The translations under genes and the position numbers were made by a program. Below, piece after piece: positions 1 through 64,000 of a stretch of 64,000 nucleotides of DNA. The first letter of the stretch is position 1. Every line of letters begins with the position of its first letter. A model generated the notes under the pieces. That model searched no databases. It had not been told where the DNA came from and saw nothing but the letters and a program-made list of their open reading frames with translations. The DNA comes from Lachnospiraceae bacterium. Lineage in GTDB: Bacteria > Bacillota > Clostridia > Lachnospirales > Lachnospiraceae. Location: contig JAIDHX010000037.1 of the NCBI GenBank assembly GCA_029053015.1, positions 62,001-126,000 of the forward strand, written 5' to 3'.

Positions 1-456
1 GATTTGGCCGAGGTGGTTGCACAGAGGGGAACCTGTCTGCGAAGGCGATACGGGGCAGTGATTGTAAAGAATGATGAGGTGATATCCACCGGTTATACAG
101 GGGCTCCGAGAGGGCGCAAAAACTGTACCGATGTGGGTGAGTGTATCCGCCAGAAGATGAATATCCCCCGCGGCGAGCGCTACGAATTGTGCAGGAGCGT
201 GCATGCGGAGGCAAATGCGATTATCAGCGCGGCAAGAGACCAGATGATAGGCAGCACGCTGTACTTATCAGGGACAGAGGTGGAAACGGGTGAGATTGTC
301 AGGAATTCCTGCAGCTGCTCCATGTGTAAAAGAATGATCATCAATGCCGGCATCGAAAGTGTCTATATACGGGATACAAGAGAAACCTACCGGAAAATTG
401 ACGTGAAGGACTGGATTGAAAACGACGATTCCTTAGATGGGCAGATGGGATATTGA
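1..456 (+). CDS. Deoxycytidylate (dCMP) deaminase, 5'-truncated by window edge
   Basis: The reading frame is open from base 1, so the true start lies outside the window. The product is a zinc-dependent cytidine/deoxycytidylate deaminase that would convert dCMP to dUMP for dTTP synthesis in the cytosol. The zinc site is visible: HAEANAI supplies His and the catalytic Glu, and CSCSMC supplies the two Cys ligands (normally PCxxC, here SCxxC). The N-terminal RGTCLRRRYGAVIVK block is typical of the ComE/dCMP deaminase family. About 151 residues are seen, close to the family's usual 150-160, so only a few N-terminal residues are missing. ComEB of competence operons is a relative, but no comE genes are visible here. 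Confidence 0.88.
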   Translation, partial: DLAEVVAQRGTCLRRRYGAVIVKNDEVISTGYTGAPRGRKNCTDVGECIRQKMNIPRGERYELCRSVHAEANAIISAARDQMIGSTLYLSGTEVETGEIVRNSCSCSMCKRMIINAGIESVYIRDTRETYRKIDVKDWIENDDSLDGQMGY

Positions 457-516
457 GAAGGCCTCGGAGAAGAAACGGCGGATAGAATTTAAAATATAAT
501 TTTTGAGGGAGCGGCA

Positions 517-1305
517 ATGAAACGAACTTGTGTACAGTGCGGAAACGAATTTGAACTTACAAATTCAGAAGTGGATTTTTACAAGAAAAAGAATCTGAGT
601 CTGCCGAAAAGGTGTCAGGCGTGCAGGGAAAAGAACAAACAACAGAATGGTAAGACGCAAATGCGGCAGCCGTCTCCGGCAGGCGGCAGCAGGCCTGCAT
701 CGGGAAGCCCTTCTGGCAGCGGCAAGGGTATTATGACAGCAGTTGCCGGAATCATGCTTCTGCTTGTGGTGTTCTTCTTCCTGAGGCAGACCGGCATACT
801 GTCCGATGTAAAAGACAATCCTTCTACTGTGGCAGGTCTTCAGACGGCAGGACCGACGCCGGAAGGGACGGTTACAAGCCCGCCGGAGGAAACGACAACT
901 CCGTCATCTGAATTGGCTGCCGGTGATGTACAGACGGAACAGCCATCGACAACGCCGGAAGCAGCCGTTACGAATCCGCCGGAAGAAGTGACAACACCGT
1001 CACCTGAACCGACGGCGGAAGCACAGCCGGAAGAAGCGGTTTATACCTTCCGCTCAGAAAAGCTTTTGCTTGACCATTACAAAAAGCATGGTATTGATAT
1101 GGGCTTTGATTCCGCGGAAGCATATGAAGCTGCGGCAAATGAGGTGATTCACAATCCGGATGCGTTACATAAACTGGAAGCGGAGGACGGCGACGACATC
1201 TATTATCTGGAAGAGACAAACGAGTTTGTCGTTGTATCCACGGACGGCTATATCAGAACTTATTTTAATCCCGACAAAGGAATCGACTATTATAACAGGC
1301 AGTGA
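517..1305 (+). CDS. Zinc-ribbon, single-TM protein with Pro/Thr linker and toxin-like C-terminal domain
   Basis: 262 residues in four parts. (1) An N-terminal zinc ribbon with CxxC pairs at C5/C8 and C33/C36, like the small zf-trcl-type domain. (2) One hydrophobic segment at about 71-90. (3) A Pro/Thr/Glu-rich linker at about 100-172, including an imperfect internal duplication (VTSPPEETTTPS and VTNPPEEVTTPS, 96 bp apart). (4) A compact C-terminal domain at about 175-262 with LLLDHYKKHG, YYLEETNEFVVVSTDG and IRTYF blocks. By memory the last part resembles BECR-fold (barnase/EndoU/colicin-like) phage and polymorphic-toxin domains, but this is inference. Positive residues precede the TM, so the C-terminal domain is probably outside the cell. 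The start has a gaggga Shine-Dalgarno. No immunity-like gene is evident next to it. Confidence 0.6.
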   Translation: MKRTCVQCGNEFELTNSEVDFYKKKNLSLPKRCQACREKNKQQNGKTQMRQPSPAGGSRPASGSPSGSGKGIMTAVAGIMLLLVVFFFLRQTGILSDVKDNPSTVAGLQTAGPTPEGTVTSPPEETTTPSSELAAGDVQTEQPSTTPEAAVTNPPEEVTTPSPEPTAEAQPEEAVYTFRSEKLLLDHYKKHGIDMGFDSAEAYEAAANEVIHNPDALHKLEAEDGDDIYYLEETNEFVVVSTDGYIRTYFNPDKGIDYYNRQ

Positions 1306-1317
1306 TTGAAATGACGG

Positions 1318-1366
1318 AAAAGGAGAGGGTATGCAAAGCAGGTGGGCTTTTACATATCCTCTTTTT
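1318..1366 (+). terminator. Possible weak terminator hairpin
   Basis: An imperfect stem pairs GAGAGGGTATG with CATATCCTC and is followed by a T-run, just after the zinc-ribbon gene. The stem has mismatches and a long loop, so this is a weak call. Confidence 0.3.
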
Positions 1367-1392
1367 GACAAGTGAAAACGGGAGGTATATTT

Positions 1393-2100
1393 ATGGGAGT
1401 ATGGAACCCTTGGCGTGGTTGTCATAGATACAGTACAGGCTGTAAATATTGCTATATCCATAAAGGGGATTATAAAAGGGGAATTGATACAAATATTGTT
1501 ATGAAAACAGAAAAATTTTACGCCCCTATTGAAAAAACAAAAAATGGAGCTTATAAAATGAAATCCGGTCAAACGGTTTATGTGTGCTTTTCATCAGATT
1601 TCTTAATAGAGGACGCTGATAAGTGGCGTACTGAATGTTGGGAAATGATACGGGAACGCTCCGACTTACATTTTCTTTTTCTGACAAAGCGGATTGAAAG
1701 ATTTTTGGATTGTATTCCGCACGATTGGAAAGATGGGTACGACAATGTTACGGTTGGCTGCACGATTGAAAATCAAGAAAACGCAGATTACCGCCTGGGC
1801 ATTTTTTCCGGACTGCCTATTAAACACAAAAATATCATTTGCCAGCCGCTACTTGAAAACATCACTCTCTCTGACTATTTACACGATATAGAATTGGTTG
1901 TTGTCGGCGGGGAGTCTGACAAAAATGCAAGACCGCTTAACTATGACTGGGTATTGCAGATACGGCAGCAATGTATTTCCCATAACGTACATTTTGAGTT
2001 TCGGCAGTGTGGGACACATTTTATCAAGGACGGAAAAAGCTACACGTTATCTACTCGTGATTTATGCAGTCAAGCGAGAAAAGCAAATATCAATTATTGA
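1393..2100 (+). CDS. Phage Gp37/Gp68-like (DUF5131) protein
   Basis: 235 residues from ATG 1393, chosen over the in-frame GTG at 1372 because GGAGG at 1381-1385 sits 7 nt before this ATG and the family begins MGxWNPW. The N-terminus has a Cys cluster (GCHRYSTGCKYCY), reminiscent of radical SAM CX3CX2C motifs but with different spacing, as usual in the Gp37/Gp68 family. Other family blocks are FLTKR, VGCTIENQ and VVVGGESDKNARPL. The biochemical role is not established. Homologues are common in phages and conjugative elements. The gene is visibly more AT-rich than the surrounding chromosome, which fits horizontal transfer. Confidence 0.75.
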   Translation: MGVWNPWRGCHRYSTGCKYCYIHKGDYKRGIDTNIVMKTEKFYAPIEKTKNGAYKMKSGQTVYVCFSSDFLIEDADKWRTECWEMIRERSDLHFLFLTKRIERFLDCIPHDWKDGYDNVTVGCTIENQENADYRLGIFSGLPIKHKNIICQPLLENITLSDYLHDIELVVVGGESDKNARPLNYDWVLQIRQQCISHNVHFEFRQCGTHFIKDGKSYTLSTRDLCSQARKANINY

Positions 2101-2119
2101 ATAGCGCCTCTCTTTTTTG

Positions 2120-2161
2120 TGCAAGGATAGAGAGGAAAAATGTAAGGATAAGTCTTATAAT
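2120..2161 (+). promoter_or_regulatory. Promoter of the araC-type gene with tandem direct repeats
   Basis: TATAAT lies at 2156-2161. Two near-identical 10-mers, TGCAAGGATA (2120-2129) and TGTAAGGATA (2141-2150), are in the same orientation exactly 21 bp apart, two helical turns. The second covers the poor -35 region. A weaker copy, TGTGCGGATA, is at 2201-2210 beside the Shine-Dalgarno. This is the layout of an AraC/XylS-type activator site, suggesting autoregulation. Confidence 0.5.
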
Positions 2162-2222
2162 GAAGGAAAGCGGAGTTCGGGTTTCCCGTAAAGCACAATA
2201 TGTGCGGATAAGGAGGTATCTC

Positions 2223-3071
2223 ATGGAATGGGCCGACAGATTAAACCAAAGCATGAATTATATTGAGGAACACTTGACAGGCGAAATTGACTATGAACAG
2301 CTTGGGCGGATTGCCTGCTGCTCCACCTATCACTATCAGAGGATGTTTACTTATATGGCGGGTATCACTCTGGCAGAGTATATCCGAAGAAGAAAAATGT
2401 CTTTAGCGGCGGTAGACTTGCAGGGGGGAGATGAACGGATTATTGATATTGCAGAGAAGTATGGCTACCGTTCCCCGACCGCATTTAACAGAGCGTTTCA
2501 GTCTTTTCATGGGATAGCCCCCTCGTCTGTGAAAGACGAGGGCGTATCTGTGAAATCTTTTTCCCCCATTGTGTTTAGAATTGCTGTGAAAGGAGCGACA
2601 GAAATGAATTATAGAATTGAAACAAAAGAAGCATTCCGCATTATTGGCGTATCTGCACCGCTTGATAAGGAAATCGAAAATAACTTTATGGTTGTGCCTA
2701 AGATGTGGCAGGAGGCGTCTGTAAATGGAACAATACAGAAATTGGCAGGAATGATGGATACGCCGCCAATGGGACTTTTGGGCGTGAGTGCCTGCAATGA
2801 TGAAGAACAATGGAAATATTTTATTGCCGTTTCCAGTACAAAAACAAGTGGTGAGTTTGAAGAATATACCGTTCCTGCGTCCACTTGGGCAATCTTTTCC
2901 GGAACGGGTACAAACCAGTCAATACAGGAATTGGAGCAGCGGATTATAACAGAGTGGCTTCCGACCTCCGGATATGAATATGCCAACGCCCCCGATATTG
3001 AGGTTTACTTAAATCCGGACCCACAGAACGCACAATATGAGGTATGGATACCCGTAAGAGTCCGCCCATGA
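2223..3071 (+). CDS. AraC-family regulator with C-terminal GyrI-like effector domain
   Basis: 282 residues from ATG 2223, 5 nt after a strong AAGGAGGT; the frame is open further upstream but lacks another good start. Residues 1-105 form an AraC-type double helix-turn-helix (LNQSMNYIEEHLTGEIDYEQL, then YHYQRMFTYMAGITLAEYIRRRKM, then IAEKYGYRSPTAFNRAFQSFHG). Residues about 125-282 form a GyrI-like/SOUL-type small-molecule binding domain (YRIETKEAFRIIGVSAPL to EVWIPV). This Rob/BmrR-like arrangement usually binds drugs or hydrophobic ligands and activates transport or resistance genes. No transporter is adjacent; the next gene is an unknown protein 35 nt downstream, probably co-transcribed. Confidence 0.88.
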   Translation: MEWADRLNQSMNYIEEHLTGEIDYEQLGRIACCSTYHYQRMFTYMAGITLAEYIRRRKMSLAAVDLQGGDERIIDIAEKYGYRSPTAFNRAFQSFHGIAPSSVKDEGVSVKSFSPIVFRIAVKGATEMNYRIETKEAFRIIGVSAPLDKEIENNFMVVPKMWQEASVNGTIQKLAGMMDTPPMGLLGVSACNDEEQWKYFIAVSSTKTSGEFEEYTVPASTWAIFSGTGTNQSIQELEQRIITEWLPTSGYEYANAPDIEVYLNPDPQNAQYEVWIPVRVRP

Positions 3072-3106
3072 GGGGCGAACCGGAAAAAGGCATAACGGAG
3101 GGACTT

Positions 3107-3580
3107 ATGGACGAGAAATATAATATGTTTATGGAAACAGTTGATGAGCGTTTCCGCAGCTTTGTAGACCAAATCAACGAGTATCTGACAGAAAACGGCT
3201 GTAAATGTGATATAAAATTGCAAAAAAGCGGCTATGTTGTGTCCTATGTGTTAAACAGCAGCAAAAGGACTTTGGCAACATTCGTATCCCGAAAAACGGG
3301 AATGAAGCTCCGCATTTATCCCGAACATATAGGGGAATACCAGAGCTTTCTTGATACACTGCCCGAAAAGATAAAAAAGGAAATCAAGAAAGCGTCCGTC
3401 TGCAAACGGCTTATTAATCCCGATGACTGTAATCCGAAATGTATAATGGGATATACCTTTGTATTGGATGGTGAGCAGTATCAGAAATGCCGTTACATGG
3501 CGTTTCAGCCTACATTGAGTGAGGAAAACAATCCGTACATAAAGCAGTTTTTAGAGAAAGAATTGCGGGCAGATACATAG
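3107..3580 (+). CDS. Hypothetical protein downstream of AraC-GyrI regulator
   Basis: 157 residues from ATG 3107, preceded by GGAGG; an upstream in-frame start at 3044 would lie inside the araC-type gene and is unlikely. I do not recognise the family. It is soluble and mixed alpha/beta, with N-terminal helices (DERFRSFVDQINEYLTEN) followed by strand-like YVVSYVLNSSKRTLATFVSRKTGMKLRIYPEH. Five Cys occur, with NPDDCNPKC and GEQYQKCRYMAF in the C-terminal half. It is co-directional with the AraC-GyrI gene and shares its AT-rich composition, so the pair may have arrived together. Confidence 0.65.
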   Translation: MDEKYNMFMETVDERFRSFVDQINEYLTENGCKCDIKLQKSGYVVSYVLNSSKRTLATFVSRKTGMKLRIYPEHIGEYQSFLDTLPEKIKKEIKKASVCKRLINPDDCNPKCIMGYTFVLDGEQYQKCRYMAFQPTLSEENNPYIKQFLEKELRADT

Positions 3581-3589
3581 CTGAACAAC

Positions 3590-3617
3590 AAAGCGACAAA
3601 TCCCGGTTTGTCGCTTT
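3590..3617. terminator. Hairpin between convergent genes
   Basis: A perfect 11-bp stem pairs AAAGCGACAAA with TTTGTCGCTTT around a 6-nt loop, 9 nt after the stop of the unknown gene. No long U-run follows, but the position between convergent genes and the strong stem fit a bidirectional terminator. Confidence 0.65.
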
Positions 3618-3713
3618 GATTGGCAATTTAGCAGTAAAGTTGGTTTTGCGGCGAGTCACGCCCGTACAGCAGGCTATTCCCAAGGAGCCGCGCTCCCGCT
3701 CGAAAAGAAACTT

Positions 3714-4298
3714 TTATCGCAAAAGCGCAGTTACATCTTCTGTAATCTTGATATTTCTATCGCTGAGAATCTCCCATATCGGTTTTTCAGTATGCTCTCC
3801 GGCAAAATACCTCCGTGCACAGTTCAGAACCGTTTGCACGTCCTGACTCTTTTCCATCGCATCATAAGCCTGGTCATAGATGCTCATGTCATATTTTTGA
3901 ACGGCATCATCATCCAACATAACCTGAAACAGATGGAGATTGCTTTGTACCTCCTCCGGCTCATCCCCCCAGTCATATTCATACAGGCGCCTGACATTTT
4001 CCAGATTGTCATAAAAATAATTACACTGTAAACGGCTTATAGCATCGGGGAACTCTGTTCTTCTGATGAATTCAAATGCGCCTTCTACAGACCATTTGGC
4101 ATAATCTGACCACTCCCGTAGCCTGAATTTTCTAAGCACTGCACAAAAATACTTTCCATTGAGAACCATTCCGTAGAAACTGTCCGCACTATGCTCAAGC
4201 GCCTGAACAAATGGCTCGGCAAGATTTACAATCTTCTGATGATCCACTTCCAAAGCATCCCCAGACCTTAACGTCTCGCTCATGTGATAAGCCTTCAT
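3714..4298 (-). CDS. DUF2441-like hypothetical protein
   Basis: 194 residues read right to left from ATG 4298, with a GGAGGGAG Shine-Dalgarno and a strong promoter behind it. The sequence opens KAYHMSETLRSGDALEVD and continues with helical blocks (FVQALEHSADSFYGMVLNG, REWSDYAKWSVEGAFEFIRR). It resembles DUF2441 proteins, which are uncharacterised and common in Firmicutes. No signal peptide, membrane segment or catalytic motif is evident. It is one of only two minus-strand genes in the window. Confidence 0.6.
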   Translation of the reverse strand: MKAYHMSETLRSGDALEVDHQKIVNLAEPFVQALEHSADSFYGMVLNGKYFCAVLRKFRLREWSDYAKWSVEGAFEFIRRTEFPDAISRLQCNYFYDNLENVRRLYEYDWGDEPEEVQSNLHLFQVMLDDDAVQKYDMSIYDQAYDAMEKSQDVQTVLNCARRYFAGEHTEKPIWEILSDRNIKITEDVTALLR

Positions 4299-4333
4299 TA
4301 TACTCCCTCCGATAAACTTTGATTGCCGCTCTG

Positions 4334-4362
4334 ATTATATCACAGCCAAGTCTTTGTATCAA
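4334..4362 (-). promoter_or_regulatory. Promoter of the DUF2441-like gene
   Basis: On the minus strand TTGATA and TATAAT are separated by 17 nt, and TGn precedes the -10, giving an extended -10 SigA-type promoter 36 nt before the ATG. Confidence 0.7.
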
Positions 4363-4462
4363 TCCGCGATTACTAAGACCGTTAGCCCCGCCCTAACACC
4401 CCAAAAAGTAAAAGGGATTTACCCAAATGCTGTTTGGCGGAAATATCCTTTAGCATCGTTCA

Positions 4463-4600
4463 GCCGTCAGCGGAGCCCCATGCCTGTGCAGACCATATAA
4501 AAACGCCGGCACTTAGGCGTCGTTCTTTGGCGCCTTATGTACCGCTGCGTTTTTATTTGAGCGAGAGCGCGTCTGCACAGGCATAGTCTCCGCTGACGGC
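4463..4600. repeat. 138-nt three-tier hairpin element (copy 1)
   Basis: Long imperfect palindrome in the 443-bp gap 4299-4741. Outer arms 4463-4493 and 4571-4600 pair over about 27 of 30 positions and end in GCAGAC/GTCTGC. The middle stem is ATAAAAACGC (4497-4506) with GCGTTTTTAT (4547-4556), 10 bp perfect. The inner stem is ACTTAGGCG with CGCCTTATGT. An asymmetric internal loop on the right carries GAGCGAGAGCG (4559-4569). The same architecture and loop sequence recur at 17196-17330. No ORF is supported inside. The rest of the gap holds the two promoters and a pyrimidine-rich tract (about 4608-4645). Confidence 0.8.
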
Positions 4601-4665
4601 GTGACTTGCCACCCCTTTTCCCGCCATACACCCCCGCCTTTTTGTCAATCTTCGTCGAACTTTTG

Positions 4666-4694
4666 TTGTATTTGCCCCCTCAATGTGATACATT
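4666..4694 (+). promoter_or_regulatory. Probable promoter of the ibrA-like gene
   Basis: TTGTAT (4666-4671), 17 nt, then TACATT (4689-4694) preceded by TGa as an extended -10. It lies 47 nt before the ATG, and an AAGGTGA Shine-Dalgarno follows at about 4729. Confidence 0.45.
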
Positions 4695-4741
4695 ATGTAG
4701 CAGGGGAAAATTGGAAAAATATGGAAATAAGGTGACGACAG

Positions 4742-6073
4742 ATGACAAGGGAGTATGAAAATAGGGACGTATACACGGCGCTGCAGGAGCGTCTGAAGCT
4801 GATATTTGAGGAGTTTGACAATATTTATATCTCTTTTTCGGGAGGGAAGGACAGCGGACTGCTTCTCAATCTGGTCTTAGATTACCGGCGGGAGCATTTC
4901 CCGGACAAAAAAATCGGTGTTTTTCATCAGGATTTTGAGGCGCAGTACACGGTGACGACGGAATATATTGAGAGAACCTTTGAGCGTATCAAAGGGGAGG
5001 TGGAGCCTTACTGGGTCTGCCTGCCCATGGCGACCAGAACGGCGCTCAGCAGTTATGAGATGTACTGGTATCCCTGGGACGATACCAAAAAGGAGTGCTG
5101 GGTAAGGGACTTGCCCAAAAAGGAATATGTGATTCATCAAGGCAATAATCCGATTTCCACGTACCGCTACCGCATGCATCAGGAGGATTTGGCAAAGCAG
5201 TTCGGCAGATGGTACAAGATGTCCCATGGCGATAAAAAGACAGTGTGTCTGTTGGGAATACGTGCGGAGGAATCGCTGCAGAGATACAGCGGTTTTTTAA
5301 ACAAAAAATATGGGTATAACGGCGAGTGCTGGATCAGCAGGCAGTTTAAAGACGTATGGTGTGCTTCTCCGCTGTACGACTGGGCGTTGAGTGACGTCTG
5401 GCATGCAAATTATCATTTTAATTATGACTATAACCACCTGTATGATTTGTACTATATGGCAGGGCTTACTCCCGCGCAGATGCGTGTGGCTTCGCCCTTC
5501 AACGATTATTCCAAGGATTCCCTGAATCTGTACCGCGTGATAGATCCTGAAATATGGGTCAAGCTTGTCGGGCGGGTAAAAGGCGCCAATTTTGCCAATA
5601 TATACGGCAAATCCAAGGCAATGGGATATCGCAATGTGACGCTGCCGGAAGGCCATACATGGGAGTCCTACACCAGATTTCTGCTGGATACCCTGCCGCC
5701 CAGACTGCGCAACAATTATATCAAGAAATTCAATACCTCCATTGAGTTCTGGCACAAGACGGGCGGAGGCCTGGATGAGGACACCATCCGTGAACTGATG
5801 GAACATGGTTATCAGATAAAGAGAAACGGAGTTTCTAATTATACATTGAACAAAAAATCTCGTATTGTGTTTGTCGGTAAAATTCCTGATGACACGGACG
5901 ATATCAAATCGACGAAGGATATTCCGAGCTGGAAGAGGATGTGCTACTGCATCCTGAAAAACGACCATATCTGCAGGTTTATGGGCTTCGGATTGACAAA
6001 ACAGCAGCAGAACCGCATCGATATGATACGGCGAAAATATAAGAGTATAGAAGAGGTGGAGTATGGCGTTTAA
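4742..6073 (+). CDS. IbrA-like PAPS-reductase-family protein (DUF3440 type)
   Basis: 443 residues. The N-terminal half is an adenine-nucleotide alpha hydrolase/PAPS-reductase fold with an intact PP-loop, SFSGGKDSG at about 31-39. LLGIRAEESLQRYSG follows at about 165, and SPLYDWALSDVWHAN matches the sulfurtransferase/PAPS reductase pattern. The C-terminal half (about 285-443) is the extension seen in IbrA and DUF3440 proteins. The next gene, a ParB/sulfiredoxin-like protein, overlaps by 11 nt, reproducing the ibrA-ibrB pairing. In E. coli IbrAB stimulates expression of immunoglobulin-binding eib genes; the chemistry is not known. No cys assimilation gene is adjacent, so ordinary sulfate reduction is unlikely. 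Confidence 0.8.
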   Translation: MTREYENRDVYTALQERLKLIFEEFDNIYISFSGGKDSGLLLNLVLDYRREHFPDKKIGVFHQDFEAQYTVTTEYIERTFERIKGEVEPYWVCLPMATRTALSSYEMYWYPWDDTKKECWVRDLPKKEYVIHQGNNPISTYRYRMHQEDLAKQFGRWYKMSHGDKKTVCLLGIRAEESLQRYSGFLNKKYGYNGECWISRQFKDVWCASPLYDWALSDVWHANYHFNYDYNHLYDLYYMAGLTPAQMRVASPFNDYSKDSLNLYRVIDPEIWVKLVGRVKGANFANIYGKSKAMGYRNVTLPEGHTWESYTRFLLDTLPPRLRNNYIKKFNTSIEFWHKTGGGLDEDTIRELMEHGYQIKRNGVSNYTLNKKSRIVFVGKIPDDTDDIKSTKDIPSWKRMCYCILKNDHICRFMGFGLTKQQQNRIDMIRRKYKSIEEVEYGV

Positions 6074-6584
6074 AAGTCCTGTTTACAATGTTATCCCGGT
6101 GCCGATTGAAAAAATAAAGGCAAATAATTACAATCCCAATTCTATAGCGCCGCCGGAAATGAAGCTTTTATATGAGAGCATTAAGGCGGATGGCTATACC
6201 ATGCCGATCGTCTGCTATTATGTGAAAGCGCAGGACGTGTATATCATTGTGGACGGCTTTCACCGATACCGCATTATGCTGGAACATTCCGATATTTATG
6301 AAAGAGAGGGCGGCAGGCTGCCGGTTTCCGTAATCGATAAGCCAATTGACCAGAGGATGGCAAGTACAATCAGGCACAACAGGGCAAGAGGAAGCCATGA
6401 TGTGGAGCTGATGAGCAATATTGTGAAGGATTTGCACGAGCTTGGCCGATCCGATGCGTGGATTTCCAAACATCTCGGCATGGACAAGGATGAAATCCTG
6501 CGCCTTAAGCAGATTACCGGACTTGCGGCGCTGTTTAAGGACGTACAATTCGGAAAAGCATGGAAGCCGGTGGAGGAAGAGTGA
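6063..6584 (+). CDS. IbrB-like ParB/sulfiredoxin-domain protein
   Basis: 173 residues; ATG 6063 lies inside the end of the ibrA-like gene, with GGAGGTGG-like sequence just before it, so the two are translationally coupled. The ParB/Srx-like core runs from about 12 to 110: VPIEKIKANNYNPN, a nucleotide-binding DGFHRYR at 64-70, then RQNRARG-type RHNRARGSHDVELM. A helical C-terminus (HELGRSDAWISKHLGMDKDEILRLKQITG) is helix-turn-helix-like. Members of this superfamily include ATP/CTP-binding proteins and nucleases; function is not predictable from sequence alone. It is far too short for a chromosomal ParB and has no parA neighbour. Confidence 0.78.
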   Translation: MAFKSPVYNVIPVPIEKIKANNYNPNSIAPPEMKLLYESIKADGYTMPIVCYYVKAQDVYIIVDGFHRYRIMLEHSDIYEREGGRLPVSVIDKPIDQRMASTIRHNRARGSHDVELMSNIVKDLHELGRSDAWISKHLGMDKDEILRLKQITGLAALFKDVQFGKAWKPVEEE

Positions 6585-6618
6585 CAGACGCCCGGGCAAA
6601 GAAAAATGCGGGGCAACC

Positions 6619-6647
6619 TTGATTAGAGCGGGGGGAAATGTTATACT
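6619..6647 (+). promoter_or_regulatory. Promoter of the hybrid histidine kinase gene
   Basis: TTGATT (6619-6624), 17 nt, TATACT (6642-6647). This is a good SigA-type match 71 nt before the GTG start. Confidence 0.65.
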
Positions 6648-6717
6648 AATAATATCTAAATAAAGATGTGTGACAGATATATAAGGACTGTAAAATTTGT
6701 GGAGCGAGGAATATATC

Positions 6718-9261
6718 GTGAAGGGAAAAACAAATAAAACAATAGTGATGAGTCTGGCATGCGTATTATTTTTGTGTATTTGTGTCTTTATCGGAATAGC
6801 CGGATTTATGGGCAATAAGAGCGAAACGGCAATCACGGATATCGGCGATATTTACATGTTTGAGATGAATAAACAGATGCAGCAGAAGTTTGACGCCATC
6901 ATCAAACTGCGCATATCTCAGATAAGAGGAGTCATGCGGCGTACGCCGGCAGAGGAATGTGTATACGGGGAAAAGATGTTTGAGGAACTGGCGGGCAGTG
7001 CCGGAATCATGGAGTTTTCTTTTTTGGGAATCTATGGGGAGGACGGAAACTGTGAGGTGGTTTGCGGCTCGCCTGTAGAGTTTGCTGACGAGCAGGAGTT
7101 CTGGGAATCACTGGAGGACAGCGGTGACTGTGTGACCAACGGCATTTCGGCGGGGGGTGAGAGACTGCTTCTTTTAGGCTGCGAAGCATACTATCCCATG
7201 CAGGATGGAAAGACCAGTATCGCGCTGGTGGCGGGAATCCCTATGAGCTATCTGGAAGAGGCGCTGGTGCTGGACGGTGACGATGCGCTGATGTATTCCC
7301 ATATTATCCACAATGACGGCAGTTTTGTGGTCAGAAGCGGCGAAGCATACAAGAACAGCTATTTTGACCGTATCAGAGCGGAGTTTCAGGCATATGGCGG
7401 CAAGACGCCGGAGCAGTACGAGCAGGAACTGATGGCGGCAATATCCAGAAATGAGGATTATTTCAGCGTTATTCTGATTGACGGGGAGCGCGGGCATATC
7501 TACAGCTCGCCGCTGGCAAATACCCAGTGGTATCTGGTGAGTATTATGCCAAACGGAGCGCTGGACAGCGCGATTGCGCATTTGGGCAATCAGCGTTCTC
7601 TTACCATGCTGCTTTCCTGCTGCGCAGTATTGGCCGGCATTATCTTTATGTTTGTCCTGTATCATGCAACGTTAAAGAAGCAGATGATAGCGCTGAAAGA
7701 TGCCGAAAACGAAGCAAACAGGGCAAATAAGGCAAAGAGTGAGTTCCTTTCCAACATGAGTCATGATATCCGTACGCCTATGAACGGCATTGTAGGAATG
7801 ACGACGATTGCCTTGGGCAACATAGAGGATACACAGAAGGTGCAGGAATGTCTGCGGAAAATTTCATTGTCAAGCAGGCATTTGCTCGGGCTGATTAATG
7901 ATGTGCTGGATATGTCAAAGATAGAGAGCGGCAAGCTGTCGCTGAATCCGGAGAAGATATCCCTGCGTGATACGATGGAAAATATTGTCAATATCGTGCA
8001 GCCGCAGATTAAGGCAAGAGCGCAGCATTTTGACGTTTTTATACAGGAGATTACATGCGAGGAAGTGTACTGTGACAGCGTGCGTCTGAACCAGGTGCTG
8101 ATTAATCTGCTGTCCAATGCGATGAAATTTACACCGGAGGGCGGAAGAATCAATGTTTATTTAAGGCAGGAGCCGTCTCCTGTGGGGGAGGGTTTTATCA
8201 GATGCCATTTTAGGGTGAAAGACAGCGGCATCGGCATGGATCCGGAGTTTCAGAAAACCATTTTTGATACTTTCACGAGAGCGCAGAATTCACAGGTGCA
8301 TAAAATAGAGGGAACCGGTCTCGGCATGGCAATTACGAAAGCAATTGTGGATGCCATGAAGGGCAGCATTGAACTGACAAGCGCACCTGGAAAGGGAAGT
8401 GAGTTCCATATCACGCTGGATTTGGAAAAAGCGCTTGTGCAGGAGGAGGATATGCTGCTTCCGCCCTGGAAGATACTGGTGGTTGACAATAACGAAGAAC
8501 TATGCTGCAGTACGGTCTCTACCCTGAAGGAAATGGGTGCCGAAGCGGAATATGTACTGTCCGGTGAAGCGGCCGTAGCCATGGTGGAGAAATGCCGCGA
8601 GGCAGATAATGATTACCGGATTATTCTTTTGGATTGGAAGATGCCCGGCATGGACGGTATGCAGACAGCGCGTGCGATAAGGGAGCGAGTTGGCGAGAAT
8701 GTGAAGATTCTCATTATTTCCGCGTACGACTGGAGCGATATTGAGGAGGAAGCGGGAAAAGCAGGTGTACAGGGCTTTATTTCCAAGCCGCTGTTTAAGT
8801 CAAACTTATATCTGGCTCTAAGCCGCCATCTGGGCGGAGAATCCGTGGAAGAAAAGGCGCCGGAGGCAGAGCAGGTGCAGTTTACCGATAAACGTATTCT
8901 TTTGGCGGAAGATAATGATTTGAACTGGGAAATTGCCGAAGAGCTTTTGTCAGAAGCGGGATTTGAACTGGAGAGGGCGGAAAACGGGCAGATATGCGTT
9001 GACATGTTTGAAAAATCAGAGGTTGGATACTATGATATTGTGCTGATGGATATTCGTATGCCGGTGATGAACGGTTATGAGGCGGCAAAGGCGATCAGAG
9101 CGCTTGAGCGCGCAGATGCCGGTCTGCCCATCATAGCCATGACGGCGGATGCTTTTTCCGATGATATCCAGCGCTGTCTTGCCTGCGGCATGAATGCGCA
9201 TATTGCAAAACCGATCGACGTGGGACAGGTGATGCAGCAGATGGAAAAGTATTTATCCTGA
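6718..9261 (+). CDS. Membrane hybrid sensor histidine kinase with two receiver domains
   Basis: 847 residues from GTG 6718, chosen over TTG 6697 because GAGCGAGGA sits just before it. Order: TM1 (about 10-31), an extracytoplasmic sensor region of about 265 residues (dCache/PDC-like size), TM2 (about 298-320), HisKA with phospho-acceptor His349 in SNMSHDIRTPMNG, and HATPase_c with NLLSNAMKF, DSGIGM and GTGLGMAI. Two receiver domains follow, with acceptor Asp639 (LLDWKMPGMDG) and Asp778 (LMDIRMPVMNG). Neither an HPt domain nor a DNA-binding output is present, so signal must pass to a separate partner. An EAL-HDOD protein and a chemoreceptor follow, suggesting a local signalling cluster. Confidence 0.92.
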   Translation: MKGKTNKTIVMSLACVLFLCICVFIGIAGFMGNKSETAITDIGDIYMFEMNKQMQQKFDAIIKLRISQIRGVMRRTPAEECVYGEKMFEELAGSAGIMEFSFLGIYGEDGNCEVVCGSPVEFADEQEFWESLEDSGDCVTNGISAGGERLLLLGCEAYYPMQDGKTSIALVAGIPMSYLEEALVLDGDDALMYSHIIHNDGSFVVRSGEAYKNSYFDRIRAEFQAYGGKTPEQYEQELMAAISRNEDYFSVILIDGERGHIYSSPLANTQWYLVSIMPNGALDSAIAHLGNQRSLTMLLSCCAVLAGIIFMFVLYHATLKKQMIALKDAENEANRANKAKSEFLSNMSHDIRTPMNGIVGMTTIALGNIEDTQKVQECLRKISLSSRHLLGLINDVLDMSKIESGKLSLNPEKISLRDTMENIVNIVQPQIKARAQHFDVFIQEITCEEVYCDSVRLNQVLINLLSNAMKFTPEGGRINVYLRQEPSPVGEGFIRCHFRVKDSGIGMDPEFQKTIFDTFTRAQNSQVHKIEGTGLGMAITKAIVDAMKGSIELTSAPGKGSEFHITLDLEKALVQEEDMLLPPWKILVVDNNEELCCSTVSTLKEMGAEAEYVLSGEAAVAMVEKCREADNDYRIILLDWKMPGMDGMQTARAIRERVGENVKILIISAYDWSDIEEEAGKAGVQGFISKPLFKSNLYLALSRHLGGESVEEKAPEAEQVQFTDKRILLAEDNDLNWEIAEELLSEAGFELERAENGQICVDMFEKSEVGYYDIVLMDIRMPVMNGYEAAKAIRALERADAGLPIIAMTADAFSDDIQRCLACGMNAHIAKPIDVGQVMQQMEKYLS

Positions 9262-9270
9262 AAAATTTAT

Positions 9271-9298
9271 ATGCAAGTTTTTTCGGGTGTGATATAAT
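9271..9298 (+). promoter_or_regulatory. Extended -10 promoter of the EAL-HDOD gene
   Basis: TGATATAAT (9290-9298) gives a consensus extended -10; the -35 (ATGCAA at about 9271) is weak. The ATG is 37 nt downstream, after AAAGGAGAG. Confidence 0.55.
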
Positions 9299-9334
9299 AG
9301 TTACAAAGTCTATACATAGAAAAGGAGAGCCACC

Positions 9335-10582
9335 ATGCTTGTTACATTAATTCCTTTATTTGATGAGAATATGGCGGTCAGCGCGTATTCCCTCTTTTCC
9401 CAGAAAAAGAATTATTTTCTGAATCCGAGTCTCTTAGGAGCGGGCTTTCACGACGGGGCGGCCTATGTAGACGGTCTGGAGCTCATACAAAGTATGGGAA
9501 TTGAAACCTTGTCTGCGGATAAGGAGGTTTTTATACCGGTTGGAAATATCTCTATATTTTCCGATATCAGCGGACAGTGTGATGCGCCTCACGAGAGGCT
9601 GGTGCTTCTGATTGATAACACGATTCCGCCTGAGGAGTCATATATCCGCAGGCTGCGGGAGCTGAAGGCGGACGGCTATAAGCTTGCAATGCGTAAGCTT
9701 GAGGTGGCAAAGTTTGAAGCGTACAGGGAAATTATGCTGCTGATGGACTACATGCTTCTTGACCACAAGAAAATCGACATCAGCAAGGCAAAGATTTATT
9801 TTGGCAAGATTTATCCCAACATTAAGCTGTGTGCCGGCAATATTGAAAGCATGGAAATCTTTGATCAGTTAAAAGAAGACGGCGGATATCAGTTATATGA
9901 GGGTAAGTTTTTCAGAATGCCCATCAACAAGGGCGAACATGAGGTATCTCCGCTGAAGGTCAACTACATCCATCTGCTGAACATGGTGAACAGTCCCGAT
10001 TTCGAGTTGACAGAGGCGGCGGATGTTATCGGAAGGGATACTGCGCTTGTCATATCCTTGCTTAAAATGGTAAACAGAATGACTGTAAACTCACAAATCA
10101 CCTCCATTCGCCATGCGGCAGCCATGCTGGGAGAAAGGGAGCTGAGGAAGTGGCTGACAACAGCGGTAGCAGGAGAGCTTTACACGGATAAGCCCAACGA
10201 AATCACAAGATTATCCCTGCTTCGCGCAAGATTTGCGGAAAACCTCGCACCTGCGTTTGCGCTTGCTATCCAGTCGTCAGAGCTGTTTTTGATGGGGCTG
10301 TTTTCCGTACTGGATGTTATTCTGGATATTCCGATGTCGGAAGCGCTTGACATTGTCAAGGTATCCAAGAATATCAGAAATGCCCTGATTGACAAAAAGG
10401 GTCCCTTTGCACTGGTGCAGGAATTTATCACACAATATGAGAATGCAAACTGGCAGGAAGTTTCCCGTCTGATGATTCTGCACAACATTGACATGCAGCA
10501 GGTATACGATGCGTACGTCAACTCCCTCAAGTGGTATCGCGAGATGGTATACGGGAATGAAGAATCGGAAGCCGTACAATAA
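9335..10582 (+). CDS. Degenerate EAL plus HDOD signalling protein
   Basis: 415 residues, close to the usual 400-410 for YuxH-type EAL-HDOD proteins. Residues 1-190 follow the EAL fold, but the catalytic ExLxR and downstream metal-binding motifs are not recognisable, so c-di-GMP phosphodiesterase activity is not expected. Residues about 205-400 match HDOD (LLNMVNSPDFELTEAADVIGRDTALVISLLKMVN, then the MLGERELRKWL block), a catalytically inactive relative of HD phosphohydrolases. It probably acts as a scaffold or regulator. It has its own promoter and ends 27 nt before a chemoreceptor gene, suggesting shared function in c-di-GMP or chemotaxis signalling. Confidence 0.85.
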   Translation: MLVTLIPLFDENMAVSAYSLFSQKKNYFLNPSLLGAGFHDGAAYVDGLELIQSMGIETLSADKEVFIPVGNISIFSDISGQCDAPHERLVLLIDNTIPPEESYIRRLRELKADGYKLAMRKLEVAKFEAYREIMLLMDYMLLDHKKIDISKAKIYFGKIYPNIKLCAGNIESMEIFDQLKEDGGYQLYEGKFFRMPINKGEHEVSPLKVNYIHLLNMVNSPDFELTEAADVIGRDTALVISLLKMVNRMTVNSQITSIRHAAAMLGERELRKWLTTAVAGELYTDKPNEITRLSLLRARFAENLAPAFALAIQSSELFLMGLFSVLDVILDIPMSEALDIVKVSKNIRNALIDKKGPFALVQEFITQYENANWQEVSRLMILHNIDMQQVYDAYVNSLKWYREMVYGNEESEAVQ

Positions 10583-10609
10583 AAACGGCAGGGAAAGGAA
10601 ATCATAGCT

Positions 10610-11902
10610 ATGGGAGTAAAGAAATTTTTACAAAGACTGCGAAATTATAACATAAAAACGAAATTAAGCCGTATATTCCGCGTTATTATTTTTGTTTTTT
10701 TGGTCAGCACCATTATGGGCGTGGCAGGACTGTTTGTGGTGGATACCATGCTGTCAAGAATCATATCCGTTGCCATACTGATTGTATTGAGCGGCTTTGG
10801 CATAGCGCTTACCGCCGTATTGGGCAAGGCGCTGTCTGCAGAGCTGGTCATGCCGATTAAAGAGTTGGAAAATGCGGCGATACAGCTTGCGGCGGGAAAG
10901 TTTGATTTTGAATTGTCTTATGAGGGCAAGGACGAACTGGGCGTTGTATCAGAAAAGTTCCGGGTGACGAGGCAGACCTTGGACAATGTTGTCTCGGATT
11001 TGAATTATATCATCGGAGAGTTTGCCGTCGGCAACTTTGACGTTCATTCCAAACAGAAAGCGTCCTATGTGGGCGATTTCCAGCTTATCATGGAACAGCT
11101 TGTAAAAACGGTGCGTCAAATCAGTGATACGCTGCGTTCTGTCAATGAGGCATCCGAGCAGGTGGCGAACGGTGCGGTACAGCTTGCAGACAGTTCACAG
11201 GACATCGCACAGGGCGCTTCCGAACAGGCTGCGGCGGTAGAAGAACTGCTTGCCACGGTGACAGAGGTTACGGAACAGGTAACGGAAAACACCAAAACGA
11301 CCGACAGGGTGCACGGCAAGGCGAAACAGGTCGGCGGGGAGGCAGAAATCAGCAGAAAGAAGATGGAAGAGCTGACGAGCGCTATGCAGCGGATTTCAGA
11401 GACTTCCAAAGAGATAGAGAATGTTATTTTAGAGATAGACGGCATCGCAGAGCAGACGAATCTGCTTTCCTTAAATGCGTCCATAGAGGCGGCGCGTGCA
11501 GGCGAGGCAGGCAAGGGTTTTGCTGTTGTGGCGGAACAGATTAGAAAGCTTGCGGAGGACAGTTCTGCTTCGGCAGAGGCTTCCAAGAAGCTTTTGGAGA
11601 ATTCCCTGCGCGAGGTGGACAGCGGCAACCGTATTACCTCTGAAACGGCGGAATCATTGAACAATGTAATTAATGAGCTGAAAGCAATTATTAAAGATGT
11701 GGACGGCATCCGTATCGCATCCGACAGGCAGGCGGCATCCGTAAAGGAAATTGAAAAGGGTGTGGATCAGATTAACGAAGTTATCCAGACGAACTCTGCG
11801 GCTTCCGAAGAGGCATCCGCAACCAGCCAGGAACTGTCAGCAGAAGCGCAGACATTAGATGAGCTTGTAGGGCGTTTCAAGCTGCGGGCGGCAGGTATAT
11901 AA
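10610..11902 (+). CDS. Methyl-accepting chemotaxis protein without a large sensor domain
   Basis: 430 residues. Two hydrophobic segments at about 22-42 and 47-70 are almost contiguous, leaving an outside loop of only a few residues. A HAMP domain follows ([18 protein letters not shown]), then a linker that looks like a second HAMP-like helical unit ([18 protein letters not shown]), then the signalling coiled coil. The hairpin tip is near-canonical ([20 protein letters not shown] then [18 protein letters not shown]). It would signal to CheA/CheW, but it must sense membrane state, a cytoplasmic ligand or a partner protein. It follows the EAL-HDOD gene by 27 nt. Confidence 0.9.
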
Positions 11903-11925
11903 AACAGAAAAAGAGGATTTTAAGT

Positions 11926-13743
11926 ATGTCAGGCATTGACCAGAGTAAAATACGCAATTTTTGTATTGTTGCCCATATTGATCATGGAAAGTCCACGCTT
12001 GCCGACAGGATTATCGAGCATACCGGTCTTTTGACAAGCCGGGAAATGCAGGCGCAGGTGCTGGATAATATGGAATTGGAGCGTGAGAGAGGCATTACCA
12101 TAAAAGCGCAGGCAGTGCGTACCGTTTATCGGGCTCTGGACGGGGAGGAATATATTTTCAACCTGATTGATACGCCGGGGCATGTAGATTTCAATTATGA
12201 AGTGAGCCGTTCTCTGGCGGCGTGCGACGGTGCTATTCTGGTGGTGGACGCAGCGCAGGGGATAGAAGCCCAGACACTTGCCAATGTTTATCTTGCATTG
12301 GATCATGACTTGGATGTATTTCCGGTTATCAACAAAATCGACCTTCCCAGTGCACAGCCGGAGAAGGTGATTGCAGAGATAGAGGATGTTATCGGAATAG
12401 AGGCGCAGGATGCGCCTCTGATTTCTGCTAAGAACGGAATCGGCATTGAAGAGGTATTGGAGGCTGTGGTGCATAAAATTCCGGCGCCGCAGGGCGATGC
12501 AGATGCGCCGCTAAAAGCGCTTATCTTTGATTCTGTTTACGATTCCTACAAGGGCGTTATTGTGTTTGTCCGGATAAAGGAAGGCTGTGTAAAGAAAGGC
12601 ACGCATATCCGCATGATGGCGACCGGAGCCACGGAAGAGGTCGTGGAGGTAGGGTATTTCGGCGCAGGGCAGTTTATTCCCTGTGACGAGCTTTCCGCAG
12701 GAATGGTGGGATATATCACCGCATCTATCAAAAATGTGAAGGATACCGCAGTCGGCGACACGGTCACAGGTGCGGACAATCCCTGTGCAGAGCCGCTGCC
12801 GGGCTACAAAAAGGTCAATTCTATGGTGTACTGCGGCATGTATCCGGCTGACGGGGCAAAATATCCGGATTTGCGTGATGCGCTGGAAAAGCTGAAGCTG
12901 AACGACGCCTCCCTGCACTATGAGCCGGAGACCTCCATTGCCCTTGGATTTGGCTTCCGCTGTGGTTTTCTGGGATTGCTTCATCTGGAAATCATTCAGG
13001 AGAGGCTGGAGAGAGAGTACAATCTGGATTTGGTGACGACAGCGCCGGGCGTTGTATATAAGGTGCACTGTACCAATGGGGACGTCATAGAGCTGACGAA
13101 TCCTTCCAATCTGCCTGATCCGTCCGTGATTGAATTTATGGAGGAGCCGATTGTAAGCGCGGAAATCATGGTCACCACGGAATTTATCGGTTCGATTATG
13201 GAGCTTTGTCAGGAGAGGCGCGGGCGGTATCTCGGCATGGAGTACCTGGAGGAGACAAGGGCGCTTCTCAGGTATGATTTGCCTTTAAATGAGATTATTT
13301 ACGACTTTTTTGACGCATTGAAATCCCGTTCCAGAGGCTATGCTTCTTTTGACTATGATTTGAAGGGCTATGAGCAGTCCCGTTTGGTAAAGCTGGATAT
13401 TCTGATTAACAGGGAAGAGGTGGACGCCCTTTCCTTTATCGTGCATGCGGACAGCGCCTATGAGCGCGGACGGAAGATGTGCGAAAAACTGAAGGACGAA
13501 ATTCCGCGCCATCTGTTTGAGATTCCGATTCAGGCGGCGGTGGGCGGTAAAATCATTGCGAGGGAAACCGTCAAGGCGATGCGCAAGGATGTGCTTGCCA
13601 AGTGTTATGGCGGCGATATCACCCGTAAGAAAAAGCTTTTGGAAAAACAGAAGGAAGGCAAGAAGCGGATGCGCCAGATTGGAAATGTGGAGGTTCCGCA
13701 AAAAGCATTTATGAGCGTTCTGAAGCTCGATGACAGAAAATAA
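11926..13743 (+). CDS. lepA: Elongation factor 4 (LepA) GTPase
   Basis: 605 residues, the normal length. EF4 is a ribosome-associated translational GTPase linked to back-translocation and 30S biogenesis. The G1 loop AHIDHGKST is at about 16-24, switch [10 protein letters not shown] at about 83-90, and G4 NKID at about 137. The LepA-specific C-terminal domain is present ([13 protein letters not shown] end). It sits directly before hemW, 3 nt apart, the lepA-hemW order conserved in Firmicutes; hrcA-grpE-dnaK, which often follow, are absent here. Confidence 0.97.
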
Positions 13744-13746
13744 TCT

Positions 13747-14907
13747 ATGAAGAAGCCTATCAGTATCTATATTCATATTCCGTTTTGTATCAAAAAATGT
13801 AATTACTGCGATTTTCTTTCTGCACCGACGGACAGCCGGACGCAGGAAGAATATTTGCGCGCTCTGGAAGAGGAAATACAAAAACAGGCAGAGTATTACA
13901 GGGACTATGCGGTGAAGACGATCTATATCGGAGGGGGAACCCCGACAGCGGTTCCTTACGAAAAACTCTGCCATATGCTGCGGGTGCTGCGGAACGCTTT
14001 TTCTGTGGAAAAAGGGGCGGAGGTATCCATGGAGGCGAATCCCGGGACAGTGGATGGGGAGGCGCTTTTTGGTTATCGGGAGGCGGGAATCAACCGACTC
14101 AGCATGGGCCTGCAGTCAGCAAGCGACAAAGAACTTGCACTGCTTGGCAGGATACACAGCTATGCGGATTTTCTGGAAAGCTACGAACTGGCGCAGAAAG
14201 CGGGTTTTTGTAATATCAATGTCGATTTGATGGCGGCGCTGCCAAAACAAAAGGTGGAGGATTATGCGGATACGGTAAAAAAGGTGCTTGCCCTTACGCC
14301 GGTGCCCACCCATATTTCTGCCTACAGTCTGATCATTGAAGAGGGAACGCCCTTTTACGAAAGATATGGAGCAGAGTGGGAGCGTATGGCACACACAGGA
14401 GAAGCACAGGCGCATCTGCCCACCGAGGAGGAGGAGCGGGAAATGTACCGGCTGACCGAGCGGCTGCTTTCAGAAGCCGGTTATCACCGGTATGAAATTT
14501 CCAATTACAGCCTGTCAGGATATGAATGTATTCACAATAAAGTATACTGGCAGCGGGGCGATTATGTGGGATTTGGACTGGGTGCAGCTTCCATGGTGGG
14601 GAATGTCCGGTTTCGCAACACGCCGGATTTACAAGTGTACATGGAGCGGAAGGAAAAGATAGTGGAGCGGGCACAGCTTACCGTGAAGGAGCAGATGGAG
14701 GAGTTTATGTTTCTGGGGCTGCGCCTTGTGGAAGGTGTGGATAGAAATATGTTTCAGGAAAACTTCGGTGTTTCCATGGAAGAGGTATATGGAAAAGTGA
14801 TTGCGGAAAATGCGGGGAAGGGGCTGCTTACGGACGGGGACAGGATAGCCCTGACGGCAAAGGGTGCGGACTTGGGCAATTATGTGTCGGCACAGTTCTT
14901 GCAGTAG
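13747..14907 (+). CDS. hemW: HemW-type radical SAM protein
   Basis: 386 residues. Radical SAM motif CIKKCNYCDF (CX3CX2C) at about 15-24, followed by YIGGGTPT and the HemN-like C-terminal domain (RYEISNYSLSGYECIHNKVYW). HemW proteins were long annotated as oxygen-independent coproporphyrinogen oxidase but are regarded as heme chaperones; the extra N-terminal Cys typical of true HemN (CX2CX3CX2C context) is not seen. It lies 3 nt after lepA, so co-transcription is certain to be close. A distinct HemZ-type relative lies at 52273-53778. Confidence 0.9.
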   Translation: MKKPISIYIHIPFCIKKCNYCDFLSAPTDSRTQEEYLRALEEEIQKQAEYYRDYAVKTIYIGGGTPTAVPYEKLCHMLRVLRNAFSVEKGAEVSMEANPGTVDGEALFGYREAGINRLSMGLQSASDKELALLGRIHSYADFLESYELAQKAGFCNINVDLMAALPKQKVEDYADTVKKVLALTPVPTHISAYSLIIEEGTPFYERYGAEWERMAHTGEAQAHLPTEEEEREMYRLTERLLSEAGYHRYEISNYSLSGYECIHNKVYWQRGDYVGFGLGAASMVGNVRFRNTPDLQVYMERKEKIVERAQLTVKEQMEEFMFLGLRLVEGVDRNMFQENFGVSMEEVYGKVIAENAGKGLLTDGDRIALTAKGADLGNYVSAQFLQ

Positions 14908-14914
14908 GAAAAGC

Positions 14915-14942
14915 ACAAGAAGCTTCCAAAGCACATAGAATA
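14915..14942 (+). promoter_or_regulatory. Possible SigK/SigE-type promoter of sigK
   Basis: AC at 14915-14916, 17 nt, then CATAGAATA (14934-14942) fits the mother-cell pattern AC-N17-CATAnnnTA. An overlapping TATAAT at about 14941 could instead serve SigA. The position is right for a TTG start at 14969. Confidence 0.35.
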
Positions 14943-14968
14943 TAATAAATCTGCTTTTGGGGGCTGTC

Positions 14969-15613
14969 TTGAAGACATTTAAGAAACCGCTGTCGTCAGA
15001 AGAAGAAGCCTGTTATATTCGCTTGATGCAAAAGGGAAGCAGTGAGGAAGCCGAAATCGCCAAGGGGGTTCTGATTGAGCGGAATCTGAGGCTGGTAGCG
15101 CATATTGCCAAAAAATATCAGAATGTGGAAGAGGACATGGAGGATTTGATTTCCATCGGTACCATCGGGCTGATAAAGGCAGTAGAAACTTTTGATGCGG
15201 GGAAGGGAAGACTTGCTACCTATGCCTGCCGCTGTATAGACAATGAACTTTTGATGATGCTTCGGGCAAGAAAGAAAACGGCGAGAGAGGTTTCTCTTTA
15301 TGAGCCGATAGGAACCGATAAGGAAGGAAATGAAATCAATCTTCTGGATGTGATTGAAGGACAGCAGATTGAGGTGGTTGACAGGATTGCCTTGTATGAG
15401 GATTTACAGAAATTGTTCAGTCTCCTAGACGAGTGCCTGACAGACAGGGAGAAAGAAATATTGTTTCTGCGGTACGGAATCAGTACGGGAGCGGAGGTAA
15501 CGCAGAGTGAAATAGGGAAAAAACTGGGGATTTCCCGCAGTTATGTAAGCAGGATAGAAAAGAAAGCTTTGATGAAACTTAGGGAAGCGTTTGAAAGAAA
15601 AACAGAGAAATGA
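14969..15613 (+). CDS. sigK: Sporulation sigma factor SigK (mother cell), uninterrupted
   Basis: 214 residues from TTG 14969, chosen because TTGGGGG (14957-14963) is a plausible Shine-Dalgarno and KTFKKPLSSEEE is the family N-terminus; TTG 14957 is the alternative. Region 2 is clear (NLRLVAHIAKKYQ, DLISIGTIGLIKAVETFD, RLATYACRCIDNELLM), and region 4 has LTDREKEILFLRYG and a helix-turn-helix (SEIGKKLGISRSYVSRIEKKAL). SigK drives late mother-cell sporulation genes; SigE is the near alternative, but VSLYEPIGTDKEGNEINLLD favours SigK. The gene is in one piece, with no skin-type insertion, and the long pro-sequence of B. subtilis SigK is absent. Confidence 0.85.
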   Translation: MKTFKKPLSSEEEACYIRLMQKGSSEEAEIAKGVLIERNLRLVAHIAKKYQNVEEDMEDLISIGTIGLIKAVETFDAGKGRLATYACRCIDNELLMMLRARKKTAREVSLYEPIGTDKEGNEINLLDVIEGQQIEVVDRIALYEDLQKLFSLLDECLTDREKEILFLRYGISTGAEVTQSEIGKKLGISRSYVSRIEKKALMKLREAFERKTEK

Positions 15614-15622
15614 CGGAAAGTA

Positions 15623-15652
15623 TTGAAAAGTAAATTTATTGTGTGATATACT
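15623..15652 (+). promoter_or_regulatory. Promoter of pilT
   Basis: TTGAAA (15623-15628), 18 nt, TATACT (15647-15652) with TGa before the -10. The transcript would begin near 15659 and carry a leader of about 94 nt. Confidence 0.7.
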
Positions 15653-15668
15653 TTTTATATTGCAGGTA

Positions 15669-15734
15669 TTGTCCGGTGCAAAAGCGACGCGTTTTTGCAC
15701 CGAAATCTAAAAAACTACCTTGGACAAGTGGTAG
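15669..15734 (+). promoter_or_regulatory. Structured leader of pilT with alternative pairings
   Basis: An inner hairpin pairs CGGTGCAAAA (15674-15683) with TTTTGCACCG (15693-15702), 10 bp perfect. An outer stem pairs TTGTCC (15669-15674) with GGACAA (15722-15727). A competing hairpin, CTACC (15715-15719) with GGTAG (15730-15734), encloses GGACAA, so the two outer folds exclude each other. It ends just before the Shine-Dalgarno (GAGGAG). It does not match the c-di-GMP-I or -II consensus that I can recall. Confidence 0.45.
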
Positions 15735-15752
15735 CGGAAGAGGAGAAAATAT

Positions 15753-16808
15753 ATGCCTAATGTAAGAGAAATATTAGAAGAAGCAAAAGCGGCGGGAGCG
15801 TCAGATGTACATATTACAGTAGGGATTCCACCCAAGATAAGGGTAAACGGCAAGCTGATTACGCTGACGCAGTATAACCGGCTTCTGCCTGCTGACACGC
15901 TGGATATGCTGTTAAATATTATGACGGAAACCCAGCGCAACCGTTTTGAGGAGAAGGGCGAATACGATATGTCCTTTTCCATACCTGATTTGGGAAGATA
16001 CCGTGTCAATGCGTACAAGCAGCGTGGCAGTGTGGCGCTTGCGTTCAGACTTGTAGGCACGAAGGTGCCTGCGCCGGAAGAACTGGGCGTGCCGGCTTCC
16101 GTTATCGATTTATATCAGAGAAAAAGAGGGTTGATCCTGGTTACCGGACCGACAGGAAGCGGTAAATCTACGACGCTTGCGGCAATTATTGATAAAATCA
16201 ACAACTGCAGGGATGCGCATGTCATTACGCTGGAGGACCCGATAGAGTATCTGCATCAGCACAAAATGGCGATGGTAAACCAGAGAGAAATCGGTTTGGA
16301 TTCCGAAAATTATGCCAATGCCCTGCGTGCAGCGCTCCGTGAAGACCCCGATGTCATTCTGGTGGGCGAGATGAGAGATTTTGAGACTATCAGCGTGGCG
16401 ATTACCGCAGCGGAGACAGGACACCTTGTGCTGTCAACCCTGCATACCATCGGAGCGGCGAGCACGGTAGACCGTGTTATCGACGTATTTCCGCCCCATC
16501 AGCAGCAGCAGATCAGAGTGCAGTTTTCCAATGTACTGGAGGCAGTTATATCCCAGCAGCTTGTCCCTACCATAGACGGCAGGGGACGTGTGGCTGCATT
16601 TGAGGTAATGCATGCCAACCATGCTGTCCGCAATCTGATTCGTGAGGGCAAGTCCCATCAGCTTACATCCGTTATGCAGACAAACCGTAAGCTGGGCATG
16701 ATGACCATGGACGAAGCGCTTCAGCAGCTTTACTTTGCGGGTCGTATCAGCCGCGAAATGGCAATCCAGTTTGCCCAGGACCCCGACAACATGGAAAACA
16801 AAATTTAA
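15753..16808 (+). CDS. pilT: Twitching motility ATPase PilT
   Basis: 351 residues, normal for PilT. It powers retraction of type IV pili at the cytoplasmic face. N-terminal PAS-like domain (ASDVHITVGIPPKIRVNG), Walker A GPTGSGKST at about 131-139, Asp box ITLEDPIEY, Walker B DPDVILVGEMRD, His box STLHT and the PilT-type C-terminus with AIRNLIRE-like AVRNLIREGKSHQLTSVMQT. No pilin, PilB or PilC gene is near, so its partners are elsewhere. The next genes, comM/yifB and dprA, suggest a role in DNA uptake rather than only motility. Confidence 0.93.
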   Translation: MPNVREILEEAKAAGASDVHITVGIPPKIRVNGKLITLTQYNRLLPADTLDMLLNIMTETQRNRFEEKGEYDMSFSIPDLGRYRVNAYKQRGSVALAFRLVGTKVPAPEELGVPASVIDLYQRKRGLILVTGPTGSGKSTTLAAIIDKINNCRDAHVITLEDPIEYLHQHKMAMVNQREIGLDSENYANALRAALREDPDVILVGEMRDFETISVAITAAETGHLVLSTLHTIGAASTVDRVIDVFPPHQQQQIRVQFSNVLEAVISQQLVPTIDGRGRVAAFEVMHANHAVRNLIREGKSHQLTSVMQTNRKLGMMTMDEALQQLYFAGRISREMAIQFAQDPDNMENKI

Positions 16809-16839
16809 TGATTCACTTCCTATCATTCGTTATCCAGCC

Positions 16840-16875
16840 GGGCGGGCTTGCCCCCGCAAGCCCACCCGCAGCTAT
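16840..16875 (+). terminator. Terminator after pilT
   Basis: GGGCGGGCTTGC (16840-16851) pairs with GCAAGCCCACCCGC (16856-16869) around a C-rich 4-nt loop. AT-rich sequence with a short T-run follows. It lies 31 nt after the pilT stop. Confidence 0.6.
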
Positions 16876-17020
16876 ATATTTTTCTGTACCAATTTATGTT
16901 CTGAAACAATATCTACTATGAGTCAAAATTTTCATCTTTTATATAACTTCAAGTAATTCTAGTGCAGCATCATTAAAAAATCCAATAACAATGCAATAAT
17001 ACAAAAATAGGTAATTGCGA

Positions 17021-17136
17021 AATATCTTCTGCAAGTGACGGAAATGTTCAATATAGACAAAAACAGGCTCCTAAGCAGTGGCAGGTCGCCCTTATTTTGT
17101 CTATATTGCCCATTTCCTGTAGATTGCAAGAATATT
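17021..17136. repeat. Left internal hairpin of the MITE-like element
   Basis: A perfect 14-bp stem pairs CAATATAGACAAAA (17049-17062) with TTTTGTCTATATTG (17095-17108). Outside it, GGAAATG pairs with CATTTCC, and AATATCTTCTGCAA with TTGCAAGAATATT imperfectly. Confidence 0.7.
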
Positions 17137-17195
17137 TTGCAGGCACCTTTTGACCTTTATTGGGTAATCGTGAAATTCACACTTGCCGATTTCGA

Positions 17196-17330
17196 ATTGT
17201 GCACATGGTATATTCCATAAGCAGACCCTTGCTTACCGTCGGTACTTAGCGAGGTTTTTTCGAGCTTAGTACCGCTACGGTAAGCTTGGAGCGAGAGCGA
17301 GTCTGCGTTGGAATATACCATGTGTACAAT
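17196..17330. repeat. 135-nt three-tier hairpin element (copy 2), inside the MITE-like element
   Basis: Outer arms 17196-17217 and 17309-17330 pair over 22 nt with one mismatch, leading into GCAGAC (17221-17226) and GTCTGC (17301-17306). The middle stem is GCTTACCGT (17231-17239) with ACGGTAAGC (17277-17285). The inner stem is GTACTTAGC with GCTTAGTAC. The right internal loop carries GAGCGAGAGCG (17289-17299). Loop sequences and layout match the hairpin at 4463-4600, but the stem sequences differ and remain paired. Confidence 0.8.
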
Positions 17331-17395
17331 GACAACGGTATAGTTTCTGCGTTTCGCAATTACCTAAATACAAAAACACAGAAAGGAGTACTTTT

Positions 17396-18940
17396 ATGTT
17401 TAGTGCAGTCAACACAGGAGGAATCCGCGGAATGGACGCCTATCCGGTGCGCGTGGAAGTGGATCTGTCAAGAGGCCTTCCATGCTTTGAGCTGGTGGGC
17501 AGCGCGGGCAATGAAGTCAAAGAAGCGAGGGAAAGGGTACAGATTGCCTTGAAAAACGAGGGAGTGGCGCTTCCGGTATCCAAAATAACCGTCAATCTCT
17601 CTCCGGCAGACATCAGAAAGGAGGGGACAGGGTACGATTTGCCGATTGCAGCAGGTCTGCTGGCATGCATGGGTATGTTTCCTGCGTCTGCTTTTCAGAA
17701 TACCGCTTTTTTGGGAGAACTTGCCCTGAATGGGGAGGTGCGGCGGATAAACGGTGTGCTTCCGATTGTGATTGCACTTAAGAAGGCGGGCATCGACATC
17801 TTTCTGGTGCCTGCGGCAAATGCGGGGGAATGTGCGGCAGTTCCGGGCATCCGGACGGTGGGACTAAAAAGTGTAAGGGAGCTGATTGACTATCTGAAAG
17901 CAGACGAGGCAGAGCGGTGCAGATGTTTTCCACCTTATACAAAGTGGAAAACAGAGAAAGCAGAGGCCGGAAAGAAGGACTTTGCACAGGTATGCGGGCA
18001 GGAAAGCGCTAAGCGGGCGGCGGAAGTGGCTGCCGCGGGATTTCACCATCTGATGCTGGCCGGCGCGCCGGGGACGGGAAAGACCATGATTGCAGAACGG
18101 ATTCCGGGAATTCTGCCGCCGATGTCGGAAGAAGAAAAGCTGGAGGTGTCTGCCATCTACAGCATTGCAGGAAAGCTGGAATCGGAAGGGCTGATGGAAA
18201 ACCGCCCGTTTCTTGCGCCGCACCATACCGTATCGCCGCAGGCGATGGCGGGAGGCGGGCGAATTCCGCGCCCCGGGCTTTTGTCCCTGGCGCATCGCGG
18301 CATCCTGTTTTTAGATGAGATGCCGGAGTTTTCTTCCGCCGTTCTGGAGGTGCTCCGCCAGCCCATGGAGGAAAGAAGAGTGCATATTGACAGAAGTCAC
18401 GGCTCTTATACCTATCCGGCGGATTTTATGCTGGTGTGCGCCATGAATCCCTGCCCCTGCGGTTACTTTCCGGATAGAAACCGCTGTAACTGTTCGCCGG
18501 CAGATATCCGGCGTTATCTGGGACGGATATCCGGTCCGATTTTAGATCGGATTGACATGATAACGGAAGCAGCGCCCGTTGCGGTGAAAGATTTGTATGA
18601 GGCAAAGGCGGGGGAAGATACCGATACCATCAGGCAGCGGGTTCTGCAGGCGCGGGAAAGGCAGCAGTTCCGCTATCGGGGAAGCCGTTACCGCTTTAAC
18701 GGGGAACTTCCCGGGAGCGAGGTAAAAAAGTACTGTTTTCCGACTTTTGACGGGCAGCGTTTTCTGGAGCAGATGGAAGAAGCAGGGCAGATTAGCGCCA
18801 GAGCCTTTCACAAGATACTGCGGCTTGCGCGGACGACTGCCGATTTGGCGGGCAGTGAGGAAATCGGGCAGGCGCATTTGGCGGAGGCTATTTGTTACAA
18901 CAGCGGAAGAAGGCGCTTCTGGAACCAAATGGCAATGTAA
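17396..18940 (+). CDS. comM: YifB/ComM-family AAA+ ATPase (Mg-chelatase-like)
   Basis: 514 residues, the usual length. An N-terminal Lon-protease-like S5 domain (residues about 1-165, PADIRKEGTGYDLPIA) is followed by a Mg-chelatase ChlI-type AAA+ domain with Walker A GAPGTGKT at about 222-229 and Walker B ILFLDEMPEF. A Cys cluster, NPCPCGYFPDRNRCNC, is typical of the family. ComM is a helicase that aids branch migration of incoming DNA during natural transformation in other bacteria; the gene next to dprA is the usual arrangement. The MITE-like element lies 29 nt upstream and may have displaced or replaced the native promoter. Confidence 0.93.
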   Translation: MFSAVNTGGIRGMDAYPVRVEVDLSRGLPCFELVGSAGNEVKEARERVQIALKNEGVALPVSKITVNLSPADIRKEGTGYDLPIAAGLLACMGMFPASAFQNTAFLGELALNGEVRRINGVLPIVIALKKAGIDIFLVPAANAGECAAVPGIRTVGLKSVRELIDYLKADEAERCRCFPPYTKWKTEKAEAGKKDFAQVCGQESAKRAAEVAAAGFHHLMLAGAPGTGKTMIAERIPGILPPMSEEEKLEVSAIYSIAGKLESEGLMENRPFLAPHHTVSPQAMAGGGRIPRPGLLSLAHRGILFLDEMPEFSSAVLEVLRQPMEERRVHIDRSHGSYTYPADFMLVCAMNPCPCGYFPDRNRCNCSPADIRRYLGRISGPILDRIDMITEAAPVAVKDLYEAKAGEDTDTIRQRVLQARERQQFRYRGSRYRFNGELPGSEVKKYCFPTFDGQRFLEQMEEAGQISARAFHKILRLARTTADLAGSEEIGQAHLAEAICYNSGRRRFWNQMAM

Positions 18941-18983
18941 CAAAAGGTCATAAACGAAATAGTGGCGCAGGAAGGAGACATAT

Positions 18984-20168
18984 TTGCAAAAGAAAGAGGA
19001 AATACAGGCACAGCAGCCGTTTGCCCACTGGTTAAACCGTGTAGAGGGAATCGGCGGCGCATGGGCGAGGCGGCTGGTTGAAGTTTTCGGAACTCCTGAA
19101 GAAGTGTATCGTGCAAGTGAAAAAAGTCTTTTGGCAGTGGTCGGGAGCAGCCGGCTGGAAGAATTATTAAAGGCGCAGAAGAATGAGGTATACGAAGCGT
19201 ATGAAAGTATGGAGAGGGATAACATTGTGTTTATACCCTGTTATCATCCTGATTATCCGAAGCGGCTTTTACAGATTCCGGACAGTCCCTTTGGCGTCTA
19301 CGTAAAGGGAAGGGTACTGAAGGACTGTGAGCGAAGCGTGGCAATCGTCGGAGCAAGAAACTGCTCGGCGTATGGCAGGTATGTGGCGGATGCGTTTGCG
19401 AGAGAGCTTGCCAAGGAGGGAGTGGCGGTGATAAGCGGCATGGCAAAGGGGATTGACGGAGTGGCGCAGAACGGCGCGCTTGCCGCCGGAGGCAGAACCT
19501 ATGCCGTGCTGGGCTGCGGCGTGGATATTTGTTATCCGGCGTCCCATGAAAGGCTTTATGAGGAAATCTGCAGAACGGGAGGGGTTCTGTCCACTTATCC
19601 GCCCAAAACGGCACCGACGCCGAAACTCTTTCCGCCGCGTAACCGGATTATCAGCGGACTTTCCGACGCTGTTCTGGTGGTGGAGGCAAGACAGAAGAGC
19701 GGAACGCTGATAACTGTGGATATGGCGTTGGAGCAGGGACGTGAGGTCTATGTGGTGCCCGGGCGGATAACGGACAGGCTGAGCGACGGCTGTAACCGAC
19801 TGCTTTTGCAGGGGGCGGGCATGGCGATTTCTCCGGCACAGATGATAAAAGAACTTTCGGAAACCGTGTGGAGAAGCTGTCCGCAAGAGGCGCAGGATGG
19901 GGCAGATTCCCGGGTGAAAGACGTGGCGGCAGGAAACACAGAGACAGGAATTACAGCGGCAGAAAAATACAGCGGGCAGGAAAAAGCGCTGCTTTCTTTG
20001 CTTGATTTTTATCCCATATCCATGGAACAGATATACATCATGGCACAGAATGAGAAACTCTTGTGCGGACTTAAGCTGCCGCAGCTTATGGAGCTTCTCT
20101 TAAAGCTTATCGCAAGAGGCATGGTAGCGGATGAGGGCGGCTATTACGGGTTGAAAAAACCGATATAA
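18984..20168 (+). CDS. dprA: DNA-processing protein DprA (Smf)
   Basis: 394 residues from TTG 18984, preceded by GAAGGAGA. DprA binds incoming single-stranded DNA and loads RecA. The Rossmann-like core has VAIVGARNCSAYG, GMAKGIDGVAQNGAL, FPPRNRIISGLSDAVLVVEA and SGTLITVDMALEQGREVYVVPG, all canonical. An N-terminal SAM-like helix-hairpin region (HWLNRVEGIGGAWARRLVEVFG) and a C-terminal winged-helix-like segment (MEQIYIMAQ to GMVADEGGYY) complete the normal three-part layout. It lies 43 nt after comM, so the two are likely one operon. Confidence 0.95.
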   Translation: MQKKEEIQAQQPFAHWLNRVEGIGGAWARRLVEVFGTPEEVYRASEKSLLAVVGSSRLEELLKAQKNEVYEAYESMERDNIVFIPCYHPDYPKRLLQIPDSPFGVYVKGRVLKDCERSVAIVGARNCSAYGRYVADAFARELAKEGVAVISGMAKGIDGVAQNGALAAGGRTYAVLGCGVDICYPASHERLYEEICRTGGVLSTYPPKTAPTPKLFPPRNRIISGLSDAVLVVEARQKSGTLITVDMALEQGREVYVVPGRITDRLSDGCNRLLLQGAGMAISPAQMIKELSETVWRSCPQEAQDGADSRVKDVAAGNTETGITAAEKYSGQEKALLSLLDFYPISMEQIYIMAQNEKLLCGLKLPQLMELLLKLIARGMVADEGGYYGLKKPI

Positions 20169-20171
20169 GCG

Positions 20172-20200
20172 TTGTCCGTGGGTGAAAAATGTTATATAAT
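20172..20200 (+). promoter_or_regulatory. Promoter of the M28 peptidase gene
   Basis: TTGTCC (20172-20177), 17 nt, TATAAT (20195-20200), 50 nt before the ATG. Confidence 0.6.
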
Positions 20201-20250
20201 GACAGGGATGAAAGAAATCGGGAATCAAGCAAGCAGGAGGAAAAGGGAAA

Positions 20251-21510
20251 ATGAAAGAACTGATGGATTTGGTAAAGGAATTAAGCTTTGTACGGGTGGC
20301 CGGAAGCGCAGAAGAGAAAAAGGCGGCAGAGCTGATTGTGAGGGAAATTGACGGAATTGCAGAGGAAGCGAAAAAAGAACTGCATGGAGAATATATGACG
20401 TTCACCATTCCGGATGCGAAGGTAAAAAAGTGTTCTGTATGGGCCGCCGGGCGGGAAATTTCATGTATGCCTTTTTTGCGCTCAGGCAATATTGACAGAG
20501 AGTGTGAGCTGGTCTATCTGGATGGCGCTTCCGAGATTGATTTTGCCGGAGTCGGGAATTTAGAAGGCAAGGCGGTGCTGCTGAATAAACTCGTGAAAGA
20601 GGATGTCTATAAACGTCTGGTGGAGCATAATGCGTCGGCATTTTTGACTTTACAGGGAAAGTATTATTTTTCGGAGAAGGAGGCTTCTCTGTATCCTAAA
20701 AGACTGCGGGAGCATTTCAGCAGGAATGGAGTCATACCGGGATTTATGATAACGGCGGCAGACGCTCTTTGGCTGATACAGGAGGAAGTGGGTAAGGTGC
20801 GGCTGACGCTGGAGCAGGAGAATGTAGAACCGGAAAGCCGGAATATATCGGTGGTAATAGAAGGTACTGATTTGAAAGAGGAAAGCATTGTGCTCACAGC
20901 ACATTATGACTCTGTTCCCGTAGGTACGGGTGCCTGGGATAATGCCACCGGTGCGGTGGCGCTTCTGGCAATACTGAAGCATTTTGCGGTGAATCCGCCC
21001 AGAAGGACATTGCGGTTTTTATGGTGTGGAAGCGAGGAATTGGGGCTTTTGGGCTCCAAAGCATATGTGGAGCAGCAAAAAGAGCTGCTTGACGGGATTA
21101 AATTCTGTTTCAATTTTGATATGTGCGGCACAGCTTTGGGTGCAAACAGCATTATGGTTACGGGAGAAAAGGAACTGCAGACATTTGTGGAGCAGTATTG
21201 TAAAATAACAGGTTATTCTGCAGACGTAGAGGCAGGTGTTCACTCCAGCGATTCGGCTCCTTTTTGTGATCATGATATTCCGGCGGTGGGACTGAGCAGA
21301 GGGACGTCCACAGCGGAGATTCATACTATACATGACCTGCTTCCGACACTTAGCGAAAAGGCAATGCGCAAAAATGTGGCGTTTGCAGTTCGAATGATTG
21401 GCGATGTGGCAAATGCGGCAGTGCTGCCCGTCAAAAAAGGAATGTCGGAGGAGATGAAGAAGGAATTGGATGAATATTTCCACCGTGAGAAGGAGAAAGA
21501 GTCCAAATAA
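20251..21510 (+). CDS. M28-family zinc aminopeptidase, cytosolic
   Basis: 419 residues with no signal peptide. The M28 metal site is visible: [17 protein letters not shown] supplies the first His and the bridging Asp, [13 protein letters not shown] the catalytic and binding Glu pair, and NFDMCG a further Asp. [19 protein letters not shown] contributes to the later part of the site. A PA-like insertion may occupy about 85-190 ([13 protein letters not shown]). It probably releases N-terminal amino acids from peptides, but the substrate cannot be read from sequence. It starts from its own promoter and ispG follows closely. Confidence 0.85.
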
Positions 21511-21532
21511 AAAGGAAAGGCGCGGTATCGGC

Positions 21533-22591
21533 ATGACAAGAGAACATACAAGAACAGTCAAAATAGGAAATTGTATCATCGGCGGCGGCAATCCGGTGCT
21601 GATTCAGTCCATGACCAACACGCCGACACAGGATGCAGCGGCTACGGTGGCGCAGATAAAAAGGCTTACCGAGGCGGGCTGTGAGATTGTGCGGTGTACG
21701 GTGCCGGACATGGAGGCGGCAAAAGCGCTTTCCGAGATAAAAAAGCAGATTACCATTCCTCTGGTAGCGGATATCCATTTTGACTATAAAATGGCGATTG
21801 CCGCAATGGAAAACGGCGCGGATAAAATCAGGATTAACCCGGGCAATATCGGCAGCAGGGAAAACGTGCTTGCCGTGGTGAATACGGCAAAAGAAAGAGA
21901 GATTCCAATCCGAATCGGCGTAAACAGCGGCTCTTTAGAGAAGCCGCTTCTCGAAAAATACGGCGGCGTGACGGCGGAAGGTATTGTGGAGAGCGCGCTG
22001 GATAAGGTACATATGATAGAGGATATGGGGTATGACAATCTGGTTATCAGCATCAAGTCCTCCGATGTACTGATGTGTGTAAAGGCGCACGAGCTGCTCG
22101 CCCGGCAGACAGACTATCCGCTCCATGTGGGCATCACGGAGGCGGGGACGCTCTGGTCGGGCAATATCAAATCGGGCATTGGGCTTGGCATCATCCTGTA
22201 TCAGGGCATCGGCGATACCGTGCGGGTCTCTTTGAGCGGCGATCCGGTGGAGGAGATTAAGTCGGCAAAGCTTCTGCTGCGGACACTTGGGCTTAGGAAG
22301 GGCGGAATCGAAGTGGTATCCTGTCCTACCTGCGGCAGAACGAAAATAGATTTAATCAGCCTGGCAAATCAGGTGGAAACCATGGCGGCGGCGTATCCCT
22401 ACGATATCAAGGTGGCGGTTATGGGCTGTGTGGTGAACGGACCAGGAGAGGCCAGAGAGGCCGATTTGGGAATTGCAGGAGGCATCGGGGAAGGTCTTTT
22501 GATAAAAAAAGGCGAAATCATAAGAAAGGTGCCGGAAGGAGAGCTGCTTGCCGCCTTAAAGGGCGAGCTGGATAATTGGAGCGTATCATAG
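21533..22591 (+). CDS. ispG: 4-hydroxy-3-methylbut-2-enyl diphosphate synthase (IspG/GcpE)
   Basis: 352 residues from ATG 21533; the open frame extends upstream into the peptidase gene but [12 protein letters not shown] is the family start. IspG is the [4Fe-4S] enzyme of the MEP isoprenoid pathway that reduces MEcPP to HMBPP. Cluster ligands are seen in SCPTCGRT and [11 protein letters not shown], and the TIM-barrel motifs [12 protein letters not shown] and [10 protein letters not shown] are intact. It abuts polC, whose ATG is the next base, as in many Clostridia. The genes that normally precede it (dxr, rseP) lie 20 kb away at 44.8-47.1 kb. Confidence 0.96.
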
Positions 22592-25500
22592 ATGGGTAAG
22601 ACATTTTTTGAAGTATTTCCGACGCTTGCGCTGGATGTGCAGGTAAAACAGCAGATGGAGCAGGTGGAGGTGGAAAAGATTACGTCCACCTCGCGCAGGG
22701 ATTTTCTGCGCATTTATATCTGCAGCAGCCATTTGATTCAAAAGGAAATCATACTGAAGCTGGAACGGGAAATCAAAGAACAGCTTTTTAAAAAGGCTGC
22801 CATGACAATCAAAATATATGAGAAGTTTCAGCTTTCCGTCCAGTATACGCCGGAGAAGTTTTTTGATGTATATCAGGAAAGCATCTTGATGGAGCTCAAG
22901 GAGTACGACCATATTCTGTATAACGCCGTAAAAGGAGCAGAGATTCTCTTTGACAGGGAGGGAATTGTCGCGATTACGGTCAAGGATACCGTGCTGGTGC
23001 GCAGCAAATCGGAGGAGCTTGTGCGGATTCTGGAAAAGATATTCAATGACCGCGCAGGTTTTGCGGTGACAGTGCAGCTTTCCTACAAGGAAGCCGAGAC
23101 AGGGAAGTATGAAAAAGAGGATGAACAGAAAATCGCCATGGAGGTGGCGGTCATTTCTGCGCGGTTAAACGGAAGCGGAAAAGTCGTGCAGGCAGAAGCG
23201 CAGGCTTTCCCTGAAGCGGACGAAGCAAAGGCCGGCGGCGAGGAATTTGCCAAAGCGGAAACGGGTGTGTTGTCTGAGAAAGGTGCGGAGTTAAAAGGCG
23301 GCAGGGGAAAGTCGGCAGCAGGCATGGGCGGAAAGAGGCAGTGGGAAGGAAAACGGCCGGATGCAAAACAGGAGAAAGGACAGGGTGTCAAAAGCGCTTA
23401 CAAGCGTTCTGACAATCCGGACGTGCTCTATGGCAGGGACTTTGATGAGGAAGCCATTAAAATCGAAGATATCATCGGTGAGATGGGTGAAGTGGTTATC
23501 CGCGGCAAAATAGCCAATTTTGACAAGCGGGATATCCGGAACGAAAAGACAATTCTCTTTTTTGACGTGACGGATTTTACGGATACCCTGACGGTAAAGC
23601 TGTTTGTGGCGACGGAGAATGTGCCGGAAATCAGCGCTGTGTTAAAACCGGGGAGCTTTGTCAAAATCAAGGGCATTGCCATGATGGACAAATTTGACCA
23701 TGAACTGACTATAGGTTCTATTGCGGGCATCAAAAAGATTCCCGATTTTACGGTGAGCAGGGTGGACACTTCCACGAAAAAAAGGGTGGAGCTTCACTGT
23801 CACACCAAAATGAGCGACATGGACGGGGTTTCGGAGGCGAAGGATATTGTAAAGCGGGCATACAAGTGGGGACATCCCGCCATTGCCATCACGGACCATG
23901 GCGTTGTGCAAGGCTTTACGGACGCAAATCATGTCTGGGACGATTTGTGGAAGGAAGAAAAGGGGAAAAGAAAAGAGCGCGGGGAAAAAGCGGATAAGCA
24001 GGATTTCTTTAAGGTCATATACGGTGTGGAAGCGTATATTGTGGACGACTTAAAGGAAATTGTGACCGGAGACAAAGGACAGGGGCTTGATGAAACCTAT
24101 GTGGTATTTGATATCGAGACCACAGGTTTTTCCCCAATCAACAACAGGATTATTGAAATTGGCGCGGTAAAGGTGCGGGACGGAGAAATTCTGGACAGGT
24201 ATTCCACATTTGTCAATCCGGATGTGCCGATTCCCTTTGAAATAGAAAAACTGACCAGTATCAATGATGCCATGGTGATGGATGCGCCTAAGATAGAAGA
24301 GGTGCTGCCACAGTTTCTTGCGTTCTGCGAGGGTACGGTCATGGTGGCGCATAATGCGTCCTTTGACATGAGCTTTATCAGGGAAAACGCGGCAAGGCAG
24401 GGATTTCCCACTGATTTTACCTATGTGGACACGATGGTGATTTCCCGCGTGCTTCTGCCGAATCAGAACAAGCACACGCTGGATGCGCTGTGCAAAACAT
24501 TCCAGGTTTCGCTGGAAAACCATCACAGGGCTGTGGACGACGCGGAGGCAACCGCCCATATTTTCCTGAAATTCATGGAGATGCTCGCGGAGGAGAAGAT
24601 AAGTACCTTGCAGGAGCTTAATACCTTTGCGCGTCCTTCCGTGGAGAATATCAGCCGTCTGCATCCTTACCACTGCATTATTTTGGCAAAGAACGATTTG
24701 GGGCGGATTAATCTGTACAGGCTGGTGTCCATGTCCCATTTAAAGTATTTTAGCAGGCAGCCCAAGGTGCCGAAGAGTGAAATTTTGAAGCTGCGGGACG
24801 GGTTGATTATCGGAAGCGCCTGTGAAGCGGGAGAGTTGTACCGCGCCCTGCTGGAAGGAAGGGGCGATTCGGAGATTGCCGGTATCGTGGGATTTTACGA
24901 CTATCTGGAAATACAGCCTTTGGGCAACAACCGCTTTATGATAGAGTCGGAGAAGCATCCGAATATCCAGTCAGAGGAAGATCTGATGGAAATGAACCGA
25001 AAGATAGTAAGACTGGGAGAACAGTTTCATAAGCCGGTAGTGGCAACCTGTGACGTACATTTTCTGGATCCGGAGGACGAGGTGTACCGTCGTATCATTA
25101 TGGCGGGAAAGGGCTTTGAAGATGCAGACAATCAGGCGCCGCTCTATTTGCGGACGACGGAGGAGATGCTGTCGGAGTTTGCCTATCTGGGCAGCGATAA
25201 GGCGGAGGAGGTGGTCATCACCAACACCAACCGGATTGCGGACATGATAGAGACCATAGCGCCGGTGCGTCCCGACAAGTGTGCGCCGGTGATTCCCGAT
25301 TCTGATAAGACGCTGAAGGCAATCTGCTATAATAAGGCGCATGAACTCTATGGGGAGAAACTGCCCAAAATCGTGGAGGAACGTCTGGAAAAGGAACTGC
25401 ACTCCATTATCACCAACGGCTTTGCCGTGATGTATATTATTGCGCAGAAGCTGGTTTGGAAATCGGTGGAGGACGGCTATCTGGTGGGTTCGAGAGGTTC

Positions 25501-27175
25501 CGTCGGCTCTTCGCTGGTTGCTTTCATGGCGGGGATTACGGAGGTAAATTCCCTAAGCGCCCATTACCGTTGCGGGAAATGCCATTACTATGATTTTGAC
25601 TCGCCCGAGATAAAAGCTGCCGCGGGAAACGCAGGCTGCGATCTGCCGGATAAAATCTGTCCGGTCTGCGGGGAAAAGCTGATAAAGGATGGTTTTGATA
25701 TTCCCTTTGAAACCTTCTTGGGATTTAAGGGAGATAAAGAGCCGGATATCGACCTCAATTTTTCCGGCGAATACCAGAGTAAGGCGCATAAGTATACGGA
25801 AGTTATTTTCGGCGCGGGGCAGACCTACCGTGCCGGTACGATAGCGACACTGGCGGACAAGACGGCTTTCGGTTATGTGAAAAACTATTATGAGGAGAGG
25901 GGCATCCACAAGCGCACCAGTGAAATCAACCGGATTACAACCGGCTGCACGGGCATCCGCAGAAGCACGGGACAGCATCCGGGCGGTATTATTGTGCTTC
26001 CGGTGGGGCAGGACATCAATTCCTTTACGCCTGTACAGCATCCGGCGAATGATACCACCACGGATATTGTGACGACGCATTTTGACTACCATTCCATCGA
26101 CCATAATCTGCTCAAGCTTGACATACTCGGACACGATGATCCGACCATGATTCGTATGTTGCAGGATTTGACGGGCATTGACCCGACACAAATTCCGCTG
26201 GATGATAAGGCGGTTATGTCCCTGTTCCAGAATACTTCCGCTTTGGGGATTACGCCGGAGCAGATAAGCGGCTGTCCGGTGGGCTCGCTGGGGATTCCTG
26301 AGTTTGGCACAGAATTTGTCATCCAGATGCTTCTTGACACCAAGCCCAAGCAGCTCTCGGATTTGATTCGAATTTCAGGACTGGGTCATGGTACGGATGT
26401 GTGGCTGGGCAATGCGCAGGATTTGATTTTAGGCGGACAGGCGACGATTTCAACCGCTATCTGCTGTCGTGATGATATTATGATTTACCTGATTAATCAG
26501 GGCGTGGAAAGCTCCCTTGCCTTTACCATTATGGAGAGCGTCAGAAAGGGAAAGGGGCTGAAGCCGGAGTGGGAAGCAGCGATGAAGGAAAAGGATGTGC
26601 CGGACTGGTACATTGCCTCCTGCAAGAAAATCAAGTATATGTTTCCCAAGGCACATGCGGCGGCATATGTGATGATGGCGTGGAGAATTGCTTACTGCAA
26701 AATCAACTATCCGCTGGCTTATTATGCGGCATATTTCAGTATCCGCGCCAAGGCGTTTTCCTACGAGCTGATGTGTCAGGGACAGCGCCATCTCGAGACC
26801 ATTATGGCGGATTATAAGAGGCGGAGTGATACGCTCTCCAACAAGGAAAAGGACGCCTATGGCGATATGAAGATTGTGCAGGAGATGTACGCGCGCGGTT
26901 TTGAGTTTGTGCCGATTGATATTTTCAGCGCACAGTCAAGGCTTTTCCAGATTGTGGACGGGAAGCTGATGCCTTCCTTAAACAGCATAGACGGTCTGGG
27001 AGAAAAGGCGGCGGACGCCATTGTGGAGGCGGCTAAAGAAGGTCCTTTCTTAAGCAAGGATGATTTCAGACAGCGCACCAAAGTGAGTAAGACGATAATC
27101 GACATGATGGACAGTCTGGGGATTTTGGGAGAACTGCCGGAATCCAACCAAATCAGCATATTTGATTTTGTTTAA
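22592..27175 (+). CDS. polC: DNA polymerase III alpha subunit, Gram-positive PolC type
   Basis: 1527 residues, about 90 longer than B. subtilis PolC. Order: N-terminal region (1-190), a low-complexity Gly/Lys/Glu-rich linker at about 200-275, OB fold at about 285-385 (EVVIRGKIANFDKRDIRNEKTI), then PHP (RVELHCHTKMSDMDG). A DEDDh exonuclease is inserted at about 500-680 (YVVFDIETTGFSP, HNASFDMSF, HHRAVDDAEAT). The second PHP half, the polymerase core (GSRGSVGSS, PDIDLNFSGE) and the C-terminal HhH region follow. CGKC and CPVCGEK Cys pairs at about 1000-1035 match the PolC zinc finger. It is the replicative leading-strand polymerase with built-in proofreading. Confidence 0.97.
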   Translation: MGKTFFEVFPTLALDVQVKQQMEQVEVEKITSTSRRDFLRIYICSSHLIQKEIILKLEREIKEQLFKKAAMTIKIYEKFQLSVQYTPEKFFDVYQESILMELKEYDHILYNAVKGAEILFDREGIVAITVKDTVLVRSKSEELVRILEKIFNDRAGFAVTVQLSYKEAETGKYEKEDEQKIAMEVAVISARLNGSGKVVQAEAQAFPEADEAKAGGEEFAKAETGVLSEKGAELKGGRGKSAAGMGGKRQWEGKRPDAKQEKGQGVKSAYKRSDNPDVLYGRDFDEEAIKIEDIIGEMGEVVIRGKIANFDKRDIRNEKTILFFDVTDFTDTLTVKLFVATENVPEISAVLKPGSFVKIKGIAMMDKFDHELTIGSIAGIKKIPDFTVSRVDTSTKKRVELHCHTKMSDMDGVSEAKDIVKRAYKWGHPAIAITDHGVVQGFTDANHVWDDLWKEEKGKRKERGEKADKQDFFKVIYGVEAYIVDDLKEIVTGDKGQGLDETYVVFDIETTGFSPINNRIIEIGAVKVRDGEILDRYSTFVNPDVPIPFEIEKLTSINDAMVMDAPKIEEVLPQFLAFCEGTVMVAHNASFDMSFIRENAARQGFPTDFTYVDTMVISRVLLPNQNKHTLDALCKTFQVSLENHHRAVDDAEATAHIFLKFMEMLAEEKISTLQELNTFARPSVENISRLHPYHCIILAKNDLGRINLYRLVSMSHLKYFSRQPKVPKSEILKLRDGLIIGSACEAGELYRALLEGRGDSEIAGIVGFYDYLEIQPLGNNRFMIESEKHPNIQSEEDLMEMNRKIVRLGEQFHKPVVATCDVHFLDPEDEVYRRIIMAGKGFEDADNQAPLYLRTTEEMLSEFAYLGSDKAEEVVITNTNRIADMIETIAPVRPDKCAPVIPDSDKTLKAICYNKAHELYGEKLPKIVEERLEKELHSIITNGFAVMYIIAQKLVWKSVEDGYLVGSRGSVGSSLVAFMAGITEVNSLSAHYRCGKCHYYDFDSPEIKAAAGNAGCDLPDKICPVCGEKLIKDGFDIPFETFLGFKGDKEPDIDLNFSGEYQSKAHKYTEVIFGAGQTYRAGTIATLADKTAFGYVKNYYEERGIHKRTSEINRITTGCTGIRRSTGQHPGGIIVLPVGQDINSFTPVQHPANDTTTDIVTTHFDYHSIDHNLLKLDILGHDDPTMIRMLQDLTGIDPTQIPLDDKAVMSLFQNTSALGITPEQISGCPVGSLGIPEFGTEFVIQMLLDTKPKQLSDLIRISGLGHGTDVWLGNAQDLILGGQATISTAICCRDDIMIYLINQGVESSLAFTIMESVRKGKGLKPEWEAAMKEKDVPDWYIASCKKIKYMFPKAHAAAYVMMAWRIAYCKINYPLAYYAAYFSIRAKAFSYELMCQGQRHLETIMADYKRRSDTLSNKEKDAYGDMKIVQEMYARGFEFVPIDIFSAQSRLFQIVDGKLMPSLNSIDGLGEKAADAIVEAAKEGPFLSKDDFRQRTKVSKTIIDMMDSLGILGELPESNQISIFDFV

Positions 27176-27193
27176 AATTTTTTTAAAAAGTAC

Positions 27194-27222
27194 TTGCATT
27201 ATTTGGTGTTTTATATTAATAT
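27194..27222 (+). promoter_or_regulatory. Promoter of tRNA-Glu
   Basis: TTGCAT (27194-27199), 17 nt, TAATAT (27217-27222), 30 nt before the mature tRNA 5' end. Confidence 0.5.
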
Positions 27223-27251
27223 GAATAAGCGTCATCGAAATACATGACCGT

Positions 27252-27323
27252 GGCTCGTTGGTCAAGCGGTTAAGACGCCGCCCTCTCACGGCGGAAACAG
27301 GGGTTCGATTCCCCTACGAGCTG
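27252..27323 (+). tRNA. tRNA-Glu (anticodon CTC)
   Basis: Cloverleaf: acceptor GGCTCGT pairs with ACGAGCT, anticodon stem CCGCC/GGCGG with loop CTCTCAC (anticodon CTC, reads GAG), T arm AGGGG-TTCGATT-CCCCT. The discriminator is G73 and CCA is not encoded. Position 1-72 is a G-U wobble rather than the usual G-C. The gene stands alone. Confidence 0.9.
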
Positions 27324-27353
27324 CTGACTGTTTTTAACAGCCCAACCCCTATG

Positions 27354-27395
27354 AAACGCTGTAAATGCCGAATATGTGAGCATTTCAGCGTTTTT
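27354..27395 (+). terminator. Terminator after tRNA-Glu
   Basis: AAACGCTGtAAATGC pairs with GCATTTCAGCGTTT, followed by a T-run. Confidence 0.8.
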
Positions 27396-27435
27396 GTGTT
27401 TCTCAGGTTTTTCAATGGACATCAGTCATAAATTA

Positions 27436-27444
27436 TGATATACT
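27436..27444 (+). promoter_or_regulatory. Extended -10 promoter of the small coiled-coil gene
   Basis: TGATATACT, an extended -10 match 56 nt before the ATG; the -35 is weak. Confidence 0.45.
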
Positions 27445-27500
27445 GTGCAATGTACAAATGCTAAACACCTGAATCATACATTTAGAAAGGCGGTAATATT

Positions 27501-27734
27501 ATGGCATTGACAAACGATGATTTACAGGCAATAGCAACGTTGCTGCAGCCTATCAACAACAGGCTCGATAAAATCGAATCCGATGTATCAGCATTAAAAG
27601 CCGGTCAGTTAGAGCTTAAAAAAGAGGCAGGAGAGATCAAGCATAAAGTCAACGATACTTACACACTTGCACTTGACGCATGGGGGCAAAGCACAGAGAA
27701 CAGAGTGCTGCTTGAAAGCAGTCATTTAGTATAG
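27501..27734 (+). CDS. Small coiled-coil hypothetical protein
   Basis: 77 residues with an AAAGGCGG Shine-Dalgarno and its own promoter and terminators on both sides. The sequence is a short amphipathic start (LTNDDLQAIATLL), a heptad-rich coiled coil at about 15-50 (INNRLDKIESDVSALKAGQL), and DAWGQSTENR near the end. Similar small proteins recur in Lachnospiraceae, often several per genome, with no known role. It is complete rather than truncated by this reading. Its place just after a tRNA gene is compatible with a past insertion, but no integrase or att repeat is seen. Confidence 0.65.
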   Translation: MALTNDDLQAIATLLQPINNRLDKIESDVSALKAGQLELKKEAGEIKHKVNDTYTLALDAWGQSTENRVLLESSHLV

Positions 27735-27798
27735 GCTTCTGCTTGGATCGTTTATAACACGAGTACACAAGTAACTGCAATCATGATAAATCATAATC

Positions 27799-27841
27799 AA
27801 GGTGTAAAGTCAAACAATCATCACGGCTCTACACCTTTTTT
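27799..27841 (+). terminator. Terminator-like hairpin after the small coiled-coil gene
   Basis: AAGGTGTA pairs with TACACCTT across a 23-nt loop and is followed by Ts. The long loop makes it a weaker candidate. Confidence 0.5.
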
Positions 27842-27924
27842 GATGACAGTTTAAATAAACATTTAAAAATAGGTTAAGGATGAAAAAAGTTTGATGGTGT
27901 GAATAGTGAAGGAGTGAGAATAAT

Positions 27925-28539
27925 ATGCGGATAGGAACAGGGTATGACGTACATCGACTGGTGGAAGGACGCAAGTTAATCATGGGCGGTGTGGAAATAC
28001 CACATGAAAAAGGCTTGCAGGGACATTCGGATGCGGATGTATTGCTGCATGCGATTATGGATGCCCTGCTTGGGGCGGCGGCAATGGGAGATATCGGAAA
28101 GCATTTCCCGGATACGGATTCGGAGTATGAGGGGATTTCTTCGCTGGAGCTGTTAAGACGGGTAGGAGAACTGTTGGAAGAACATTGTTTTCTGATAGAA
28201 AATATCGATGCCACCATTATCGCGCAGGCGCCGAAAATGCGTCCCTATATTGACCGCATGTGTGAAAATATAGCGGGTGCGCTGGGGATAGAGACGGAAC
28301 AGGTAAATATAAAGGCAACCACGGAGGAAGGCCTTGGCTTTACAGGTGCAAAAGAGGGTATCTCTGCGCAGGCAGTCTGCATGTTAAACAGCCCGAGAGA
28401 GTTATGGGCACAGGATGTGACCACGCAAAGCGCAGGGAGACAGTCCGGAGACTGCGCGGGATGTTCAGGGTGCACAGGGTGTTCAGGACGCTCAGAAGCG
28501 CCCGGCAGCGCAAATCCGGTTGACAAAACGCAAGGATAG
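27925..28539 (+). CDS. ispF: 2-C-methyl-D-erythritol 2,4-cyclodiphosphate synthase (IspF) with Cys/Gly-rich tail
   Basis: 204 residues. Residues 1-157 are a complete IspF: zinc site GTGYDVHRL and [10 protein letters not shown], then GDIGKHFPD, and the substrate loop with [10 protein letters not shown]. IspF forms the cyclic diphosphate MEcPP, the substrate of IspG (21533-22591). The last 45 or so residues are extra, absent from ordinary IspF, and contain [12 protein letters not shown] encoded by four imperfect 9-bp units at 28459-28494. The tail is polar and otherwise low-complexity. A terminator overlaps the stop codon. Confidence 0.93.
28459..28494 (+). repeat. Four imperfect 9-bp repeats in the ispF tail
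   Basis: Units GGATGTTCA, GGGTGCACA, GGGTGTTCA and GGACGCTCA run head to tail and encode [12 protein letters not shown]-type sequence. Slippage between units could change the tail length in frame. Confidence 0.7.
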
Positions 28540-28554
28540 TTTTATCCTTTTTTC
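28532..28554 (+). terminator. Terminator of ispF
   Basis: AAGGATA and TATCCTT pair around a 4-nt loop, then a T-run; the left arm overlaps the ispF stop codon. Confidence 0.85.
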
Positions 28555-28626
28555 GAAGGCTTTATCGCAATTTGCCGGTGGTATATACGGCTTACGCGGA
28601 TAGCCGGGAGTAGGCAGGAGGTATGT

Positions 28627-30033
28627 ATGGAAAACAGAATGGAAATTTATAATTCGCTGACAAAGAAGGTGGAGCGTTTTGTGCCGAATGAGGACGGGAA
28701 GGTGGGCATGTACACCTGCGGACCTACGGTGTATCATTTTGCGCATATTGGAAATTTAAGAAGCTACATCATGGAAGATATACTGGAAAAAACACTGCGG
28801 TATCTGGGCTATGATGTAAAGCGGGTCATGAATATCACGGACGTCGGGCACCTTTCGGGCGATTCCGATGATGGGGAAGACAAGATGCTGGCAGGAGCGC
28901 GGCGTGAGCATAAATCGGTGATGGAAATAGCGGCGTTTTATACCGAAGCTTTTTTTGAGGACTGCAGAAAGCTGCAAATTAAGCGTCCTGATGTGGTGGA
29001 GCCTGCAACCGGCTGTATCAAAGAATTTATCCACATGGTGCAGGTGCTTTTGGAAAAGGGATATGCCTATGAAATGGGAGGTAATGTCTACTTTGATACC
29101 TCAAAGCTGGAAAATTATCATGTGTTCTCGGGACAGACGGAGGAAGAGCTTCTGGTAGGCGTGCGCGATGATGTGGAGGAGGATACCAACAAAAAGAACA
29201 AGAGCGATTTTGTGCTCTGGTTTACCAAGTCAAAGTTTGACGCGCAGGAGCTGAAGTGGGAGAGTCCATGGGGCATGGGATATCCGGGCTGGCATATAGA
29301 GTGCTCCAGCATCGGCATCAAGCATTTGGGAGAATATATGGATATCCACTGTGGCGGCGTGGACAATATTTTTCCTCACCACACCAATGAAATTGCCCAA
29401 AGCGAAGCTTATCTTGGCCACAAATGGTGCAATTACTGGTTCCATGTGCATCATCTCAACGACAAAACAGGAAAGATGAGCAAATCCAAGGGAGAATTTC
29501 TGACGGTTTCTCTGTTGGAGGAAAAAGGCTACAACCCGTTGGTATACAGGCTGTTTTGCTTACAGTCCCATTACCGTAAGCCCCTTACCTTCTCCTATGA
29601 GGCGCTGGATAACATGACGGCGGCCTACAATAAGCTGGTGAAGCGGATTGCTGATTTAAAAGAGGAGGGAGAGGTTGAACAGGATAAGTATGCAGCGTAT
29701 AAAAAACGTTTTGCGGACGCGCTCTGTGACGACCTTAACACCGCTATGGCAATTACGGTGCTGTACGATATGCTGAAGGAAGATATGACGGATAAAACAA
29801 AGCATGCACTGGCGGAGAGCTTTGAGGAGGTGCTTTCCCTGGGGCTGTTTGACAGCAAAGAGGAGAAAGAGGATCCGGAACTGGAGCGCTATGTGCTGGA
29901 ACGCATTGAGGAGAGAAAAGCGGCTAAGAAGGCAAAGGATTTTGCAACGGCAGATGCGATTCGGGCGGAACTGCTTTCCAAAGGCATTGTACTGGAAGAC
30001 ACCAGAGAAGGGGTAAAATGGAAGAAGGCGTAA
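28627..30033 (+). CDS. cysS: Cysteinyl-tRNA synthetase
   Basis: 468 residues, normal length. Class I signature motifs: HIGH-type FAHIGNLRSY (about 39) and KMSKS (about 280). The zinc site uses TCGPTVYHF, GWHIECSS and HHTNEIAQSE. The start at 28627 follows AGGAGG. It charges tRNA-Cys. It overlaps mrnC by 16 nt and heads the cysS-mrnC-rlmB-sigH run that is conserved across Firmicutes. The 87-bp gap upstream is too short for a T-box leader and shows no T-box sequence. Confidence 0.97.
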   Translation: MENRMEIYNSLTKKVERFVPNEDGKVGMYTCGPTVYHFAHIGNLRSYIMEDILEKTLRYLGYDVKRVMNITDVGHLSGDSDDGEDKMLAGARREHKSVMEIAAFYTEAFFEDCRKLQIKRPDVVEPATGCIKEFIHMVQVLLEKGYAYEMGGNVYFDTSKLENYHVFSGQTEEELLVGVRDDVEEDTNKKNKSDFVLWFTKSKFDAQELKWESPWGMGYPGWHIECSSIGIKHLGEYMDIHCGGVDNIFPHHTNEIAQSEAYLGHKWCNYWFHVHHLNDKTGKMSKSKGEFLTVSLLEEKGYNPLVYRLFCLQSHYRKPLTFSYEALDNMTAAYNKLVKRIADLKEEGEVEQDKYAAYKKRFADALCDDLNTAMAITVLYDMLKEDMTDKTKHALAESFEEVLSLGLFDSKEEKEDPELERYVLERIEERKAAKKAKDFATADAIRAELLSKGIVLEDTREGVKWKKA

Positions 30034-30458
30034 ATTTGCTTGGAAAAATAAAGGAAGCCTTTGCCGTGAAGGAGATGGACATCAGAAGCTATTCGCCGCT
30101 TACATTCGCTTATGTCGGCGATGCCGTCTATGATTTGATCATCAGGACGGTGGCAGTGGGACGTGCTAACAAGGCGGTAAGTGCGCTGCATAAAAAAACG
30201 AGCAGCATTGTAAAGGCAAAGACGCAGTCCGATATCATAGAAGTCATGATGCCGCATCTGACGGAGGAGGAAAGAGAGATATACAAAAGAGGGCGCAATG
30301 CGAAGCCCCATACGATGGCCAAAAATGCCAGCGTATCCGACTACAGAAGGGCGACGGGGTTTGAGGCGCTAATCGGTTATCTGTATCTTGACGGAAAGTT
30401 TGACAGGATTCTCGAGCTGGTAAAGGAAGGACTTGCCGCGCTTGACATAGCGCTGTAA
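30018..30458 (+). CDS. mrnC: Mini-ribonuclease 3
   Basis: 146 residues. The protein is the RNase III catalytic domain alone, with no dsRNA-binding domain. FAYVGDAVYDLIIR is the signature helix and ATGFEALIGYLYLDG the second active-site segment. In B. subtilis it processes the 5' and 3' ends of 23S rRNA. Its start lies within the end of cysS, implying translational coupling. Confidence 0.94.
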   Translation: MEEGVNLLGKIKEAFAVKEMDIRSYSPLTFAYVGDAVYDLIIRTVAVGRANKAVSALHKKTSSIVKAKTQSDIIEVMMPHLTEEEREIYKRGRNAKPHTMAKNASVSDYRRATGFEALIGYLYLDGKFDRILELVKEGLAALDIAL

Positions 30459-30507
30459 CAGTTTAGCGGATACCGCAGGGTACCAACAGAAAACAGGAGA
30501 CATTTAC

Positions 30508-31251
30508 ATGGGTTATGAAGAATTTACCATAGAAGGCAGAAATGCCGTGATAGAGGCTTACCGTTCAGGCAGGACGATTGATAAGCTGTATCTGCTGGAT
30601 GGCTGTCAGGACGGACCGGTCATGACAATAAAAAGAGAGGCAAAGAAAAAGGGAACGCCGGTAAAATTTGTGACAAAGGAACGTCTGGATCAGATTTCGG
30701 AGACCGGAAAGCATCAGGGAGTGATTGCATTTGCTGCGGCATATACCTATGCTGAGGTGGAGGACATTCTGGAGGCGGCAAGAGAAAAAGGGGAGGCGCC
30801 TTTTCTCTTTTTGCTGGACAATATAGAGGATCCGCACAATCTCGGCGCGATTATCAGGACGGCAAACCTGGCGGGCGCGCATGGCATTATCATTCCCAAA
30901 AACCGTGCGGTGGGGCTGACGGCAACCGTGGCAAAGACGTCTGCGGGCGCCATTAATTACACGCCTGTCGCGCGAGTGACCAATCTGCCCCGTACCATAG
31001 AAGAGTTAAAAAAAGAGGGCATTTGGTTTGTGTGCGCGGATATGGACGGCACCCGGATGTATGATTTGGATTTAAAAGGCGCCATAGGCGTGGTAATCGG
31101 CAGCGAGGGAGAAGGCGTAGGCAGGCTGACAAAGGAAAAATGCGATATGACAGCGGCGATTCCCATGAAGGGGAATATTGACTCCCTGAATGCTTCCGTG
31201 GCGGCAGGCATACTGGCATATGAAATTGTGAGACAGAGGCTGAAAGGATGA
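30508..31251 (+). CDS. rlmB: 23S rRNA 2'-O-methyltransferase RlmB (TrmH/SpoU family)
   Basis: 247 residues. N-terminal substrate-binding domain (EGRNAVIEAYRSGRTIDKLYL, GKHQGVIAF), then the SPOUT domain with trefoil-knot motifs FLLDNIEDPHNLGAIIRTA, VVIGSEGEGVGRL and PMKGNIDSLNASVAAGILAYE. It methylates a ribose in 23S rRNA (G2251 in E. coli). It sits between mrnC and sigH as in other Firmicutes; the yacP gene sometimes found between rlmB and sigH is absent. It overlaps sigH by 4 nt. Confidence 0.95.
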   Translation: MGYEEFTIEGRNAVIEAYRSGRTIDKLYLLDGCQDGPVMTIKREAKKKGTPVKFVTKERLDQISETGKHQGVIAFAAAYTYAEVEDILEAAREKGEAPFLFLLDNIEDPHNLGAIIRTANLAGAHGIIIPKNRAVGLTATVAKTSAGAINYTPVARVTNLPRTIEELKKEGIWFVCADMDGTRMYDLDLKGAIGVVIGSEGEGVGRLTKEKCDMTAAIPMKGNIDSLNASVAAGILAYEIVRQRLKG

Positions 31252-31880
31252 TGCAGGAGAAAAAATATCACATGCCGGATTTGGAGCAGGCGACGGATGA
31301 GGAACTGATAGTCAGGCTGCGTGACGGAGAACAGCAGATTACGGATTATATCATGGAAAAGTACAAGAATCTTGTCAGAAGCAAAGCGGGCTCCATGTAT
31401 ATTTTGGGTGCAGACAGGGATGACTTGATACAGGAGGGCATGATTGGGCTGTTTAAGGCAATCCGTGATTTTGACAGCGGCAGGGATGCCAGCTTCTTTA
31501 CCTTTGCAGAGCTCTGTATCAGCAGGCAGATGTATTCGGCAGTACAGGCGGCGGGCAGGATGAAGCATATTCCGTTGAATTCCTATATATCCCTGTATGG
31601 AAACGGCACGGAGCATGGAGAGGAAGAAGAAGGGATACAGGGCATACTGGCGGATCATGGCTTAAACCCTGAGGATTTTGTCATTGATAAGGAAAATGTG
31701 GAGCAGCTTGAAAAGCGGATGGAGCAGGAGCTGAGCAGTTTCGAAAAGCAGGTGCTGGATTTGTATATCACCGGAATGAGCTACAGCCAGATAGCCAGAG
31801 TTTTGGGGCGTGATGAAAAATCGACGGATAACGCACTGCAGCGGCTGAAAAGCAAAATAAAAAAAATGATATTAGAATAA
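31248..31880 (+). CDS. sigH: Sigma factor SigH (Spo0H type)
   Basis: 210 residues, normal length. Region 2: KYKNLVRSKAGSMYILGADRDDLIQEGMIGLFKAIRDF then FFTFAELCISRQ. Region 4: SFEKQVLDLYITGMSYSQIARVLGRDEKSTDNALQRLKSK, a standard helix-turn-helix. SigH starts the transition to sporulation and, in some Firmicutes, competence. Its gene partner set (cysS-mrnC-rlmB) supports the call over a generic sigma-70 family member. The ATG at 31248 overlaps the rlmB stop; ATG 31251 is the alternative. Confidence 0.93.
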   Translation: MMQEKKYHMPDLEQATDEELIVRLRDGEQQITDYIMEKYKNLVRSKAGSMYILGADRDDLIQEGMIGLFKAIRDFDSGRDASFFTFAELCISRQMYSAVQAAGRMKHIPLNSYISLYGNGTEHGEEEEGIQGILADHGLNPEDFVIDKENVEQLEKRMEQELSSFEKQVLDLYITGMSYSQIARVLGRDEKSTDNALQRLKSKIKKMILE

Positions 31881-31921
31881 AAAAATTGCATTTTGTCTAT
31901 ACAAAAATGAAAAAGAGTGTG

Positions 31922-31928
31922 ATATAAT
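31922..31928 (+). promoter_or_regulatory. Extended -10 promoter of the 95-residue gene
   Basis: TGaTATAAT spans about 31920-31928; no convincing -35. The ATG is 45 nt downstream. Confidence 0.5.
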
Positions 31929-31972
31929 CACAAAGTAGTTCCCCTATAAGAATTTTAGTTGGAGATGATATT

Positions 31973-32260
31973 ATGCAGCCGGAGTATACAAAAGTAAAAG
32001 TGCATAACGAGATTGAATTCTGTGAGACGGCCGATATGGAAGTCAAGCAGAAGATAGAGCGAGTTTTACTGCACAATCGTATTTCTTACTACATAAAATG
32101 GTATAAGCAGGGATTTCTGAGGCGTAACAGAAATATCTGCATCTTCTGCATTAACGACAGCGCCAGAGAAGAGGCGGAACAATTGGTCCGTGCACTGGAA
32201 GAAGGGATAGAAGACAAAGTGCGTTTCCTGATGCGCAGGACGGAAGAAAGTTTTTTTTAA
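31973..32260 (+). CDS. Small hypothetical protein (95 residues)
   Basis: The start follows GGAGATGATATT. I do not firmly recognise the family. The sequence is basic in its middle (ISYYIKWYKQGFLRRNRN) with a beta-strand-like ICIFCINDS and a final helix (REEAEQLVRALEEGIEDKVRFL). The pattern of sequence around a short alpha/beta core resembles small DUF2007-like domains, but this is a guess. It lies between sigH and the antiporter gene, with its own promoter and a terminator behind it. Confidence 0.6.
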   Translation: MQPEYTKVKVHNEIEFCETADMEVKQKIERVLLHNRISYYIKWYKQGFLRRNRNICIFCINDSAREEAEQLVRALEEGIEDKVRFLMRRTEESFF

Positions 32261-32262
32261 AA

Positions 32263-32311
32263 AAACAGGTAAAGCGGCCTATTTCACTATAAAAAGTGAA
32301 GTAGGCTGTTT
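32263..32311 (+). terminator. Terminator hairpin after the 95-residue gene
   Basis: GCCTATTTCAC (32277-32287) pairs with GTGAAGTAGGC (32296-32306), extended by AAACAG/CTGTTT, with a partly T-rich tail. Confidence 0.65.
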
Positions 32312-32353
32312 ATTCGTGACAATATATGCTTATGAGGAGAAAAGGAGAAAATT

Positions 32354-33532
32354 ATGGAAGCGTATTATGTGTTTAAGGATTTGGCGATTATCATTTTTTT
32401 TGCTAAATTCTTTGGGATTGTGGCAAGAAAACTGAAAGCACCGCAGGTAGTGGGAGAGATTGTGGCGGGACTGTTGATCGGACCGGGGATTTTGGGACTG
32501 GTACAGCAGTCTGATTTTCTGCTTGATATGGCGGAAATCGGCGTGGTGCTCCTCATGTTTTCAGCGGGACTGGAAACGAATTTGAAGGAGCTTTTGAAAA
32601 CAGGACCGAAAGCGCTTCTGATAGCCTGTGCAGGCGTCTTTGTGCCGCTTTTTTGCGGTGCGCTGCTCTATATGGGATTTTACGGGACGGCGCCGTGGGG
32701 CTCGGAAGATTTTTATAAAGCGGTATTTGTCGGCGTTATTCTGACGGCAACCTCCGTCAGCATAACGGTAGAAACCCTGAAGGAAATGGGGAGACTGAAA
32801 GGAAAGGTAGGGACGACCATTTTAAGCGCCGCTATCATTGACGACGTAATCGGTATCATTGTGCTCACCTTTGTCATCGGATTTAAGAATCCCGACTCCA
32901 ATCCCGGCAAAGTCGTGCTGAACACAGTACTCTTTTTTGTGTTTGCGATTATCGTCGGCATTGTCATCTACAAACTGATAAAGTTTCTGGATAACAGGTA
33001 TCCCCATACGCGGCGTATTCCCATCATCGGCCTTACCTTGTGTCTTGCCTTTGCCTATATCGCGGAGAAGTATTTCGGCATAGCGGATATCACAGGCGCT
33101 TACGTTGCCGGCATTATTCTCTGCTCGATCAGGGATTCGGAATATATTGCGGAAAAAATGGATATTAATTCTTACATGATATTCGGACCGGTATTCTTTG
33201 CCAGCATAGGGCTGAAAACCAATCTGGATAACATGACAGGTTCCATTCTTCTTTTCTCGGTATGCTTTGTTATCGTAGGATTGACAACGAAGATCATCGG
33301 CTGTGGGCTGATGTCCCGTCTCTGCGGCTTTAAGGGACTGGAATGTGTCAAGATTGGCGTGGGCATGATGACGAGAGGAGAAGTGGCGCTGATTGTGGCG
33401 CAGAAGGGACTTTCAGTGGGACTGCTGACACCGGTGTATTTCGCATCCGTTATCCTGCTGATTATTGTATCCAGCATTTCGACGCCCATTATTTTAAAGC
33501 TTTTGTACAGCAAGACGCCTGAAGAAGCGTAG
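32354..33532 (+). CDS. CPA2-family cation:proton antiporter
   Basis: 392 residues with about 12-13 hydrophobic segments filling the protein. Family blocks: KAPQVVGEIVAGLLIGPGILG near the N-terminus, LMFSAGLETNLKEL, and the ion-binding region TATSVSITVETLKEMG followed by SAAIIDDVIGIIVL, whose Asp pair is typical of electrogenic Na+/H+ or K+/H+ exchangers. GMMTRGEVALIVAQKG is the C-terminal signature. It lacks the cytoplasmic TrkA-N (RCK) domain found in Kef proteins. Probable roles are pH and sodium homeostasis. Confidence 0.9.
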   Translation: MEAYYVFKDLAIIIFFAKFFGIVARKLKAPQVVGEIVAGLLIGPGILGLVQQSDFLLDMAEIGVVLLMFSAGLETNLKELLKTGPKALLIACAGVFVPLFCGALLYMGFYGTAPWGSEDFYKAVFVGVILTATSVSITVETLKEMGRLKGKVGTTILSAAIIDDVIGIIVLTFVIGFKNPDSNPGKVVLNTVLFFVFAIIVGIVIYKLIKFLDNRYPHTRRIPIIGLTLCLAFAYIAEKYFGIADITGAYVAGIILCSIRDSEYIAEKMDINSYMIFGPVFFASIGLKTNLDNMTGSILLFSVCFVIVGLTTKIIGCGLMSRLCGFKGLECVKIGVGMMTRGEVALIVAQKGLSVGLLTPVYFASVILLIIVSSISTPIILKLLYSKTPEEA

Positions 33533-33562
33533 AAAATTAATATTCTTTTTATAAAAGCTGTA

Positions 33563-33591
33563 TTGACATTGTATTCAGCGGTGCATATAAT
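33563..33591 (+). promoter_or_regulatory. Consensus SigA promoter of the RND pump operon
   Basis: TTGACA (33563-33568), exactly 17 nt, TATAAT (33586-33591). Both hexamers are perfect, so the promoter should be very strong unless repressed. Confidence 0.9.
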
Positions 33592-33602
33592 CAAGACAGA
33601 AA

Positions 33603-33616
33603 ACCGACCGGTCGGT
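33603..33616. promoter_or_regulatory. TetR-type operator
   Basis: Perfect 14-bp palindrome ACCGACCGGTCGGT starting 12 nt after the -10, over the expected transcription start. This is a typical site for the TetR regulator encoded downstream at 37600. Confidence 0.8.
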
Positions 33617-33701
33617 CATATTTTCCGTGGTTCCGAAAACGGGATAAAGGGAGATGTACGGCCGGTATTCTATTGAAAAAGAAACAGGAGAGAATGGACA
33701 G

Positions 33702-36700
33702 ATGATATCCAGATTCAGTGTTAAAAAACCGTATACCGTATTGGTGGGCGTAGTGCTTGCCCTTGTGCTGGGCGTGGTGTCCTTTACCAGAATGACGGCG
33801 GATTTGCTGCCGAGCATCACACTTCCCTATGTCATTGTCATGACAACCTATGTGGGGGCGAGTCCGGAAACCGTGGAAACAGTTGTGACAAAGCCGGTGG
33901 AGGCTTCCATGGCTACTGTCAGCAATATTGAGAGTATAAATTCCATATCCAATGAAAATTATTCCATGGTGATTCTGGAATTTGCACAGACGGCGGATAT
34001 GGATTCCGTTTCGCTGGAAATCAGGGAGAAGCTGGATCAGATAAGCGGCTACTGGCAGGACGATTTGATTGGAAACCCGATTATCATGAAGCTGAACCCT
34101 GACATGATGCCTGTTATGATAGCGGCAGCAGGATTAGAAGGGAAGAGTGTTGCGGAGGTCAGCCGCTACATTCAGGATGTCATTGTTCCCGAACTGGAAA
34201 GCATAGAAGGGGTTGCCTCGGTAAGCACCACCGGTCTGATTGAGGAAAATGTCAATGTCATTATCCGGCAGGACAAGGTAGATGAGGTAAATGCGCGGAT
34301 TCGTGCGGCTATCGACTCGCAGCTTGACGAAGCGGGGCAGGAGCTTGCGGATGGTAAGGCAGAGCTTTACGGCAGCATGGGCGGAGATTTGGATGACAGT
34401 GAAGGAATGGCAGCTAAGATAGAGAAAGCGAAAAGCAGTCTTAGAACCGCTAAAACGGAGCTGGAGGCGTTAAGGGCATCCGCATCGGCAGATCTTACCA
34501 TGTTAGAACAGATGACGGCGGCACTTTCGCAGTTAGAAAGCGCCGCGGCGATGGCACAGGGTGCGGCAGGGCAGATGGATGCCATGATCGATGGCTTGAA
34601 GGCAGGTTATGCGGCAGTGGAAAATGCGGCTTTCGCCTATGGCATGGATGCTGCGGCAAGACAGGCGGCCATCGGCGCTTTTAAAGAAAATACCATGGCG
34701 CAGCTATCGGCGGCAGGTCTGCCTGCTGATACGGTAAACGCCATAAATATGCTGGACTGGAGCACGCAGTTTGGAGTAGATGCCGTGTCCGGCAGCAATA
34801 CAACGGTCTGCGGAATTCTGTATTCCTACAAAGAATCTCTGGAGAGTCTGCCCCGACAGGCGGAGGAGCTTCGGGCAAGCATTGCGGTGAAATCCCTCTG
34901 CGCAGTCTACGATGCGCAGGCGACGGCGGCGTATATGGAGAGTCTGCGTGGGCAGCTTTCCGCTTACAACAGTAATCTGGCAAAAATAGAAGAGCAGCTT
35001 GAGGCACTGTCTCAGGGAGAATTGGCGCTTGACCAGATAGCAGAGGGCGAACTGCAGCTTGAGGAGGCAAGAAATGAGGCATATGAAAATGCCGATATGG
35101 AGCCCGTATTGACAGTGGATACCATTTCGGCGCTTCTTACGGCGCAGAATTTTTCCATGCCGGCAGGCTATGTGACAGAGGAAGGAATTTCCTATCTGGT
35201 GAGGGTGGGAGATAAACCGCAGACGGCAGAAGAACTGGCGGCGCTTCCGCTGATGAATCTGCATATGGAAGGGCTGGAGACGATTACGCTCGGAGATGTG
35301 GCGGACGTTTTTTATACGGATAATTCCGACGAAGTATACGCCAATATAAACGGCAGCAACGGCGTTATGCTTTCCATACAGAAGCAGACGGGATATTCAA
35401 CGGGAGAGGTTTCGGATCTGCTGCTTGCACGTTTTAGTGAACTGATGGCGGAAAATCCTGATTTGCATATGACGGCGCTGATGGACCAGGGCATTTATAT
35501 TGATCTTGTCATGGATACCATTATCAACAATGTGATTTTGGGCGCGCTGCTTGCTATCCTGATTTTGATTCTTTTCTTAAAGGATCTGCGTCCTACCATG
35601 GTGGTGGCTTTTTCCATTCCCATCAGCCTTGTGACGGCGATTGTATGTATGTATTTCAGCGGTGTTACCTTAAACATTATTTCCCTCTCCGGACTGGCGC
35701 TGGGAATCGGTATGCTTGTGGACAACTCCATTGTTGTCATTGAAAACATATACAGAATGCGGGGAGAAGGAAGAAGTATGCGGGAAGCCGCGACAGAAGG
35801 GGCAAAGGAGGTTGCCGGTGCCATTATGGCTTCCACCCTCACGACAATCTGCGTTTTTGCGCCGATTGTATTTACGGAGGGTATCACCAGACAACTCTTT
35901 GTGGACATGGGGCTGACGATTGCCTATTCCCTGCTGGCGAGTCTTCTGATTGCGCTGACGGTGGTGCCCGCCATGGCTTCAAAGATTATGAACAAAACCA
36001 AAGAGCAGAAGGAAGGAAAGCTGTTCGGCGGTCTTGTGAAGGGCTATGAAAAGCTTTTGCGGTTGTCCTTAAAAGGAAAACCGGTGGTACTGCTGCTTGT
36101 GGTTGCTCTGCTTGTGGGAAGTGCACTGGCGGCTGTATCCAACGGTACGGCGTTTATGTCGGACATGGACAGCACACAGCTTACGGTTTCTGTTGCGCTG
36201 GGTGAGGAAGCGACGCTTGCGGAGACGGCGGAGGTTACCGACGAGGTCGTGAGGCGTATCATGGAACTGCCCGATGTTCTGGATGTCGGCGCCATGTCCA
36301 GCGCTTCCACCATGACGCTGCTGACCGGAGGGTCAGGAAGCAGCAATTCTGCATCCATTTATGTCACTACGACGGAAAAGAAAACCATGACCAGCGAAGA
36401 ACTGGGTGTGCTGATTGTAGAGAAAACGTCGGATTTGCAGGCGGAAATTACCGTCGATGCATCCAGCATGGATATGTCCGCGCTGGGAGGCAGCGGCATC
36501 ACCATTCGAGTGGAGGGCCGAGAGCTTGACCGCATACAGGAAATCGCAGGTGAGATTGCAGGTCTTGTGGCGGAGGTGGAGGGTACCACGGAGGTATCCG
36601 ACGGCATGGAAGAGAGCGGCGAGGAGCTGCGCGTCACCGTGGACAAAGAGGCGGCGATGGCGTATGGTCTGACGGTTGCACAGATTTTTGCGCAGATTTC

Positions 36701-37598
36701 CGAAAGGCTGGCTGAAAACGGAGCCGCCACGACGCTTGCCGCTTCCGACAAGGATTATGGCGTTTATGTATTGGATGAAGAAAATGAGGCGCTTACCAGA
36801 GAACTGTTGAAAGATATGCTGATAGAGGGAACCGATGCGCAGGGGACATGTAAAGTAAAGCTTTCCGAGATAGCGTCATTTGAAATGCGGGAAAGCTTAA
36901 GCTCCATCCGCCGTGCTGACCAGACGCGTTATATTGCGGTGTCTGCACAGATAGCCGACGGTTATAATGTGGGGCAGGTGGCCGCTGCGGTGGAGAAAAA
37001 ACTTGCGGACTATGAACTGCCGGAAGGTTACAGGCTGGTGTTTGCAGGTGAAAATGAAACGATTAACGATGCGATGGAGCAGGTAATGCTCATGCTGGTT
37101 CTGGCGCTGGTATTTATGTATCTGATCATGGTGGCGCAGTTCCAGTCCCTGTTATCGCCGTTTATCATTATGTTTACGATTCCGCTTGCCTTTACAGGAG
37201 GATTTTTGGGGCTGTTCTTTACAGGCAGCGAGGTCAGTGTCATTGCCCTGATTGGCTTTGTCATGCTGTCAGGTATCATTGTAAATAATGGTATTGTGCT
37301 GATTGATTATATGAATCAGCTTAGAGAAAGCGGAATGGAAAAGAAGGAAGCGATTCTGACAGCGGGGCGCACCAGGCTGCGTCCGGTGCTGATGACGGCG
37401 CTGACGACAATCCTGGCCCTGTCAACCATGGTATTCAGCCAGGCTATGGGTGCGGAAATGATGCGCCCCATGGCAATTGTGACGATAGGCGGTCTTTTGT
37501 ATGGCACGCTTTTGACGCTGATTGTCATTCCCTGTGTATACGATATCTTTATCCGCGATAAAAAGGGGAAAGGCAGGGATTTGAAGGGAGATAAATAG
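33702..37598 (+). CDS. RND-superfamily efflux transporter with coiled-coil insertion
   Basis: 1298 residues from ATG 33702 (MISRFSVKKPYTV is the family start; ATG 33654 has a Shine-Dalgarno placed too close). AcrB-like layout: TM1 at the N-terminus, a first periplasmic-type loop, TM2-7 including GLALGIGMLVDNSIVVIENIYRMR (TM4 proton relay Asp), a second loop, and TM8-12 ending in TLIVIPCVYDIF. It is about 250 longer than AcrB. The excess is a helical, Ala/Glu/Leu-rich insertion at about 203-463 in the first loop (EKAKSSLRTAKTELEAL, MTAALSQLESAAAMAQ). No membrane-fusion protein or outer-membrane factor is nearby, as expected in a monoderm. Substrate unknown. Confidence 0.9.
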   Translation: MISRFSVKKPYTVLVGVVLALVLGVVSFTRMTADLLPSITLPYVIVMTTYVGASPETVETVVTKPVEASMATVSNIESINSISNENYSMVILEFAQTADMDSVSLEIREKLDQISGYWQDDLIGNPIIMKLNPDMMPVMIAAAGLEGKSVAEVSRYIQDVIVPELESIEGVASVSTTGLIEENVNVIIRQDKVDEVNARIRAAIDSQLDEAGQELADGKAELYGSMGGDLDDSEGMAAKIEKAKSSLRTAKTELEALRASASADLTMLEQMTAALSQLESAAAMAQGAAGQMDAMIDGLKAGYAAVENAAFAYGMDAAARQAAIGAFKENTMAQLSAAGLPADTVNAINMLDWSTQFGVDAVSGSNTTVCGILYSYKESLESLPRQAEELRASIAVKSLCAVYDAQATAAYMESLRGQLSAYNSNLAKIEEQLEALSQGELALDQIAEGELQLEEARNEAYENADMEPVLTVDTISALLTAQNFSMPAGYVTEEGISYLVRVGDKPQTAEELAALPLMNLHMEGLETITLGDVADVFYTDNSDEVYANINGSNGVMLSIQKQTGYSTGEVSDLLLARFSELMAENPDLHMTALMDQGIYIDLVMDTIINNVILGALLAILILILFLKDLRPTMVVAFSIPISLVTAIVCMYFSGVTLNIISLSGLALGIGMLVDNSIVVIENIYRMRGEGRSMREAATEGAKEVAGAIMASTLTTICVFAPIVFTEGITRQLFVDMGLTIAYSLLASLLIALTVVPAMASKIMNKTKEQKEGKLFGGLVKGYEKLLRLSLKGKPVVLLLVVALLVGSALAAVSNGTAFMSDMDSTQLTVSVALGEEATLAETAEVTDEVVRRIMELPDVLDVGAMSSASTMTLLTGGSGSSNSASIYVTTTEKKTMTSEELGVLIVEKTSDLQAEITVDASSMDMSALGGSGITIRVEGRELDRIQEIAGEIAGLVAEVEGTTEVSDGMEESGEELRVTVDKEAAMAYGLTVAQIFAQISERLAENGAATTLAASDKDYGVYVLDEENEALTRELLKDMLIEGTDAQGTCKVKLSEIASFEMRESLSSIRRADQTRYIAVSAQIADGYNVGQVAAAVEKKLADYELPEGYRLVFAGENETINDAMEQVMLMLVLALVFMYLIMVAQFQSLLSPFIIMFTIPLAFTGGFLGLFFTGSEVSVIALIGFVMLSGIIVNNGIVLIDYMNQLRESGMEKKEAILTAGRTRLRPVLMTALTTILALSTMVFSQAMGAEMMRPMAIVTIGGLLYGTLLTLIVIPCVYDIFIRDKKGKGRDLKGDK

Positions 37599-37599
37599 C

Positions 37600-38277
37600 A
37601 TGGCGAAAATAGCGGGACGAGAATCAGCCGGCCAGCTTCCCCCAAAGGTGATAAAACTGTACGGGGCGGTCATAGAGCTGATTGAAGAGGGCGTCGATAT
37701 AGGCAGCATGAAGGTGTCCCAGATAACAGAAAGGGCCGGCATTGGAAAAGGTACGGCGTACGACTATTTTGACACAAGGGAAGAAATCATTGTCTATGCG
37801 CTTATGTTTTTTATGGAGGAAGCCGCGAGAAATCTGGAACAGGAAATCTGGGGAAAAGAAACTTTTTCCCAGAGGATGGAGCTGTTTATGGATTCTATAG
37901 ACAGACAGGCAGAGAAAGGCGCCTGCTTGCTGTGTCTGGTCAATTTAATGTTTGAATCCTCTGATTTAGGGCAGTTGTTCCGAAAACTTTTGAATGAGCA
38001 TAGAAAGGAAGAGGCCTGCCTGCTGTCATCCCTTGAAAGAAGAATCGTGGAAAAAGGGATTGCGGACGGAGAAATCAGAAAGGATTTGCCCACCGCATAC
38101 ATGGCGTATATCCTGATGGCAAAGATGGTCGCCTATGCGTTATATACCGTCCACCATCAGGCGTCGGACAAAAAAAGCGCACAGGGAGAAGCCGTGTTTT
38201 TGAAGACGGAAATACCCTGCGAGGAATTCCGCAGATATATTCTGGGTGGGATTCTGGAGGAATTTCAGGCAGAATGA
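37600..38277 (+). CDS. TetR-family repressor of the RND pump
   Basis: 225 residues, starting 2 nt after the pump stop codon. The N-terminal helix-turn-helix reads MKVSQITERAGIGKGTAYDYFDTREEIIVYAL, a classic TetR recognition region. The C-terminal ligand-binding part is helical and divergent, with FMEEAARNLEQEIWGKE and CLLCLVNLMFESSDLGQLFRKL. Co-transcription with the pump and the palindrome over the operon's start predict autorepression relieved by a pump substrate. Its 3' end overlaps the convergent DtxR-type gene by 13 bp. Confidence 0.9.
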   Translation: MAKIAGRESAGQLPPKVIKLYGAVIELIEEGVDIGSMKVSQITERAGIGKGTAYDYFDTREEIIVYALMFFMEEAARNLEQEIWGKETFSQRMELFMDSIDRQAEKGACLLCLVNLMFESSDLGQLFRKLLNEHRKEEACLLSSLERRIVEKGIADGEIRKDLPTAYMAYILMAKMVAYALYTVHHQASDKKSAQGEAVFLKTEIPCEEFRRYILGGILEEFQAE

Positions 38278-38630
38278 ATATGGCGCTTAATTGCCTCAAA
38301 ACTCTCGGGACTGATATCGTGTTCAATTCGGCACGCGTCCTCGGTGGCGGTCTTTTCATCGACGCCGAGGGCAATCAGCCAGGAGGAGAGCAGTTTGTGG
38401 CGCTCGTAGATGGTTTCGGCGATTTGCCTGCCGCTGTCGCTTAAGTAGATATAGCCCTGTTTGGTGACAGTGATATAGTTGTTTTCACGCAGATTTTTCA
38501 TAGCGACGCTGACGCTGGATTTCTTGAAATTCATCTCCGTCGCAATATCAACAGAGCGGACTACGGGGAGTTTTTCGCTCAGCATCAGTATGGTTTCAAG
38601 ATAATTTTCGGCAGATTCTCTGATTGTCAT
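38265..38630 (-). CDS. DtxR/MntR-family metalloregulator with iron-type Cys ligand
   Basis: 121 residues on the minus strand, the short form without an SH3-like domain. N-terminal winged helix (VDIATEMNFKKSSVSVAMKNLRENNYI) and a metal/dimer domain. Aligned to B. subtilis MntR with an offset of one: Asp8 becomes Asn9, Glu11 is Glu12, His77 is His78, Glu99 becomes Cys100, and Glu102/His103 are Glu103/His104. DACRIEH therefore resembles DtxR/IdeR (ACRWEH), which suggests Fe2+ rather than Mn2+ sensing. It is divergent from sufC-sufB, which supports an iron or Fe-S role. It converges on and overlaps the TetR gene. Confidence 0.85.
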   Translation of the reverse strand: MTIRESAENYLETILMLSEKLPVVRSVDIATEMNFKKSSVSVAMKNLRENNYITVTKQGYIYLSDSGRQIAETIYERHKLLSSWLIALGVDEKTATEDACRIEHDISPESFEAIKRHIHSA

Positions 38631-38726
38631 AGGCAGCCTTTCTTCGGTTCCTGCGTTTTTGTCCGGCAGAACCGTCTGTTTCCTAATCAGTATAACACAA
38701 AAGCAGCAGATAGAAAATGAAATTTT

Positions 38727-38767
38727 TGTAAATCAAAAAAGCAGGTAGTTGAAATTTTTGATTTACA
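38727..38767. promoter_or_regulatory. Inverted repeat in the suf promoter region, probable operator
   Basis: TGTAAATCAAAAA (38727-38739) and TTTTTGATTTACA (38755-38767) are perfect 13-bp inverted repeats with a 15-nt spacer. TGAAATTTTTG also occurs twice in direct orientation (38718-38728, 38750-38760). A possible promoter, TTGAAA (38749-38754) with 16 nt to TATGAT (38771-38776), overlaps the right arm. Confidence 0.55.
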
Positions 38768-38807
38768 TGGTATGATGATAATGACTGATGAAAGAGGAGA
38801 AAAAGGT

Positions 38808-39530
38808 ATGTTGAAAGTAGAAAACCTTTCCTTTTCCGTGACGGAGGAGGGAAGAACAAGAAAAATCATAGATGATGTTTCCTTTTCGGTTTCGCAGGGA
38901 GAAATGCTTGTGATTACAGGACCGAACGGAAGCGGTAAGTCCACGCTGGTAAAGCTTTTGATGGGGATTGAAAAAGCGGAAAGCGGAAGCATACGTCTGG
39001 AGGGCAGCGAGCTTACGCAGTATGCTATAGATGAGCGGGCAAAGGCCGGGATGGGCTATGCGTTTCAGCAGCCTCCCCGATTTAAAGGCATGACGGTAAA
39101 AAAGCTTCTATCGATTGCAGCGGGCGGGAAGCTCTCTGAAAACAACTGCTGTGATTTATTGTCGGGAGTGGGACTGTGCGCAAGGGAATATCTGAACAGG
39201 CAGGTGGACGACACGCTCTCAGGCGGAGAGATGAAGCGAATCGAGATAGCGACCGTGCTGGCAAAGCCGCATAAGCTCTGTCTGTTTGACGAACCGGAGG
39301 CAGGGATTGACTTGTGGAGCTTCTCCATGCTGGTAAAGCAGTTTGAAAAGATACACAGGGAAAAGAAAGAGAGCATTATTGTCATTTCCCATCAGGAAAA
39401 ACTGATTAATATGGCGGACCGCATTATGCTGTTAAAAGACGGCAGAATAGAAGCGATTGGCAGCAAGGAAGAAATCGCACCGGCGCTTTTTGCCGGAGGC
39501 GGCTTTTTCGGATGCAGCAAGACGGATTGA
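38808..39530 (+). CDS. sufC: SufC-type ABC ATPase for Fe-S cluster assembly
   Basis: 240 residues from ATG 38808, after GAGGAGAAAAAGG; ATG 38772 upstream lacks a good Shine-Dalgarno. Walker A GPNGSGKST at about 41-49, signature DTLSGGEMKRIEIATVLA, Walker B LCLFDEPEAGIDLWS, and H-loop VISHQE. The Q-loop region AFQQPPRFKGMTVKKLL matches SufC. Its gene is 23 nt before a SufB-like gene. SufC drives SufB to build [Fe-S] clusters in the cytosol; no sufS, sufU or sufD is adjacent, so this is the minimal SufBC (SmsCB) type seen in Clostridia and archaea. Confidence 0.88.
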   Translation: MLKVENLSFSVTEEGRTRKIIDDVSFSVSQGEMLVITGPNGSGKSTLVKLLMGIEKAESGSIRLEGSELTQYAIDERAKAGMGYAFQQPPRFKGMTVKKLLSIAAGGKLSENNCCDLLSGVGLCAREYLNRQVDDTLSGGEMKRIEIATVLAKPHKLCLFDEPEAGIDLWSFSMLVKQFEKIHREKKESIIVISHQEKLINMADRIMLLKDGRIEAIGSKEEIAPALFAGGGFFGCSKTD

Positions 39531-39553
39531 GCGGCGCAGAAAAGAGGATTTAT

Positions 39554-40480
39554 ATGGAAATAGATAAGCTGACACAGCAGGTGCTGGATAAAATTGATGA
39601 TACCGGTTTTACGCAGGAAGGGGCGTACAACCTGAGATACAACGGCTATGCGCTCTGCCATGGGGATACGGAGCACATTAAGATTAAAAAGAGGGAAGAC
39701 GGAAACCAGGGGATTAATGTGTATATCAGCGGTGAGGCAAAAGGGGAGACCGTGCATATTCCGGTGGTGATTGCGGCATCCGGCATGACAGATTTGGTGT
39801 ACAACGATTTTTATGTGGAGGAGGGCGCAGAGGTGACGATTATCGCCGGCTGCGGCATCCACAATTCCGGTTGTGATGACAGCAGGCATGACGGCATCCA
39901 CACCTTTCATGTGGGCAAAAATGCCAGCGTTCTGTATGCGGAGAAGCATTATGGAGAGGGCGAAGGGGAAGGCGGACGCATCTTAAACCCCGAGACCCGC
40001 ATTTTTTTGGAGGAAAACGCGGTATTTACACTGGATACGGCGCAGATAAAAGGCGTGGATTCCACTGTGCGCAAGACCTATGTAGAAGCGATGGAAGGGG
40101 CAAAGCTCTTCGTCACGGAAAGACTGATGACCCACGACGCGCAGACGGCTGTGTCCGATATGGACGTGGTGTTAAACGGCACGGGCAGCAGCGCGCAGAT
40201 TGTATCCCGCTCTGTGGCACAGGGCAGTTCCGTGCAGACCTTTCATCCGAAAGCGGTGGGCAACGCGGGATGCCATGCACATATTCAGTGCGATTCCATC
40301 ATCATGGAACATGCGAAGGTATCTTCCATTCCGGAAATCAATGCCAATCATATTGACGCCGCCATTATCCATGAAGCGGCGATTGGCAGAATCAACAGCG
40401 ATCAGGTGGTAAAACTTCGAAGCATGGGGCTTAGTGAAGAGGAAGCGGAGAGTGTGATTATCGAGGCTTTTCTAAATTAA
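39554..40480 (+). CDS. sufB: Short SufB-like Fe-S scaffold protein
   Basis: 308 residues from ATG 39554, preceded by AGAGGA. Much shorter than E. coli SufB (about 495) but with the beta-helix core and C-terminal helices intact. Active-site positions of SufB are retained: Cys246 in IQCDSIIM (equivalent to E. coli SufB Cys405) and His273/Glu274 in IIHEAAIGR (equivalent to the EHEATTSK segment). This favours SufB over SufD, so a homodimer with SufC is expected. A further Cys pair occurs in GCGIHNSGCDDSRHDG at about 99-115, possibly extra ligands. Confidence 0.85.
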   Translation: MEIDKLTQQVLDKIDDTGFTQEGAYNLRYNGYALCHGDTEHIKIKKREDGNQGINVYISGEAKGETVHIPVVIAASGMTDLVYNDFYVEEGAEVTIIAGCGIHNSGCDDSRHDGIHTFHVGKNASVLYAEKHYGEGEGEGGRILNPETRIFLEENAVFTLDTAQIKGVDSTVRKTYVEAMEGAKLFVTERLMTHDAQTAVSDMDVVLNGTGSSAQIVSRSVAQGSSVQTFHPKAVGNAGCHAHIQCDSIIMEHAKVSSIPEINANHIDAAIIHEAAIGRINSDQVVKLRSMGLSEEEAESVIIEAFLN

Positions 40481-40521
40481 GCAGTTTAAATTATTTTTTG
40501 CTTTCACCAAAAGCGTATATG

Positions 40522-40530
40522 TGATATACT
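40522..40530 (+). promoter_or_regulatory. Extended -10 promoter of the deacetylase gene
   Basis: TGATATACT; the -35 candidate TTTCAC lies 17 nt upstream at 40502-40507. ATG is 26 nt downstream. Confidence 0.5.
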
Positions 40531-40556
40531 TGATAATGTGTGGAGGAAAAAAGGAT

Positions 40557-41549
40557 ATGACGGCAGAAAAGGCTGTGCAGCCGGCTGCAAGGCGAAAACG
40601 GGTGCAGCGCTTAAAAAGGCTCATAATACTTTCCCTGATGACCGTTATTCTGATGCCCACCGTATTGTGCGTGATTTTATTTAACAGACTGCATATACTT
40701 GAAAAACAGATAGAACGTCTGGAGACAGCGGTTGCCGATATGCAGGAGGAGCAGGCCGCTGCCGTACAGGCTGCCGGGACGGATTTTGGCTTTAGCGAAG
40801 GAGTAGTGTTTCATCTGGAACTGGTACAGCCGCCGGCAACGGAGGATCCGGGGGAGACCGGTTCCGCAGAAGATGAGCCGGAAGCGGACATGCCGGAGGA
40901 AGTGCCTGTCAGAAAAGTGTACCTGACCTTTGACGACGGTCCCAGTTCTAACACCAACAAGATTCTGGATATTCTGGCGCAGTACGATGTCAAAGCGACC
41001 TTTTTTGTAGTAGGCAAGGAAGGCGAATGGGCGGAAGATGCATACAAGCGGATTGTGGAAGAGGGTCATACATTGGGAATGCATTCTTATACCCATGTAT
41101 ACCAGTCTATTTATGCATCCGTGGAGGCATATGCGGAGGACTTAAACCGGCTCAAGGATTACTTATATGAAGTGACCGGCGTGGAAAGCCGGTTTGTCAG
41201 GTTTCCCGGAGGAAGCTCGAATACGGTGAGTGATATCAGTATGCGGGAGTTTATCACCTATCTGAACGAAGAAGGGATCACTTATTTTGACTGGAACGTA
41301 TCATCAGGAGACGCCGGAGGCAGGCTGCTTGAACCGGAAGAAATTGTGGCAAACTGTATAAACGGAATGGGAAACAAGAATACAGTCGTTATCCTGATGC
41401 ACGATGCGGCAGGAAGGCCTACTACGGTAGAGGCGCTGCCGGCACTGATTGAGCGAATACAGGAGATGGAAAATACGGAGCTGTTGCCGATAACAGACGA
41501 TACATTACCTGTGCAGCATATCAAATCACAAGAAGAAACGGAGGATTGA
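40557..41549 (+). CDS. Membrane-anchored polysaccharide (peptidoglycan) deacetylase
   Basis: 330 residues from ATG 40557 (AAAAAAGGAT before it). A basic N-terminus (ARRKRVQRLKRL) and TM at about 22-41 anchor the protein; a short coiled coil (LEKQIERLETAVADMQEEQ) follows, then an acidic linker and a NodB domain at about 120-315. Catalytic motifs: TFDDGPSSN, MHSYTH, RFPGGSSN and ILMHDA. It probably removes N-acetyl groups from cell-wall glycans outside the cell, raising lysozyme resistance. The bactofilin gene starts 3 nt later, so both may act in envelope shaping. Confidence 0.9.
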   Translation: MTAEKAVQPAARRKRVQRLKRLIILSLMTVILMPTVLCVILFNRLHILEKQIERLETAVADMQEEQAAAVQAAGTDFGFSEGVVFHLELVQPPATEDPGETGSAEDEPEADMPEEVPVRKVYLTFDDGPSSNTNKILDILAQYDVKATFFVVGKEGEWAEDAYKRIVEEGHTLGMHSYTHVYQSIYASVEAYAEDLNRLKDYLYEVTGVESRFVRFPGGSSNTVSDISMREFITYLNEEGITYFDWNVSSGDAGGRLLEPEEIVANCINGMGNKNTVVILMHDAAGRPTTVEALPALIERIQEMENTELLPITDDTLPVQHIKSQEETED

Positions 41550-41552
41550 GAG

Positions 41553-42530
41553 ATGGGATTTTTTTCTGATTTGAAGGAAGACCTGTCACAGGCAGTCAAT
41601 GAGTTGATGCCTGAAGATGTGCAGCTTGAAGAGGAAGAGGCGCTTGAGGCTGTGACAGAGGCGGAATACGGGGAATTAGAGCAAGTAACGTATGAAGCTG
41701 AAACAGAAGAAAATAACGCAGACGCGGCGGAGACAGTATATGATGTGCTCGACGCAGATGTAGAGTATGAAACAGAAGCAGACGCAGCATATGAAACAGA
41801 AGAGGTGTATGCAGAAGAGGCGGCCGAAGAGGAACCTGTAACAGAAGAAACAGACGAGAGGGCGCAGCTTGATGCACTTTTGGACAAGGTGGACACCATT
41901 GAGATACCTGAGGATATGGATATTACAAAGGTAGAGGATGAAGAGCCGGAAATGGATTTGGAGACCAGTATTAGAGAAGCATTCGGTGAAAAAGAAAACG
42001 AAGAAGAAATAATGGGAGGGAACGAAAAGAAAATGGATTATCAGACAAAGAGTGTTGTGGACGAGACCGCTGTGATTACGGCGAGCATGACGATTAACGG
42101 TGATATTATTTCAGAGGGTTCGATTGATGTCATCGGAACCATCAACGGAAATATCGATGCGCTGGGCAAACTGAACATTACCGGAACGATCAACGGCAAT
42201 TCCAAGGCAGCGGAAATTTTTGCGGACAATGCCAAAATCATGGGTGAAGTTGTCAGCGAAGGCTCCGTAAAAATCGGACAGAGTTCTGTTATCATCGGCA
42301 ATATATCCGCGCAGAGCGCCGTGATTGCAGGTGCAGTAAAGGGCGATATCGATGTACATGGACCGGTTGTGCTGGATACTTCTGCAATTGTAATGGGTAA
42401 CATCAAATCCAAGGCAGTACAGATTAACAATGGCGCCGTTATCGAAGGTATGTGTTCACAGTGCTATGCTGACGTTAATCCTACAGCATTCTTTGATGAA
42501 TACAAGAAAAAGGGCAACAAGGATAAGTAA
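41553..42530 (+). CDS. Bactofilin-family protein with long acidic N-terminus
   Basis: 325 residues. Residues 1-160 are strongly acidic and Tyr/Glu/Ala-rich (VTEAEYGELEQVTYEAETEE) and likely disordered. Residues about 170-310 are the bactofilin beta-helix with regular short repeats (MTINGDIISEGSIDVIGTI, NGNIDALGKLNITGTI). The end is basic (EYKKKGNKDK). Typical bactofilins are 120-200 residues, so the acidic arm is unusual. An internal ATG at 42033, 12 nt after GGGAGGG, could give the bare bactofilin domain. Bactofilins polymerise at the membrane and position cell-wall enzymes, which fits the upstream deacetylase. Confidence 0.87.
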   Translation: MGFFSDLKEDLSQAVNELMPEDVQLEEEEALEAVTEAEYGELEQVTYEAETEENNADAAETVYDVLDADVEYETEADAAYETEEVYAEEAAEEEPVTEETDERAQLDALLDKVDTIEIPEDMDITKVEDEEPEMDLETSIREAFGEKENEEEIMGGNEKKMDYQTKSVVDETAVITASMTINGDIISEGSIDVIGTINGNIDALGKLNITGTINGNSKAAEIFADNAKIMGEVVSEGSVKIGQSSVIIGNISAQSAVIAGAVKGDIDVHGPVVLDTSAIVMGNIKSKAVQINNGAVIEGMCSQCYADVNPTAFFDEYKKKGNKDK

Positions 42531-42551
42531 TGTATATAAGGAGCATGTTGC

Positions 42552-43247
42552 ATGCGTAGAATATTATTAAAATTAAGCGGGGAGGCACTGGCGGGCAGCA
42601 AGCGTACAGGCTTTGACGAGGAAACGGTAAGAAATGTGGCGCTTCAGGTGAAGCAGCTTGTGGATGACGGATATGAAATCGGCATTGTAACGGGAGGCGG
42701 AAACTTCTGGAGAGGGCGTTCCAGCGAGAACATTGACAGGACCAAGGCAGACCAGATCGGGATGCTGGCTACGGTTATGAATTGTATCTATGTCTCCGAG
42801 ATTTTCCGTTCCGTCGGCATGATGACGAATGTATTGACGCCGTTTACTTGCGGTTCTTTTACAAAGCTGTTTTCAAAAGACAGGGCGAACAAATATTTTG
42901 CGAAGGGAATGGTAGTCTTTTTTGCGGGAGGAACGGGACATCCCTATTTTTCCACGGATACCGGCGTGGTGCTTCGCGCGGTAGAGGTGGATGCGGATGT
43001 GATTCTGCTTGCAAAGTCTATCGACGGTGTGTACGATGCCGATCCTGCGAAGGTACCGGACGCAAAAAAATATGACGAAGTGAGCATAGAGGAAGTGATC
43101 GCCAAGAATCTGCAGGTGGTAGATATGACGGCTTCCATTCTTGCCAGGGACAACAAGATGCCTATGTGGGTATTTGGACTGAATGAAGAAAACAGTATTG
43201 TGAATACGGTAAAAGGAAAATTTACGGGCACAAAGGTAACGGTTTAA
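42552..43247 (+). CDS. pyrH: UMP kinase PyrH
   Basis: 231 residues, normal length. Amino-acid-kinase fold: LLKLSGEAL at the N-terminus, IVTGGGNFWRGR, DQIGMLATVMN, and FAGGTGHPYFSTDTG for nucleotide binding. It phosphorylates UMP to UDP. It starts the pyrH-frr-(uppS)-cdsA-dxr-rseP run; the gene order supports the call over other kinases of this fold. Confidence 0.97.
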   Translation: MRRILLKLSGEALAGSKRTGFDEETVRNVALQVKQLVDDGYEIGIVTGGGNFWRGRSSENIDRTKADQIGMLATVMNCIYVSEIFRSVGMMTNVLTPFTCGSFTKLFSKDRANKYFAKGMVVFFAGGTGHPYFSTDTGVVLRAVEVDADVILLAKSIDGVYDADPAKVPDAKKYDEVSIEEVIAKNLQVVDMTASILARDNKMPMWVFGLNEENSIVNTVKGKFTGTKVTV

Positions 43248-43321
43248 GAATTACCATTTAGCGGGGCGTGCCACGGGAGCGGGCCTTATTCCCGAAGTGT
43301 CAGGAAAGGTATGGTATAAAA

Positions 43322-43873
43322 ATGGACGAGAGAATACGCGTTTACGACGAAAAAATGAAAAAGACATATGAATTTCTGGAGACCGATTATGCGGCGCTTC
43401 GTGCAGGACGTGCCAATCCGCATGTGCTGGATAAACTGCGGGTGGATTACTATGGTACGCCTACGCCGATTCAGCAGGTAGGCAATATCACGGTTCCCGA
43501 AGCCAGAATCATTCAGATTGCGCCGTGGGAAAAGTCACTGATTAAGCCGATTGAAAAGGCAATTATGACTTCCGATATCGGCATTACCCCTTCCAATGAC
43601 GGTTCCATTATCAGACTGGTATTTCCGGAACTGACGGAGGAGAGAAGAAAGGACCTTGTGAAAGAGGTAAAGAAAAAAGGCGAGGATGCCAAGGTCGCTA
43701 TCCGCAATATCAGGCGGGACGGCAATGACGCCTTTAAAAAGCTGGCGAAAACCGATATTTCCGAGGACGAAATCAAACAGCTTGAGGACAGCCTCCAGAA
43801 GCAGACAGACAAGTATATCAAAGATGTGGATGCATTGATTGATAAGAAGTCCAAAGAAATTATGACGGTATAG
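43322..43873 (+). CDS. frr: Ribosome recycling factor
   Basis: 183 residues from ATG 43322 (AGGAAAGG upstream); the earlier in-frame start at 43268 is not used by the family. Signature blocks: LRAGRANPHVLDKLRVDYYGTPTPIQQVGNITVPEAR, then ELTEERRKDLVKEVKKKGEDAKVAIRNIRRD. It works with EF-G to split post-termination ribosomes. A terminator follows 13 nt downstream, separating it from cdsA, where uppS normally sits. Confidence 0.97.
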   Translation: MDERIRVYDEKMKKTYEFLETDYAALRAGRANPHVLDKLRVDYYGTPTPIQQVGNITVPEARIIQIAPWEKSLIKPIEKAIMTSDIGITPSNDGSIIRLVFPELTEERRKDLVKEVKKKGEDAKVAIRNIRRDGNDAFKKLAKTDISEDEIKQLEDSLQKQTDKYIKDVDALIDKKSKEIMTV

Positions 43874-43885
43874 AAGGCATGAGAG

Positions 43886-43907
43886 GGCGGGTCAGTGACC
43901 CGCCTTT
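43886..43907 (+). terminator. Terminator after frr
   Basis: GGCGGGTCA (43886-43894) pairs with TGACCCGCC (43896-43904), then TTTC. The loop is a single base as drawn, so a few bases must open. Confidence 0.65.
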
Positions 43908-43985
43908 CAATCGTTTCATGGAAAATGCGGCGGAAGCATATACTAAGAGAGACGGAAGATACAGCCTTGTAAAGGAGGGATGGAG

Positions 43986-44804
43986 ATGTTTTGGACCAGA
44001 TTCATGAGCAGCGTTGTTCTGGTGGTGATTGCGCTGGTAACTCTCATTATGGGCGGAGAGGTGCTGTGGGCAGTGACTCTTGCCATATCGGTTATCGGGT
44101 ATATGGAGCTTTGCAGGGCGTCAGGAGTCCATACAAAGGGAAAGTTGAATGCACCGGAGGCAGTGGGGATACTCGGTACAGGCGCTTACTACGCGGCAGT
44201 ACTGCTGTCTGAGGGCGGACTGTTTCAGCTTATGGCAATTATCGGTGTGTTCATGGGCAGCATGTGTGTCTATGTAGTCACCTTTCCCAAATACCGCTCA
44301 GAGCAGATTATGGCAAACTTTTTTGGGTTTGTCTATGCACCGGTCATGCTTTCCTTCCTCTATCTGACAAGGGCGCTTCCTTATGGCGAATATATTGTGT
44401 GGCTGATTTTAATCAGCTCCTGGGGCTGCGATACCTGTGCGTATCTGGTGGGTATCTGTATCGGCAAAAAGAAGATATTTCCGCATCTCAGTCCCAAGAA
44501 ATCTCTCGAGGGCTGTATCGGCGGCGTTGTGGGCGCAGGCCTTATCGGAGCCGCCTTCGGATATTTTTTGATTGAAAAGGCAACGCCGGATCAAAATGTG
44601 ACGCTTATTATAGCGTTTATCTGTATGATTGGCGCTGTGATGAGCCAGGTCGGAGATTTAGCAGCTTCCGCAATTAAGCGGAATCATGACATCAAAGATT
44701 ACGGCAGGCTGATTCCCGGTCACGGGGGGATTATGGACAGATTTGACAGCGTCATTGTGACAGCTCCCATGATATACTTTCTGGCGGCGCTGCTGATTAA
44801 ATAA
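43986..44804 (+). CDS. cdsA: Phosphatidate cytidylyltransferase CdsA
   Basis: 272 residues from ATG 43986, chosen over ATG 43980 because AAGGAGGG ends right at 43979. About seven TM segments. The CDP-diglyceride synthase signature is near the C-terminus: SQVGDLAASAIKRNHDIKDYGRLIPGHGGIMDRFDS. It makes CDP-diacylglycerol for membrane phospholipids. It follows the terminator of frr and precedes dxr by 25 nt. The usual upstream neighbour uppS is missing. Confidence 0.96.
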   Translation: MFWTRFMSSVVLVVIALVTLIMGGEVLWAVTLAISVIGYMELCRASGVHTKGKLNAPEAVGILGTGAYYAAVLLSEGGLFQLMAIIGVFMGSMCVYVVTFPKYRSEQIMANFFGFVYAPVMLSFLYLTRALPYGEYIVWLILISSWGCDTCAYLVGICIGKKKIFPHLSPKKSLEGCIGGVVGAGLIGAAFGYFLIEKATPDQNVTLIIAFICMIGAVMSQVGDLAASAIKRNHDIKDYGRLIPGHGGIMDRFDSVIVTAPMIYFLAALLIK

Positions 44805-44829
44805 TTGTTTAGCTGTATGGAGTTATACC

Positions 44830-46005
44830 ATGAAGAAAATAGCAATATTGGGTTCTACGGGTTCTATCGGAACCCAGACTTTGGAGATTGTGAGAAAAAA
44901 TCCTGATTTGCAGGTGGCGGCGCTGGCGGCAGGCAGCAATGTGGAGCTTCTGGAAAAGCAGGTCAGGGAGTTTCATCCTTCCCTTGCGGTCATGTGGAGT
45001 GAGCAGGCGGCTGCCGATTTAAAGGAACGTCTTTTAGATGTGGCGGTGAAGGTAGCATGGGGAATGGAGGGGCTGATAGAAGCCGCTGTTCTGGAAGAGT
45101 CTGAGGTATTGGTGACGGCAATAGTGGGTATGATTGGAATAAGACCGACGATTGCCGCTATCCGGGCAGGCAAGACGATTGCGCTGGCGAACAAGGAAAC
45201 CTTAGTCTGCGCGGGTCATTTGATTATGCCGCTGGCAAGGGAAAAAAACGTGTCCATTCTGCCGGTAGACAGCGAGCACAGTGCCATATTCCAGTCCATG
45301 CAGGGCGAGCCGAAGCACAGGATATCCAAAATTCTGCTCACTGCCTCGGGAGGCCCATTCAGAGGGAAGACCAGAGCAGAGCTGCAGGATATCAGACCGG
45401 AGGCGGCGTTAAAGCATCCGAATTGGAATATGGGAAGAAAAATAACCATAGATTCCGCAACATTGGTAAATAAAGGTCTTGAGGTGATTGAGGCAAAATG
45501 GCTTTTTGACGTGTCCCTGTCCCAGATTCAGGTGGTGGTGCATCCCCAGAGTGTGATCCACTCCATGGTGGAGTATGCGGATGGTGGGATTATGGCGCAG
45601 CTTGGCACGCCAGACATGAAACTGCCGATTGCTTACGCCCTGTTTTATCCGGACAGAAGACCGCTTGAGGGAAAAAGGCTGGATTTCTATGCATTATCTC
45701 AGATTACCTTTGAAAAGCCGGATACGGAGACCTTTAGGGGGCTTGCGCTCGCTTACAGGGCGGCGGAGACGGGCGGCAGTATGCCGACGGTTTTAAATGC
45801 TGCCAATGAAAAGGCGGTAGATTTGTTTTTAAGCGGGAAGATTTCTTTCTTACAGATAGCAGATTTAATAGAAGCGTGCATGGCAGCGCATACCGTGATT
45901 CCGGCTCCCGGTGTAGAAGAGATACTGGCGGCGGAGCAGGAGACTTATGAGAATATAGAGAAGCAGCTTATAGTCTGGAAGCGCGGGCATGGAGGAATTG
46001 ACTAG
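44830..46005 (+). CDS. dxr: 1-deoxy-D-xylulose-5-phosphate reductoisomerase
   Basis: 391 residues. NADPH-binding LGSTGSIGTQTLEIVR, metal and substrate motifs VDSEHSAIFQ, LTASGGPFRG, SATLVNKGLEVIEA, and the flexible loop HPQSVIHSMVEYADG. It converts DXP to MEP, the committed step of the MEP pathway whose ispG and ispF genes are also in this window. rseP follows after 2 nt. Confidence 0.97.
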   Translation: MKKIAILGSTGSIGTQTLEIVRKNPDLQVAALAAGSNVELLEKQVREFHPSLAVMWSEQAAADLKERLLDVAVKVAWGMEGLIEAAVLEESEVLVTAIVGMIGIRPTIAAIRAGKTIALANKETLVCAGHLIMPLAREKNVSILPVDSEHSAIFQSMQGEPKHRISKILLTASGGPFRGKTRAELQDIRPEAALKHPNWNMGRKITIDSATLVNKGLEVIEAKWLFDVSLSQIQVVVHPQSVIHSMVEYADGGIMAQLGTPDMKLPIAYALFYPDRRPLEGKRLDFYALSQITFEKPDTETFRGLALAYRAAETGGSMPTVLNAANEKAVDLFLSGKISFLQIADLIEACMAAHTVIPAPGVEEILAAEQETYENIEKQLIVWKRGHGGID

Positions 46006-46007
46006 AT

Positions 46008-47060
46008 ATGATGACGGTAATATTATTTATTCTGATATTCGGAGTAGTAGTGCTTTCCCATGAATTCGGGCACTTTCTCCTGGCGAAGATGAATGGCATT
46101 CATGTGGTGGAATTTGCCATCGGCATGGGACCGACGCTGTTTTCTTTTACGAAAAAGGAAACGAAGTATGCCATTAAGCTGCTCCCCATCGGCGGCGCCT
46201 GTATGTTTGAGGGAGAGGACGGACTGGAGACGGAGAACGGCGGCGGGGAAGGTTCTTTTCTGAAAGCGGGCGTATGGGCAAGGATTGCCACGGTGGTGGC
46301 AGGCCCGATTTTCAATTTTATTCTTGCTTTTATTGTGGCGGTGATTGTGGTATCCATGTCTGTCACAGATTTGACGGTGCTTTCAGCCGTATCCGAAGGC
46401 AGTCCCGCCGAGGCGGCAGGGCTTCGGGAGGGAGACCGGATTGTCAGCCTGAATGGCGAAAGGACCTGCCTGTTTCGGGATATTTATCTGATTACACTGC
46501 TCAATAAGGGAACGCCGATAAAGGTGGTTTATGAGCGCGAGGGAGAAAAATTTGAGACAGAGCTTATGCCCGTCTACAGTGAGGCGGATGAAAAATATGT
46601 GATGGGCGTCATCGGCGGTGTCTACGAGAAACCGGAAGGTCTTGCCGTATTTCGGGATGCCTGGTATGAAATCCGCTACAGTGTGCGCGCCACTTATAAA
46701 AGCCTCGGGCTTTTGCTTACCGGACAGTTCAGCCGCAAGGATGTGGCGGGCCCCGTGGGTATAGCGGTAAACGTGGTGGGGAAAACCTATGAAGAGACAA
46801 AGGAATACGGTGTGCAGACGGTAGTACTCAATATGTTGAATATCATCATGCTCCTTTCCGTCAATCTGGGTATTCTGAATCTCCTGCCGATTCCTGCCTT
46901 AGACGGCGGGCGTCTGGTGTTTTTGCTGCTTGAGGTTATCAGGAAAAAGCCCATACCGCCCGAGAAGGAAGGGATTGTGCACTTTGTGGGGCTGGTGTTT
47001 TTTATGGTGTTGATGGTGGTTGTGCTTTTCAACGATTTGGTTAATATTTTTGGTGCTTAG
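46008..47060 (+). CDS. rseP: Site-2 metalloprotease RseP/RasP (M50)
   Basis: 350 residues. TM1 contains the zinc motif HEFGH (about 18-22), and a later TM holds NLLPIPALDGGRLVFLL with the third metal ligand. A single PDZ domain lies between (about 125-200, SPAEAAGLREGDRIVSLNGE). It cuts membrane-embedded regulators such as anti-sigma factors. Position after dxr is the conserved order; ispG and polC, which normally follow, are 20 kb upstream instead. Confidence 0.94.
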   Translation: MMTVILFILIFGVVVLSHEFGHFLLAKMNGIHVVEFAIGMGPTLFSFTKKETKYAIKLLPIGGACMFEGEDGLETENGGGEGSFLKAGVWARIATVVAGPIFNFILAFIVAVIVVSMSVTDLTVLSAVSEGSPAEAAGLREGDRIVSLNGERTCLFRDIYLITLLNKGTPIKVVYEREGEKFETELMPVYSEADEKYVMGVIGGVYEKPEGLAVFRDAWYEIRYSVRATYKSLGLLLTGQFSRKDVAGPVGIAVNVVGKTYEETKEYGVQTVVLNMLNIIMLLSVNLGILNLLPIPALDGGRLVFLLLEVIRKKPIPPEKEGIVHFVGLVFFMVLMVVVLFNDLVNIFGA

Positions 47061-47069
47061 GACAAACGA

Positions 47070-47095
47070 GTCCGCGCTTCCTGCGCGGGCTTTTC
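47070..47095 (+). terminator. Terminator after rseP
   Basis: GTCCGCGC pairs with GCGCGGGC around TTCCT, followed by a short T-run. Confidence 0.75.
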
Positions 47096-47125
47096 CTATA
47101 GGATTTGCGGTTTTTGCGATAAGTT

Positions 47126-47154
47126 TTGACTTCTTATTCAAAAACGACTATAAT
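47126..47154 (+). promoter_or_regulatory. Promoter of apt
   Basis: TTGACT (47126-47131), 17 nt, TATAAT (47149-47154). Confidence 0.75.
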
Positions 47155-47200
47155 AATGTTAATTGGCTTTGATTTTATTATGACGAAAGAGGTGTTTCTT

Positions 47201-47725
47201 ATGAAGAGATTAGAGGATTATGTGAGAAGTATTCCGGACTTTCCGGAGGAGGGTATCATATTCAGAGACGTTACAAGCGTACTGCAGGATGCGGACGGAC
47301 TGCAGCTTGCAATTGATACCATGCAGGAAAAAATCAAGGATTTGGATTTTGATGTGGTAGCGGGTGCGGAATCAAGAGGATTTATTTTTGGCACGCCTAT
47401 TGCATATAATAATCATAAACCCTTTGTGCTGATTCGCAAAAAGGGCAAGCTTCCCTGTGAAACCATTGAAAAAGAGTATGACCTTGAGTATGGGAAGGCA
47501 GTCATTGAAATGCACAAGGATTCCATAAAACCGGGACAGAAGGTGCTGATTGTAGACGACCTGATTGCGACGGGCGGAACCACGGAAGCGATGATAAAGC
47601 TGATAGAGGAGCTTGGCGGCGAGGTCGTGGGCATGGTATTTCTGATGGAGCTTGCAGGGCTTAAGGGCAGGGAAAGACTGAAAGGCTACCGCATGGAAGC
47701 TGCTATTACTTACGAAGGGAAATAG
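47201..47725 (+). CDS. apt: Adenine phosphoribosyltransferase
   Basis: 174 residues from ATG 47201 (AAAGAGGTG before it); the longer frame from 47126 overlaps the promoter and is not used. Signature PRPP loop VLIVDDLIATGGTT, with ESRGFIFG and KGKLPCETIEKEYDLEYG. It salvages adenine to AMP. Placement before relA is conserved in Firmicutes, linking purine salvage to alarmone control. Confidence 0.96.
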   Translation: MKRLEDYVRSIPDFPEEGIIFRDVTSVLQDADGLQLAIDTMQEKIKDLDFDVVAGAESRGFIFGTPIAYNNHKPFVLIRKKGKLPCETIEKEYDLEYGKAVIEMHKDSIKPGQKVLIVDDLIATGGTTEAMIKLIEELGGEVVGMVFLMELAGLKGRERLKGYRMEAAITYEGK

Positions 47726-47774
47726 AAAGCTTCCAGGGCGTAAAAACAATTATCCGGTGTAAGGACAAAAATAT

Positions 47775-50081
47775 ATGACGGAAGAAAAAAAAGAAATTGT
47801 TTTGGAAGAAAGCAAAATCAGCGAATTGAAGGAATTCATGGCACCCGAGGATTTATATCAGGTGCTGGTTCGGCATGTAAAAAAATACCATCCGTCTGAC
47901 GATATTTCCGCAATCGAAAAAGCGTACAGAGTGGCAAGTGATGCGCATAAAGACCAGAAGCGCAAGTCGGGAGAGCCGTATATCATACACCCGCTGTATG
48001 TCGCCATTATCCTGGCAGATTTGGAGATGGACAAAGAGACCATTGTGGCAGGGATTCTGCACGATGTACTGGAAGATACCGTCATGACCGAGGAGCAGAT
48101 GGCGGAAGTCTTCGGCACAGAGGTCGTACAGCTTGTAGACGGCGTTACAAAGCTGGAAAATATACCCTTGAGCAGCGGAAGCGGTTCAGAGAGCGATGCG
48201 AGGCTTGAGATGCAGGCAGAAAACCTGCGAAAGATGTTTCTGGCGATGGCAAAGGATATCAGGGTCATTATCATCAAGCTGGCGGACCGCCTGCACAATA
48301 TGCGGACGCTGAAATACCAGAAACCGGAAAGCCAGCAGAGGATTGCAAAGGAAACTCTTGAAGTGTATTCTCCGATTGCCCAGAGGCTCGGCATTTCCAA
48401 AATCAAGATAGAGTTGGACGACTTATCCTTAAAGTATCTGGAGCCCGAGGCATATTATGATTTGGTAAACAAGATTGCCCTGCGCAAGAGCGTGCGGGAA
48501 TCTTATATCGCAAGTATTGTGGAGGAAGTTGGCAGGCACATTAAAAATGCAGGAATCAAAGCGGAAATTGACGGGCGCGTTAAGCATTTCTTCAGCATCT
48601 ACAAGAAGATGAAAAACCAGAATAAGACGCTGGATCAGATTTATGATTTGTTTGCCATCCGTATTATTGTGGACTCTGTGAAGGAATGCTATGCTGCGCT
48701 GGGCGTGATTCATGAGATGTATAAGCCGATACCGGGGCGGTTCAAGGACTATATTGCCATGCCAAAGGCAAATATGTACCAGTCTCTGCATACCACTCTG
48801 ATTGGCGCGACGGGACAGCCCTTTGAAGTACAGATTCGTACCTTCGAGATGCACAAGGCTGCGGAATATGGTATTGCCGCCCATTGGAAATACAAAGAAG
48901 CGTCAGACGGCAAAAAGGTGGAAGGGCAGGAAGAGGAAAAGCTTACATGGCTCAGGCAGATTCTGGAATGGCAGAGAGATACCTCTGACAATCGGGAATT
49001 TATGAACCTGCTCAAAAATGATTTGGATTTATTTTCCGACAATGTATACTGCTTTACGCCCAGCGGCGATGTCAAGAATCTGCCGGCAGGCTCCACGCCG
49101 ATCGATTTTGCCTACTGTATTCACAGTGCGGTGGGTAACAGAATGGTGGGCGCAAGGGTAAACGGCAAGCTGGTGACGATAGATTACGAGCTGAAAAACG
49201 GTGACAGGGTTGAAATCATCACCTCCCAGAATTCAAAGGGACCCAGCAGAGACTGGCTGAACATTGTCAAGAGCACACAGGCAAAGAATAAAATCAACCA
49301 ATGGTTCAAGAATGAACTGAAGGAAGATAATATCTTAAAGGGCAGGGAGATGATTGCCAGCTACTGCAAGGCGAGAAACCTTGTGCTGTCCGATTTGTCG
49401 AAGCCGGAGTATATGGAGGCGATTCTTCGCAAATACGGCTTCCTGGACTGGGACGCCCTGCTTGCTGCAATCGGGCATGGCGCACTGAAAGAAGGGCAGA
49501 TTATCAATAAGCTCTTGGAGTATTATGACCGCGACCACAAGAAGGAGATGACCAACGAGGAAGTGCTGGCTTCCATTGCGGAAAACGCACAGATAAACCG
49601 GCTGCCGGCAATCAAGTCCAAGAGCGGTATTTCCGTGAAAGGCGTTACCGATGTTTCCGTGCGCTTTTCCAAGTGCTGTTCTCCGGTGCCGGGGGATGAA
49701 ATTATAGGCTTCGTCACAAGGGGAAGAGGTATTACCATTCACAGGACGGACTGCGTCAATATCCTGAACCTCCCCGAAATTGAGAGGGTAAGGCTGATTG
49801 AAGCAGACTGGCAGGAACCTGAAGAGGGAGGCGGCAGTGAGAAATATTTTGCGGAAATCGTGATATATGCCAATAACCGCAACGGGCTTCTGGCGGATAT
49901 TTCAAAAGCGCTGACAGAGAAAAATATTGACATTCTTTCCATGAATACGCGGACAAACAAGCAGGGTGTGGCAACCATGCAGACCTCCTTCGAAATCGGA
50001 AGCAGGGAAGAGTTAAACAGAATTATTGACAAAATCCGGATGATAGAGAGTGTCGTAGATATTGAAAGGACGAGAGGCTGA
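47775..50081 (+). CDS. relA: Bifunctional (p)ppGpp synthetase/hydrolase Rel
   Basis: 768 residues, about 30 longer than B. subtilis Rel because of an N-terminal extension. Hydrolase HD domain: HPLYVAIILADLEMD, AGILHDVLEDT. Synthetase domain: GRFKDYIAMPKANMYQSLHTT and EVQIRTFEMH. C-terminal TGS (DVKNLPAGSTPIDFAYCIHSAVG), zinc-finger-like CCSPVPGDEI and ACT domain (NRNGLLADISKALTEKNIDI). It is the main stringent-response enzyme. It shares one base with the next gene (TGATG). A second, small synthetase starts at 63464. Confidence 0.96.
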   Translation: MTEEKKEIVLEESKISELKEFMAPEDLYQVLVRHVKKYHPSDDISAIEKAYRVASDAHKDQKRKSGEPYIIHPLYVAIILADLEMDKETIVAGILHDVLEDTVMTEEQMAEVFGTEVVQLVDGVTKLENIPLSSGSGSESDARLEMQAENLRKMFLAMAKDIRVIIIKLADRLHNMRTLKYQKPESQQRIAKETLEVYSPIAQRLGISKIKIELDDLSLKYLEPEAYYDLVNKIALRKSVRESYIASIVEEVGRHIKNAGIKAEIDGRVKHFFSIYKKMKNQNKTLDQIYDLFAIRIIVDSVKECYAALGVIHEMYKPIPGRFKDYIAMPKANMYQSLHTTLIGATGQPFEVQIRTFEMHKAAEYGIAAHWKYKEASDGKKVEGQEEEKLTWLRQILEWQRDTSDNREFMNLLKNDLDLFSDNVYCFTPSGDVKNLPAGSTPIDFAYCIHSAVGNRMVGARVNGKLVTIDYELKNGDRVEIITSQNSKGPSRDWLNIVKSTQAKNKINQWFKNELKEDNILKGREMIASYCKARNLVLSDLSKPEYMEAILRKYGFLDWDALLAAIGHGALKEGQIINKLLEYYDRDHKKEMTNEEVLASIAENAQINRLPAIKSKSGISVKGVTDVSVRFSKCCSPVPGDEIIGFVTRGRGITIHRTDCVNILNLPEIERVRLIEADWQEPEEGGGSEKYFAEIVIYANNRNGLLADISKALTEKNIDILSMNTRTNKQGVATMQTSFEIGSREELNRIIDKIRMIESVVDIERTRG

Positions 50082-50710
50082 TGGCAGAATTAAAAATAGG
50101 GCGCATGGTAATAGGTATGTATGGAACCAACTGTTATCTTGTCTACAGAGAGGGCAGGCAGGAAGCGATAGTTGTGGATCCGGCAGATAAGGGAGAGCAG
50201 ATTTATGAGGCGCTTCGGGAGAAGGGCTTTACGGTTTCGGGCATCCTCCTGACGCACGGGCATTTTGACCATATATGGGGAACAAAGGCGCTGCGTGAGA
50301 AGTCCGGCGCTCCAATCTATGCGCTTGACGCAGAAGCAAAGCTCTGCGAGGATGACGGGCTCAATGTTTCCAGGCAGGCCGGCAGGTCTTATACGGTGGT
50401 TCCTGACGTCTATGTGCGGGACGGTGAGGAAGTCTGCATCGCAGACATCACCTGCAAGGTGATTGCGACGCCCGGGCATACGGCGGATAGCTGCTGCTAC
50501 TATTTTGAAGAAGCCGGCTTTGTAGTCTGTGGTGACACGATATTCTTTGAATCCGTAGGAAGGACGGATTTGCCGACCGGAAGCGGCGGCACATTGGAGC
50601 GTTCCATTCGGGAAAGGATTTTTACGCTGCCGGACAGTGTACAGCTCTATCCCGGGCATGGCGACAGCACTACCGTGGAGCATGAGAAAAAGTACAATCC
50701 GTTCTTTTAG
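50081..50710 (+). CDS. Metallo-beta-lactamase-fold hydrolase (glyoxalase II-like)
   Basis: 209 residues. The metal motif LTHGHFDHIWG (HxHxDH) is complete, with ATPGHTADSCCYY, CGDTIFFESVGRTDLP and LYPGHGDST giving the other ligands. It resembles YqgX/GloB-like hydrolases that cleave thioesters such as those of lactoylglutathione analogues. The gene is in the usual place after relA in Clostridia and overlaps it by one base. A terminator follows. Confidence 0.9.
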   Translation: MAELKIGRMVIGMYGTNCYLVYREGRQEAIVVDPADKGEQIYEALREKGFTVSGILLTHGHFDHIWGTKALREKSGAPIYALDAEAKLCEDDGLNVSRQAGRSYTVVPDVYVRDGEEVCIADITCKVIATPGHTADSCCYYFEEAGFVVCGDTIFFESVGRTDLPTGSGGTLERSIRERIFTLPDSVQLYPGHGDSTTVEHEKKYNPFF

Positions 50711-50734
50711 GAAAATGAAAATAAAAAACGATTC

Positions 50735-50770
50735 ATGAAACTCCTTGTCATATGGCAGGGAGTTTTTCAT
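50735..50770 (+). terminator. Terminator after the hydrolase gene
   Basis: ATGAAACTCC pairs with GGAGTTTTTCAT; the T-run lies inside the right arm. Confidence 0.65.
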
Positions 50771-50817
50771 ATGTTTGGCTAAAATTCTTATTTATTTTTT
50801 TAACAAATATTTTACTA

Positions 50818-50847
50818 TTGACAATAGTGTGTAACACACAGTATAAT
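50818..50847 (+). promoter_or_regulatory. Promoter of padR-type gene with palindrome between -35 and -10
   Basis: TTGACA (50818-50823), 18 nt, TATAAT (50842-50847). The spacer contains GTGTGT-A-ACACAC (50827-50839), a palindrome of the TGT/ACA kind bound by PadR proteins, so a dimer would block the promoter. Confidence 0.75.
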
Positions 50848-50879
50848 ATGAAACACAGGATAAAGGAAGGAGAGTGTGC

Positions 50880-51215
50880 ATGGGAGAAATCAATGAAATC
50901 CTGCAGGCGTTGACGCAGGAACTGAGGAGAGGAACCATAGTGCTGAGTGTGCTGAGTCAGTTAGACAATCCTGCGTACGGCTACACGCTGGTAAAAAATA
51001 TGGAGGAGAAAGGCGTCAGGGTAGATACCAACACACTTTATCCTCTGCTTCGGAGGCTGGAAAAGCAGGAGATACTGGTAAGCGAGTGGGAGACTGACGG
51101 CAGCAAACCCCGCAAATATTATAAGCGGACAGCGTTCGGTGATGCGGTGTACGAGAGTCTGCGCAGACAGTGGAAGGAAATGACGGAGTGCATGGAGAAG
51201 ATGCTTGGAGAATAG
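50880..51215 (+). CDS. PadR-family transcriptional regulator
   Basis: 111 residues from ATG 50880 with AAGGAGAG upstream; the GTG at 50874 is an alternative. Compact PadR winged helix: TIVLSVLSQLDNPAYGYTLVKNMEEKG, then VDTNTLYPLLRRLEKQEILVSEWE, and TDGSKPRKYYKRT as wing. The C-terminal helix is short (subfamily 1). It is 14 nt before a DUF1700 membrane protein gene, the standard pairing, and probably represses its own operon through the palindrome in its promoter. Confidence 0.92.
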   Translation: MGEINEILQALTQELRRGTIVLSVLSQLDNPAYGYTLVKNMEEKGVRVDTNTLYPLLRRLEKQEILVSEWETDGSKPRKYYKRTAFGDAVYESLRRQWKEMTECMEKMLGE

Positions 51216-51229
51216 AAAGGAAGGACAAT

Positions 51230-52273
51230 ATGATAGAGAGATATTTATATGATGTGGTGAGAAGGCTGCCTGAAAACCAGAGGAAGGATATTGAGGAAGA
51301 ACTCAGGACGTTGATTGAGGATATGCTGGAGGAGCGGCAGGCGGGCAGCAGGGAAGAGAACATAAAAGAGGTACTTTCCGAACTGGGGGATCCCGCAAAG
51401 CTGGCGATGAAATACAGGGGGGAAGAGGCGCATCTGATAGGCGGGGAGTATTATCCCCTCTACTGTCAGATTTTGAAGCTGGTTTTGATTTGCGTCGGAG
51501 TCGGCGTGGCAATATCCACAGTGGTACATTTGGTGGTACAGCTTCCCATACAGAGCGGCGTGGTTGACGGAGTGGTGGATGGTTTCGTGGACGGTTTCCT
51601 CTCGCTGGCAAGTCTGCCGGGCGCTTTGCTGGAGGCGTTTGGATTTGTGACACTTGTGTTTTTTATTATGGAGAGGAATCAGGTGAAGCTGCAGAAAAGG
51701 GAGCCGTGGAGTCTGGATAATTTGACGCAGATTCCGCATAAAAAGGCAGTAATACCGAAAAGCGACAGTATTGTCGGTGTTTTGGTCGGCGTCTTTATTA
51801 TGGTTATTTTTATCTGTCTGCCGGAGTGCATCGGTGTATGGTGCAAAAATGCCGATGGGGAGTTAGTGGCAGTCTCCATTTTCAATCTGTCCATATGGAG
51901 TAAAGCGCTTCCCTTCTTTATCATCAGCATGCTGGCTGGGATTGTGGATGATTTTGTAAAGCTGATCATCGGGTATTACAACAAAACCGTGATGTATGTC
52001 AGCATTGCGTGCAGCCTGATCAGTCTGGCAGCCATGGTGATTCTGTTTAAGGGATACGAAATTTTTAATGTAAACTTCGTGGAGGAACTGTTTTCCATAA
52101 CGGGCGAGACATTTTCCGAAAAATATGATATACTGACATACTGGAAAACAGGCATCGCCGGTGTGGCATTGTCCAATTTCTTTCTTGTATTGATTGGGGC
52201 AATGATTCTGATCGATCTTGCGGTGACTGTGTACCGGACTTTGCGATACGGACAGAGAGGAAATGAAAGATAA
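51230..52273 (+). CDS. DUF1700/HAAS-type membrane protein paired with PadR
   Basis: 347 residues from ATG 51230 (AAAGGAAGGA upstream). The N-terminal soluble segment (VVRRLPENQRKDIEEELRTLIEDMLEE, VLSELGDPAKLAMKYRG) is the helical HAAS/DUF1700 signature. Six or so TM segments follow, with a repetitive VVDGVVDGFVDGF stretch. Such proteins are partners of PadR regulators and may sense envelope or antimicrobial stress, but the mechanism is not established. It overlaps hemZ by one base, so the pair appears to have been inserted ahead of hemZ. Confidence 0.82.
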   Translation: MIERYLYDVVRRLPENQRKDIEEELRTLIEDMLEERQAGSREENIKEVLSELGDPAKLAMKYRGEEAHLIGGEYYPLYCQILKLVLICVGVGVAISTVVHLVVQLPIQSGVVDGVVDGFVDGFLSLASLPGALLEAFGFVTLVFFIMERNQVKLQKREPWSLDNLTQIPHKKAVIPKSDSIVGVLVGVFIMVIFICLPECIGVWCKNADGELVAVSIFNLSIWSKALPFFIISMLAGIVDDFVKLIIGYYNKTVMYVSIACSLISLAAMVILFKGYEIFNVNFVEELFSITGETFSEKYDILTYWKTGIAGVALSNFFLVLIGAMILIDLAVTVYRTLRYGQRGNER

Positions 52274-53778
52274 TGTTTGCGGTAGAAATTGGGGAGACAA
52301 GGTTTGAATATGATGTACAGGCGCTTGTAAAGGCGTTCTATCCGGAGGAAAATGTGCGGGTCATGACGCCGGACATGGGGGAGGAAAAGCGCGCGGAGGC
52401 AGAAAAAGCGCTTCGGCTGAAGGTAGAGTTTTTGCAGGACGGCGCAAGAGTTTCTTTCTTTCTGCCTCCCGCGACGGAAGATAACGACGCAGAGAGAACG
52501 GTGGACAAAAGCTATCTATGGCAGGCCGAAGAAGGGGACAGGGAGTCGAAAGCCTATAAGACGGAGTTTAAACGCTTTTTCTATACCACGCTTTCCGAAT
52601 ACACAAAGAAAACGCTGCCATGGGGCAGCCTTACGGGAATCCGCCCGACTAAGATAGCCATGGGACTTTTAGAGAACGGAAAAAGCGGAGAAGAAGTCAT
52701 TTCTTATATGCAGAAAGAATATTTTGTGAGCAGCAATAAGGCAGAGCTCAGTGTGGAAATTGCGGAGCGGGAAAAGGAGCTTTTGTCCCATATCCACTAT
52801 GCAGACGGTTACAGTCTGTATATCGGGATTCCTTTTTGTCCTACGACCTGCCTTTACTGTTCCTTCACCTCTTATCCGCTCTGTAAGTTTGAACGGCTGG
52901 TGGAGGCCTATATCGACTGCCTGATAAAGGAGCTTCGATGTGTAGGAGAAATGTACCGTGACAGGGTATTGGACAGTGTTTATATCGGCGGCGGTACGCC
53001 GACAACCCTAAATCCTGCGCAGCTTGACAGGCTGCTTGCAGCGATTCGGGAGCATTTTGATTTTTCCACGGTACAGGAATTTACCGTGGAGGCAGGCAGG
53101 GCGGACAGCATCACGGAGGAGAAGCTTGCGGTACTGAAAAAGCACGGCGTGGGGCGTATCAGTATCAATCCGCAGACCATGAAGGAAGAGACATTAAAGC
53201 TGATTGGCAGGCAGGCGACGCCAAAACAGGTGAAGGAAGCCTTTGCCATGGCGCGCGCGGTGGGCGGCTTCAACATCAATATGGACATTATTTTAGGGCT
53301 GCCGGGCGAAGGCGAGGCGGATGTGAAAAACACCATAGAGGAAATCACTGCCATGCAGCCGGATTCCCTCACCGTACATTCCCTTGCCATAAAGCGGGCG
53401 TCTCACTTAAGCAAGTGGATTTTGGACAATGGCATAGAGAGCTTAAAAAACACCGACAAAACCATGGAGATTGCAGCACAGGGAGCGGCGGGGCTTCACA
53501 TGCACCCCTATTATCTCTACAGGCAGAAAAATATGTCGGGTAACTTTGAAAATGTGGGCTATGCCACAGAAGGCAATTACGGGCTTTACAACATTCTGAT
53601 TATGGAGGAAAAACAGACCATCATTGCCTGCGGTGCAGGCAGCATCACCAAGGCAGTCTATCCTGACGGCAGGATAGAGCGCATGGACAATGTAAAAGAT
53701 GTGACGCTCTACATAGAAAAAATCGATGAAATGATAGAGCGGAAGCAGAAGTTACTTACGGATTATGTGGTTGGATGA
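52273..53778 (+). CDS. hemZ: HemZ-type radical SAM protein (coproporphyrinogen dehydrogenase family)
   Basis: 501 residues, equal to B. subtilis HemZ. Residues 1-175 are a HemZ-specific N-terminal domain. The radical SAM motif CPTTCLYCSF (CX3CX2C) is at about 192-201, then SVYIGGGTPTTLNPAQL. B. subtilis HemZ has been proposed to oxidise coproporphyrinogen III without oxygen, but activity in relatives is uncertain. It differs clearly from HemW at 13747. Following relA and its hydrolase is normal order in Clostridia apart from the PadR/DUF1700 insertion. Confidence 0.9.
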   Translation: MFAVEIGETRFEYDVQALVKAFYPEENVRVMTPDMGEEKRAEAEKALRLKVEFLQDGARVSFFLPPATEDNDAERTVDKSYLWQAEEGDRESKAYKTEFKRFFYTTLSEYTKKTLPWGSLTGIRPTKIAMGLLENGKSGEEVISYMQKEYFVSSNKAELSVEIAEREKELLSHIHYADGYSLYIGIPFCPTTCLYCSFTSYPLCKFERLVEAYIDCLIKELRCVGEMYRDRVLDSVYIGGGTPTTLNPAQLDRLLAAIREHFDFSTVQEFTVEAGRADSITEEKLAVLKKHGVGRISINPQTMKEETLKLIGRQATPKQVKEAFAMARAVGGFNINMDIILGLPGEGEADVKNTIEEITAMQPDSLTVHSLAIKRASHLSKWILDNGIESLKNTDKTMEIAAQGAAGLHMHPYYLYRQKNMSGNFENVGYATEGNYGLYNILIMEEKQTIIACGAGSITKAVYPDGRIERMDNVKDVTLYIEKIDEMIERKQKLLTDYVVG

Positions 53779-53833
53779 GAGATTTTCCGAAATTGCGGAA
53801 TGATTGCAGAAAAGAATGAGAGGTATAGAGCCA

Positions 53834-54442
53834 ATGATGAATAACAGGGATGAACTTGCATGGGAAGAGGTCAGTACAGAGCATATCATACAGGATGAGT
53901 GGATAGATTTCCGGCGGTCGGCATACCGATTTCCTGACGGAACGGTGTTTGAACCGTATTATTCTTACAGCCGCAGGGATTATGTGGTCATTGTGGCGTC
54001 TGACTGTAACGGGAACTATATTTGTGTGAGGCAGTTTAGGCAGGGAATAAGAGAGGTTACCACCGAGTTCCCAGCCGGCGGGCTGGAGAGGTCTGACGGA
54101 AAGGAATACCGCTCCGGAAAAGGGGATGATCTTTCGGAGGATGCGCTGGTCGCAGCGAAGAGAGAGCTGTTGGAGGAGACGGGATATGCATCGGACGAAT
54201 GGACACATCTGATCACAATCCCTTCGAATGCAACACTCGCAGACAATTATGCTCATGTATATATGGCAAAAAACTGCAGTAAGGTGGGAGGACAGAATCT
54301 GGATGAGATGGAGTTTTTGAATGTGGAACTTCACACAGAACAGGAGATCGGGGAACTGATACACACCGGCAGGTTCCAGCAGGCTGCTCATGTGATGGCA
54401 TGGCTGTTGGCGAAAGAGGCTTCTGCCAAAGGACGATATTAA
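53834..54442 (+). CDS. NUDIX hydrolase (ADP-ribose pyrophosphatase-like)
   Basis: 202 residues from ATG 53834, after GAGAGG; ATG 53837 is the alternative. The Nudix box core is EDALVAAKRELLEETGY, preceded by EFPAGGLERSDG. An insertion of about 12 residues (KEYRSGKGDD) separates the Gly-rich start from the box, and the expected Gly six residues before the first Glu is shifted, an unusual spacing. RQFRQGIREVTTEFPAG is typical of ADP-ribose or nucleoside-diphosphate-sugar hydrolases. The next gene starts 18 nt downstream. Confidence 0.82.
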   Translation: MMNNRDELAWEEVSTEHIIQDEWIDFRRSAYRFPDGTVFEPYYSYSRRDYVVIVASDCNGNYICVRQFRQGIREVTTEFPAGGLERSDGKEYRSGKGDDLSEDALVAAKRELLEETGYASDEWTHLITIPSNATLADNYAHVYMAKNCSKVGGQNLDEMEFLNVELHTEQEIGELIHTGRFQQAAHVMAWLLAKEASAKGRY

Positions 54443-54459
54443 ATTTTTGGAGGTTGCAG

Positions 54460-55149
54460 ATGGATAACATTATCAAAATTATGGATCATTTTTGGATTAT
54501 TGAGGAGACCGGCGTCCGGGCGTTTTTATTTGAAGGCGACCAAAAGGCCATGCTGATTGATACCGGATTTGGCACACTGCCGATTCGTGAGATGATCGCA
54601 GGGCTGACGGAGCTGCCTGTATTTTTGGTGAACACGCATACGGACAGAGACCACATAGGATGCAACAAAGACTTCAGGCCTGTTTATATGCATCCGGCAG
54701 AAATGGATCATTATCGGAATCAATTGCCCGAGGGCTGCCGCATGGAAGATGTGTGTCCGTTATGGGAAGGAGATATCATCGATTTGGGATACTGGAAGTT
54801 TGAAGTAATCCTGACGCCCGGCCATACACCGGGAAGCATCATGCTTTTGGAACGTGAAAAGCGGATGCTCATAGCGGGCGACTCGATTCAGGACGGCGAT
54901 ATATATATGTTTGGCGCGGGCCGTAATATGCAGGCATTTCAGTACAGCCTTCAGAAAATGATAAATATGTCAGAGGCATTTGATTCCATCTGGCCCTCCC
55001 ATGGCAGCTATCCTCTGACTGCGGATATCATTCCGGGTATTTTGCAGGGAGCACAGGATCTGATGGCAGGTAAAACGGAGGGACAGGAACCGCCCCGGCC
55101 TATGCCGTGTAAAAGGTATGTTTGTGATGTGGTAAGTTTTCTGTATTAG
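54460..55149 (+). CDS. Metallo-beta-lactamase-fold hydrolase, HxDxDH variant
   Basis: 229 residues from ATG 54460, behind TTTTTGGAGG; the frame is open back to 54400 but overlaps the NUDIX gene. The metal motif is THTDRDHIG, with Asp where canonical enzymes have the second His, a known variant form. Other ligands: TPGHTPGSI, AGDSIQDGD and PSHGSYPL. Substrate cannot be told from sequence. It is probably co-transcribed with the NUDIX gene. Confidence 0.85.
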   Translation: MDNIIKIMDHFWIIEETGVRAFLFEGDQKAMLIDTGFGTLPIREMIAGLTELPVFLVNTHTDRDHIGCNKDFRPVYMHPAEMDHYRNQLPEGCRMEDVCPLWEGDIIDLGYWKFEVILTPGHTPGSIMLLEREKRMLIAGDSIQDGDIYMFGAGRNMQAFQYSLQKMINMSEAFDSIWPSHGSYPLTADIIPGILQGAQDLMAGKTEGQEPPRPMPCKRYVCDVVSFLY

Positions 55150-55183
55150 TCTGCGGGAAATATTTGAAAGATGGAGTGTCAGG

Positions 55184-56101
55184 ATGACCTTACAACAGTT
55201 AAAATATGTGGTGGCAGTGGCAGAAGCCGGAACCATTACAGAGGCGGCGGACAGGCTGTATATCTCCCAGCCCAGCCTTACCAATGCCATTCATGAATTG
55301 GAAAAAGAAATGCATGTTCAAATCTTCAACCGGACAAACAAAGGCATCAGTCTTTCGAAAGAGGGAGAGTCCTTTTTGGGATATGCCAGACAGGTGTTGG
55401 AGCAGGCGGCGGTTTTAGAGGATAAATATAAGGGCAGCAGCGGTGGGAAAAAGCAATTTTGCGTTTCTACACAGCATTATTCCTTTGCTGTCAATGCTTT
55501 TGTGGATTTAATCAAGGAATACGGGCAGGAAGAATATGATTTCAGTCTGCGGGAGACGCAGACCTATGAAATTATCGAGGATGTGGGGCGGATGAGGAGC
55601 GAAATCGGCATCCTGTTTCTGAACAGTTTTAATGAAACCGTCATCCGTAAAATCCTGAAGGCGAATGATTTGGAATTTCATCCGCTTTTCATCGCAGAAC
55701 CCCATGTATTTATCAGCAGAAAACATCCGCTTGCAGGGAGAGCGGTTATTACAAACGAAGAGCTGGAGCCTTACCCCTATCTGTCCTTTGAGCAGGGAGA
55801 GCACAATTCTTTTTATTTTTCGGAGGAGATTTTTTCTGTTTTTGAGCGGAAGAAAAATATACGTGTGCGGGACAGGGCAACTTTGTTTAATCTTTTAATC
55901 GGACTAAACGGCTATACGGTATGCAGCGGTGTCATAGACAGAAACCTGAACGGTGAAGATATCATCGCTGTTCCTTTGGCACAGGACGGGAACGCTGAAA
56001 GCGCTGCCATGCATATTGGATATATTATCCATAGCAGGGGAGTACTCAGCAGACTGGGACAGACATATCTGGAGGCATTACAGCAATATATAGTGCATTA
56101 G
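55184..56101 (+). CDS. LysR-family transcriptional regulator
   Basis: 305 residues. N-terminal helix-turn-helix: LQQLKYVVAVAEAGTITEAADRLYISQPSLTNAIHELEKEM, then FNRTNKGISLSKEGE. C-terminal substrate-binding domain (about 90-300) with EIGILFLNSFNETV and NGYTVCSGVIDR. It is upstream of metE-metF in the same direction, separated by a strong terminator, so it may control them in trans like MetR/CmbR-type regulators. That target is inferred from position only. Confidence 0.88.
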   Translation: MTLQQLKYVVAVAEAGTITEAADRLYISQPSLTNAIHELEKEMHVQIFNRTNKGISLSKEGESFLGYARQVLEQAAVLEDKYKGSSGGKKQFCVSTQHYSFAVNAFVDLIKEYGQEEYDFSLRETQTYEIIEDVGRMRSEIGILFLNSFNETVIRKILKANDLEFHPLFIAEPHVFISRKHPLAGRAVITNEELEPYPYLSFEQGEHNSFYFSEEIFSVFERKKNIRVRDRATLFNLLIGLNGYTVCSGVIDRNLNGEDIIAVPLAQDGNAESAAMHIGYIIHSRGVLSRLGQTYLEALQQYIVH

Positions 56102-56106
56102 GTGAG

Positions 56107-56149
56107 GAGCCTTTGTCATAGTTTTAAACTATGACAAAGGCTCTTTTTT
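56107..56149 (+). terminator. Strong terminator after the lysR-type gene
   Basis: An 18-bp perfect inverted repeat (GAGCCTTTGTCATAGTTT and its complement, one T between) followed by seven Ts. Confidence 0.9.
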
Positions 56150-56222
56150 AAATATTATACACGTTCTTTCGGATAAATTATAATGAAAACGCTATTACAA
56201 ATTATTTTATTCGGAGGATATT

Positions 56223-58496
56223 ATGCAGACATCAGTAATCGGATTTCCCAGAATCGGGACTTTAAGGGAATTAAAGTTTGCTTCTGAGAAATATTTCAGG
56301 AAGGAAATTGACACGACAGAGCTTTTAGAGACTGCAAAAAAATTGCGGGAAACGCATTGGAATACGCAGAAAAAGGCGGGAATTGATTATATTTCCGGCA
56401 ATGATTTTTCTCATTACGACATGCTGTTAGATACGGCAGTACTGTTTGACATTGTGCCAAAACGCTATCAGGAATTAAGGCTGTCAAAACTGGATACTTA
56501 TTTTGCCATGGCGCGCGGTTATCAGGGATCTTCGGGAGACGTAAAGGCGCTGGCAATGAAAAAATGGTTCAATACCAATTATCATTACATTGTGCCCGAG
56601 CTGGAGGACGATACTGTGATTGGACTTACGGGAAATAAGCTGTGGGAGGAATATGCGGAGGCCAAAGCGCTTGGCGTGGAAACAAAGCCGGTTGTGATTG
56701 GCGCGTACACGCTGCTAAAGCTGTGCCGGTGTACGGGAAGCAAAAAGGCGGATGATTATGTAGACGCCCTTATCTGCGGATATCAAAAGCTGCTGCAAAA
56801 ATGCGGGGAGCACCAAATGGCATGGGTGCAGTTTGACGAACCGGCGCTTGTGCAGGATATGAACGAGGCAGATATAGCGCGCTTTTGCAAAATGTATGAA
56901 GGTATCCTGCCGTCCGCAAGGCAGTGTAATGTATTGCTGCAGACTTATTTCGGCGATGTCAGGGACATTTATGCTGACCTGATAAAGCTGCCATTTGCAG
57001 GGATTGGGCTTGATTTTGTGGAAGGAAAAGAAACTTACAATTTAATCGAAAAATATGGTTTCCCGCAGGATAAGATTTTGTTTGCGGGATTGGTAAACGG
57101 AAAAAACATTTGGAAAAATCGTTATAAAAACACGTTGCAAACTTTGGACAACCTGCGCGGGAAGGGCATTCAGACTGTATTGTCAACGTCCTGTTCCCTG
57201 CTGCATGTGCCCTATACCTTACGTCATGAAAAGAAACTGGCGCCGGAATACCTTTCTCATTTTTCCTTTGCAGAGGAAAAACTGACGGAACTGGCAGAAT
57301 TGAAAACACTTGCCGAATGTGGGGACTACAGCGCCAATGCCATTTATCAGCGCAATGAAATGCTTTTTGCGGAAAGCAGAAACTGCGAAAATGCGGAAGT
57401 GAAAGAACGCCTTTCCAAAGTAACAGACAGTGATTATATGCGGCTGCCAAAGCGGAGTGAGCGGCAGAAATTGCAGAAAAAAATACTTGCGCTGCCGGAA
57501 TTTCCTACCACAACCATCGGTTCTTTCCCGCAGACGCCGGATGTAAAAGCAAACCGCTCTGCTTACCGCAGGGGTGAAATATCGGAGCAGGAATATGTAG
57601 CATTTAACCGGAAAAAAATTGCCGAGAGCATTGCCTGGCAGGAAGAAATCGGGTTGGATGTACTGGTTCACGGAGAATATGAGAGAAATGACATGGTGGA
57701 GTATTTTGGGGAAGCGCTGGGCGGTTTTCTGTTTACGGAGAAGGCATGGGTGCAGTCCTACGGTACCCGCTGCGTAAAACCGCCCATTGTCTGGGGCGAT
57801 GTATACAGGGAGAAGCCGATAACGGTGGAATGGTCCGTCTATGCACAGTCTCAGACAGAAAAAATGATGAAGGGAATGTTGACGGGTCCCGTTACCATAT
57901 TGAACTGGTCGTTCCCGCGGGAGGATATTTCCGTAAAAGAGTCGATTTCCCAGATTGCGCTGGCAATTCGGGATGAAGTGCTGGATTTGGAGAAAAACGG
58001 AATCCGCATCATACAGATAGACGAGGCGGCGCTTCGGGAGAAGCTGCCCCTCAGAAAATCTGACTGGCAGAAAGAGTATCTGGATTTTGCAATTCCTGCT
58101 TTCCGTCTGACGCACAGCGGCGTGAAGCCGGAAACGCAGATTCACACACATATGTGCTACAGCGAGTTTACCGATATTATTCCGGCGATAGACGCCATGG
58201 ATGCCGATGTTATTACTTTTGAAGCGTCCCGCTCGGATTTGCAGATATTGGATTCTCTGCGGGAACATCATTTTGAGACGGAGGTCGGTCCCGGCGTGTA
58301 TGACATCCACTCCCCAAGAGTGCCGTCTGTGGAGGAGATTACAGCGGCGCTGCAGGTTATGCTCACCAAAATCGACAGAGAAAAATTGTGGATAAATCCC
58401 GACTGCGGATTAAAAACGAGAGCTATGCCGGAAACGGATGCAAGCCTCAGAAATTTAGTGGAGGCGGCAAAACAGGTAAGGAGCTTTGTACCATAA
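56223..58496 (+). CDS. metE: Cobalamin-independent methionine synthase MetE
   Basis: 757 residues, normal length with the duplicated barrel. N-terminal [21 protein letters not shown]; catalytic C-terminal half from [15 protein letters not shown], with zinc ligands in HTHMCYSEF and NPDCGLKTR and substrate-binding [13 protein letters not shown]. It moves a methyl group from 5-methyl-tetrahydrofolate (polyglutamate) to homocysteine. GGAGG precedes the ATG. metF follows, 23 nt after the stop. The 73-bp gap between the upstream terminator and the ATG is too short for a SAM riboswitch, so control is probably by protein. Confidence 0.97.
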
Positions 58497-58519
58497 AATG
58501 GTGCAGAAATGAGGGAAAT

Positions 58520-59398
58520 ATGAAAGTATCAGATATATACGGAAGCAAAAGTTTCCGGAGTCAAAATAAGAAAAGCCTGTCCTTTGAGATTTATCCGCCA
58601 AAGAAGGACAGCAGTCTGAAAAACATTGATGAAACATTGGCGGTTCTTTGTGAATTAAAACCGGACTATATCAGCGTAACCTTTGGTGCGGGAGGCAGTG
58701 CAAACTGCAGCCGCACCATAGAACTTGCCAGAAAAATCAAATATGAATACCATGTGGAGCCCGTGGTACATTTAACCTGTCTTCATTATGACAAGGCGGA
58801 AATCGATGCATTTATAAAAGCGCTGCATGCAGAAGGAATCCAGAATATCCTTGCCCTCAGAGGAGACAGAAGGGCAGACCTTTTGGAAAAACAGGATTTC
58901 AAACATGCTTCCGATTTAATTACGTATTTAAAACAAAAGGGGGATTTTTGTCTTTTGGGCGCCTGTTATCCGGAATGCCATCTGGAATCAGACAACAGGG
59001 TGAGTGAGATAAAATACATAAAGGAAAAGGTAAATGCGGGCGCTGAAGTGCTGCTGTCGCAGTTGTTTTTTGACAATGAAATGTTTTTCCGGTTTCTTGA
59101 GGACTGCCGGATTGCAGAAGTCAATGTGCCGGTGATTCCGGGTATTATTCCGGTCATAAACGCTTCTCAGATAAAAAGAATGGTAACCACATGCGGCGCA
59201 ACCGTTCCGGAACGTTTTCGGAAGATTATAGACAAATATGAAAATAACAGGGAGGCACTGTTTGATGCGGGAATGGCATATGCTTTAAGCCAGATTATTG
59301 ATTTGCTGGTGAGCGATATAGAAGGGATCCATTTGTATACCATGAATAACCCGCTTGTCGCAAGAAAGATATGCGAAGGCATACGCAATATCATATAA
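58520..59398 (+). CDS. metF: 5,10-methylenetetrahydrofolate reductase MetF
   Basis: 292 residues from ATG 58520 (GAGGGAAA upstream). TIM-barrel FAD enzyme: LSFEIYPPKKDSSL, SVTFGAGGS, HLTCLHYDKAEID, LALRGDRRAD and VLLSQLFFDNEMFFRFL. It reduces methylene-THF to the methyl-THF used by MetE. It lies directly after metE, so the pair forms a methionine-synthesis operon. Confidence 0.94.
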   Translation: MKVSDIYGSKSFRSQNKKSLSFEIYPPKKDSSLKNIDETLAVLCELKPDYISVTFGAGGSANCSRTIELARKIKYEYHVEPVVHLTCLHYDKAEIDAFIKALHAEGIQNILALRGDRRADLLEKQDFKHASDLITYLKQKGDFCLLGACYPECHLESDNRVSEIKYIKEKVNAGAEVLLSQLFFDNEMFFRFLEDCRIAEVNVPVIPGIIPVINASQIKRMVTTCGATVPERFRKIIDKYENNREALFDAGMAYALSQIIDLLVSDIEGIHLYTMNNPLVARKICEGIRNII

Positions 59399-59455
59399 GA
59401 AATACCGGCTTTGGCAGAAAGAACCCCGCCGTTTGGCAGAGAGAATATTTTATGC

Positions 59456-59484
59456 TTGAAATAACGGGGGAATCAGTGTAAAAT
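59456..59484 (+). promoter_or_regulatory. Promoter of hisS-aspS
   Basis: TTGAAA (59456-59461), 17 nt, TAAAAT (59479-59484). The transcript would start near 59491. Confidence 0.7.
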
Positions 59485-59491
59485 CTTGTAA

Positions 59492-59533
59492 GAAAAGAAA
59501 GACGCGCGGCACGAAAAGCGGCGTCCTCTTTTC
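59492..59533 (+). terminator. Terminator-like hairpin in the hisS leader
   Basis: GAAAAG...GACGC (59492-59505) pairs with GCGTC...CTTTTC (59521-59533) around a 15-nt loop, with a U-rich right flank. It begins at the predicted transcript start, so it is either an attenuator, a 5' stabilising hairpin, or the metF terminator. No T-box sequence is present. Confidence 0.55.
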
Positions 59534-59574
59534 AAAACAGAAAATGCCGTTTGTACGGCAGAATGAGAGGATTT

Positions 59575-60834
59575 ATGGCACTGAAAAAGAAACCGGTCAA
59601 CGGCATGAGGGATATTCTGCCTGCGGAGATGCAAATCAGGGACTATGTGACAGGCGTGATAAAGGATACCTACAGAAGCTTTGGCTTTACGCCGATAGAG
59701 ACGCCCTGTGTGGAAGACATTGCGAACTTAAGCAGCAAGCAGGGCGGGGAAAATGAAAAACTGATATTCAAGATTTTAAAGAGGGGAGAAAAGTTAAAGC
59801 TTGCGGAAGCGGAAAAGGAAAACGATTTGACGGACAGCGGGCTGCGCTATGATTTGACGGTGCCGCTGGTTCGTTTTTATTCCAACAATGCCGCCAGCCT
59901 GCCCAATCCCTTTAAGGCGCTGCAGATAGGCAATGTGTGGCGGGCGGACAGGCCGCAGAGAGGACGCTACCGTCAGTTTATGCAGTGTGACATCGATATT
60001 CTGGGGGAGGCTTCCAACCTTGCGGAGATAGAGCTGATACTGGCGACGACCACGACGCTCAGCAGGCTTGGCTTTGACAATTTCCAGATTCGGATAAACG
60101 ACAGGCGGATACTGAAGGCGATGGCGGCATATGCAGGTTTTTCTGAGGATGTGTATGACAGTGTGTTTATCACGCTGGATAAAATGGACAAGATCGGCAT
60201 AGACGGCGTGAAGGAAGAGCTTTTGCAGGAAGGCTTTTCTGCGGCAGTCTGTGAGAAGTATCTGGAGTTGTTCGAAAAGGTGCGGGGGACGGAGGACGGC
60301 GTCCTGTACTTAAAGGAGCTGCTTGGAGACTATCTGGAAAAAGAGGTTATGGATTCCTTTTCGGAAATCATAGACAGCGTAAACGCCAACAAAGAAGATA
60401 CGTTTGCGTTGGTATTTGACCCCACGCTGGTGCGGGGAATGGGCTATTATACCGGCACTATTTTTGAAATCGCAATGCCGGAATTCGGCGGAAGCTGCGG
60501 CGGCGGTGGAAGATATGATGAGATGGTGGGCAAATTTACCGGCAGTAACGTGCCTGCCTGCGGTTTTTCCATCGGCTTTGAGAGAATCGTCCTGCTGCTT
60601 ACGGAAAAGGGCTTTCAGGTGCCGGAGACATTGAAAAAGACAGCCTTTCTGATTGAAAAAGGCGTTGCGGGCGATATGCTGAACGAGGTGATTGCCGAGG
60701 CGAACGCGGAGCGGAAAAAGGGCAGGCAGGTGCTGACGGTCCGCATGAACAAGAACAAGAAATTCCAAAAGGAGCAGCTTATGGCAGAGGGCTATGAGGA
60801 ATTTAAGGAATTTTATAAAAATCCGCTGAAATAG
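59575..60834 (+). CDS. hisS: Histidyl-tRNA synthetase
   Basis: 419 residues from ATG 59575, 4 nt after GAGAGG; MRGFMAL from 59563 is the alternative. Class II aaRS: motif 1 around PVNGMRDILPAE, motif 2 FRADRPQRGRYRQFMQCD-type (NVWRADRPQRGRYRQF), and the His-binding GGRYDEM and FSIGFERI. It charges tRNA-His. aspS starts 12 nt downstream, the hisS-aspS order being common in Firmicutes. Confidence 0.96.
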   Translation: MALKKKPVNGMRDILPAEMQIRDYVTGVIKDTYRSFGFTPIETPCVEDIANLSSKQGGENEKLIFKILKRGEKLKLAEAEKENDLTDSGLRYDLTVPLVRFYSNNAASLPNPFKALQIGNVWRADRPQRGRYRQFMQCDIDILGEASNLAEIELILATTTTLSRLGFDNFQIRINDRRILKAMAAYAGFSEDVYDSVFITLDKMDKIGIDGVKEELLQEGFSAAVCEKYLELFEKVRGTEDGVLYLKELLGDYLEKEVMDSFSEIIDSVNANKEDTFALVFDPTLVRGMGYYTGTIFEIAMPEFGGSCGGGGRYDEMVGKFTGSNVPACGFSIGFERIVLLLTEKGFQVPETLKKTAFLIEKGVAGDMLNEVIAEANAERKKGRQVLTVRMNKNKKFQKEQLMAEGYEEFKEFYKNPLK

Positions 60835-60846
60835 GGAGGTAAATAT

Positions 60847-62649
60847 ATGTCTGAGACAATGAAGGGATTAAAACGTACGCACCGCTGCGGCGAACTGTCC
60901 GCCGCCAATGTGGGAGAAAATGTTACCGTCATGGGCTGGGTGCAGAAGCAGAGAAACAAGGGTGGAATCATATTTGTGGATTTGCGTGACCGTGCCGGGA
61001 TTTTGCAGGTGATTTTTGAGGAGAGCGACTGTGGAACGGAGAATTTTGCAAAGGCGGAAAAGCTGCGCAGTGAATTCGTGATTGCCGTGACGGGACGCGT
61101 GGAGAAGAGAGCCGCTGCCGCCAATGAAAATCTGGCGACGGGGGAGATTGAGGTACGCGCAGAGTCCCTGCGGATTCTGTCCGAGGCGGAAACGCCGCCC
61201 TTCCCCATAGAAGCTGAGAGCAAGACGAAGGAGGAACTTCGCCTGAAATACCGCTATCTTGATTTGCGCAGACCTGAACTGCAGAGGAATCTGATGCTGC
61301 GCAGTCAGATTACGACTACCATCAGGAGCTTTCTGACAGGAGAAGGCTTTCTGGAGATTGAGACGCCCATGCTGACCAAATCCACGCCGGAGGGCGCAAG
61401 GGATTATCTGGTGCCGAGCCGCGTGCATCCCGGGAATTTTTATGCGCTGCCGCAGTCTCCCCAGATATTTAAGCAGCTTTTGATGTGTTCCGGCTATGAC
61501 CGTTATTTCCAGATCGCAAGATGTTTTCGAGATGAGGATTTGCGCGCTGACAGACAACCCGAGTTTACGCAGGTGGATATGGAGCTTTCCTTTGTCGATG
61601 TGGACGATGTTATCGACGCGACGGAGAGAATGGTACAGCGGGTATGCCGCGATGCCATCGGCGTAGAGGTAAATCTGCCGATGAAGCGTATGACTTGGAA
61701 GGAAGCAATGGAGCGTTTTGGTTCAGACAAGCCGGATACCCGCTTTGGCATGGAACTGAATGATGTGTCCGAAGTGGTAAAGGGCTGCGGTTTCGGCGTA
61801 TTTACGGGCGCACTGGAAAACGGCGGTTCTGTGCGCGGCATCAACGTGAAGGGACAGGCAGAAATGCCCCGAAAGAAAATAGATGCCCTGACGGAGTTTG
61901 CCAAGGGTTACGGTGCAAAGGGACTTGCCTATTTGTCCGTACAGCCCGACGGTACTTATAAATCTTCCTTTGCCAAATTTATGACTGAAGAGGAGCTTTC
62001 CGCGCTTGTGAGCGCCATGAAGGGCGAAAAGGGCGACTTACTCTTATTTGCGGCGGATAAAAATAATATTGTATACAGTGTGCTGGGTGCGCTGCGTGTG
62101 GAACTGGCAAAGCAGCTTGAACTGATAGACAACAGCAGGTTTGACTTTTTGTGGGTAACGGAGTTCCCGCTTTTAGAGTGGAGCGAGGAGGAAAACCGTT
62201 TTGTTGCCATGCATCATCCTTTTACCATGCCCATGGAAGAGGATTTGCCCCTTATCGACACGGATCCCGGCAAGGTTCGCGCCAAGGCATATGACATCGT
62301 GTTAAACGGCGTGGAACTGGGCGGCGGCAGCGTGAGAATTTTCCAGCCCGATGTACAGGAAAAGATGTTTGAGGCGCTGGGCTTCACAAAGGAATCGGCG
62401 TATGAGCGTTTCGGCTTTTTGATTAATGCGTTTAAGTACGGCGTACCGCCCCATGCAGGGCTGGCAATCGGTCTGGACCGCTTTGTCATGCTGCTGGTAA
62501 AGGCGGATAATATAAGGGAGGTTATCGCCTTCCCCAAGGTGAAGGACGCTTCCTGCCTGATGAGCGAAGCGCCGAATGTGGTGGATGACATTCAGCTTGA
62601 GGAACTTAAAATCAGACTGGATGTGAAAGAGGACGAAGAAACGTGCTGA
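60847..62649 (+). CDS. aspS: Aspartyl-tRNA synthetase, bacterial type
   Basis: 600 residues. N-terminal OB-fold anticodon-binding domain (VTVMGWVQKQRNKGGIIFVDLRDRAGILQVIF), class II core with QSPQIFKQLLM and CFRDEDLRADRQPEFTQ (motif 2), a bacterial GAD insertion, and GLAIGLDRFVMLL (motif 3). Length and GAD domain mark the bacterial form. Start has GGGAGG. Its end overlaps the phosphopantetheinyl transferase gene by 7 nt. Confidence 0.97.
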   Translation: MSETMKGLKRTHRCGELSAANVGENVTVMGWVQKQRNKGGIIFVDLRDRAGILQVIFEESDCGTENFAKAEKLRSEFVIAVTGRVEKRAAAANENLATGEIEVRAESLRILSEAETPPFPIEAESKTKEELRLKYRYLDLRRPELQRNLMLRSQITTTIRSFLTGEGFLEIETPMLTKSTPEGARDYLVPSRVHPGNFYALPQSPQIFKQLLMCSGYDRYFQIARCFRDEDLRADRQPEFTQVDMELSFVDVDDVIDATERMVQRVCRDAIGVEVNLPMKRMTWKEAMERFGSDKPDTRFGMELNDVSEVVKGCGFGVFTGALENGGSVRGINVKGQAEMPRKKIDALTEFAKGYGAKGLAYLSVQPDGTYKSSFAKFMTEEELSALVSAMKGEKGDLLLFAADKNNIVYSVLGALRVELAKQLELIDNSRFDFLWVTEFPLLEWSEEENRFVAMHHPFTMPMEEDLPLIDTDPGKVRAKAYDIVLNGVELGGGSVRIFQPDVQEKMFEALGFTKESAYERFGFLINAFKYGVPPHAGLAIGLDRFVMLLVKADNIREVIAFPKVKDASCLMSEAPNVVDDIQLEELKIRLDVKEDEETC

Positions 62650-63362
62650 AGCTGTATTTGATGGAGGCAGAGCCGTTATTTGCTGCAGAGAACCGCGCAC
62701 GGGCGCAGGCGCTTGTGGAGAAAGAGAGAAGCAGGCGGGCGGCAGACGGGAAGCAGGAGAGCGCACAGGCATTAAGCCTTGCGGCAGGACTGCTCCTTGC
62801 CTATGCGGTTTTGCAGGCGGAGAAGCAGGCGGCGGGCGGCAAAGCCTTGTGTGAATGTAAGGAAGAAAAAATAAATCCGGTGTATGTGTCCGTGGAGGAA
62901 GCGATAGCCGAATTGCAGGGCAGAAAGCCGGTAGAAATAGTGAAAGCCCCGGGAGGAAAGCCATCGCTTCCAGATTCCCGGGGGCTTTTCTTTAACCTGT
63001 CCCATTCCGGCGCATATGCGGCATGCGCCATTTCCGACAGGGAGGTGGGGCTGGATATCCAGCAGTGCAAAAAGGCGGTTAGGCCCGCTGTTTTGGACCG
63101 GGTTCTGCATGAAATGGAAAAAGATTGTTGCGCCGGATTGTCCGAAGAAGAGAAAGCGGCTTTCTTTTTCAGGATTTGGGCGGCGAAGGAGGCGTATGTA
63201 AAATGTACGGGGGAAGGACTTGCCAAAAGATTTTCAGCGCTTCTTGCCGACTGGGAGAGCGGCAGCGTGACTGATACGGAGAAAGGCATAAGAAGAAAGC
63301 TTTATTCGGCAGAAGCGCCTGCCGGATATATAATTGCCGTTTGTACGGAGATTAAAATTTAA
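62643..63362 (+). CDS. Sfp-type 4'-phosphopantetheinyl transferase
   Basis: 239 residues from GTG 62643, inside the aspS end. Signature motifs: FNLSHSGAYAACAISDREVGLDIQ (Mg-binding region with GLDIQ) and FFRIWAAKEAYVKCTGEGL (the WxxKEAxxK motif). It attaches phosphopantetheine from CoA to carrier proteins of synthases. The Sfp type, longer than AcpS (about 125), usually serves polyketide or nonribosomal peptide carriers. No such cluster is in the window, so the target is unknown. The overlap with aspS suggests translational coupling. Confidence 0.88.
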   Translation: MLKLYLMEAEPLFAAENRARAQALVEKERSRRAADGKQESAQALSLAAGLLLAYAVLQAEKQAAGGKALCECKEEKINPVYVSVEEAIAELQGRKPVEIVKAPGGKPSLPDSRGLFFNLSHSGAYAACAISDREVGLDIQQCKKAVRPAVLDRVLHEMEKDCCAGLSEEEKAAFFFRIWAAKEAYVKCTGEGLAKRFSALLADWESGSVTDTEKGIRRKLYSAEAPAGYIIAVCTEIKI

Positions 63363-63463
63363 CAAAAAAGTACGACAGATTTTACCTGTTCCTGCATATA
63401 CTTATAGCATGATCGTTTGAACCGCCGTTGGCGTGCAGACAGGAATATGAAGGAATTGTGTAA

Positions 63464-64000
63464 ATGATGGAAACAAAGAAAGAAGCAGCCGATGAGGAGC
63501 TTTTGCGGCTGCAGAAGGAAATGGAGCAGATACGCTTCCGGTATCTCTATGAGAGCGCAGTGCGAAGCGTGATGGAGATTACAAGGCGGGAGGCTGTCGG
63601 ACTGGAAAATGCTTTTAACCGTGAAATTTTAAGCAGTTTAAGCGGCAGAATCAAAACGCCGGAGAGTATAGAGAGAAAGCTGGAAAAAAAGGGATGTAAG
63701 GTAAATCTGGAAACGGCAAGGACAAAACTTAACGATATAGCGGGCGTCAGGGCTGCCTGCTTTTTCCTGGATGACGTGTATGAGCTGGCAAAGCGGTTGA
63801 AGAGACAGGACGGATTTCGCGTGCTTAAGGAGAAAAATTATATTGAAAACCCTAAGGCAAGCGGCTATAAAAGTCTGCACCTGATTGTGGAGGTACCGGT
63901 GCCAGTGCCTGAGGAAAAAGCAGTAAAGCAGGGCGGCAGTGCTTCGGAACCGGTCAGGGTGGAGGTGCAGCTCCGCACGCTGGCAATGGATTTCTGGGCG
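63464..64000 (+). CDS. Small alarmone synthetase (RelQ/YjbM-like), 3'-truncated by window edge
   Basis: The frame is open from ATG 63464 to the last base, 179 codons without a stop. ATG 63467 is an alternative start; AAGGA lies about 10 nt upstream. The RelA/SpoT synthetase fold is clear: KLNDIAGVRAACFFLDDVYELAKRL, KASGYKSLHLIVEVP and VEVQLRTLAMDFW. There is no HD hydrolase domain before it, which fits the single-domain YjbM/RelQ or YwaC/RelP type. It would make ppGpp/pppGpp independently of ribosome signals. The N-terminal helix region (EELLRLQKEMEQIRFRY) is typical. Confidence 0.9.
   Translation, partial: MMETKKEAADEELLRLQKEMEQIRFRYLYESAVRSVMEITRREAVGLENAFNREILSSLSGRIKTPESIERKLEKKGCKVNLETARTKLNDIAGVRAACFFLDDVYELAKRLKRQDGFRVLKEKNYIENPKASGYKSLHLIVEVPVPVPEEKAVKQGGSASEPVRVEVQLRTLAMDFWA

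Follow-up and report, generated by a model that had tools for sequence, protein, structure and literature searches.

The 359-bp element in front of comM in the window (the whole stretch of 64,000 nucleotides analysed) is an ordinary MITE with an unusual partner, landing place and conserved hairpin core. It is probably a composite MITE whose ends are those of an IS1182-related insertion sequence from the same genus, and whose insertion is directed by Shine-Dalgarno-like sequence. Of the new points the landing place is the strongest; its cause is either target choice or selection. The position before comM is the usual landing place of the family and is nothing particular to comM.

Anatomy of the element upstream of comM

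The right end of the element lies 29 nt before the comM ATG at 17396 (Table 1). The original prediction had claimed perfect 15-bp terminal inverted repeats (TIRs), a perfect 10-bp target-site duplication and this 29-nt spacing, and each of these proved exact in position. The gene-less interior with two long hairpins that it described was also borne out, as the longest frame wholly within the element codes for 61 aa (an 88-aa frame extends out into comM) and the hairpins lie at 17040-17117 and 17196-17330. It had further supposed a three-way fold; the two hairpins are there, but they are separate, each closed by its own TIR-like ends. Because a degenerate TIR, TGGGTAATCGTGAAA, lies inside the element, we treat it as two units (A and B) and not as one. 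The folding energy gave z = -12.55 for the whole element and -13.05 for 17162-17366.

Table 1. Features in and around the element upstream of comM (positions in the window)
Feature	Position	Strand	Remark
Weak promoter-like site, TTAAAA - 16 nt - AATAAT, TG before	16973..17000	+	2 sites found against 1.2 expected
Left copy of target-site duplication, AATACAAAAA	16998..17007	.	10/10 bp identical to right copy
Composite MITE: unit A, linker and unit B	17008..17366	+	
Left terminal inverted repeat, TAGGTAATTGCGAAA	17008..17022	+	
Unit A, hairpin unit, 141 bp	17008..17148	+	in congener G021 found without B, flanked by duplications of its own
Inner hairpin of unit A	17040..17117	+	arms 17040-17067 / 17090-17117
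Linker between A and B	17149..17160	+	related CTG..CTTTYA in L002-L005 and L011 (by eye)
Unit B, hairpin unit, 206 bp	17161..17366	+	many copies elsewhere without A
Internal degenerate TIR of unit B, TGGGTAATCGTGAAA	17161..17175	+	
Inner hairpin of unit B	17196..17330	+	helices held by double changes
Structured core, motif modelled as R1	17216..17321	+	conserved side hairpin GCGAGAGC, 2-nt bulge
Right terminal inverted repeat, exact complement of TAGGTAATTGCGAAA	17352..17366	-	15/15 bp
Right copy of target-site duplication, AATACAAAAA	17367..17376	.	10/10 bp
AAAGGAG, likely comM Shine-Dalgarno and proposed signal for targeting	17382..17388	+	
comM/yifB-type gene	17396..18940	+	Mg_chelatase and ChlI domains

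The gene preceding comM encodes a T2SSE domain, as PilT has. After this pilT-type gene, at 16840-16868 of the window, a GC-rich hairpin appears terminator-like by eye; the terminator scan listed none there. If the promoter-like site is real, comM transcription might start at about the beginning of the element. ComM has a role in transformation, and an effect of the element on comM expression or competence, as originally proposed, is speculation.

Copies and modular units across genomes

A DNA search with the element of the window's own genome (G000, a draft assembly of 55 contigs, 97.8% complete) gave 70 matches, which reduce to about 40 distinct places because palindromic copies match on the other strand too. 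The TIR, with up to 2 mismatches, had 127 occurrences and the reversed pattern 26, an excess beyond chance (100 of the 127 places were listed individually). Further copies elsewhere in the host genome, which the original prediction had named as a check on itself, are therefore present, both as TIR matches and as elements. Profile searches resolved at least 54 elements in the fetched G000 loci, with B matches below 70 bits excluded; core-bearing places on, for example, C3, C12, C17 and C55 lie outside this set. Beyond G000 we used 27 loci of the sister species G017 (L301 gave no usable element, and L116 and L305 contain N), 15 of a third species, G021, and 5 of G016, a subset of the copies of each genome. 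The window element is short, has no transposase gene, carries TIRs and a duplication, and exists in many dispersed copies, as a MITE does.

Profile searches of the fetched loci separated two units, A of 141 bp (window copy) and B of about 205-229 bp. Every A unit in the fetched loci (16/16) adjoined a B, and many B units stood alone; in G021, A was found without B in all 15 fetched loci. The similarity of the linkers in L002-L005, L011 and the window suggests that the A-B pair may move as one. By eye, the linker of L008 and L009 looks instead like a further, third duplication copy, such as would be left by two insertions into one target. An A/B array of similar build, with an extra mini-A, occurs at L117 (G017).

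Several loci carried unusual arrangements. An extra stem, AAAGTCATGC..GCATGACTTG, at one core spot distinguishes B variants of 223-229 bp at L010, L069, L070, L073, L075, L076, L079, L080, L082, L083 and L084. At L061 (G000, 478-905) a B element is apparently nested in the arm of another B (by eye), and at L081 (G000, C28, 488-502) a lone right TIR, TTTCGCAATTCCCTA, perhaps an element remnant, lies just before a thioredoxin-like gene (by eye). Four contigs of G072 (L104-L107, bases 1-130) start inside B-like elements, as expected if the repeat breaks assembly.

Transposase-bearing relatives in the genus

The congeners G005, G016 and G053 have elements of 1742-1813 bp in which the same ends enclose an IS1182-related transposase. 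L098 (G005, 508-2320) has inverted TIRs 1.8 kb apart which enclose the transposase in two frames; both ends are also present in L120 (1357-3125), with a perfect 13-bp duplication, ATTTTGTAGCCCC, and in L127 (655-2396). The ends of all three, TAGGTAATTGCGAAA and TAGGYGTTTGCGAAA, are equal to the MITE ends. The open transposase frames are 532, 519 and 506 aa long (two in G016, one in G053). An intact transposase matched the IS1182 model NF033551 (NCBIfam) at E 2e-20, as well as Pfam DUF772, and the two frames of L098 matched NF033551 at E 2e-5 and 8e-9. The intact protein scored 72.9 bits and does not reach the curated cut-off of 270; as the score is so far below it, we regard the protein as a distant relative, named IS1182-related and not filed as a member. 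Four of 14 control genomes were matched by the same model, and the first half of the L098 protein had a match in 9/61 genus genomes at E <= 0.001.

In the draft G000, neither the first half of the L098 protein nor the NF033551 model found a match; a partner insertion sequence with identical ends in one and the same genome is usual for a MITE, though not required. A full-length element with the same TIRs and a transposase, which the original prediction had said should be sought, therefore exists in congeners but was not found in G000, where the mover may have been lost, lie in an assembly gap, be too divergent or be elsewhere in the population. Given the shared ends, the transposase would move the MITEs in trans.

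Target-site duplications and landing place

Duplications were scored against a null of 2,000 random pairings of flanks from different copies, with the 95% score as threshold. Those above it numbered 15/54 in G000, 9/28 in G017, 12/15 in G021, 2/5 in G016 and 1/2 among transposase-bearing elements (L119 and L127, each with one flank missing, fell outside the test); that only 15 of the 54 G000 copies have a recognisable duplication speaks against our main explanation. Perfect duplications, with 2 bases of freedom at each element end, were 10-16 bp long and occurred in the window, G021 and G016. The window copy has the only perfect duplication among the 54 elements examined in G000, and so looks the youngest of them.

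A facing start codon lay 18-45 nt from the element in 38/54 copies in G000 (p = 2e-17), 22/28 in G017 (3e-12), 8/15 in G021 (0.002) and 3/5 in G016 (0.04), against a background of 0.174. Within 25-35 nt the count was 33/54 in G000. Non-coding window positions, 5,721 in number, served as background (17.4% for 18-45 nt, 6.8% for 25-35 nt). Genes were called with a simple ORF finder, and the comM start was placed by hand at 29 nt (the finder chose a later ATG, at 65 nt); L269 and L280 of G021, in which an ATG about 30 nt away can be seen by eye, are outside the 8/15. No facing start was called at 18-45 nt for 16 of the 54 G000 elements and 7 of the 15 in G021. The transposase-bearing L098 is 28 nt, and L120 34 nt, in front of an ATG (by eye). 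About 114 nt separate the right end of L119 from a likely start, and L127 has no start in its one known flank (both by eye, the other flank missing), so that 2/4 transposase-bearing copies are near a start. Toward the gene, B was oriented 20 times in sense and 13 times in antisense, and the 9 A ends that face genes were all antisense. On 19/38 near-start sides the upstream gene ended 15 nt or less from the other end of the element, and many sites thus look operon-internal.

The distance from element to Shine-Dalgarno varied a little less (sd 3.4) than that from element to ATG (4.2; n = 39), and about 5 nt past the duplication there is a purine tract resembling a Shine-Dalgarno. In 19 high-scoring copies of 104, positions 5, 7 and 8 past the outer duplication edge were purines only. 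An ideal Shine-Dalgarno match of at least 5 nt was present near the duplication edge in 15/19 of these copies against 24% of 5,000 random positions, and one of at least 6 nt in 11/19 against 5.5%; the better of the two sides was used for copies and random positions alike, a choice which inflates the logo. Five G021 copies with no facing start within 45 nt (L267, L270, L271, L272 and L274) carry GAGAGG- or GAAGGG-like tracts by eye. Their scored matches were 4, 4, 5, 6 and 4 nt, where the mean for random positions is 3.9, so that only two of these sites stand out. A literature search, which covered few subscription papers, gave no account that we recognised of Shine-Dalgarno-directed insertion or of these repeats.

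Structure of the hairpins and their core

Pairing was counted in 40 of 51 B units, the 11 with the extra stem being left out. In these, 88.4% of cells pair against 84.0 in shuffles, and 41/80 pairs had changed on both sides against 23.9; sliding the alignment by 1-3 columns lowers pairing to 27-38%. Helices 4 and 6, which form most of the inner B hairpin, pair at 95% and 94%, against 79% for the TIR arms and 68% for the adjacent helix. The core, built from 38 aligned hairpins, has double changes in 19/23 predicted pairs and invariant positions outside helices. A covariance model found it in 43/61 genus genomes, with at least 64 matches in G000, and in 13/196 genomes of the order, all 13 in the same family. 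In many of the loci read, the arms around the core are unrelated but complementary. The extents of the hairpins are inexact at some loci (for example L053, L104 and L147), and no count rests on them. Rfam matched only MIR2950 in 16700-17700, at 30.2 bits against a gathering score of 76, and nothing at the core positions of six other loci; a known RNA family was ruled out on this ground, as matches were absent or below the gathering score.

comM orthologs and empty sites

Matches to comM were found in 55/61 genus genomes, and the upstream sequence was read for six. The nearest relative, G017 (comM 98% identical in aa), carries a B of another core subtype, whose degenerate end is about 30 nt before the ATG and within which the contig ends; it was therefore excluded as an empty site. 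No hairpin was seen by eye upstream of the comM orthologs of G074 (68% aa) and L157 (64%), and no such hairpin before comM in G015 and G002, and in G047 and G076 an A-core-like hairpin in other arms lies about 30 nt before the comM ATG (by eye). The original prediction looked for an empty site in sister strains; the comM orthologs of G074 and L157 lack a hairpin, and the nearest relative is occupied. Its broader view of a MITE-like, non-autonomous and recent insertion is supported by the many copies, the transposase-bearing elements in congeners, the duplications at young copies and the hairpin-less comM orthologs. Among 80 loci from named relatives, which include Acetatifactor, Butyrivibrio, Blautia and other Lachnospiraceae, there was at least one profile match about 350 bases upstream of comM (L179); this single match is a lower bound, as the profiles missed the A-core-like hairpin of L156 (by eye).

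Exchange of hairpins between copies

The first 15 listed locus pairs of G000 and G017 were taken as orthologous and compared (L290/L022 is absent from the hairpin comparison). Across them, 58 of 1,461 stem pairs had changed on both sides, against 10.1 expected from independent change, and 47 of the 58 were still paired. At several loci whose flanks are orthologous, the inner hairpin had a better match at some other locus than in its ortholog: L298/L068 (85.4% to the ortholog, 95.7% to the other locus; flanks 93/88%), L288/L060 (86.5% and 94.3%; flanks 95/93%) and L302/L064 (91.7% and 96.5%; flanks 93/93%). The ortholog stayed the best inner-hairpin match for L031, L300, L297 and L286, and L287 tied. 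The outer arms of L117, L302, L293, L297, L295 and L286 were slightly nearer another copy than the ortholog; poor flank identity weakens the pairs of L293, L295 and L286.

The inner hairpin thus seems, from these alignments, to have been exchanged in place at some orthologous copies. Palindromes are subject to breakage by SbcCD, and hairpins to hairpin-templated correction. We suggest conversion between copies, perhaps begun by breaks at the palindrome; hairpin-templated correction and repeated insertion are the alternatives.

Explanations for the placement

Under the explanation that we think probable, the transposase would act in trans on the MITE ends, purine-rich Shine-Dalgarno-like DNA would position one strand cut about 5 nt away, and the second strand would be cut 10-16 nt further upstream. 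A long hairpin would then be placed in the 5' leader with the Shine-Dalgarno left intact, which would make insertions mild and let copies accumulate. Before comM, the composite of A and B would have landed directly upstream of the Shine-Dalgarno, and the inner hairpins were probably exchanged later between copies by ectopic conversion. Against it stand the negative transposase searches in the draft G000, the distance of the transposase from the IS1182 family, and the elements and transposase-bearing copies without a near start. Insertion could instead be unspecific, with copies surviving at about -30 because the hairpin is useful there (for mRNA protection or translational control) or least harmful, as co-opted 5'-leader elements. 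The pairing of the inner helices at 94-95% with many double changes, against 79% for the TIR arms and 68% for the next helix, agrees with such selection, as do the conserved unpaired features of the core and the hairpins of other kinds before comM in G017, G047 and G076. We nevertheless find it somewhat unlikely, since the peak is very narrow (33/54 at 25-35 nt), young G021 copies with perfect duplications are already at the peak along with two transposase-bearing copies, and B faces the gene either way. The narrowness of the peak and the placing of both young and transposase-bearing copies are taken to favor a target sequence and are no proof of it. With the purine tract about 5 nt past the duplication we favor sequence-directed targeting over selection, on evidence that is weak at sites without a near start codon. 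Attraction of the transposase to promoters or the open transcription bubble, where short leaders would put the site at about -30, would fit the weak promoter-like site that ends at 17000 within the left duplication; the purine tract at duplication edges and the sites that look as if inside operons make it improbable.

A different question is whether the inner cores are a second, independent module, mobile or selected, that settles in palindromes, much as IS1272 replaces target inverted repeats, the MITEs being mere carriers. The core is spread over 43/61 genus and 13/196 order genomes, at the loci looked at it often sits within unrelated but complementary arms, its hairpins appear swapped in place, and IS1272 is described as replacing inverted repeats in the part of the account available (PMC5678879). 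Against this, no pair of empty and filled palindromes was shown, no enzyme was linked to the core, and ordinary gene conversion accounts for the swaps among MITE copies, and we judge the idea unlikely. Strong palindromes in many intergenic regions would also suit an old REP/BIME-like repeat instead of a transposon, which is rendered very improbable by transposase-bearing elements with the same ends and by the perfect duplications that the window, G021 and G016 show. Taking Shine-Dalgarno-directed insertion further, one tentative possibility, which we do not rate highly, is that a DDE transposase uses the DNA of the Shine-Dalgarno as a landing signal and equips dozens of genes in each genome with long structured hairpins in their ribosome-entry leaders, the cores then being exchanged in place; this would yield a fast-changing, genome-wide set of 5' leaders, which might serve the host in post-transcriptional control.

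Relation to known systems and significance

The transposase is related to the IS1182 family (NF033551) by NCBIfam and Pfam domain, and elements of both have TIRs; here, however, there are 10-16 bp duplications and a usual site beside a purine tract upstream of starts. IS1272, of the same family, replaces inverted repeats without duplication, according to the part of its description available (PMC5678879). Replacement of a target palindrome of this type was ruled out by the duplications found here. The pneumococcal BOX, RUP and SPRITE repeats are likewise small, MITE-like hairpin repeats in many copies (PMC3049150). In the portion of that account available, BOX is modular, the ends of BOX and RUP resemble an insertion sequence, and the repeats cluster and insert into one another; they differ from ours in ends, insertion-sequence partner and core, and placement at -30 or beside a Shine-Dalgarno is absent from that portion, which mentions Nezha and Correia as MITEs (PMC3049150). 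MITEs such as Nezha, Correia and MITEAba12 are also gene-less, with TIRs and duplications, and are moved in trans, but here every unit forms a single palindrome whose core is structured and covaries. REP sequences with their RAYT are, like the present elements, structured intergenic hairpins in many copies and sometimes in inverted pairs; the DDE-type ends and duplications set the present elements apart. A REP transposase beside paired cores was considered and set aside, as none was recognised by eye among the ORFs of seven core loci.

Few transposons have a target that is both safe and recurrent, and those that do are useful. If insertion truly prefers the few bases before a Shine-Dalgarno, this would be a new way into expressed genes, including those inside operons, that does not destroy them. 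The conserved, covarying core raises the question of what reads it, as DNA or as RNA, and in-place exchange of the hairpins, if true, would make clear in what way palindromes drive conversion among dispersed repeats.

Core hairpins at other loci

Core hairpins, mostly with long complementary arms, were also seen away from B TIRs in G000, at about 304-400 in L077, 148-246 and 534-629 in L078, 74-164 in L080 and 1815-2005 in L020. Some of these lie near GCGTGACTTGC/GCAAGTCACGC motifs and are possibly a second repeat class. In L052 (G006), the Rfam RNAs TwoAYGGAY and Clostridiales-1 are near a core hairpin (1231-1393, 2309-2470). In another genus (G101, L146), cores at 762-901 and 2646-2775 precede purM-like and purD-like ORFs of an apparent purine operon (by eye).
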